Position numbers and translations under genes: made by a program. Source: a virus. Taken from it: 25,432 bases of DNA. The notes under the pieces were generated by a model. That model did no database searches. It worked only from the letters and a program-made list of their open reading frames with translations, and was not told where the DNA came from. Location of the stretch: IMG/VR virus record IMGVR_UViG_3300045119_000039, positions 1 to 25,432 of that record. One strand, 5' to 3'. This document shows positions 1 through 25,432 of the stretch, piece after piece. How positions within the stretch are numbered: the first letter of the stretch is position 1; the number at the start of each line of letters is the position of its first letter.

Positions 1-284
1 GGGGTAGAAACTTCGTCGCGGCGGACGGCTGCGGCGAGACGGCGAGCCGACGGCTTGCGGACCGGCTTGCGCGCTCGCGGCCGGCGCCGGTTTGTCGGGA
101 TCTCGAACCAATCGTTGGGCATCACCGAATTGCGGGTCGCCTTGGCGATCGCGATGATGAATTTCGCGCTCGGCCGGCGACCGCCGTTTTTCCACCGATT
201 GAGGACTGTCCGGTCGACGCCGAGTTGCTCGGAAAAATCGAGATCAGAAAGGCGTTGGTCCCTGAGCCAATCGCGCAGTCTCAT
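1..284 (-). CDS. Cro/CI-type HTH transcriptional repressor, cut by left window edge
   Basis: Reading leftward from the ATG at 284-282, 94 complete codons stay open to the window edge, so the C-terminus is missing. Residues 11-50 form a Cro/CI (XRE-like) helix-turn-helix: LSDLDFSEQLGVDRTVLNRW, followed by a GRRPSAKFIIAIAKAT helix. After residue 65 the protein turns strongly basic (RRRPRARKPVRKPSARR), which could add non-specific DNA contacts. A GTG two codons upstream (290-288) is an alternative start, and GAGGGA in the complementary strand lies upstream of it. The gene is divergent from the whole rightward operon, as expected for a phage lysogeny or early repressor. That role is inferred from the fold and position. 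Repressor versus Cro-like antirepressor cannot be decided from the partial sequence. Confidence 0.72.
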   Translation of the reverse strand, partial: MRLRDWLRDQRLSDLDFSEQLGVDRTVLNRWKNGGRRPSAKFIIAIAKATRNSVMPNDWFEIPTNRRRPRARKPVRKPSARRLAAAVRRDEVST

Positions 285-302
285 GTTCACCGCCCGTTGA
301 TT

Positions 303-317
303 CCCTCTTTGGGAGGG
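303..317. repeat. Inverted repeat, possible operator near repressor start
   Basis: CCCTC (303-307) and GAGGG (313-317) form a 15-base inverted repeat just upstream of the leftward repressor start. GGGAGGGATT (311-320) is echoed by GGGAGGGGATT (334-344), giving a partial direct repeat. The size and position would suit a repressor operator or the repressor's own ribosome-binding region. This is an inference only. Confidence 0.3.
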
Positions 318-405
318 ATTGACCCGGACGATGGGAGGGGATTTTTCGCGGCCCGGTGATCGAGTTTTTCCCTATGACGCTTTCGTGTCAATGGGGTCAA
401 ACATA

Positions 406-436
406 TGTTGTGGCGGCTGTGCCGCCGCTGACAACA
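406..436. repeat. Extended palindrome in the divergent region, candidate operator
   Basis: TGTTGT (406-411), GGCGGC (412-417), spacer TGT, GCCGCC (421-426), then four bases and ACAACA (431-436). The inner arms are perfect six-base complements, and the outer arms are also perfect but offset by a four-base insertion. No T-run follows, so it does not look like an intrinsic terminator. Its place between divergent genes fits an operator. A regulatory RNA stem is the alternative. Confidence 0.4.
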
Positions 437-671
437 GATACCGGAGAAATTAAATTATTAAAGAGCGCCGCTTAGGCGAATTTAATGACAATTATGGCAC
501 TTGATCAAATTTTAGATATCGGCCGGATCCGTCACGTTGCGCGTGTTTTCTCTGGCTGGGTATTTTTGTGACTCGGGTGATCACACTAGAAAAAAACCTT
601 TTGACTTGGGTTTGATCCCGGAGGGAGGCTACCGCGATCCTCGGGTTAATTCTCTCTCCGGATCAGGGCTA

Positions 672-1400
672 ATGGTGGATCGCCCGCAACATGATCAACC
701 CATCGCGAACGGCGCCGACCGGGACGCCGCCCAAACCTTAAACACCACAGCCGACGTCGTGCCGCTACCGCGCTGGCGCCGCGGCTTCGTCACGCTCCCG
801 CGCGGCTGGCTCGATCATCCCGTGTTTCGTTTTCGAGCGCTGGTCTATGGCCGCGCCGAAGCTTTCGCATGGCTCGTCGAACACGCCGCCTGGGCGCCGC
901 ATGACGGACTCGAACGGGGGCAGCTGCGCGCCTCGATCCGGATGCTCGGCGACGCCTGGAAATGGCACCCGAGCAAGGTGTTGAGATTCCTTCGCGATTT
1001 ACGAATGGAACAGATAATCGATTTTCGCGGAACACATAACAGAACAGAAAAAACGCCCATAACGATCTGTAATTATGCCGATTTTTCGCCGCCGCCGCCG
1101 CGCCGTGGAACAGTAAACGGAACAGAAAACCCGAAAACGCGGAACAGAGTCCTAACAAAAGAAAACCATAACCCCCCCATCCCCCTTACGGGGGATTCCC
1201 CCCCCGTTGGGAACGGGGGGAGGCGACGCCGTGGTTCTCCGCTCGGAAATCTTTGGGAAGGGGCACGCGATGCTGTCGAAGCCGTCCTCGCGCGAGACGC
1301 TGCACGAGCTAACCGCGCTGATAACTCGCCTGTTGCAGCACTACTGGACGGCGACGGAGCCGATCGGCGCGCGCCGGACGCAAATCGAGGATTGGATTGA
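672..1400 (+). CDS. Phage replication protein with winged-helix N-terminal domain
   Basis: 242 residues from ATG 672. Residues 36-115 match the winged-helix segment of many phage replication-initiation or DnaD-like proteins: RGWLDHPVF, then EAFAWLVEHAAW, then RGQLRASIRMLGDAWKWHPSK followed by VLRFLRDL. Next comes the hallmark PITICNYADF (129-138) and a polar Asn/Thr/Lys-rich linker. Proteins of this type bind the replication origin or recruit helicase, and the following gene looks like a helicase loader. The reading frame is open back to a TTG at 537, but that extension lacks family features, so ATG 672 is preferred. The C-terminus overlaps the next gene by about 130 bases across two C/G-rich hairpins. 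The overlap is unusual for this compact genome and makes the exact C-terminus uncertain. Confidence 0.65.
   Translation: MVDRPQHDQPIANGADRDAAQTLNTTADVVPLPRWRRGFVTLPRGWLDHPVFRFRALVYGRAEAFAWLVEHAAWAPHDGLERGQLRASIRMLGDAWKWHPSKVLRFLRDLRMEQIIDFRGTHNRTEKTPITICNYADFSPPPPRRGTVNGTENPKTRNRVLTKENHNPPIPLTGDSPPVGNGGRRRRGSPLGNLWEGARDAVEAVLARDAARANRADNSPVAALLDGDGADRRAPDANRGLD
1172..1220 (+). repeat. C/G homopolymer runs forming two tandem hairpins
   Basis: A seven-base C run (1172-1178) is followed by a perfect stem ATCCCCC/GGGGGAT with loop TTAC (1179-1196). A second stem follows, CCCCCCGTT/AACGGGGGG with loop GGG (1200-1220). Both lie inside the 3' part of the replication gene, 50 bases upstream of the next gene's ATG. 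They could control translation of the loader gene, promote slippage, or cause sequencing errors. Confidence 0.5.
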
Positions 1401-1902
1401 GGATCTGCGGGAATTTCGGCTGGCGACGGTTGAGGACGCCTGCCGCGAGTGGCGCCGCCTGCCGGATCCGCGGCGACCGCTTCCGGGGGATATTCGCCGC
1501 CTCTGTTTGGAGCGGATTTCGACGATCGCCATCACCGCGCAGCCCGACCCGCACCGTGCCGAACGGAACGAGGCGCGGCGCCGGCACGGCGAGGACATGC
1601 GCCGCGAGGGGCGCGATCTCATGAACCGCTGGGCGCTGACGAAAGGATTTGCCGACGTCGACGCCTACGCCGCCGACCGCGGAATCCATTGGTCCGCCGC
1701 CTATCGCGAACACCTCGCCGAGACGCTCAACCGCTCGACCATCATCGGCCGGACGCCGGCGCCGGCAATCGGCGACGTCGCCCGCGGCCTCGGCGTCACC
1801 GCGACCGAATTCAACCCGACACCGGAGCAGATGGCGGCATCGCGCCGGGATCTCGGGATTGACACCGCCGCCACCATCGAGAGGAAGCAAACCCATGTCT
1901 GA
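1270..1902 (+). CDS. Putative helicase-loader protein, G40P-loader type
   Basis: 210 residues from ATG 1270, preceded by a good ribosome-binding site GGAAGGGG at 1255-1262. The frame extends back to a TTG at 1207, but the site at 1270 is far better. Residues 12-75 have the pattern of small phage helicase loaders of the G40P-loader/inhibitor type. They show helices with HYWTA, then WIEDLREFRLATVEDACREW, and PLPGDIRRLC, the usual 'P.pgdI' end of that domain. The rest is Arg/Glu-rich and ends in a second helical segment (MNRWALTKGF, AAYREHLAET). It follows a winged-helix replication protein, which supports a replication role: loading host DnaB at the phage origin. The assignment rests on pattern and position. 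No catalytic motif is expected. Confidence 0.5.
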   Translation: MLSKPSSRETLHELTALITRLLQHYWTATEPIGARRTQIEDWIEDLREFRLATVEDACREWRRLPDPRRPLPGDIRRLCLERISTIAITAQPDPHRAERNEARRRHGEDMRREGRDLMNRWALTKGFADVDAYAADRGIHWSAAYREHLAETLNRSTIIGRTPAPAIGDVARGLGVTATEFNPTPEQMAASRRDLGIDTAATIERKQTHV

Positions 1903-2263
1903 CACCGGCATCGATTACGACGCGCTGCGATCCTACGCCGACCGCGTGATCCACTTGCACGAGGAACGGGATACCCTCAACGGCGACATTCGCGAGGTCT
2001 ACAAGGAGGCCAAGGACGGCGGTTTCGACACGACGATTCTCCGGGAGATTGTCCGCGAATTGCGAATGGAGTCGGACGCGCGTCATTCCCGATATGCGTT
2101 GCTCGACAGCTACCGCGACGCGCTCGGGATGCTCGCCGACATGCCGCTCGGCGCCGCCGCGATGGAACGCGCCGCGGAACCGGCACGCCGCCGGCGAGGT
2201 CGGCCGCGGAAGGCGGCGAGCGTCGATCTCGAATTCGACACCGAGCCGGCCGGCGCCGCATAA
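1895..2263 (+). CDS. GapR-like (DUF2312) DNA-binding protein with C-terminal AT-hook
   Basis: 122 residues, overlapping the loader gene by 8 bases, with GAGGAAG upstream of ATG 1895. Residues 8-80 match the GapR/DUF2312 family of alphaproteobacterial nucleoid proteins: coiled LRSYADRVIHLHEERDTLNG, then DIREVYKEAKDGGFDTTILR and the ALLDSYRDALGML end. Known GapR binds overtwisted AT-rich DNA ahead of replication and transcription and stimulates topoisomerases. Here an extra tail carries RRRRGRPRKAA (98-108), whose RGRPRK core matches an AT-hook. A plausible job is organising phage DNA during replication or supporting the replisome, as it sits inside the replication block. The family call is firm. 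The AT-hook function is inferred. Confidence 0.85.
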   Translation: MSDTGIDYDALRSYADRVIHLHEERDTLNGDIREVYKEAKDGGFDTTILREIVRELRMESDARHSRYALLDSYRDALGMLADMPLGAAAMERAAEPARRRRGRPRKAASVDLEFDTEPAGAA

Positions 2264-2701
2264 ATGCCCGCCGCCGCCGACCGCTTCCGCCTCACCGCGC
2301 CCGAACCGCTCGAGGTCGACATTCATGCCGGATGCGCCGACGCGCTCGATCGGCTGTTGATGCCGCCGGCGTTCTGGTTCACCTATCCGGCCGGCGTCGT
2401 GCAACTGTCACCGCAACAGGCGGCGCGATATTCCCGGCTCGGACTAAAGCGCGGACTGCCGGATATTTTCATCCTGCACGACGGCGCCTGGGGTGTCGAA
2501 TTGAAGCGCCGCGGCGGCACCTTGTCGAAAACTCGCGTTGTTCGCACGCGTCGCGGATCGCCCCGCATCCTGGCCGGGCAAGAGGAAGTGTTTCCGCTGT
2601 TGCTCGCGGCCGGAGTTCAAGGAATCGCGGTCTGCCGCTCGGTTGATGAAATGCTCGCGACGCTGCATCGCTGGGGCATTCCGCTGCGGAGGTGGCGCTG
2701 A
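2264..2701 (+). CDS. VRR-NUC domain nuclease
   Basis: 145 residues. ATG 2264 directly follows the GapR-like stop. The VRR-NUC (PD-(D/E)XK-like) core is visible as GLPDIFIL (64-71, Asp67) and GVELKRRGG (77-85, Glu79 and Lys81), with Gln106 and the C-terminal GIAVCRSVDEM plus WGIPLR. Stand-alone VRR-NUC proteins in phages act as structure-specific nucleases, often as candidate Holliday-junction resolvases in recombination or replication. The stretch between ELK and the glutamine (TRVVRTRRGSPRILAG) is longer and more basic than usual. It is translationally coupled to the next small gene (TGATG at 2699-2703). Substrate specificity cannot be read from sequence. Confidence 0.85.
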   Translation: MPAAADRFRLTAPEPLEVDIHAGCADALDRLLMPPAFWFTYPAGVVQLSPQQAARYSRLGLKRGLPDIFILHDGAWGVELKRRGGTLSKTRVVRTRRGSPRILAGQEEVFPLLLAAGVQGIAVCRSVDEMLATLHRWGIPLRRWR

Positions 2702-2868
2702 TGGAGTGCGTGATCCTGTATCGCACCACGGAGGGCGAGATCGGTATTGTTCGTGACGCGAACGAAATGGAAATCGCGATCTTCCCTAACTTTGATGCCG
2801 CAATAGCTCATTGGGAGCAAACCGCGTTGAGGATTCCTTACCAGATCGTCGAATTGGACGAGCTTTGA
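2701..2868 (+). CDS. Small protein of unknown function (55 aa)
   Basis: ATG 2701 overlaps the VRR-NUC stop codon by one base, so translation is probably coupled. The 55-residue product is acidic, begins MECVILYRTTEGEIGIV and ends YQIVELDEL, with predicted beta strands at both ends and a helix (FDAAIAHWEQTA) between. No family was recognised. The compact fold and tight coupling suggest a real early phage gene rather than a chance frame. Confidence 0.6.
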   Translation: MECVILYRTTEGEIGIVRDANEMEIAIFPNFDAAIAHWEQTALRIPYQIVELDEL

Positions 2869-2872
2869 GGCG

Positions 2873-2974
2873 ATGAAAACTCCCCGCCGCCGGCGCCGCT
2901 CCAAACCCGCCGAGATCGATTGGGTGCTCGTCGTGGAATGGCTGAATATGTACCTGGGAGCGGTTGCCGTATGA
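2873..2974 (+). CDS. Very small basic protein (33 aa)
   Basis: ATG 2873 to TGA 2974 encodes MKTPRRRRRSKPAEIDWV followed by a hydrophobic helix ending LGAVAV. TTTGAGGCG just upstream offers a GAGG site, and the stop overlaps the next start (ATGA at 2971-2974). The coupled junctions on both sides argue that it is translated. A basic head with an amphipathic helix is all that can be said. It may serve mainly to pass ribosomes to the zinc-finger gene. Confidence 0.4.
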   Translation: MKTPRRRRRSKPAEIDWVLVVEWLNMYLGAVAV

Positions 2975-3213
2975 TCGATGATCGTTTCGCCGAAAGCTGC
3001 CGCGTTTGCGGCGCGGCGGGCTACGGCAATGCAACCTGTCGCGATTGTGTCAGCCAATGGCCGCGCTTCGGTATGCCGCGCGAAATCGTTGATCAACTGC
3101 TGGAAGCACTTTGCGGCGTCTTGGAGCAAGAGCCGTTCATTTACCAGAAATGGCACGGCTGCGATCAAACGCTGTTGCTCAAATTACAGTCACTCGTCGC
3201 CGAGGCGCGGTAA
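2971..3213 (+). CDS. Small zinc-finger protein
   Basis: 80 residues from ATG 2971, which overlaps the upstream stop. Cys10-x2-Cys13 and Cys23-x2-Cys26 (CRVCGAAG...CRDC) form a treble-clef or zinc-ribbon-like knuckle, followed by a helical domain (PREIVDQLLEALCGVLEQ). Such small phage zinc proteins usually bind nucleic acid or partner proteins. The exact family is not recognised. The stop codon TAA (3211-3213) overlaps the next ATG by one base. Confidence 0.6.
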   Translation: MIDDRFAESCRVCGAAGYGNATCRDCVSQWPRFGMPREIVDQLLEALCGVLEQEPFIYQKWHGCDQTLLLKLQSLVAEAR

Positions 3214-3653
3214 TGGAACCGACCGCCGCCTATCGCCAACACTTCGCCGTCGTGCCGCCGCGCATCGATGCGGTGGCTTATCGGCCTTACTGGACCGTCA
3301 GGACGCGGGTCGACCGTCTGTTGCTCGACGGCACGATCACCTTGCGAGAGTGGCGCGCCGCGGTCGCGTTCCGCGCCGCGCTGTTCGCCACGCTCGCCGC
3401 GTCCTGGCCGGCGCGCCGGCTCGACGGGGGAACGGGTTACGGAACACCGGGTCGGATGATCGAGGTCCGCCTCGACGCATTCGCCCGGTTGCGCCGCGTG
3501 CGCCATCACCTCGGCGGATTTGCTGCGGGGCTGATCGAGGTATTTTTGATCGACAACGAAAACTGGTCCGAGATCGGCCGGCGCCTCGGCGTCGATCCGA
3601 AAACCGCGAAAATGTGGACGGTGGCATCCCTGCGCGCGCTGGTAACGGTTTGA
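3213..3653 (+). CDS. HTH protein, candidate late-gene regulator
   Basis: 146 residues starting at ATG 3213, which shares a base with the upstream stop. The C-terminal segment NWSEIGRRLGVDPKTAKMWT (117-136) followed by VASLRAL reads as a helix-turn-helix of sigma-70 region 4 or RinA/ArpU-like type. The N-terminal half is helical and Arg-rich. At the end of the early block and ahead of terminase, this is where many phages keep a late-transcription activator or antiterminator, so that role is inferred. The HTH itself is seen in the sequence. A structural DNA-binding role is the alternative. Confidence 0.5.
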   Translation: MEPTAAYRQHFAVVPPRIDAVAYRPYWTVRTRVDRLLLDGTITLREWRAAVAFRAALFATLAASWPARRLDGGTGYGTPGRMIEVRLDAFARLRRVRHHLGGFAAGLIEVFLIDNENWSEIGRRLGVDPKTAKMWTVASLRALVTV

Positions 3654-3665
3654 TAGGAGGAAGCG

Positions 3666-3884
3666 ATGCGGATCAACATCTATTCGGAAGAATTAACGCC
3701 GCGGATCGAGATCGTCGAGAAAACCGCCGCCAACACCGGCGAGACGTTTGTCGGGCTGCGCTTTTATCTCAAATCGCCGCCCGAATTGCATTCAACCGCT
3801 GAAGATGACGACACCTCGGCGGTGACGTTATGGGCGCGATCGCGCGACGAGTTGCGTGAAATCATCAAGGGGGTTGTGTTCTGA
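3666..3884 (+). CDS. Small protein of unknown function (72 aa)
   Basis: ATG 3666 has an excellent ribosome-binding site (AGGAGG at 3656-3661). The 72-residue product starts MRINIYSEELTPRIEIVEK, has a predicted strand GLRFYLKSP and ends with an acidic helix DELREIIKGVVF. This alternation of strands and helix suggests a small alpha/beta fold. No family was recognised. Its stop overlaps the next gene's ATG (TGATG at 3882-3886). Confidence 0.65.
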   Translation: MRINIYSEELTPRIEIVEKTAANTGETFVGLRFYLKSPPELHSTAEDDDTSAVTLWARSRDELREIIKGVVF

Positions 3885-4096
3885 TGCCGGACCTATTCCC
3901 GCCGACGCTCGACGAATTGATCGCCTGCGCCGATCGCGAAGTCCGCTATCGCGAAAAGGTTTATCCGCGCATGATCGCCAACGGTCGGATGACGCAGCGC
4001 CGCGCCGATCGCGAGATTACCCTAATGCGCGAGATCGCGGCCGAACTGCGGAATATGCTCGGCCGCGCCGCGGAACCGTCACGACGGGCCGGTTAA
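3884..4096 (+). CDS. Small helical protein of unknown function (70 aa)
   Basis: 70 residues coupled to the gene before it. The sequence is mostly charged helices: PTLDELIACADREVRYREKV, then RRADREITLMREIAAELRNM. This type of short Arg/Glu-rich protein, often with an 'REV.YR..VYPRMI' core, recurs in phages between replication and packaging genes. I cannot assign a function. The ending GRAAEPSRRAG is probably disordered. Confidence 0.6.
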   Translation: MPDLFPPTLDELIACADREVRYREKVYPRMIANGRMTQRRADREITLMREIAAELRNMLGRAAEPSRRAG

Positions 4097-4126
4097 TCTC
4101 ACCACGCACCAACGGAGGAACTAGCA

Positions 4127-4705
4127 ATGGCTTATGTCGCCGTCAGTCACTCACCGATCCACGTTCGCGAAACTTCCGGGCCTGTCGACCCCGGCTATGG
4201 CGTCGGCAGCGAGCATCCCTCGCACCAGCCGGTGCCGCCATCGGGGCCGGTCGATCCCGGCTATGGCATACCGCTCCCGCCGGTCGCGTCGCACCCGATC
4301 GCGCCGACACCGGGGCACCCGATCGCCCTTCCGCCGACATATCCCGTTGACCCGGATTATGGTCTGCCGGTGCCGCCGACCGTTTGGCCGCAACCGCCGC
4401 GGCCGGTCGATCCGAGCTATGGCATCCCGGTCCCGATCGCGCCGACGCATCCGATCTACACGCCGCCCGTCGGACCGAATAACGATCTCCCCTTGCCGCC
4501 GGGGAGCGTATGGCCGCCGCTCCCGCCTTCCATCACCGGCGAGATTATGTGCTTGGTGTGGATCGTCGGCGCCGGCTACCGCTGGACCGTGATCGATACG
4601 AGCTTGCAGCCGGAGCACCCGATCGCCCAGCCGCCGCTCTATCCGTCGCACCAGCCGGTTCCCGGCGGGCCGAACCAGCCGCCCGCGACGCCTCGACGCG
4701 GCTAA
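4127..4705 (+). CDS. Proline-rich repeat protein
   Basis: 192 residues from ATG 4127, preceded by GGAGG at 4112-4116. The protein is dominated by Pro with four copies of PVDPxYG (two as PVDPGYG, then PVDPDYG and PVDPSYG), several HPIA units, and SHQPVP twice. A short non-repetitive strand-rich segment near residues 138-160 (EIMCLVWIVGAGYRWTVID) interrupts the repeats. Similar proline-rich proteins of unknown role occur before the packaging genes of many proteobacterial phages. No signal peptide is visible. An extended, possibly binding or structural protein is likely, but this is an inference. The underlying DNA repeats are diverged, so copy number could vary between strains. Confidence 0.7.
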   Translation: MAYVAVSHSPIHVRETSGPVDPGYGVGSEHPSHQPVPPSGPVDPGYGIPLPPVASHPIAPTPGHPIALPPTYPVDPDYGLPVPPTVWPQPPRPVDPSYGIPVPIAPTHPIYTPPVGPNNDLPLPPGSVWPPLPPSITGEIMCLVWIVGAGYRWTVIDTSLQPEHPIAQPPLYPSHQPVPGGPNQPPATPRRG

Positions 4706-4708
4706 ACC

Positions 4709-5104
4709 GTGGCGCCGCTCTACTTCGTCGTATGGCGCAGGGCGGGGGTGGAATCACCCTCGCTCTATCACGATCACTTGCCAGGGTGGATCCACGGGAA
4801 GCACGCCGCCTCGCGCGGCGTCGTCTACGTGGTCCGCCTCGACACCCTCTCAAACGGCGAGCGCTGGGCCGCTATGGGCCTCGACGAGCTCTGGCGCCAC
4901 TATTGCCGCCTGCGAGACAAGGGCCGTCTGCCGCCGCCTGGGGGCGCTGTGGCGCCAACGAGGAAACCCGTCGGCGGACGGCAACTCGGAGATTGGTGGA
5001 AACCGCCGCCGGCGACCTGGGATCAGAGCGCGCCGGGTATGCCTCACCCGCGGCCGGATCGGATCAAACCGAAACCAAACGCACCGGCGCGGATCCGCGA
5101 GTGA
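4709..5104 (+). CDS. Hypothetical protein (131 aa)
   Basis: GTG 4709 starts four bases after the proline-rich gene's stop. The first 75 residues look folded: PLYFVVWRRAG, then YHDHLPGWIHGKHA, RGVVYVVRLDTLSNG and LDELWRHYCRLRDKGRL. The rest is a proline- and basic-rich tail (WWKPPPATWDQ and on). A competing open frame (4510-5127) overlaps both this gene and the repeat protein, but it is Arg/Ala-rich and lacks structure, so it is rejected as a shadow. No family was recognised. Confidence 0.55.
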   Translation: MAPLYFVVWRRAGVESPSLYHDHLPGWIHGKHAASRGVVYVVRLDTLSNGERWAAMGLDELWRHYCRLRDKGRLPPPGGAVAPTRKPVGGRQLGDWWKPPPATWDQSAPGMPHPRPDRIKPKPNAPARIRE

Positions 5105-5357
5105 GGGCGCTGGTGCGAAGCGCATAATCGAATTAGCTATCCGCGATCTGCTGAAAACAAAAGACCCGGCGCGTTGGTGGAACGCGCCGGATCCGATGCG
5201 GGCCACAGCGATCGATGAGGATGCATCGTGGCGCTACCGATAGTAGGCGATCCGGCGCCGTTCTACAAGATCGGGCTTGACTCTGATTTCCGGATTTAGG
5301 TATGGAAAATGCTAACACTCGCGAATTGTCACTGTTTCGCGTTTGTTGATCTCTCAA
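5105..5357 (+). other. Stretch without an assigned gene
   Basis: No standard gene is visible in these 253 bases. One frame is open from well upstream to TAG 5241-5243 and encodes protein-like sequence (KRIIELAIRDLL, then DPARWWNAPDPM) but has no ATG, GTG or TTG. It could be read only by a frameshift from the preceding gene. The remaining part (5244-5357) holds a possible promoter just before the HNH gene. Confidence 0.4.
5277..5306 (+). promoter_or_regulatory. Possible sigma-70-type promoter upstream of the HNH/packaging genes
   Basis: TTGACT (5277-5282) and TATGGA (5301-5306) are separated by 18 bases in a locally AT-richer gap. The position before the HNH, terminase and structural genes would suit a late promoter. 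The -10 is only a moderate match. Confidence 0.3.
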
Positions 5358-5684
5358 ATGCCGCACCGCTCCCCTGTTCACCGGGCATCCGGTTATCAGA
5401 CCAAGGACCAACGCCGCGCCGCCTACGATCGGCAGCGTGGCTCGCCGTCGCGCGTCTATAACCGCCGTTGGCAGCGCTTGCGGCTGGCCTATCTCGCGCA
5501 AAATCCCTTGTGTGAGTGCGGCTGCGGGTACGCCGCCACTGTGGTTGATCACAAGATTCCGCACCGCGGCGATAATGCCCTCATGTTCGATTGGGACAAT
5601 CTGCAAGCGATGACGAAGCCATGTCACGACCGCAAGACTGCGACGCAGGACAGCGGGTTCGCGACGAAGCGAGGGCGCCGATGA
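5358..5684 (+). CDS. HNH endonuclease of the packaging region
   Basis: 108 residues from ATG 5358. An upstream TTG at 5343 in the same frame is less likely, and neither has a strong ribosome-binding site. The HNH nuclease fold is clear: a cysteine cluster LCECGCGY (51-58), the catalytic VVDHKIPHR (62-70, His65), NLQAMTKPCH (81-90, Asn81, Cys89, His90) and DRKT. Phages with HK97-type heads often carry such an HNH protein beside terminase (HK97 gp74 type), where it nicks or cuts DNA and assists terminase and packaging. That context matches here, although four genes lie between it and the small terminase. Its stop overlaps the next start (ATGA). Confidence 0.85.
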   Translation: MPHRSPVHRASGYQTKDQRRAAYDRQRGSPSRVYNRRWQRLRLAYLAQNPLCECGCGYAATVVDHKIPHRGDNALMFDWDNLQAMTKPCHDRKTATQDSGFATKRGRR

Positions 5685-5833
5685 TCTACAAAGTCAGCAT
5701 CCAGGCCCCGGCGATCGACGAAGAAGTGACGCTCGCCGCCGACGATGAGGAACACGCGATAGAGCTTGCCGTCGCCAGTACAATGCGACGCCAAGCCGCC
5801 GCCGCCACTGTGACCGTCGAGCCGTCGCCGTGA
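5681..5833 (+). CDS. Small acidic protein (50 aa)
   Basis: ATG 5681 overlaps the HNH stop codon. The product reads MIYKVSIQAPAIDEEVTLAA, then a helix DDEEHAIELAVASTMRRQ and a closing strand ATVTVEPSP, giving a beta-helix-beta pattern like small phage regulators or inhibitors. No family was recognised. GAGGGCG upstream gives a usable ribosome-binding site. Confidence 0.6.
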   Translation: MIYKVSIQAPAIDEEVTLAADDEEHAIELAVASTMRRQAAAATVTVEPSP

Positions 5834-5843
5834 TCAACCCCAT

Positions 5844-5869
5844 ACCGGGTCCAAAACTAAAAACCCGGT
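5844..5869 (+). repeat. Inverted repeat in intergenic gap
   Basis: ACCGGGT (5844-5850) and ACCCGGT (5863-5869) can pair with a 12-base A-rich loop. It lies in the 84-base gap between the small acidic gene and the ParB-like gene. There is no T-run, so a terminator is doubtful. An operator or mRNA stem is possible. Confidence 0.3.
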
Positions 5870-5917
5870 CGCTTGTCGATCGCCCCCCAGACAATCTTTT
5901 TCGCTGCCGAAATTGAC

Positions 5918-6160
5918 ATGCCGGCGACCGCGCCCGGAAACTCGCCTGGAAAATCCCTGGCTGATCGCGCGCCTGGAAAATCCCGCCGCCCCGCGCCAGC
6001 GCGCGCGCCGGAAACTCAACCCTGGCCGGCGGACAAGATCGAACGCTGGGCCGTCGCGAAATTGATTCCCTATGCGCGCAACGCCCGCAAACACGTGCCG
6101 CGCAAATCGCCGAGATTGCCGGCGCGATCGCCGAATGGGGCTGGACCGCGCCCGTGCTAA
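5918..6160 (+). pseudogene. ParB-like nuclease-domain protein, 5' part before a frameshift
   Basis: From ATG 5918 the frame encodes a Pro/Arg/Lys-rich leader with a short repeat (SPGKSLADRAPGKS), then the start of a ParB N-terminal-like domain: PADKIERWAVAKLIPYARNA, continuing RKH. At 6092-6097 family-like sequence jumps to the next frame: after CAC (6092-6094) the expected continuation AAQIAEIAGAIAEWGWTAPV is read from 6097. In its own frame the ORF drifts into nonsense and stops at 6160. One base appears to be missing near 6095. This may be a genuine mutation, a sequencing error or a recoding site. The upstream ribosome-binding site is weak. Confidence 0.7.
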
Positions 6161-6657
6161 TCGACGACGGCGGACGCATCATCGCCGGACATGGCCGGGT
6201 TCTCGCCGCGCAACAACTCGGCATCGCCGAGATTCCCGCGATCGTCGCCCGCGGCTGGACCGAGACGCAAAAACGCGCCTACGCGCTCGCCGACAACGAG
6301 ATCGCGACTCATTCGTCGTGGAATAAGGAATTGCTGCGCGTCGAGCTTTCCGATCTCGCCGCCCAGGCCGTCGATCTCAAACTGATGGGGTTCGATGCCG
6401 CGGATATCGCGACGATCGATCCTCGCGCCGGCGAATTGCCCGTCGCGCTGCAACTCGAACCGCCGCGCGAGTATTGCGTCGTTATGTGCGCCGACGCGGA
6501 CGAATGGGACCGACTCAAGATCGCGCTCGGACTGACACCCGTCCGCCGCGGCGGATACAAGCAAGGATCCGATCTCGGCAACCATGTCGGGACGCAACGC
6601 GTCGTGAAGGCCGCGGATCTGCTGCGCCTCATCCATCGGGCGACCGCCGCTGCATGA
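6154..6657 (+). CDS. ParB-like nuclease-domain protein, 3' part after a frameshift
   Basis: This frame carries the rest of the ParB/Srx-fold domain: VLIDDGGRIIAGHGRVLAAQ contains the GHGR signature (ParB-box GxxR type), followed by LGIAEIPAIVARGWTETQKR and AYALADNEIA. A C-terminal region (LEPPREYCVVMCADADEWDR and on) follows. The first usable start is GTG 6154, but the domain clearly begins upstream in the other frame, so an intact gene would run from 5918 to 6657. In phages these proteins often stand alone or are fused to DNA methylases and may act as nucleases or DNA-binding modification partners. The next gene, overlapping by ATGA, is a glycosyltransferase, which fits a modification theme. 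Function is inferred. Confidence 0.75.
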   Translation: MLIDDGGRIIAGHGRVLAAQQLGIAEIPAIVARGWTETQKRAYALADNEIATHSSWNKELLRVELSDLAAQAVDLKLMGFDAADIATIDPRAGELPVALQLEPPREYCVVMCADADEWDRLKIALGLTPVRRGGYKQGSDLGNHVGTQRVVKAADLLRLIHRATAAA

Positions 6658-7475
6658 CACGCCTTGCCACTACGAAACCGGGGAGCCACGCGGCGGGAGG
6701 AAAGCTGCCGCGCGGCGATGATCCGGGAGTAGGTCGAGCCGGGGCGACGGCTACCCCGGCAATTCTGATCGCCGTCCCCTCGAAAGGTCGCCCCGGACGC
6801 GTCCGGACGCAAAAGGTGTTCCCGTCCTGCAAGGTCTATGTGCCGGCATTGGAAGCGCCCGCCTACCGTCGCGCCGGCGCTCGACACGTTGTCGCCGTGC
6901 CGGACACCGTTCGCGGCATCACCGCAACCCGCAACTGGATCCTGCGCTCGACCAAATGCCGCCGCGTCGTGATGATCGACGACGACCCCACAATTCAGGG
7001 TTACATAAAGTTTTTCCTACGAAACACGATGAAAATTGCGCTCGACGAGGCGCAATGGCTCGGCGAATTCCGCAAGATTTTCGAAGTCACCGAGCAATTG
7101 AATTACCGGATTTGGGGCGTCAACAATGGCGCAACCCGCGAATTCTATCCGTTTTTCCCGTTCCGCTTCCGCTCGCATGTCACCGGATCGTGCATGGGGA
7201 TCGTCAACGACGGCCGGACCTATTTCGACGAGTCGTTCCCCGTGAAGGAAGATTACGAACTTTGCGCCCGCTGCATCAAAGAGGACGGCGGGATCGTCTC
7301 GGCGCAATACTTGATTTGGGTCAACGAGCATTGGGACACTCCCGGCGGCTGCACCGATTACCGGACGCACTCGATCGAGCGCGATTGCATCCGCCGCCTG
7401 CTGTCCGCCTATCCCGGCATCGTCCGCGCCTCGCACCGCATGGGGCACGGCTACTCCGTCGAGATCGCCGCCTGA
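6654..7475 (+). CDS. Glycosyltransferase resembling the TET-associated (TAGT) family
   Basis: 273 residues from ATG 6654, coupled to the ParB-like gene. After a basic leader, a GT-A-type nucleotide-sugar fold is visible: ILIAVPSKGRPGRVRTQKVF (37-56), VVAVPDTVRGITATRNWIL (79-97), the metal-binding VVMIDDDPTI (105-114, Asp109-111), GSCMGIVNDG, and the acceptor-side FPVKEDYELCARCI (195-208) with an acidic ED pair. This order resembles phage glycosyltransferases linked to TET/JBP hydroxylases, which glycosylate modified bases. No TET/JBP oxygenase or nucleotide hydroxymethylase is in the window, so the substrate is open and could be DNA, a protein or a surface glycan. The GT fold is well supported and the TAGT assignment is moderate. 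Confidence 0.65.
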   Translation: MTRLATTKPGSHAAGGKLPRGDDPGVGRAGATATPAILIAVPSKGRPGRVRTQKVFPSCKVYVPALEAPAYRRAGARHVVAVPDTVRGITATRNWILRSTKCRRVVMIDDDPTIQGYIKFFLRNTMKIALDEAQWLGEFRKIFEVTEQLNYRIWGVNNGATREFYPFFPFRFRSHVTGSCMGIVNDGRTYFDESFPVKEDYELCARCIKEDGGIVSAQYLIWVNEHWDTPGGCTDYRTHSIERDCIRRLLSAYPGIVRASHRMGHGYSVEIAA

Positions 7476-7987
7476 TGCGCGGACGCCGGCCGAAACCGAC
7501 CGCCTTGCACCGACTCGAAGGCACCTATCACGCGACGAAACACGGTCGCGACCGCGCCGGCGAACCGATCGCCGCCGGCGATCTCGACGAACCGCCGATC
7601 GATCTAACCGACGCGCAGGCCGACCTTTGGCGGGAATGCCTCACCGACGCGCCGGCCGGCGTCGTGAAACGGATCGACCGCAAGGTGCTCGGCGTGTTCG
7701 TCGAGGCCGCGGACCGGCACAACATCGCGCGCAACTCGCAGGCGATTTTGAACAGCGATGCCGGGATGTTGAAACTCTTAACCAAGGGACCGAACGGGAC
7801 GCTGGTGCCGTCGCCTTACAACACGATCTTGAAGGAAACCGCCGACACGATCTTGAAGTGCGCCGACCGGCTCGGGTTCTGCCCGACCGCTCGGCCGCGG
7901 ATCAAAGTCGACGATCCCGCCGCCGATGCCGGCGACGCGTGGGCGCCGCTGCGGCTCAAAGTCCTCCCCGGAGGTCGCGGCGATTGA
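7475..7987 (+). CDS. Terminase small subunit, P27 family
   Basis: 170 residues from ATG 7475, overlapping the glycosyltransferase stop by one base. The N-terminus MRGRRPKPTALHRLEGTYH is typical of P27-type small terminases, as is the helical core VVKRIDRKVLGVFVEAADR, LNSDAGMLKLLTKGPNGTL and VPSPYNTILKETADTILKCA, ending near LGFCPTARPRI. The protein recognises the phage DNA packaging site and works with the large subunit that follows. The junction with the large terminase is a TTGA overlap. I see no frameshift or truncation. Confidence 0.9.
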   Translation: MRGRRPKPTALHRLEGTYHATKHGRDRAGEPIAAGDLDEPPIDLTDAQADLWRECLTDAPAGVVKRIDRKVLGVFVEAADRHNIARNSQAILNSDAGMLKLLTKGPNGTLVPSPYNTILKETADTILKCADRLGFCPTARPRIKVDDPAADAGDAWAPLRLKVLPGGRGD

Positions 7988-9663
7988 GTACGGACGAATT
8001 CGTCCTCGACGCGATCGGCTACGCCGAGGACGTCGCCGCCGGGAAGCAGATCGTCAGCCAACACGCGCGCCTTGCCTGCGAGCGGTTCCTGCGCGATCTC
8101 GACGAGGCCAAACATCCCGGATCGGAGTGGGAGTTCCGCCAGGACATCGCGTGGCGTGCGATGTATTTCGCCGGCCAGATGACGAACATCAAAGGGCCGG
8201 ACGCCGGCAAACCGATTCAACTGATGTCGTGGCAGAAGCTCGCCTACGCGAACATTTTCGGCTGGGTGGAACGCGGCACCGAGACTCGTCGCTTTCGACA
8301 GGGGGTCGTCTTCGTGCCGAAGGGAAACGGCAAAACGACGATCTCGGCGCCGCTCGCGATGTATATCACATTCGGCGAGGACGAGGGCGGAGCCGAGGGC
8401 TACGCTGCCGCCGTGACCCGCGATCAGGCGCGAATCCTGTTCGACACCGCGCAACACATGGCGCGCCGCTCGCCACAGATGCGGGACGGCTGGCATGTCG
8501 GCGTGTTGACGAATTCGATTTTCCAGCAGCACTCGGCGTCGCGCTTTGTGCCGATCTCGTCGGACGCGAAAGCGCTCGATGGACTCAACGTCTCGGTCGC
8601 CGTTTGCGACGAGATCGGATCGCACCGGACCAGTGAGGTTTACGATGCGCTTATCACCGCCATGGGGAAACGTCGCCAGCCGTTCCTACTCTCGATCTCG
8701 ACCGCAACCGGCAACAACGCCGGCATCGGCAAGCAGGTCTGGGACTACGGGATGCGGGTTCTGCAACAAAGTCAGAAAGATGATCGGCTTTTCGCCCTCA
8801 TCTACTCGATCGACGAATCCGACGATCCCTGGACCGAGGAAACCTGGATAAAGGCAAATCCCGGCTGGGGCGTCTCGGTTCAACCCGACGCGATCCGCGC
8901 CATCATGCGGCAAGCGCGCAACAACCCGGCGCAAGAGGCGGCGGCGCGGACCCGTCACCTCAATGTGTGGATCGGCGCCGACGAAGCCCTGTTCTCAATG
9001 CGCGCGTGGAATGCCTGCGCGCGGCAAAACCTGGCAGTCGACGAATTCGAAGGTCGCCCTTGTCACCTTGCGCTCGATCTCGCCTCGAAAACCGATCTCG
9101 CCGCGCTGGCGATCATGTTCCCGGACGGCGCCGGCGGCTATGTCGCGTTCTCAAGGTGCTATCTCAACGAAGCCGCCGTGATGGAAGCACGCAACGCGTC
9201 CTACCCTGGATGGGCCGCGGAAGGCGACCTGATCGTCACGCCGGGAAATGAAACCGATTTCTCGATGATCGAGGACGAGATCGTCGAATTGTGCCGGCGG
9301 TTCAACGTGCAGTCCGTCGCCTATGATCCGTGGGGATCGACCCAGCTCGCGCAACGGCTGCGCGACCAAAACGTCCCGATGATCGAATTCCGCGCCACGA
9401 CGCAAAATTTCTCGGAACCGACCAAGGAACTCGATGCCGCGATGCGCGCCGGCCGGCTGCAACACGACGCAAACGGCCCGCTCGGCTGGTGCATCGGGAA
9501 TGTCGTCGGCCATTACGATGCGCGCGGCAATGTCTATCCGCGGAAGGCGCGCCCGGAAAATAAGATCGACGCCGCGGTCGCGCTGATCATGGCAATCGCC
9601 CGCGCGATGACCGATGAAGGCCCATCGATTTACGAAACCCGCGGGCTGGTGCTGCTGGGTTAG
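7984..9663 (+). CDS. Terminase large subunit, HK97/P27-associated type
   Basis: 559 residues from TTG 7984, which overlaps the small-subunit stop (TTGA). No ATG lies nearby, and the frame upstream is only the small subunit's shadow. The ATPase has Walker A VPKGNGKTT (111-119) and Walker B VSVAVCDEIG (203-212). The C-terminal RNase H-like nuclease shows LALDLASKTDLAAL (362-375, Asp365), VAYDPWGSTQLA (445-456, Asp448) and NKIDAAVAL (526-534, Asp529). It cuts concatemeric DNA and drives it into the prohead through the portal encoded next. Length and motif order are standard. The gene stops immediately before the portal ATG with no gap. Confidence 0.95.
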   Translation: MSTDEFVLDAIGYAEDVAAGKQIVSQHARLACERFLRDLDEAKHPGSEWEFRQDIAWRAMYFAGQMTNIKGPDAGKPIQLMSWQKLAYANIFGWVERGTETRRFRQGVVFVPKGNGKTTISAPLAMYITFGEDEGGAEGYAAAVTRDQARILFDTAQHMARRSPQMRDGWHVGVLTNSIFQQHSASRFVPISSDAKALDGLNVSVAVCDEIGSHRTSEVYDALITAMGKRRQPFLLSISTATGNNAGIGKQVWDYGMRVLQQSQKDDRLFALIYSIDESDDPWTEETWIKANPGWGVSVQPDAIRAIMRQARNNPAQEAAARTRHLNVWIGADEALFSMRAWNACARQNLAVDEFEGRPCHLALDLASKTDLAALAIMFPDGAGGYVAFSRCYLNEAAVMEARNASYPGWAAEGDLIVTPGNETDFSMIEDEIVELCRRFNVQSVAYDPWGSTQLAQRLRDQNVPMIEFRATTQNFSEPTKELDAAMRAGRLQHDANGPLGWCIGNVVGHYDARGNVYPRKARPENKIDAAVALIMAIARAMTDEGPSIYETRGLVLLG

Positions 9664-11019
9664 ATGGCAACCCTGCGCGAGCGCGTCGGTCAATGGCTGT
9701 TGGGTGGACCGCCGCCGGCGCCGCCGGAAACCAAAGCCGACTCGGCGATTACCTCGACGCTGGGCGGCTTGGGCTGGCCGCAGCCGATGCTTTATGCGGC
9801 GCTCGGCGGCTATGCCAGCAACAGCGGCGTTCCGGTTACACCGTTTACCGCGCTGCAATCGGCCGCGGTCTATGCCTGCATCCGCGCGATCAGCCAGGAC
9901 ATTGCAATGCTGTCGCCGTTTGTGCGGCGGCGCCTTGCCGGCGGCGGCTATCGGCGAGAATTCGCGCACCCTCTGCACAAGCTATTTATGCGCCCGAACC
10001 GCTGGCAAACGTGGTTCGAGTTCATCGGCTATGTCGTGACGGCGATATGTCTCCGCGGGAATGCCTTTATCGTCATCGAACGCGATCAGGACGCGAACCC
10101 GATCGAGTTGGTGCCGATCGCTCCCGATCGCTGTTCGATCATGCTCACCGAGGACGGCGAGCTTTGGTATCGCATCAATTCGCGCCGGCTCGGCTACGGG
10201 ATTCTCGTACCGCCCGATGACATGATGCACGTCAAGAATGTCTCGCTCGACGGCTACGTCGGCGTATCGCCGATCGCGATTGCTCAGGACGTGATCGGCC
10301 TCGCGCTGGCGACGCAACAACACGGCGGGATCCTGTTCCGCCAGGGCGGACAGATCGGCGGCGTTGTCCGGCATCCCGGCAAACTGTCGAAGGAAGCCGG
10401 CGACCGGATCGCTAATTCATGGCGCGAAACCCATGCCGGCGTTCAGAACGCGCATAAGGTCGCAATCCTTGAGGAAGGGATGTCGTTCGACAAGATCGCG
10501 ATGACCAATGAGGACAGCCAATTCCTCGAAACCCGGCGGTTCCAAGTCATCGATATTTGCCGCCTCTATGGCGTGCCGCCGCATCGCCTGGGCGAACTCG
10601 ATAAGGCGACACTGAACAACATCGAGCAACAAAATCAGCAATACGTCGACAGCGCGCTAAAGCCGACGACTACATCGATCGAGCAACTGTTCGATCATCA
10701 TCTATTGTTCGACGAAGAACGCCCGGCGTTGCAGTGCAAATTCGATTTTGACGAAATGACGCGCGGCGATTTCCTGACTCGCTCGCAAGGCTACCAAATC
10801 GGCACCCTCAACGGCTGGCTTTCCCGCAACGAGGTCCGCGCCCGTGAAAATATGGACCCGATCGAGGACGGACACGGCGACGAATACCGCGTGCCGCTGA
10901 ACACCGCCGTTCCCGGCGCCGACCTCACGCCGCAAGCGACCGCGCCGATGGATACGCCGAACGCGCCATCGGCAAAGCCGCCGAAACCGGAACCGGGGGC
11001 GACCGATGCAGCTAGTTAG
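9664..11019 (+). CDS. HK97-family portal protein
   Basis: 451 residues starting right after the terminase stop. Family marks are FTALQSAAVYACIRAISQDI near residue 60, HPLHKLFMRPN, the AICLRGNAFIVIERD strand, DDMMHVKNVSLDGYVGVSPI, and ICRLYGVPPHRLGELDKATL near residue 300 with NNIEQQNQQYV. The dodecameric portal forms the DNA channel at one capsid vertex and binds terminase and head-tail connectors. The last 45 residues are Pro/Ala-rich. The end overlaps the protease gene by 14 bases. Confidence 0.95.
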   Translation: MATLRERVGQWLLGGPPPAPPETKADSAITSTLGGLGWPQPMLYAALGGYASNSGVPVTPFTALQSAAVYACIRAISQDIAMLSPFVRRRLAGGGYRREFAHPLHKLFMRPNRWQTWFEFIGYVVTAICLRGNAFIVIERDQDANPIELVPIAPDRCSIMLTEDGELWYRINSRRLGYGILVPPDDMMHVKNVSLDGYVGVSPIAIAQDVIGLALATQQHGGILFRQGGQIGGVVRHPGKLSKEAGDRIANSWRETHAGVQNAHKVAILEEGMSFDKIAMTNEDSQFLETRRFQVIDICRLYGVPPHRLGELDKATLNNIEQQNQQYVDSALKPTTTSIEQLFDHHLLFDEERPALQCKFDFDEMTRGDFLTRSQGYQIGTLNGWLSRNEVRARENMDPIEDGHGDEYRVPLNTAVPGADLTPQATAPMDTPNAPSAKPPKPEPGATDAAS

Positions 11020-11704
11020 CGCCGCCGAATTCAAAAGCTACACCCGCGCGAATGTTCGCGCCGCGAAAGGACTCGGCCTTTACAAGCAGATGATCGCGCC
11101 GGCCGTGCCTGCGACCGGCGCCGAGCGCGCGTTGCGCTTTACGATCTCGACCGGCACCGTCGACCGCGAACAGGATCGGATCGCGCTCGCCGGCTGGGAT
11201 CTCGCGAACTTCCGGCGCAATCCCGTCGTGTTGTGGGGCCATGACGCCGGACGTCTCCCGATCGGCCGCGCCTTTGATTTGCGGATCGAGGATGCCGCGC
11301 TGAAAGCCTCGATCGAGTTCATCCCGGCCGATACGCCCGAAGGCGGCCCGCTCGCCGAGGCTGTTTATCGCCTCGCTCGAACCGGCTTCATCGCCGCAAC
11401 CAGTGTTGGCTTTCGCCCGATCAAATGGGAATACACCCGCGATCAGGGACGCGGCGCCGATGATTGGTTCCCCGGCATCGACTTCGAACAGCAAGAGCTA
11501 GTCGAGCTTTCCGTCGTCACCGTGCCCGCCAATCCTGAGGCGCTGATCGAAGCGCCCGGACCCGGCGAAGGCACCGCGATCGCCAGCGACACGCCGCCGG
11601 AAACCGGCGAGGAAATCACCAATTTCGACGCTTTGCGAGCGCGCCGCCGGCGCGTCTTTCTCTTTGCACAAGCCGGCGGGTCTGTGCGGGACACCGGAAA
11701 TTGA
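11006..11704 (+). CDS. HK97-family prohead protease (peptidase U35)
   Basis: 232 residues from ATG 11006, overlapping the portal. Core features are RFTISTGTVDREQDRI, FRRNPVVLWGHDAGRLPIG (69-87) with the likely catalytic His79, the Ser of FIAATSVGFRP (Ser133), and LVELSVVTVPANPEAL. The enzyme is expected to assemble inside the prohead and remove the delta/scaffold domain of the capsid protein. The C-terminal 60 residues are linker-like and Arg-rich near the end. One base separates its stop from the capsid ATG. Confidence 0.95.
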   Translation: MQLVSAAEFKSYTRANVRAAKGLGLYKQMIAPAVPATGAERALRFTISTGTVDREQDRIALAGWDLANFRRNPVVLWGHDAGRLPIGRAFDLRIEDAALKASIEFIPADTPEGGPLAEAVYRLARTGFIAATSVGFRPIKWEYTRDQGRGADDWFPGIDFEQQELVELSVVTVPANPEALIEAPGPGEGTAIASDTPPETGEEITNFDALRARRRRVFLFAQAGGSVRDTGN

Positions 11705-11705
11705 A

Positions 11706-13259
11706 ATGACGTTATCCGAACGGCATCGCCAACTGAAGCACGAGCGTTCCGAGATCGTGGCGAAAATGGGCGCGATCGTGCGCCAGGACGAGGACGAAAA
11801 CCCGCCCTCGAACGATGAACAAGAAACCGCAATGGGCGCGCTGACGGCGGCACTCGCCGCGCTCGACGCCCGGATTGCCCGCTGTGAGGCGGCAATGCGC
11901 GCCGAGGCGGCGATCGCGACCGCCAACGATGACAACGAGGACGAGGACGACACGACCGAGGAAGCCGCGGCGTCCGGCACCGTGCGGCGCAACGGCAGTT
12001 TCCGCGTCAACGGCAACGGCTCGCCGGCCCGCGCCAAACGGGACTCGCTCGCGGGCTTAAAGGAACCGCGCGGCATCCGGGCATCGCGCTATGTGCTCGG
12101 CCTGCTACATGCGCGCTTCAACCATGTCTCGAACGAAAAAGCCGCGGAATGGGTGTCGAACCGCTTTGGCGATGACATCGTCGCCCGTGCGCTCGTCAGC
12201 AACATCACCGGACAGGGTGGCGCGCTGATCCCGCAAGACTTTATGGCGGACCTGATCGAATTGCTCCGCGCCTCGACCGCCGTCCGCGGCGCAAACCCGA
12301 TGGAAGTCGGGATGCCGATGGGCAACCTGACGATCCCGCGCCTCGCCGGCGGCGCAACCGCGGCGTATCAAAACGAGACTGACGACATCGCCGTGTCGCA
12401 AGAGCGGTTCGACGATGTCAACTTCGTCGCGAAGAAATTGACCGCGATGGTTCCCGTCTCGAACGACTTGATTCGCCGCGCGCCGATCGGCGTCGAGGAG
12501 GTCGTGCGGGATGACCTTGTTCAAACGATCGCGCGCCGGGAGGATCTTGCCTTCCTCCGCGGCAACGGCACCGACAAGGGGCCGGTCGGGATGCGATCTC
12601 TTTGCCTGCCCGCGAACCTCATCACGGTTACGGCGATGCCCGCGACGCCCGCGCCAGGGGATCAGTTGACCGCGATCCTCGCGGGAGCGTCCGCGGCGAT
12701 CCTGGCCTTGCAAAATGGCATGTCCCGCATGATCCGCCCGACATGGATCATGGCGCCGACGATCGCCCGCTTTATCGCAACCGCCCGCGATCAGGTCGGC
12801 GGGTTCTACTTCAAAGACGAAGTCGAGCGCGGGATGTTCGAAGGCTACCCGATCCGCCTCACGCAGCAGATCCCGACGAATTTGGTGATGACGACCTACA
12901 CCAAGGCGTCGGAAATCTATTTCGTCGACATGGCGGATTTTGTGATCGCCGACACATACAACGTCGTCGTCGATGCCTCGGACGTCGCCGCCTACAATGA
13001 CGGCGTCGCGATGGTGTCCGCTTTCCAGCGGGATCAATCCTTGTTCCGCGTGATCGCCGAGCACGATTGCAACATGCGGCACCTTCAATCGCTCGTCGTT
13101 CTGTTGACGCAGGATTGGGCATTCTCGGGCGTTCCGGGTGCGCCCGGCGCGCCGTGGTCGACCCAGCCGCTCAACCCAACGTGGTCGCAAGCCGCCGCCA
13201 TCCGGCCCGCGCTCGCGACCGGGGCGAACGCGCCGCCGACGCTCACCGATCCGATCTAA
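11706..13259 (+). CDS. HK97-fold major capsid protein with N-terminal scaffold domain
   Basis: 517 residues from ATG 11706. The first ~85 residues are a coiled, charged delta domain (TLSERHRQLKHERSEIVAKM, then EAAMRAEAAI) followed by an acidic run (NDDNEDEDDTTEE), which replaces a separate scaffold and is normally removed by the adjacent protease. The HK97 shell follows: GGALIPQDFMADLIELLRAS, TIPRLAGGATAAYQNE, FVAKKLTAMVPVSNDLIRRA, LAFLRGNGTDKGPVGM, then a late DQSLFRVIAEHD. The last ~40 residues form a Pro/Ala-rich extension (VPGAPGAPW and on) beyond the fold. The frame extends slightly upstream inside the protease gene, but ATG 11706 gives the expected N-terminus. Confidence 0.95.
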   Translation: MTLSERHRQLKHERSEIVAKMGAIVRQDEDENPPSNDEQETAMGALTAALAALDARIARCEAAMRAEAAIATANDDNEDEDDTTEEAAASGTVRRNGSFRVNGNGSPARAKRDSLAGLKEPRGIRASRYVLGLLHARFNHVSNEKAAEWVSNRFGDDIVARALVSNITGQGGALIPQDFMADLIELLRASTAVRGANPMEVGMPMGNLTIPRLAGGATAAYQNETDDIAVSQERFDDVNFVAKKLTAMVPVSNDLIRRAPIGVEEVVRDDLVQTIARREDLAFLRGNGTDKGPVGMRSLCLPANLITVTAMPATPAPGDQLTAILAGASAAILALQNGMSRMIRPTWIMAPTIARFIATARDQVGGFYFKDEVERGMFEGYPIRLTQQIPTNLVMTTYTKASEIYFVDMADFVIADTYNVVVDASDVAAYNDGVAMVSAFQRDQSLFRVIAEHDCNMRHLQSLVVLLTQDWAFSGVPGAPGAPWSTQPLNPTWSQAAAIRPALATGANAPPTLTDPI

Positions 13260-13273
13260 CTGGAGCCGGAGCG

Positions 13274-13774
13274 ATGCCCGTTATTGGCCGCGACGACGAA
13301 GTGGTTCAGATCACCGTCGCAACGCAATTCGCCAGCTATTATGCAGGCGAGAAGGCCGCTTTTCTGCCCGAGCAAGCGCAAGCTATCGTGGCAAGAGGAG
13401 TCGGCACTTCGACGGGCACGACCGCAAAATTGACCGGCGGCGCGATCGCGGACGCCGTTGCGCTCGTCGCCGCGCTCAAGGCGATCGCCGATGGCGGGTT
13501 CGCGATCACTATTCACGGGACCGCCCGGCAAGTCGGGCCGATCAATTTCGCCGCGATCGCCGCCGCGCCGGACGCCGCTGCGCTGATAGATGCCGCGATG
13601 GGAACCGCCGCAATTTGCGCCTGGACCGGCGGTAATCATTTCCTGATTACGGGCGCCGCGACGGGACCGGCGGCAACGATCGGTTTTGCCAGCCCGCCCG
13701 CATCCGGAACCAACATTGCGACAACCTGCGCGCTAACCGCGGCGGCGGGCGCCGCGCTTACACAAGGAACCTAA
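13274..13774 (+). CDS. Virion-associated protein with shared module and sheath/fibre-like domain
   Basis: 166 residues from ATG 13274 with GGAG upstream. Residues 19-43 carry a short motif (FASYYAGEKAAFLPEQAQAI, then VARGV) shared with the next two genes. Residues 74-140 (GGFAITIHGTARQVGPINFA, AALIDAAMGTAAICAW, NHFLITGAATGPAATIGFA) resemble the repeated beta domain of DUF3383-type and other phage sheath or fibre proteins. Between them lies an Ala-rich segment around GGAIADAVALV. The location right after the capsid gene suggests a head decoration or head-tail interface protein. That role is inferred, and the exact family is uncertain. Confidence 0.6.
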   Translation: MPVIGRDDEVVQITVATQFASYYAGEKAAFLPEQAQAIVARGVGTSTGTTAKLTGGAIADAVALVAALKAIADGGFAITIHGTARQVGPINFAAIAAAPDAAALIDAAMGTAAICAWTGGNHFLITGAATGPAATIGFASPPASGTNIATTCALTAAAGAALTQGT

Positions 13775-13776
13775 TT

Positions 13777-14283
13777 ATGGCAACCGAGGACGCACCGACC
13801 ACGACCCCGAACTCGATCGAGGGCATTCCGCCACGCGAAACCGTCGTTACCTTTACAACGCATTTCGCCAGCTATAACGCGGGCGAATCGGCGGCTTTCA
13901 CACCGGATGAGGCGCAAAAGCTGGTCGACGAAGGGGTGAGCGTCCTCGGGGGCGGAGCGGACGCCCCGCCGATCAACATCGATGTTCCCTATGCGAGCCA
14001 GCAAGGCGATCTCGTCAACTGCACTATGGGGAACTGGACGGGAGAGCCGAGCGGCTACGCCTACCAGTGGCAAAGCGATGGCGTGGACGTCGGCGAGGAC
14101 ACGCCCTACACGGTGACGGCCGACGATGCCGGAAAGACTTTCACCTGTATCGTGACCGCAACCAATGCCGCCGGCTCGACCGCGGCGCCGCCGTCGAATG
14201 GAGTCGTGATCGTCGCGCCGGCCGGCGACGCTCCCGCCCATACCGCGGCGCGACACGCCACAACCGGACGGAGGGGACGATGA
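13777..14283 (+). CDS. Virion-associated protein with shared module and Ig-like domain
   Basis: 168 residues, starting two bases after the previous stop (ACACAAGGA gives a weak site). Residues 30-54 repeat the neighbour's module (FASYNAGESAAFTPDEAQKL, then VDEGV). Residues 66-145 read as an immunoglobulin-like domain, with PYASQQGDLVNCTMGNWTG, the strand YAYQW, VTADDAGKTFTC and IVTATNAAGS. The Cys pair (82 and 124) and the central Trp fit the Ig sandwich. Ig-like domains on phage capsids and tails aid weak surface binding, so a capsid decoration role is plausible. The C-terminal 20 residues are basic and probably flexible. Confidence 0.65.
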   Translation: MATEDAPTTTPNSIEGIPPRETVVTFTTHFASYNAGESAAFTPDEAQKLVDEGVSVLGGGADAPPINIDVPYASQQGDLVNCTMGNWTGEPSGYAYQWQSDGVDVGEDTPYTVTADDAGKTFTCIVTATNAAGSTAAPPSNGVVIVAPAGDAPAHTAARHATTGRRGR

Positions 14284-14498
14284 CGGATCTTATTCCGGGC
14301 AGCTTGGTACAGATGCGGACCTTGCGCCGCTTCTCGCATTACAACGCCGGCGAAATGATCGCCGTGCCGATGGATGCGGCGCAGGATCTCGCGCGCAAGC
14401 GGCTGGCGCAACCGATCCAAATTCTGGTGCCGCCACAGGTCGCCGCCGCCTCGGATGCCCCGCAGCCGCGCCCGCCAATGGGGACCGTGCGGAAGTAA
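14280..14498 (+). CDS. Small protein consisting mainly of the shared module
   Basis: 72 residues from ATG 14280, overlapping the previous stop (ATGA). Residues 18-42 (FSHYNAGEMIAVPMDAAQDL, then ARKRLA) are a third copy of the module in the two upstream genes, here almost alone and followed by a proline-rich tail. Small phage proteins with a 'Y.aGe....p...A..l...g.A' pattern often occur beside capsid and connector genes. Function is unknown. The head region is the likely place of action. Confidence 0.6.
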   Translation: MTDLIPGSLVQMRTLRRFSHYNAGEMIAVPMDAAQDLARKRLAQPIQILVPPQVAAASDAPQPRPPMGTVRK

Positions 14499-14502
14499 AC
14501 CG

Positions 14503-15135
14503 ATGTATGCCGCCTTGCGGGTCATCACGCCGCCCGCAACTGAGCCGATCACGACCGCCCTCGCGCGCCAGCATTGCCGAATCGACGCCGATTATGACGA
14601 TTCCCTTGTCGCGATGTATGTCACGAGTGCGCGGCTGTGGGCCGAGGCATTCCTAAACCGCGCGCTGTTCACGCAGCACTTGCAATTCAACGTTACCTGG
14701 GCGCCGCCGCCGACCGCGACTCCGCTTGTGCCGCAATCCCTAATCGTGTTTCCGCTCAACTGGCCGCCCCTGGTTAAGCGACCGATCGAGCTACCGCGCG
14801 CGCCCGTGCAATCGGTCGAGCAAATCACCTGGGGGCCGCTCGACAACATGCAGCCGGCCGATCCGGACGATTATCAACTGAACCTGGGAGTCGAGCCGGG
14901 GTATGTCGCGGTCAAACCGCAGCTTCTCCCGCAAATCCCGCAGCAATCGATGATCATCGATTACACCGCGGGGTATGATGACAGCGATCCGGAAGCTGTG
15001 CCGATGCCGATCCGCCATGCAATCCTGCTGCTGACGGCATTTCTTTACGAGCAACGCGGCGACGTCGCCGCCGACATGCCTGCCGCCGCGATCTCGCTCA
15101 TGCAACCTTACCGCCTTTGGACATTCGCGGGATGA
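14503..15135 (+). CDS. Head-tail connector protein, phiE125 gp8 / HK97 gp6-like
   Basis: 210 residues from ATG 14503. The N-terminus has the connector signature: ITPPATEPITTALARQHCRI, then DYDDSLVAMYVTSARLWAEA and FLNRALFTQ. The middle is a beta-rich, proline-containing insertion with PVQSVEQITWG and DYQLNLG, and the end is the helix PIRHAILLLTAFLYEQRGD. Proteins of this family form the ring between portal and tail. The position after the capsid block fits. The stop overlaps the next small gene (ATGA at 15132-15135). Confidence 0.85.
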   Translation: MYAALRVITPPATEPITTALARQHCRIDADYDDSLVAMYVTSARLWAEAFLNRALFTQHLQFNVTWAPPPTATPLVPQSLIVFPLNWPPLVKRPIELPRAPVQSVEQITWGPLDNMQPADPDDYQLNLGVEPGYVAVKPQLLPQIPQQSMIIDYTAGYDDSDPEAVPMPIRHAILLLTAFLYEQRGDVAADMPAAAISLMQPYRLWTFAG

Positions 15136-15227
15136 GCCGAGGCGAGCGCGTCGGAATGATCCTGGGCTTGGTGCTGATCGTCGGCGCCGTCGTCGCCGTT
15201 ATTGCGGTGCTGGTTTTCGGTGCGTGA
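15132..15227 (+). CDS. Tiny single-pass membrane protein (31 aa)
   Basis: ATG 15132 overlaps the connector stop, and the product MSRGERVGMI continues as one hydrophobic helix (LGLVLIVGAVVAVIAVLVFG). The short charged head should remain in the cytoplasm. The end overlaps the next small gene by four bases (GTGA). Tight coupling on both sides argues for translation. Function is unknown. Holin-like, spanin-like or exclusion roles are possible but not shown. Confidence 0.55.
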   Translation: MSRGERVGMILGLVLIVGAVVAVIAVLVFGA

Positions 15228-15379
15228 ATTGGCGACACTTCCGCCAGCAGGGATTTTTAACGGTCGCGATCGTGCTGGCGAGCGCCGGGATTGCCTCGAC
15301 CTTTTTCCCATTCCTCGACTTGCGCGAAGCCCTGATCCTGATCGCGATCCTCGCGCTGATGATCGGCTGGATTCCGTAA
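15224..15379 (+). CDS. Small two-helix membrane protein (51 aa)
   Basis: GTG 15224 overlaps the preceding stop. The product starts MNWRHFRQQG, then has two hydrophobic segments (FLTVAIVLASAGIASTFFPF and ALILIAILALMIGWI) joined by a short LDLRE loop. Two-helix topology with a basic N-terminus resembles small class II/III holins, but no holin family was recognised. The location between two connector genes is unusual for lysis genes, so other membrane roles remain open. The next gene starts four bases after its stop. Confidence 0.55.
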   Translation: MNWRHFRQQGFLTVAIVLASAGIASTFFPFLDLREALILIAILALMIGWIP

Positions 15380-15382
15380 TCG

Positions 15383-15847
15383 ATGCCCGATAACCCGTCC
15401 GGCGCCATCCCCGGCGTGAGTGGCATCGGTGCCTTGCGCTGGCGCGTCACCCTCTACCGCCGAGATCAGGCTCCGGGGCCGGGCAATCGGATCGCCGAGA
15501 CGCTGGTGCCGATCGCCGTTTGCCAAGCCGACATTCAACCGACCTATCCCTCGACGTTCTACAATTCCGCTCAGATCGACACGCCGATCACGCACCTGAT
15601 CCGCCTACGCTGGGCCGATTACGTCCCGAATGTCTATGTCGTGATGCGGAGCACGCTGCGGCCGAGCGACGGGACCATGCGGACCGAACTTTTCCGCGTC
15701 CGGCGGGTGAAGGAGATCGCCGGCCGGAAGCGCTTCGCCGAACTCGAGGTCGAACTCGAACGCTCGAAAACGACCGACACCGACTCCGATGCTGAGCGCG
15801 AGCAGATGTTCGCCGAGGGCGCCGTCGCCGTGACGCCGTTTCATTGA
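15383..15847 (+). CDS. Head-tail adaptor (SPP1 gp16-like / Phage_H_T_join)
   Basis: 154 residues from ATG 15383. The pattern is typical of head-completion proteins: LRWRVTLYRRDQA near the N-terminus, a strand IPVAV-like PIAVCQADIQPTYPSTFYNS, THLIRLRWADYVPNVYVVM, and LFRVRRVKEIAGRKRFAELE. These small beta-barrel proteins form the stopper ring below the connector. The acidic C-terminus (SKTTDTDSDAEREQM) may be disordered. Its neighbours, the gp6-like connector and gp10-like protein, support the call. Confidence 0.75.
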   Translation: MPDNPSGAIPGVSGIGALRWRVTLYRRDQAPGPGNRIAETLVPIAVCQADIQPTYPSTFYNSAQIDTPITHLIRLRWADYVPNVYVVMRSTLRPSDGTMRTELFRVRRVKEIAGRKRFAELEVELERSKTTDTDSDAEREQMFAEGAVAVTPFH

Positions 15848-15875
15848 CGGCCACACCGGCAGGAAAGGACATCCT

Positions 15876-16043
15876 ATGACCGCAGGCATATGGTTCTGGA
15901 TCCTCTACGTCGTCTCAATCGTGGTCAGCGGCGGCTGGTACTGGCGCACTCCCGCCTCGCAGCCCTATGGCCCTTTTTCCCTGATCTTCTTCATCCTGAT
16001 CGGGCTGTTGGGCATCGGCGCCTTCGGGTCGCCGATCCGATGA
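15876..16043 (+). CDS. Small membrane protein (55 aa)
   Basis: ATG 15876 is preceded by AGGAAAGGA (15861-15869), a good ribosome-binding site. The 55-residue product has two hydrophobic segments, IWFWILYVVSIVVSGGWYW and FSLIFFILIGLLGIGAF, joined by a Pro-containing loop. It is too short to be an enzyme and no family was recognised. The stop overlaps an ATG at 16040 (ATGA), upstream of the Acb2/Tad1-like gene. A superinfection or lysis accessory role is only a guess. Confidence 0.6.
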   Translation: MTAGIWFWILYVVSIVVSGGWYWRTPASQPYGPFSLIFFILIGLLGIGAFGSPIR

Positions 16044-16099
16044 ACGCTCATCGGGACGCCCGCCGCCCGCCGGATCCTCCCCGCGATCGCGAGGAACCG

Positions 16100-16279
16100 A
16101 TGCTGCAATTTTTCGAGTTCGCGCACCTTCCCGCGGACCTTCAAACGGTCAGCGCACCCTTCCATGATCTTGCGATTGAGCTTATGGACACCCTGCCGCG
16201 CAATCCCGAGCGCACCGTCGCGCTGCGGAAATTGCTTGAAGCCAAGGACTGCGCCGTCCGCGCCGCGCTTTACAAATGA
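16100..16279 (+). CDS. Acb2/Tad1-hairpin-like small protein, candidate anti-defence sponge
   Basis: From ATG 16100 the product is 59 residues and has a strong site, GAGGA at 16091-16095. ATG 16040 in the same frame gives a 79-residue form with a Pro/Arg-rich leader. The sequence is a helical hairpin: FFEFAHLPADLQTVSAPFHD, LAIELMDTLP, then NPERTVALRKLLEAKDCAVR and AALYK. This pattern (short aromatic start, first helix, a Pro-Asn turn, then 'ALRKLLEAKDxAVRA') matches small phage proteins grouped with the Acb2/Tad1 hairpin domain. Proven members bind cyclic nucleotides made by CBASS or Thoeris and so block defence. Membership is inferred by eye, and many relatives have no tested function. It is coupled to the next tail gene by ATGA. 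Confidence 0.6.
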   Translation: MLQFFEFAHLPADLQTVSAPFHDLAIELMDTLPRNPERTVALRKLLEAKDCAVRAALYK

Positions 16280-16824
16280 CCGCGCTAAAATTGGAGATCA
16301 CCCATTGGGGCGACGTCGAACTCGACAAAAAGCACCTTCGCGCGCTGATGCGCTCGGCCGCCAACAACATCAAGACGAAAACCGCGCGGCTGATCAATCA
16401 AACGTCCGGATCCGGCCGCATGTACCGCGGCGGCGGCGGCGCCGCCTACCGCGGATCCTACCGTCCCGGCCATTACACCGCCTCGGCGCCGGGTCAGCCT
16501 CCCGTCCGCGTGTCCGGCTATCTCCGGAGTTCGCTGCGCGCCTACGCCTACCCCAGCGGTGAAGGCTTCGCCGTCCGGGAACGGCAATTCTATTCGCTGT
16601 TCCTCGAAAGCGGGGCGCGTGGAGGGGGCAATCCGGGAAGCCGATACGGCGTCCGCGCTCGCCGCAACCTCGCCCGCCGCCGCCGAGTTCAAACCTTTCT
16701 ATCCCGCGTGTTGCTCCCTCGGCCGCACCTAGACCGCGTGATGGAACAGGAAGCCCCCGAACTCGATCGCCGCGTCCGCGAGGCGCTCGATCAATCCCTG
16801 ACTTGGCGCGAAACGAAGAAGTGA
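16276..16824 (+). CDS. Neck/tail-completion protein, HK97 gp10-like
   Basis: 182 residues from ATG 16276, overlapping the upstream stop. A helical start (VELDKKHLRALMRSAANNIK) precedes TARLINQ, a Gly/Tyr-rich loop (GRMYRGGGGAAYRGSY), then APGQPPVRVSGYLRSSL, QFYSLFLESGARGG, and a late RPHLDRVMEQEAPELDRRV. The order 'APGQPP...G.L..S....F...LE.GT' is typical of gp10-like neck or tail-completion proteins that join tail tube and head. Arg content is very high between residues 125 and 145 and may contact DNA. The stop overlaps the next start (GTGA). Confidence 0.7.
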   Translation: MTALKLEITHWGDVELDKKHLRALMRSAANNIKTKTARLINQTSGSGRMYRGGGGAAYRGSYRPGHYTASAPGQPPVRVSGYLRSSLRAYAYPSGEGFAVRERQFYSLFLESGARGGGNPGSRYGVRARRNLARRRRVQTFLSRVLLPRPHLDRVMEQEAPELDRRVREALDQSLTWRETKK

Positions 16825-17411
16825 CCGGGATCCTCGACGCCACGATCGGCCATCTTCGCGCCTACTGTCCGCCATTCGGCGGACGCGTCGCCGGCGCCGC
16901 CGATTTCGCGCATGGGCTGCAAAATTACAACGCGAACATGCCGCTTCCCGCCGCCTACGTCGTGCCGCTCGACCAAGAGTCGGACGGCAACCGCAACATG
17001 ACCGGGCTTTTTCAATTCGTGCGAAAGACCGTCGGCATCGTCGTCGAACTCGACGCGCAACCGGACCGCCGCGGACAAGACCCGGCGATGACCTATGACG
17101 GCATCGAGGCCGCGATCTTCGCCTCGATCCTCAATTGGGCGCCGGTCGAGTGTCGCATCCCGAACGCGCAAGGCTACTGGTTCGCCGGCGGTCATTTCCT
17201 CGATCTCGACCGCGCGCGGCTGTTCTACCAATGGGAGTTCGCGATCAACTACCAGCTAACCGAGGACGACGGCTGGCACAGTCCCGATCCCGCCGTCGAT
17301 CTCACCAGCGTTGAACTCGACATCTATACCGCGCCGCCGTTCGACATGCCGCCGCCGGACGGACGCGATCCCGCAATCATTGAAAAACTCAACATGGAGC
17401 CGACGCCATGA
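16821..17411 (+). CDS. Tail terminator/completion protein, Mu gp37-like
   Basis: GTG 16821 overlaps the previous stop. A TTG at 16803 in the same frame is less likely. The 196-residue product begins TGILDATIGHLRAYCPPFGG and includes LPAAYVVPLDQESDGN, a central strand FQFVRKTVGIVVELD, then TYDGIEAAIFASILNW and WEFAINYQL. These features match the Mu gp37-type tail terminator family, which caps the tail tube and joins it to the head. The C-terminal part (DPAVDLTSVELDIY) has a beta hairpin pattern. It overlaps the DUF2635 gene by four bases, the same order as in Mu-like tails. Confidence 0.75.
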   Translation: MTGILDATIGHLRAYCPPFGGRVAGAADFAHGLQNYNANMPLPAAYVVPLDQESDGNRNMTGLFQFVRKTVGIVVELDAQPDRRGQDPAMTYDGIEAAIFASILNWAPVECRIPNAQGYWFAGGHFLDLDRARLFYQWEFAINYQLTEDDGWHSPDPAVDLTSVELDIYTAPPFDMPPPDGRDPAIIEKLNMEPTP

Positions 17412-17596
17412 AGTTGAAGCCTGCACCGGGCCGCGCCGTCCGCGATCCGTCGAATATGCAATTGCTCCCCGAGGACGGCCGGGACGTGCCGGACAATGCA
17501 TTCTGGCGCCGCCGCCTGCGCGACGGCGACGTCGTGGAAGCCGCCGAGACGCGCTCGACGCGCCGCCAACACGGCGAGGATACGACCCGGGGATGA
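17408..17596 (+). CDS. DUF2635 protein, Mu gp38-like
   Basis: 62 residues from ATG 17408 (ATGA overlap). The family signature is nearly complete: MKLKPAPGRAVRDP, LLPEDGRDVPD, then FWRRRLRDGDVVEA. DUF2635 proteins lie just before the sheath gene in Mu-like phages. Their role in tail assembly is unknown. The C-terminal ETRSTRRQHGEDTTRG is a short basic tail. A 34-base gap with the sheath's ribosome-binding site follows. Confidence 0.9.
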   Translation: MKLKPAPGRAVRDPSNMQLLPEDGRDVPDNAFWRRRLRDGDVVEAAETRSTRRQHGEDTTRG

Positions 17597-17606
17597 CGAT
17601 TTCTCT

Positions 17607-17623
17607 CGACCGCGAAAGGAGTA
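17607..17623 (+). repeat. 17-base repeat over the sheath ribosome-binding site, copy 1
   Basis: CGACCGCGAAAGGAGTA contains the ribosome-binding site of the sheath gene (GTG 17631). An identical copy lies at 19630-19646, before the tail tube gene. Confidence 0.8.
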
Positions 17624-17630
17624 AACCGCC

Positions 17631-19103
17631 GTGGCGATAAACTTCACCTACTATCCGACATCGAACCGGGTGCCCGGCGTCTATGTCGAAATGGACCCGT
17701 CGCAAGCGAACACGGCGCAAACGCTGCAACGCTCGCTGTTGATCGGGCAAATCCTCTCGACCGGCACCGCAGTTCCGGACATCCCGGTCGAGGTCGAGTC
17801 GATGGTACAGATCCAGAACCTTTGCGGCCGAGGCTCGATCCTCGCCGACATGGCGACGGAATATCTTGCCGGCGATGATTTCGGCGATCTGTGGCTTTTG
17901 CCGCTCGTCGACAATCCGGCCGCGATCGCCGCGACCGGGTCCGTCGCCTTCACCGGCCCCGCGACCGCGCCGGGAACGCTCAACCTCTACATCGGCGGCG
18001 ACCGCGTTCAATCCGCGGTCTATGCCGGCGATAGCGCGACCGTGATCGCCGCGGCGCTCGAAACCGTGATCGCCGCGAATCCCGATCTCGTCGTGACCGG
18101 GGTCGCCGCCGCCGGCACGATCACGCTAACCGCAAAAAACAAGGGGCAGGCGGGCAACGGGATCGATCTCCGGATGAATTACCTCGGGACCGCCGGCGGC
18201 GAAGCGACACCGCTCGGCGTCACCGTCGCGATTACGCCGATGACCGGCGGAACCGCAAATCCCGACATCGGCCTCGGCCTCGCAAACCTGAGCGATCAGA
18301 CTTACGATTTCATCATCGAGCCGTACACCGACACGGCGAATCTAAACCTGATCAAAACCTTCCTCGATGACGCGCAAGGCCGCTGGTCCTGGGAGCAGAT
18401 GCTTTACGGCGGCGCCTTCTCCGCGTTCCGCGGCACCCTCGGCGAATGCACCGCTTTCGGGAACGGGCGCAATGATCAGCATATGTCGATCATCGCCTTT
18501 AACGACTCGCCCGATCCCCCTTGGAATTGGGCGGCGCATATCGGCGCGAAGTGTGCCGCATCCCTGCGCGTCGATCCCGGCTTGCCGCTGCAATACATCA
18601 CAACCGACCTTGCGGCGCCGCCCGTCGCCTCGCGCTGGTCGATCGGCGAGCGTAATACCCTGCTGTATGACGGGATGAGCACCTATCGCGTCGGCGATGA
18701 CGGCAGCGTCATCATCGAGCGCATGGCGACGACCTATCAAAAGAACGCCGCCGGCGCGACTGACAATTCCTACCTCGACGTTGAAACCATGTACGGGCTG
18801 ATGTTCGTCGCGCGCGATCTCGCAAACTACTTGCTGGCTCGCTACGCGCGGAAAAAGCTCGTTTCCGACGTGACGCTCGTCACCGCTGGCTCAAATTGCG
18901 TCACCGCCTCGATGATCCGCGCGTCGGTGATCAGCGAATATCGCGCGCTCGAAACCGCCGGATATGTTCAGAACTCGGCCACCTTCGCGAAAAACATCGT
19001 CGCCGAGGACGCCGGGAATGGGCTGGTCAAGATCCTCGCGCCCGTGGACCTTGTTAATCAGCTCCGACAAATTGCGATATTACTTCAATTTAGGAAGTCG
19101 TGA
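17631..19103 (+). CDS. Contractile tail sheath protein, Mu gpL-like
   Basis: 490 residues from GTG 17631, preceded by AAAGGAG. The N-terminus (FTYYPTSNRVPGVYVEMDPS, then RSLLIGQILSTGTA) and ILADMATEYLAGDDFGDLWL match Mu gpL-type sheaths. A beta-rich inserted domain follows (GTLNLYIGGDRVQSAVYAGD, TITLTAKNKGQAGNGIDLRM). The conserved C-terminal core includes YDFIIEPYTDTANL, NDSPDPPWNWAAH and LLYDGMSTYRVGDDGSVIIE, and it ends LVNQLRQIAILLQFRKS. The sheath contracts to drive the tube through the envelope, so this is a myovirus-type tail. Length is standard. An HNH nuclease gene starts two bases after the stop. Confidence 0.95.
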   Translation: MAINFTYYPTSNRVPGVYVEMDPSQANTAQTLQRSLLIGQILSTGTAVPDIPVEVESMVQIQNLCGRGSILADMATEYLAGDDFGDLWLLPLVDNPAAIAATGSVAFTGPATAPGTLNLYIGGDRVQSAVYAGDSATVIAAALETVIAANPDLVVTGVAAAGTITLTAKNKGQAGNGIDLRMNYLGTAGGEATPLGVTVAITPMTGGTANPDIGLGLANLSDQTYDFIIEPYTDTANLNLIKTFLDDAQGRWSWEQMLYGGAFSAFRGTLGECTAFGNGRNDQHMSIIAFNDSPDPPWNWAAHIGAKCAASLRVDPGLPLQYITTDLAAPPVASRWSIGERNTLLYDGMSTYRVGDDGSVIIERMATTYQKNAAGATDNSYLDVETMYGLMFVARDLANYLLARYARKKLVSDVTLVTAGSNCVTASMIRASVISEYRALETAGYVQNSATFAKNIVAEDAGNGLVKILAPVDLVNQLRQIAILLQFRKS

Positions 19104-19104
19104 C

Positions 19105-19647
19105 GTGACGCCCGCGAAGCGCGAAGCGTATGACCGATGGTATGCCACGCATCGAGAGGCGTGGCTTGCCACTCGACGCGCCCGCTATGCTGCTGATCCG
19201 ACACCGCATCGTGAACGGGTGAAGGCTTGGCAACAGGCGAATCCCGAACGGGTATCCGCCATCTATCAGCACTTTCAAGAGAACAACCCTGGTTATGCCC
19301 GCTGGCATTATCATTCCACAGAGCAACGCAAGATCGGCCACATCCTGCGAAAAGCTCTTCACTCCGCGCTAATCAACAACCTTAGTCGCCGGGACTGGTA
19401 TCGGAATTCCAAGTTGGGGCCGCTTCTCGGCTGTTCTAAGCCCGCGCTGATCGCGCATATCGAGGCGCAATTTGAACCCGGCATGTCCTGGGAAAATCAC
19501 GGCCGATCTGGCTGGGAAATTGACCATATCCGGCAATGTAATTCATTCGATCTCACCGACCGGAAAGAGTTGGCCGCCTGTTTCCACTACACGAATCTGC
19601 GCCCGCTGTGGCGCGCCGACAACCTCAGCCGACCGCGAAAGGAGTAG
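19105..19647 (+). CDS. Free-standing HNH homing-type endonuclease
   Basis: 180 residues from GTG 19105, whose ribosome-binding site AGGAAG lies within the end of the sheath gene. The N-terminal half has repeated Tyr/Trp helices (AYDRWYATHREAWLATRRAR, YAADPTPHRERVKAWQQANP) of the kind seen before HNH domains in phage homing nucleases. The nuclease part has LLGCSKPALIAHIEAQFEPG, MSWENHGRSGWEIDHIRQC (128-146, His141), FDLTD, and FHYTNLRPLW (160-169) with Asn173. It lies between sheath and tube, which are normally adjacent, and reads less GC-rich than its neighbours. Its last codons cover the ribosome-binding site of the tube gene. It looks like a selfish insertion. Confidence 0.88.
   Translation: MTPAKREAYDRWYATHREAWLATRRARYAADPTPHRERVKAWQQANPERVSAIYQHFQENNPGYARWHYHSTEQRKIGHILRKALHSALINNLSRRDWYRNSKLGPLLGCSKPALIAHIEAQFEPGMSWENHGRSGWEIDHIRQCNSFDLTDRKELAACFHYTNLRPLWRADNLSRPRKE
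19630..19646 (+). repeat. 17-base repeat before the tube gene, copy 2
   Basis: This is an exact copy of 17607-17623 and supplies AAAGGAG for the tube gene at 19653. Here it also encodes the C-terminal residues of the HNH protein, whose stop is at 19645-19647. Confidence 0.8.
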
Positions 19648-19652
19648 GGGCT

Positions 19653-20018
19653 ATGGCCGCGTGTGAAAGACTCGCCGGAATCACCGGCTTAACCATAGAT
19701 GGAAACGCATATTTGGTCGTGAGCGATGTCACATGGTCGCCCGCCCGATGGAAACGCGAGACGCTTGTCGGCCTCGACAGCGTGCACGGCTTCTCGGAAG
19801 TCCCGCTACAGGGCTATATCGAGGCGACGCTCCGAGATCAAGGTACGATCACCGTTGGCGACTTCAACGACATGCGGTGCGTCGAGGTGATGGTGACGCT
19901 CGCCAACGGCAAAGTCGTCGCCGGCTCGAATATGTGGAACACGGCGGCGCTCGAAGTGAAGGCCGCGGAAGGCACCTTCGTCGTGCGCTTCGACGGCGTC
20001 AACGTCGCGGAGCAATAG
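19653..20018 (+). CDS. Tail tube protein, Mu gpM-like
   Basis: 121 residues from ATG 19653. Family marks are RLAGITGLTIDGNAYLV near the start, VTWSPARWKRETLVGLDSVH, GYIEATLRDQGTITVGDFND and the late WNTAALEVKAAEGTFVVRFD. This is the small-tube family of Mu-like contractile tails: hexameric rings stack inside the sheath to make the DNA conduit. The partner sheath gene lies upstream beyond the HNH insertion. Four bases separate it from the chaperone gene. Confidence 0.9.
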   Translation: MAACERLAGITGLTIDGNAYLVVSDVTWSPARWKRETLVGLDSVHGFSEVPLQGYIEATLRDQGTITVGDFNDMRCVEVMVTLANGKVVAGSNMWNTAALEVKAAEGTFVVRFDGVNVAEQ

Positions 20019-20022
20019 GCCC

Positions 20023-20379
20023 ATGTCCGATTTGCGCCTCAACGGCGGCGGCGAACTCGAACTCGGCGACGCGGACATGACCGTCGACGAGCCGCGGACC
20101 CTCGACATCGAGATCGATCCGCCGATCACCCTCGCCGATAAGAAATACGAGACGCTGCACCTTGCGGAACCGACCGCCAAGATGGTCGAGATCGCCGAAC
20201 GCGAACTCGGCGCAAATATGTCAGTCCATGCGCTGCGGCGATATCAGATCGCGCTCGTCGCCCAAGGCGCGAAGGTGCCCGTCCCGGTGGTCGAACGGAT
20301 GCTGATTTCTAAGGTCCGAGAGGGCGCCGATTTTTTAGCGAGCTTTATCGGCGGTGGCCCAGCAACTGGCGAGACGTGA
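20023..20379 (+). CDS. Tail assembly chaperone, short form (Mu gp41-like)
   Basis: 118 residues from ATG 20023. The central segment KKYETLHLAEPTAKMVEIAE with ALRRYQIALVAQGAKVPVPV resembles the tail assembly chaperone of Mu-like and P2-like phages (E protein type). It is expected to bind the tape measure during tail assembly and is not part of the finished tail. Near the end GADFLASFIGG spans the heptamer T TTT TTA in the correct phase for -1 slippage. The -1 frame is open and runs straight into the next small gene, so a longer fused form of about 162 residues is predicted. Confidence 0.8.
   Translation: MSDLRLNGGGELELGDADMTVDEPRTLDIEIDPPITLADKKYETLHLAEPTAKMVEIAERELGANMSVHALRRYQIALVAQGAKVPVPVVERMLISKVREGADFLASFIGGGPATGET
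20331..20337 (+). promoter_or_regulatory. -1 ribosomal frameshift slippery site
   Basis: T TTT TTA is phased so that the zero-frame codons are TTT (20332-20334) and TTA (20335-20337), the canonical X XXY YYZ arrangement. After slippage, reading resumes at 20337 with no stop before TAA 20508-20510. Confidence 0.75.
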
Positions 20380-20510
20380 TCGCCGATCTGACCTATTGGT
20401 GGCGCTGGGGACCGGACGACGCCTGGGGGCTGACGGGCACCGAACTTCTATGGTGGCTCGAACAGACCAAGCGCATCGCCGCCGCCCAACAACGTCCGCG
20501 TGACGAATAA
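20376..20510 (+). CDS. GpE-like extension of the tail chaperone, read by -1 frameshift
   Basis: From GTG 20376 (GTGA overlap) an independent product would be 44 residues: MIADLTYWWRWGPDDAWGLT, then GTELLWWLEQTK. The frame is also open upstream to the slippery site, adding SELYRRWPSNWRDV. This gives a chaperone-GpE fusion as in P2 E/E' and the Mu tail genes. The Trp-rich sequence with a W...W spacing is typical of GpE-like tail proteins. The fusion route is better supported by comparison with known phages than initiation at GTG. The next gene's ATG shares the stop (TAATG). Confidence 0.75.
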   Translation: MIADLTYWWRWGPDDAWGLTGTELLWWLEQTKRIAAAQQRPRDE

Positions 20511-22564
20511 TGGCCGGCTATGCCGTCACCTTTTCCGTTGTCGACGAGGCGACCAAACAACTCGACGCGATCCGGCGCCGGATCCAAGGCGTTTTCGCGC
20601 CGATCGAACAACACCAGCGCGCCGCGAAGCAACTCGTCGACGCCAGCGGCTTAAAGAAAGTCGCGGAGGGGTTTAAGGGTGTCGGCGAAGCCGGCGCGAC
20701 GGCGTTTTCATCCCTCGCGCGCATCGTTCCGGTGCTTGGCACCATCACCGGCGCCGCCTCGGTTGCCGGGATGGCGAAACTCGCGGAATCGACCGCGAAT
20801 TTTGCTCGCGCACTGCAACTCAATTCCACCTACATCGGCACGACCTCGCAGCAATTACAGACGATGCAAAACGGGTTCCGCATCGCCGGCGGCAATGCCG
20901 ACACGATGACCGAATCTCTGAAAAACGTCGCGAAAACCAGTTACGACGCCTTTCTCGGCCGCAATGCGACGGCGGCGGCGCGGCTGGGTCAACTCGGGAT
21001 CGCGCTACGCGACAATAACGGGAATTTACGCAGTGCAGTGGATTTGCAAGGCGACGAGATCGATGCAATCAGCAAGATCACCGACGCCCGCGACCGCGAA
21101 ACGACGGCAACCGAACTTGGCGGGCGTGCGCTCTTTGACGTCGTGGAGCAGTACCGCCTATCCGGGAAATCGAGACAAGAAGCCGAGGCGCAAGCGGCGA
21201 AATACGGTTCACTGACGAAAGAACAGATCGACGATCTGCATCAATTCCATGATGCAATGGGCGAGGTCAACGTCGCGTTTAATCGGCTCGCCGAGGATTT
21301 CGGCGCCGCGATGGCGCCGTACTTCACGCCGTTTTTACAGTTCCTCGCGGCATTGGTCCGGGATCACAAACCGGCAGTGATCGCCGCGCTCGGCGCGATC
21401 GGCGTCGCGGTGTCCGCGTTAGGCACGCTGTTCACAATTCAGCTTGGGATCAAGGCCGTCGGGGCCGTCACCGGCCTAACGGCAAGCATCGGCACGATGG
21501 GCTTGTCGATCACAAAGGCGCTCGGCCCGCTCGCCGCGCTATTCGCGGCCTATGAAGGCGCAAAGTCCGTCATCGCCGATCCCGGCAACCTGGCGCCCGG
21601 CGCCGGCTTGTGGAAGTCATTTCAAAACATCATCAAAGGGAAAGCGCCTTGGGCCGAGGGCTATTTCCCGACCGACAAAAACCCTCTCGCGCCGCCGCCG
21701 GCCGCGGGAACGCCCAACGCCGGCCCGGTGCTCGATCCCGGCGGCAACCCGGCCGCGACACCGGCGCCGGCCTCGCCGCCCGCCCCGGCGCGTCACAGCG
21801 GATCGGTGCCGCGCGCCGGCGGGATGCGCGCGACGCCGGCATCCTACACGCCGTCGGAAGGGGCAACGCCGGCAACGCCGGCCGAAGGACCGGCGCCCGC
21901 CGCCGGCCCGACACCCGCCGCCGGTGACTCGTCATTCATCAAAAAACAGGAAGGACTCGTCCTACATCCCTATTCCGACGTCGGTCATCAGGCGGTCGGC
22001 TACGGGCACGACTTCACCGCGGCAGAAAAACAGCAAGGATTCGCGACGGGCGCGAGCGGGCAGCGCATCCCTATCGGCAAGATCACGAAAGCACAGGCCG
22101 ACGACCTATTTACGGCGGACTATCAACAGCGGGAGACGCAAGTCAGCAAGAGGGTTGGCGGCGGCTGGCAAAACCTAAACGCCAATCAAAAAGAAGCCGT
22201 GATGTCCTACTATTACAACACCGGACGATTGCCGCGCGGCATCACCGAGAACGTGCAAAGCGGCAATTTGCCCGCGGTTGCGGAGTCGTTGGAACACGGG
22301 ATCAGCACCGTTCACGGACAATCCTTTGCGCCGCTCGTTAGGCGACGACATGAGGAGGCGGCGCTGTTTAACAAGCCCGCCGCACCCGCCGCGACCGGCG
22401 CCCCGGCGCAAGTCACCGGCGGACCGCCCGTCTCGGGATCCGTCGACGTGACCGTGACGCACCGCAACCCGCCGCCCGGTGCGACCGTCACCGCGACCGG
22501 CCGCGGCGACGGCGTCAACGTCGCGCATCCGCGCGTCGAGCAGCAACAGTTGCAGAACGTATGA
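20510..22564 (+). CDS. Tail tape measure protein with internal GH24 lysozyme domain
   Basis: 684 residues from ATG 20510. Residues 1-290 are helical tape-measure sequence (QLDAIRRRIQGVFAPIEQHQ; TTSQQLQTMQNGFRIAGGNA). Residues ~290-345 form hydrophobic, likely membrane-inserting segments (AVIAALGAIGVAVSALGTLF). A Pro/Ala-rich linker (~391-474) leads to a phage lysozyme (GH24) domain: FIKKQEGLVLHPYSDVGHQA, VGYGHDF, then LNANQKEAVMSYYYNTGRLP. The expected catalytic Glu481 and Asp490 are in register, but the position of the third residue (Thr in T4 lysozyme) is Ala495. The protein sets tail length and probably opens peptidoglycan during injection. It overlaps the gpN-like gene by ATGA. Confidence 0.9.
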   Translation: MAGYAVTFSVVDEATKQLDAIRRRIQGVFAPIEQHQRAAKQLVDASGLKKVAEGFKGVGEAGATAFSSLARIVPVLGTITGAASVAGMAKLAESTANFARALQLNSTYIGTTSQQLQTMQNGFRIAGGNADTMTESLKNVAKTSYDAFLGRNATAAARLGQLGIALRDNNGNLRSAVDLQGDEIDAISKITDARDRETTATELGGRALFDVVEQYRLSGKSRQEAEAQAAKYGSLTKEQIDDLHQFHDAMGEVNVAFNRLAEDFGAAMAPYFTPFLQFLAALVRDHKPAVIAALGAIGVAVSALGTLFTIQLGIKAVGAVTGLTASIGTMGLSITKALGPLAALFAAYEGAKSVIADPGNLAPGAGLWKSFQNIIKGKAPWAEGYFPTDKNPLAPPPAAGTPNAGPVLDPGGNPAATPAPASPPAPARHSGSVPRAGGMRATPASYTPSEGATPATPAEGPAPAAGPTPAAGDSSFIKKQEGLVLHPYSDVGHQAVGYGHDFTAAEKQQGFATGASGQRIPIGKITKAQADDLFTADYQQRETQVSKRVGGGWQNLNANQKEAVMSYYYNTGRLPRGITENVQSGNLPAVAESLEHGISTVHGQSFAPLVRRRHEEAALFNKPAAPAATGAPAQVTGGPPVSGSVDVTVTHRNPPPGATVTATGRGDGVNVAHPRVEQQQLQNV

Positions 22565-23373
22565 GCGACCGCGGCATCGGCCCGCTTGTTCAAACCGCAG
22601 GCACTCGCCTTGCTACCGATCAGAGCGGGCAATCCTGGCTCGACTCGTCGTGGTGGCGTCAACTCCAGCCGGGATCGTGGCGCGGCGTCGGATTTGTAAT
22701 GGACGCCGCCGAGACTAAGGCCGGCCGGCGGACCGTGTTGCATGAATATCCCTACCGCGACACCGTCTGGGTCGAGGACATCGGGCGCCTGCCCCGCCGG
22801 TTTAACTTCCAGGCATTCCTCGTCGGCGATGACGTCTATCAACAGCGGGCCGCGATGCTCAAAGCCTGCGAGCAAGCCGGCGCGGGGACGCTGGTGCATC
22901 CGACGCTGGGCAGCGTGCAATGTGTCCTTGTTGATTTCACCACAACCGACCGCCGCGAGCGCGGCCGAGTCGTCGAGATCGCTTTTCAATTCGTCGCCGC
23001 CGCCGACGTCGTCGCACCGCAGGCGAGCGTTGCGACGGGTGACGCGGTCAACGCCGCCGCCGGCGCGCTCAACGCCGCTTCGTCCGGCGATCTCGGTCGC
23101 ACCTTGACCGATCTCGGCAATCTGCCGGCCGCCTCGACCGCCGCGATTCCGCAATTCGCCGACATCGCGGTTAACACCGTCAACGACGCGACGCGAGCGC
23201 TGAACGCCGTTCGCGGCCTTACCGGATATTTCGGGCGATATGCCGGCGGACGCCGCGCGACGATGTTGCCGATCGGCTCGACCGTCTCGACCGCGCTATC
23301 CGCCTCGATCACGACCCGCTCGGCCGTCCTCGATGCCGCCGCGACGCTGACCGGCGCAGCGGCGGCGCTGTAG
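22561..23373 (+). CDS. Mu gpN-like baseplate/DNA circularisation protein, N-terminal piece
   Basis: 270 residues from ATG 22561. Residues 25-145 match the DNA_circ_N domain of Mu gpN-type proteins: WLDSSWWRQLQPGSWRGVGF, RTVLHEYPYRDTVWVEDIGR, FNFQAFLVGDDVYQQRAAML, then HPTLGSVQCVLVDFTT and GRVVEIAFQFV. The rest is Ala-rich helix. Family members are normally near twice this length, and the usual C-terminal half is found in a separate frame from 23463. The frame ends at TAG 23371-23373. In Mu, gpN is a tail/baseplate protein, and the 'DNA circularisation' name is historical. This is probably a split gene. Confidence 0.8.
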   Translation: MSDRGIGPLVQTAGTRLATDQSGQSWLDSSWWRQLQPGSWRGVGFVMDAAETKAGRRTVLHEYPYRDTVWVEDIGRLPRRFNFQAFLVGDDVYQQRAAMLKACEQAGAGTLVHPTLGSVQCVLVDFTTTDRRERGRVVEIAFQFVAAADVVAPQASVATGDAVNAAAGALNAASSGDLGRTLTDLGNLPAASTAAIPQFADIAVNTVNDATRALNAVRGLTGYFGRYAGGRRATMLPIGSTVSTALSASITTRSAVLDAAATLTGAAAAL

Positions 23374-23462
23374 GCCCATGATGCGGTTGCGCGCTACTAT
23401 CCCCCCAGGCGATCCGTTCCCCCCCTCACAGGCCCCGCAGCGGGGAGAATTGACCCCTTCCG

Positions 23463-24023
23463 ATGGCCGGCGAAGCCTTTAGCGCGGCGTCGGCCGATCT
23501 GGCGACCGCCATCCTCGGCGCGACAACCGACCCGGCCGACTCGGTCCGCCTGTTGCTACCGCTCGCCGGCTGGATCCCGCCGGCTCTACCCGGTCGCGGA
23601 GCGCTTGCCGACATCGCCCGCCGGGGGCAAGACGCCCTCGCCTCGAATTTGCGCTGTGCCGCCTGCGCGGCGCTCGGCCAAGCGGCGCAACTCTATCAAC
23701 CGATCTCCTATCAAGACGCGCAATCGCTGCGCCTCTTGGTTTGCGACGCGCTCGACGCGGAAGCGACCCGCGCCGCCGATGCCGGCCGCGATGCAACCTA
23801 TCAGGCGTTGCGCACCCTGCGCGCCGCCGTCGCGCTCGACCTCGCCGTCCGCGGCGCGACGCTCGCGGCGCTCGTCGAGATCACGACGCGCGTCCCGATG
23901 CCATCCCTCGCGGAAGCCTGGACCCTTTATCAAGATACCAGCCGGGAACCGGAGCTGGTCGCCTCGGCCGATCCGCCGCATCCGCTATTTCTGCCGGTCA
24001 CCTTCCCGGCCTTGGCGCGGTAA
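23463..24023 (+). CDS. Mu gpN-like protein, C-terminal piece
   Basis: 186 residues from ATG 23463. Sequence typical of the C-terminal half of gpN-like proteins is visible: DPADSVRLLLPLAGW, AACAALGQAAQLYQPISYQD, QSLRLLVCDALDAEA, YQALRTLRAAVALDLAVRGA, PSLAEAWTLYQDTSREPELV and HPLFLPVTFPAL. The 89 bases between the two parts hold C6 and C7 runs and a CCCCG/CGGGG hairpin (23433-23445). The ribosome-binding site (GGGGAGA, about 15 bases upstream) is weak. Either this phage uses two subunits, or one or more mutations broke a single gene. The piece itself has no internal damage. Confidence 0.75.
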   Translation: MAGEAFSAASADLATAILGATTDPADSVRLLLPLAGWIPPALPGRGALADIARRGQDALASNLRCAACAALGQAAQLYQPISYQDAQSLRLLVCDALDAEATRAADAGRDATYQALRTLRAAVALDLAVRGATLAALVEITTRVPMPSLAEAWTLYQDTSREPELVASADPPHPLFLPVTFPALAR

Positions 24024-24125
24024 ATGGCGGCCGTAATGCCGATCGGCTGGCGCATCTATCTCATCATCGGCCTGTCGCTCGTTTGTTTTATCGTCGTCGC
24101 CACGATCGCCGGAGTGATTCGGTGA
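24024..24125 (+). CDS. Tiny single-pass membrane protein (33 aa)
   Basis: ATG 24024 directly follows the upstream TAA, and its own TGA overlaps the next ATG (TGATG, 24123-24127). The product MAAVMPIGWR leads into one hydrophobic helix, IYLIIGLSLVCFIVVATIAG. Its place between gpN and gpP genes is unusual. Tight coupling suggests translation. No family was recognised. Confidence 0.5.
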   Translation: MAAVMPIGWRIYLIIGLSLVCFIVVATIAGVIR

Positions 24126-25291
24126 TGTCCGACGTCGTGCTCGACGATCTCGAGGTAAGCGCGAAGGCGCCGGCACAACCCGACGCCGCGGATCCTAACG
24201 TCCTTACGCTGATCGTCGGCGGCAAAGCCTGGATCGGCTGGCAGCGCGTTTCGGTCATGCGCTCGATGGATACGGTGCCGGCAAATTTCGACATCCAAGT
24301 CACCGAGAAATATCCGAACACCGGCGACATTTCGATCAAGCCGGGGGATCCCTGTCAGGTCAAAATCGGCGGCGATCTCGTGATCACCGGCTACGTCGAC
24401 CGCTACATCACGACGGTCAGCGGACGCGCGCACGATGTCCGCATCAGCGGGCGCAGCAAATCCGAGGATCTCGTCGACTGCGCCGCCTTCGTCGGTTCCA
24501 AGGATAACCCGACGTACCAGATCCTTGGCGGCAAAACCCTATCGATTGCCCACGCGCTTGCCAAACCCTACGGCGTCACGGTGTCGAGTCTGTCCGGTGA
24601 TGGCGTCGACATCCCGCAATTCAACATCAATCTGGGCGAGACGGCCTGGGAGATCATCGACCGCATCACCCGCTTTTCATCCCTCGTCGCCTACGATCTG
24701 CCGGATGGCTCGCTGGTGCTGGCGAAAACCGCGACCGAAAAGATGTCATCGGGCTTCGTGCAAGGCGTCAACGTCGAGGTCGGGCAAGTCACCTACACAA
24801 TGGACGAGCGATTCTCCGAATATGAAGGGTTCATGACGTCCGCGCTCGCCTTCACCACAGAGAGCGGAGGGCACATGCCGCGCGGCGAGATCGTCAAGGA
24901 TCCCGCCGTGCCGCGTTACCGCAAACGGATCATCATTTCTGAACAGGTCTCGCAGCAAGGCCCGATCGTGAAGGCGCGCACGCAATGGGAGTGCAACCGC
25001 CGGATCGGCCGCTCGCAAGCCGTCACGATCACTTGCGACTCCTGGCGCGATACCGCCGGCAAGCTGTGGGCGCCGAACAACCTTGCACCGATCAAATTGC
25101 CGGCGCTGAAGCTCGCGGACGCTACCTGGGTGATCGGCGCCGTCGCGTTCTATCGCGACGAAGAAGGCCAGCACGCGATGGTGACGTTGATGCCGCAATC
25201 GGCATTTGAACCTGAGCCGACCGTGTTCCAGCCGCTAATGCCGCTGTTGCAAGACATGCAAGGCAACAACCCGACGAAGCCGCAGCAATGA
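24125..25291 (+). CDS. Baseplate hub protein, Mu gpP/gp44-like
   Basis: 388 residues from ATG 24125. The pattern fits the Mu gpP hub family: VLTLIVGGKAWIGWQRVSVM, FDIQVTEKYPNTGDISIKPG, then CQVKIGGDLVITGYVDRYIT, VRISGRSKSEDLVDCAAF, and the middle LGETAWEIIDRITRFSSLVA followed by YDLPDGSLVLAK. The C-terminal half has RYRKRIIISEQVSQQGPIVK, ARTQWECNRRIGRSQAVTIT and GKLWAPNNLAPI. The hub is the central trimer of the baseplate beneath the tube. A longer open frame upstream is a shadow of the gpN-like gene. The stop overlaps the next start (ATGA). Confidence 0.9.
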   Translation: MSDVVLDDLEVSAKAPAQPDAADPNVLTLIVGGKAWIGWQRVSVMRSMDTVPANFDIQVTEKYPNTGDISIKPGDPCQVKIGGDLVITGYVDRYITTVSGRAHDVRISGRSKSEDLVDCAAFVGSKDNPTYQILGGKTLSIAHALAKPYGVTVSSLSGDGVDIPQFNINLGETAWEIIDRITRFSSLVAYDLPDGSLVLAKTATEKMSSGFVQGVNVEVGQVTYTMDERFSEYEGFMTSALAFTTESGGHMPRGEIVKDPAVPRYRKRIIISEQVSQQGPIVKARTQWECNRRIGRSQAVTITCDSWRDTAGKLWAPNNLAPIKLPALKLADATWVIGAVAFYRDEEGQHAMVTLMPQSAFEPEPTVFQPLMPLLQDMQGNNPTKPQQ

Positions 25292-25432
25292 TCCCGGACG
25301 CGGTACAGCACCAAATCGATCGCCTCTATCGCCGCATCATGATGGCGGTCGCACCCGTTCAGATCGCCACGACGGACGATACCGGACCGATCCTGAAGGC
25401 ACAAATCCAAGTCCACAATTCGCCGGAAACGA
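25288..25432 (+). CDS. Baseplate assembly protein V / Mu gp45-like, cut by right window edge
   Basis: ATG 25288 overlaps the hub stop, and 48 codons lie within the window. The helix YRRIMMAVAPVQIATTDDTG matches the N-terminus of Mu gp45-like spike or baseplate proteins, and the order hub then gp45 is that of Mu. The gene continues past the edge, so the spike domain is not visible. Its expected role is the central spike that pierces the outer membrane. Confidence 0.75.
   Translation, partial: MIPDAVQHQIDRLYRRIMMAVAPVQIATTDDTGPILKAQIQVHNSPET

What the first reader, a model, noticed from the sequence alone, without database searches (positions are those of the whole stretch)
16100..16279. Acb2/Tad1-like hairpin protein hidden in the connector genes: candidate cyclic-nucleotide sponge against CBASS or Thoeris
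Seen: a 59-residue helical hairpin protein with FAHLP, a PRNPERT turn and ALRKLLEAKDCAVR, and its own strong ribosome-binding site GAGGA. Known: verified Acb2 and Tad1 phage proteins are short helical hairpins that bind signalling cyclic nucleotides, with a conserved 'aL.kL.EA...a.' second helix. Inference: this one may sequester an immune second messenger. Its place inside the late structural operon would be odd for an anti-defence gene unless it is needed for re-infection or packaged.
Basis: partly seen in the sequence, partly recalled or inferred. Interest (0 to 1): 0.72.

Follow-up and report, generated by a model that had tools for sequence, protein, structure and literature searches.

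The report
Phage hairpin protein, likely nucleotide sponge
A tiny phage protein, one of a very common but unannotated family, is a distant relative of the Acb2/Tad1 proteins that phages use to soak up bacterial alarm molecules, so it is probably a sponge for such a molecule, although which molecule it binds (if any) has not been shown.

Summary
The ORF is real and conserved, but its start is misplaced. Translation most likely begins at ATG 16040 (79 aa), not 16100: an acidic residue sits two positions before the proposed Met in 77 of 80 homologues, and 43 of 80 have no ATG/TTG/GTG there. The protein belongs to a large family (PHROG 1761/5120, "unknown function") found in hundreds of phages. 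It does not reach Pfam's Acb2_Tad1_hairpin model (PF24729). It is nevertheless a statistically supported distant relative: outside its own two PHROGs the next hit is nearly always phrog_1454, whose members pass PF24729 at 1e-16 to 1e-22; reciprocal profile searches of 19,292 ORFs pair the two families; and its best solved-structure sequence match is "Acb2 homolog 43" (weak, E 0.24). The AlphaFold2 model has the Acb2 layout (short helix plus two long helices). Connector genes of related phages mostly abut directly without this gene, and close relatives carry it elsewhere, so it is accessory cargo, not a structural part. Sponge function is the best explanation (about 0.6). Ligand, oligomer and anti-defence activity are untested, and some known ligand-contact positions are substituted.

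The parts
16040..16279 (+). Hairpin protein gene, 79 aa: flexible Pro/Arg-rich N-terminus (1-19), short helix 20-25 (QFF motif), helix 32-51, turn PRNP, helix 56-78 (ALRKLLEAKDCAVRA)
   Evidence: Start: ATGA overlap with 15876-16043, conserved acidic residue before QFF, TGATG in L001. AlphaFold2 pLDDT 95-98 over 21-79. Family conservation.
16100..16279 (+).
   Evidence: ATG 16100 is probably an internal Met
16091..16095 (+). GAGGA, the proposed ribosome-binding site; also part of the codons for the conserved Glu-Pro
   Evidence: conservation
15876..16043 (+). Small membrane-protein ORF (55 aa) overlapping the hairpin gene by 4 bp; absent from the same junction in L001. Not part of the proposed function
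15383..15847 (+). Phage head completion protein (PF05521), left flank of the insertion junction
16276..16824 (+). Tail completion/Neck1-type connector (phrog_879), right flank; ATGA overlap with the hairpin gene stop
   Evidence: sequence
14503..15135 (+). Head-tail adaptor/connector (phrog_442, PF05135), upstream context

Best explanation
The gene encodes a small, all-helical protein of a widespread unannotated phage family that is a distant sister of the Acb2/Tad1 hairpin superfamily. It most likely works like Acb2: protomers oligomerise through the two-helix hairpin and bind, without cutting, a cyclic nucleotide-type immune second messenger (CBASS di- or trinucleotide, Thoeris gcADPR, or a related signal), so that the host's effector is not triggered. 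Shown here: the conserved gene, the profile-level relationship, the predicted anatomy, and the accessory (non-structural) genomic behaviour. Inferred: oligomerisation, ligand binding, ligand identity and counter-defence.
For: Profile links: among 38,880 PHROGs nearly every family member tested hits, after its own two PHROGs, phrog_1454 (E 3e-5 to 0.23). phrog_1454 is also hit by T4 Acb2 (7e-4) and by the matched segment of PDB 9ptq 'Acb2 homolog 43' (1e-11), and its members pass PF24729 at 5e-16 to 5e-22. The best PDB sequence match of the query is 9ptq (E 0.24). Reciprocal test on 19,292 ORFs: with a profile of PF24729-type sequences, 19 of the 23 hits at E<=1 in family loci are family ORFs by motif (16,727 ORFs, 138 family ORFs), plus one more that the motif missed; with the family profile the first roughly 20 non-family ORFs are PF24729-type, apart from truncated or motif-missed family copies. 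Divergent family members reach E 0.001-0.015 with that profile. hhalign score 25.1 is exceeded by 0 of 300 column shuffles and 0 of 300 heptad-block shuffles; two undisputed PF24729 groups (actinophage versus T4) compare only slightly better in one common setting (16.1 against 11.5-14.6). Shared core seen directly: LPDGPEKSAGLRKLLEAKDC (L240) against IPDGREKSLAITHLEEAMFW (L212). [quoted passage not shown] Context: accessory and mobile. In relative L013 a genuine PF24729 gene (E 3e-8) lies two genes upstream of the family gene, and L015 has the same arrangement.
Against: No tested member reaches the Pfam cut-off, and the best sub-threshold score is E 0.011. The T4-Acb2 profile alone does not find the family. 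Contact positions are not simply conserved: the position equivalent to T4 T68 is an invariant Arg, and the Arg of the GREK turn is Pro in this family. Foldseek gave no Acb2/Tad1 match, but the bona fide control gave none either, so that is uninformative. The strong conservation across very different hosts could also reflect a protein or nucleic-acid partner. No ligand or oligomer was tested.
Confidence: 0.6

Rival explanations
1. Acb2/Tad1-type hairpin, but not anti-defence: it binds another small molecule or nucleotide (for example ppGpp or a housekeeping cyclic dinucleotide) to retune host physiology.
For: Homology gives the scaffold, not the ligand. The contact positions differ from T4 Acb2 (Y8, T68; PMC12657230), and the family is almost unchanged across hosts from several phyla.
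Against: All characterised relatives are counter-defence sponges, and accessory, mobile position is typical of counter-defence genes.
Confidence: 0.17
2. A minor virion or assembly component of the head-tail connector, as its operon position suggests.
For: Overlapping ATGA junctions with connector genes in the window; also between capsid and adaptor genes in Gordonia phage DumpsterDude and next to the portal gene in Vibrio phage martha.
Against: In 25 of 28 related loci holding both flanking connector genes the hairpin gene is absent from that junction, and in 18 of them the two genes abut or overlap. A phage with 82% identical portal has it between terL and portal (L051). Elsewhere it lies beside lysis, replication or early genes, in jumbo phages and in N4-like phages.
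Confidence: 0.08
3. A small host-takeover protein that binds a conserved host protein or nucleic acid; the resemblance to Acb2 is shared coiled-hairpin composition.
For: A two-helix hairpin is a simple fold; many invariant charged residues (R63, K64, E67, K69, D70, R74) could bind protein or nucleic acid; the Pfam cut-off is not met.
Against: Matches are specific: phrog_1454 is the recurrent best outside hit among 38,880 families, and shuffles preserving composition or heptads do not reach the observed profile score.
Confidence: 0.15

Closest known systems
Acb2 of actinophages, phrog_1454 / PDB 9ptq 'Acb2 homolog 43' group (PF24729)
   Same: Short N-terminal helix plus two-helix hairpin; aromatic-rich start, LP-[DEN]-G-x-E-K turn, L-x-E-A in the second long helix; reciprocal profile hits
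   Different: First long helix about 4 residues shorter; GREK Arg replaced by Pro; MFWxNAAIAR replaced by KDCAVRA; below the Pfam cut-off
Acb2 of phage T4 (Vs.4, 7uq2) and of Pseudomonas phages (p26, 8h2j)
   Same: Same predicted layout; aromatic at or near the T4 Y8 position; Arg at the AVRA/CRAV position
   Different: No direct sequence significance; T4 T68 position is Arg; the hairpin is much shorter than in Vs.4
Tad1 (Thoeris anti-defence 1)
   Same: Shares only the C-terminal hairpin domain family
   Different: Tad1 has an N-terminal beta-sheet; the window protein is predicted all helical
PHROG 1761 and PHROG 5120 (unknown function)
   Same: The window protein is an ordinary member (E 1e-29 and 8e-20)
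   Different: No function annotated there

Membership tests
Acb2/Tad1 hairpin domain (PF24729) | Score above the curated Pfam cut-off (27 bits) | tested here: not met
   No hit for the window protein or for 73 members; best sub-threshold member 16.4 bits, E 0.011; T4 Acb2 scores 71.4
Acb2/Tad1 hairpin superfamily (distant relationship) | Significant reciprocal profile similarity | tested here: met
[quoted passage not shown]
   Model with pLDDT 95-98; control PF24729 member gives the same elements; description from PMC12043709. Comparison is by secondary-structure order; coordinates were not superposed
Acb2 | Ligand-contact residues (T4 Y8 and T68; PMC12657230) | tested here: inconclusive
   Aromatic at core position 7 in 77 of 80 homologues, aligned by hand with T4 Y8; T68 position is an invariant Arg; GREK Arg is Pro
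Acb2 | Fold match to solved Acb2/Tad1 chains | tested here: inconclusive
   Foldseek and VIA-align list none; the bona fide control also found none
Acb2 | Hexamer with pockets between protomers | not testable with these tools
   Only monomer prediction available
Acb2 | Binds cyclic di- and trinucleotides and blocks CBASS | not testable with these tools
   Needs biochemistry and phage assays
Tad1 | N-terminal antiparallel beta-sheet before the hairpin | tested here: not met
   Predicted all helical, first 19 residues low confidence
Head-tail connector component | Present at the connector junction in phages with the same flanking genes | tested here: not met
   Absent in 25 of 28 related loci, 18 of them with abutting or overlapping flanks

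The most novel reading that the evidence does not exclude
The PHROG 1761/5120 family is a large, unrecognised class of phage sponges, sister to Acb2/Tad1, with altered pocket chemistry (Arg at the T4 T68 position, Pro in the GREK turn) and hence a different or broader ligand, carried by hundreds of phages of many bacterial phyla and sometimes in tandem with a classical Acb2-type gene.
Probability: 0.45. Interest if true: 0.78.

Novelty: new variant of a known kind. Interest (0 to 1): 0.58.

Why it matters
It gives a small, directly testable set of proteins, and natural pairs with classical Acb2-type genes in which to ask how ligand specificity divides.

Tried and rejected
Pfam, NCBIfam: nothing above cut-off. 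The NCBIfam DPS hits (E 0.03) and the PDB profile hits to designed helical repeats and PAS20 were rejected as short helical or compositional matches. Foldseek/VIA-align on the model: only generic helical hairpins, no Acb2/Tad1 listed; a control model of a true PF24729 protein failed in the same way, so the absence is not evidence.

T4-Acb2 profile alone: no link. Association with the small membrane ORF: rejected as general, 6 of 132 loci against 23 of 1009 control genes, and relatives have such an ORF at the junction without the hairpin gene. PF24729 in six bacterial genomes carrying the family: nothing rang, uninformative. Literature on Acb2 contact mutants beyond T4 Y8A and T68M, and on 9ptq, was not found in the open library.

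Full report
1. The observation. Window 16100-16279 encodes the reported 59 residues with FAHLP, PRNPERT and ALRKLLEAKDCAVR, and GAGGA lies at 16091-16095. The consensus is QFFxYxHLPxxLQxVSxPFxxLAxxIVxTLPRNPERTVALRKLLEAKDCAVRA.

2. The start is probably 16040. At the proposed Met, 43 of 80 homologues have a codon that is not ATG, TTG or GTG, and position -2 is acidic in 77 of 80, mostly as Glu-Pro. In the window the next in-frame ATG upstream is 16040, in an ATGA overlap with the stop of ORF 15876-16043. In the closest relative, L001, the preceding head-completion gene ends in TGATG at the equivalent codon, and the 21-residue N-terminal extension is conserved with an in-frame indel. The product is then 79 aa. 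The hairpin gene also overlaps the next gene by ATGA (16276-16279).

3. What family it is. It belongs to PHROG 1761 and PHROG 5120, both of unknown function. Pfam gives nothing for it or, at any meaningful level, for 73 members, whereas T4 Acb2 (Vs.4) hits PF24729 Acb2_Tad1_hairpin at 7e-20. The next family after its own two PHROGs is phrog_1454. phrog_1454 is hit by T4 Acb2 (7e-4) and by the aligned segment of PDB 9ptq, deposited as 'Acb2 homolog 43' (1e-11); its actinophage members pass PF24729 at 5e-16 to 5e-22, and one also matches Tad1 chains weakly. The published cluster E mycobacteriophage 'CBASS antagonist' annotation (PMC11953737) appears to concern the same group. 9ptq is also the best PDB sequence match of the window protein itself, at a non-significant E of 0.24.

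4. Testing the link. I collected 19,292 ORFs from the loci then held and searched them with profiles of each side. With the PF24729-type profile, 19 of 23 hits at E<=1 within the family's loci are family ORFs by motif (138 family ORFs among 16,727; a further one is a family ORF the motif missed). Of the other three, two (L013, L015) are a second Acb2-type gene that passes PF24729 in L013, and one (L002) is an unconfirmed candidate. In reverse, apart from motif-missed or truncated family copies, the family's profile ranks PF24729-type ORFs next, about twenty in succession. The enrichment p-value (6e-37) overstates the case because family members are not independent. Divergent members, several of which carry LPDGPEKS in place of LPRNPERT, reach E 0.001-0.015. 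Profile-profile comparison scores 25.1 (local mode) and is not reached by any of 300 column shuffles or 300 heptad-block shuffles; with a second, more mixed PF24729 alignment 1 of 300 column shuffles reached it. Two accepted PF24729 groups compare at a similarly weak level. Sub-threshold PF24729 hits appear for several divergent members (E 0.011-0.17). I take distant homology as likely (about 0.85), but not membership of the curated family.

5. Structure. AlphaFold2 with 73 sequences gives pLDDT 95-98 over residues 21-79: helix 20-25, helix 32-51, a four-residue turn, helix 56-78. A bona fide PF24729 sequence (L198) modelled in the same way gives helices 3-9, 18-41 and 46-68. Both match the published description of the Acb2 protomer (PMC12043709). 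Coordinates could not be superposed here. Foldseek did not list Acb2 or Tad1 for either model, so its silence says nothing.

6. Pocket residues. With the third helix aligned from the turn (my reading), the T4 T68 position, where T68M weakens binding (PMC12657230), is the invariant Arg 63. The Arg of the GREK turn is Pro 56. Arg 74 coincides with the Arg of T4 CRAV and of the Tad1 NRR motif. T4 Y8 (binding-dead as Y8A, PMC12657230) falls near core position 7, aromatic in 77 of 80 homologues. This is compatible with a related pocket of different specificity; it does not prove one. From memory, Pseudomonas Acb2 residues Y11, K26 and R67 contact ligands; I could not confirm this in the open library.

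7. Context. The gene is not a fixed structural part. Among 28 related loci that hold both flanking connector genes, only 3 have the hairpin gene between them; in 18 the two genes abut or overlap, and in 7 a 94-173 base gap without it remains (some of these loci are copies of one phage). One such phage (L070/L262, same contig) carries the gene upstream of terL; another (L051, portal 82% identical to the window's) has it between terL and portal. Across phages it lies beside capsid genes, portal, holin and endolysin, replication or DNA-repair genes, in jumbo phages and in an N4-like phage. In L013 the order is a large probable capsid gene, a hypothetical gene, a PF24729 gene, a small membrane gene, then the family gene.

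8. Mechanism. Inferred steps: expression with the late operon, oligomerisation through the hairpin, capture of a negatively charged cyclic nucleotide by conserved basic residues (R63, K64, K69, R74), and silence of the host effector. The extreme conservation across hosts fits a small-molecule ligand, which cannot evolve away, better than a host protein; this is an argument, not a test. Ligand identity is open.

9. Verdict. An accessory phage gene of a large unannotated family, distantly related to Acb2/Tad1, probably a nucleotide sponge (0.6). Observation partly confirmed, interpretation partly supported, novelty a new variant of a known kind.

Noticed in passing
L013:4595-4816 and L015 (about 2003-2224): A PF24729 (Acb2/Tad1 hairpin) gene, E 3e-8 in L013, directly followed by a small membrane gene and then the window-family gene: two sponge-type genes in one cassette. 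L002:4669-4980 holds another candidate.
   Followed up: partly
L235:2746-3180 (Erwinia phage pEa_SNUABM_1): Family hairpin fused behind a P-loop-like N-terminal domain (GDVGSGKS, weak NTPase/kinase Pfam matches); PHROG 1761 is about 148 aa long, so such N-terminal extensions may be common.
   Followed up: no
window 13226-14498: Three consecutive short genes after the major capsid gene share an N-terminal motif like F-x-S/H-Y-N/Y-A-G-E-x-A-x-F-x-x-x-x-A-Q-x-L/I-V, as if duplicated; the second also carries an Ig-like region.
   Followed up: no
window about 19104-19647: An HNH-endonuclease-like ORF sits between tail sheath and tail tube; in relative L245 sheath and tube are only about 18 bases apart, so this looks like an inserted homing-type gene.
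   Followed up: partly
window 15847-16276; L247, L255, L268-L271: The junction between head-completion and Neck1-type genes is a variable cargo site: empty, small membrane ORF only, hairpin only, or both.
   Followed up: yes
L274, L275, L278 (Mycobacterium phages Nigel, Lolalove, JAMaL): Cluster B mycobacteriophage proteins with GPELAAGLRKLLEAKDCFVRQALL are divergent members of the same family with a rewritten N-terminus.
   Followed up: partly
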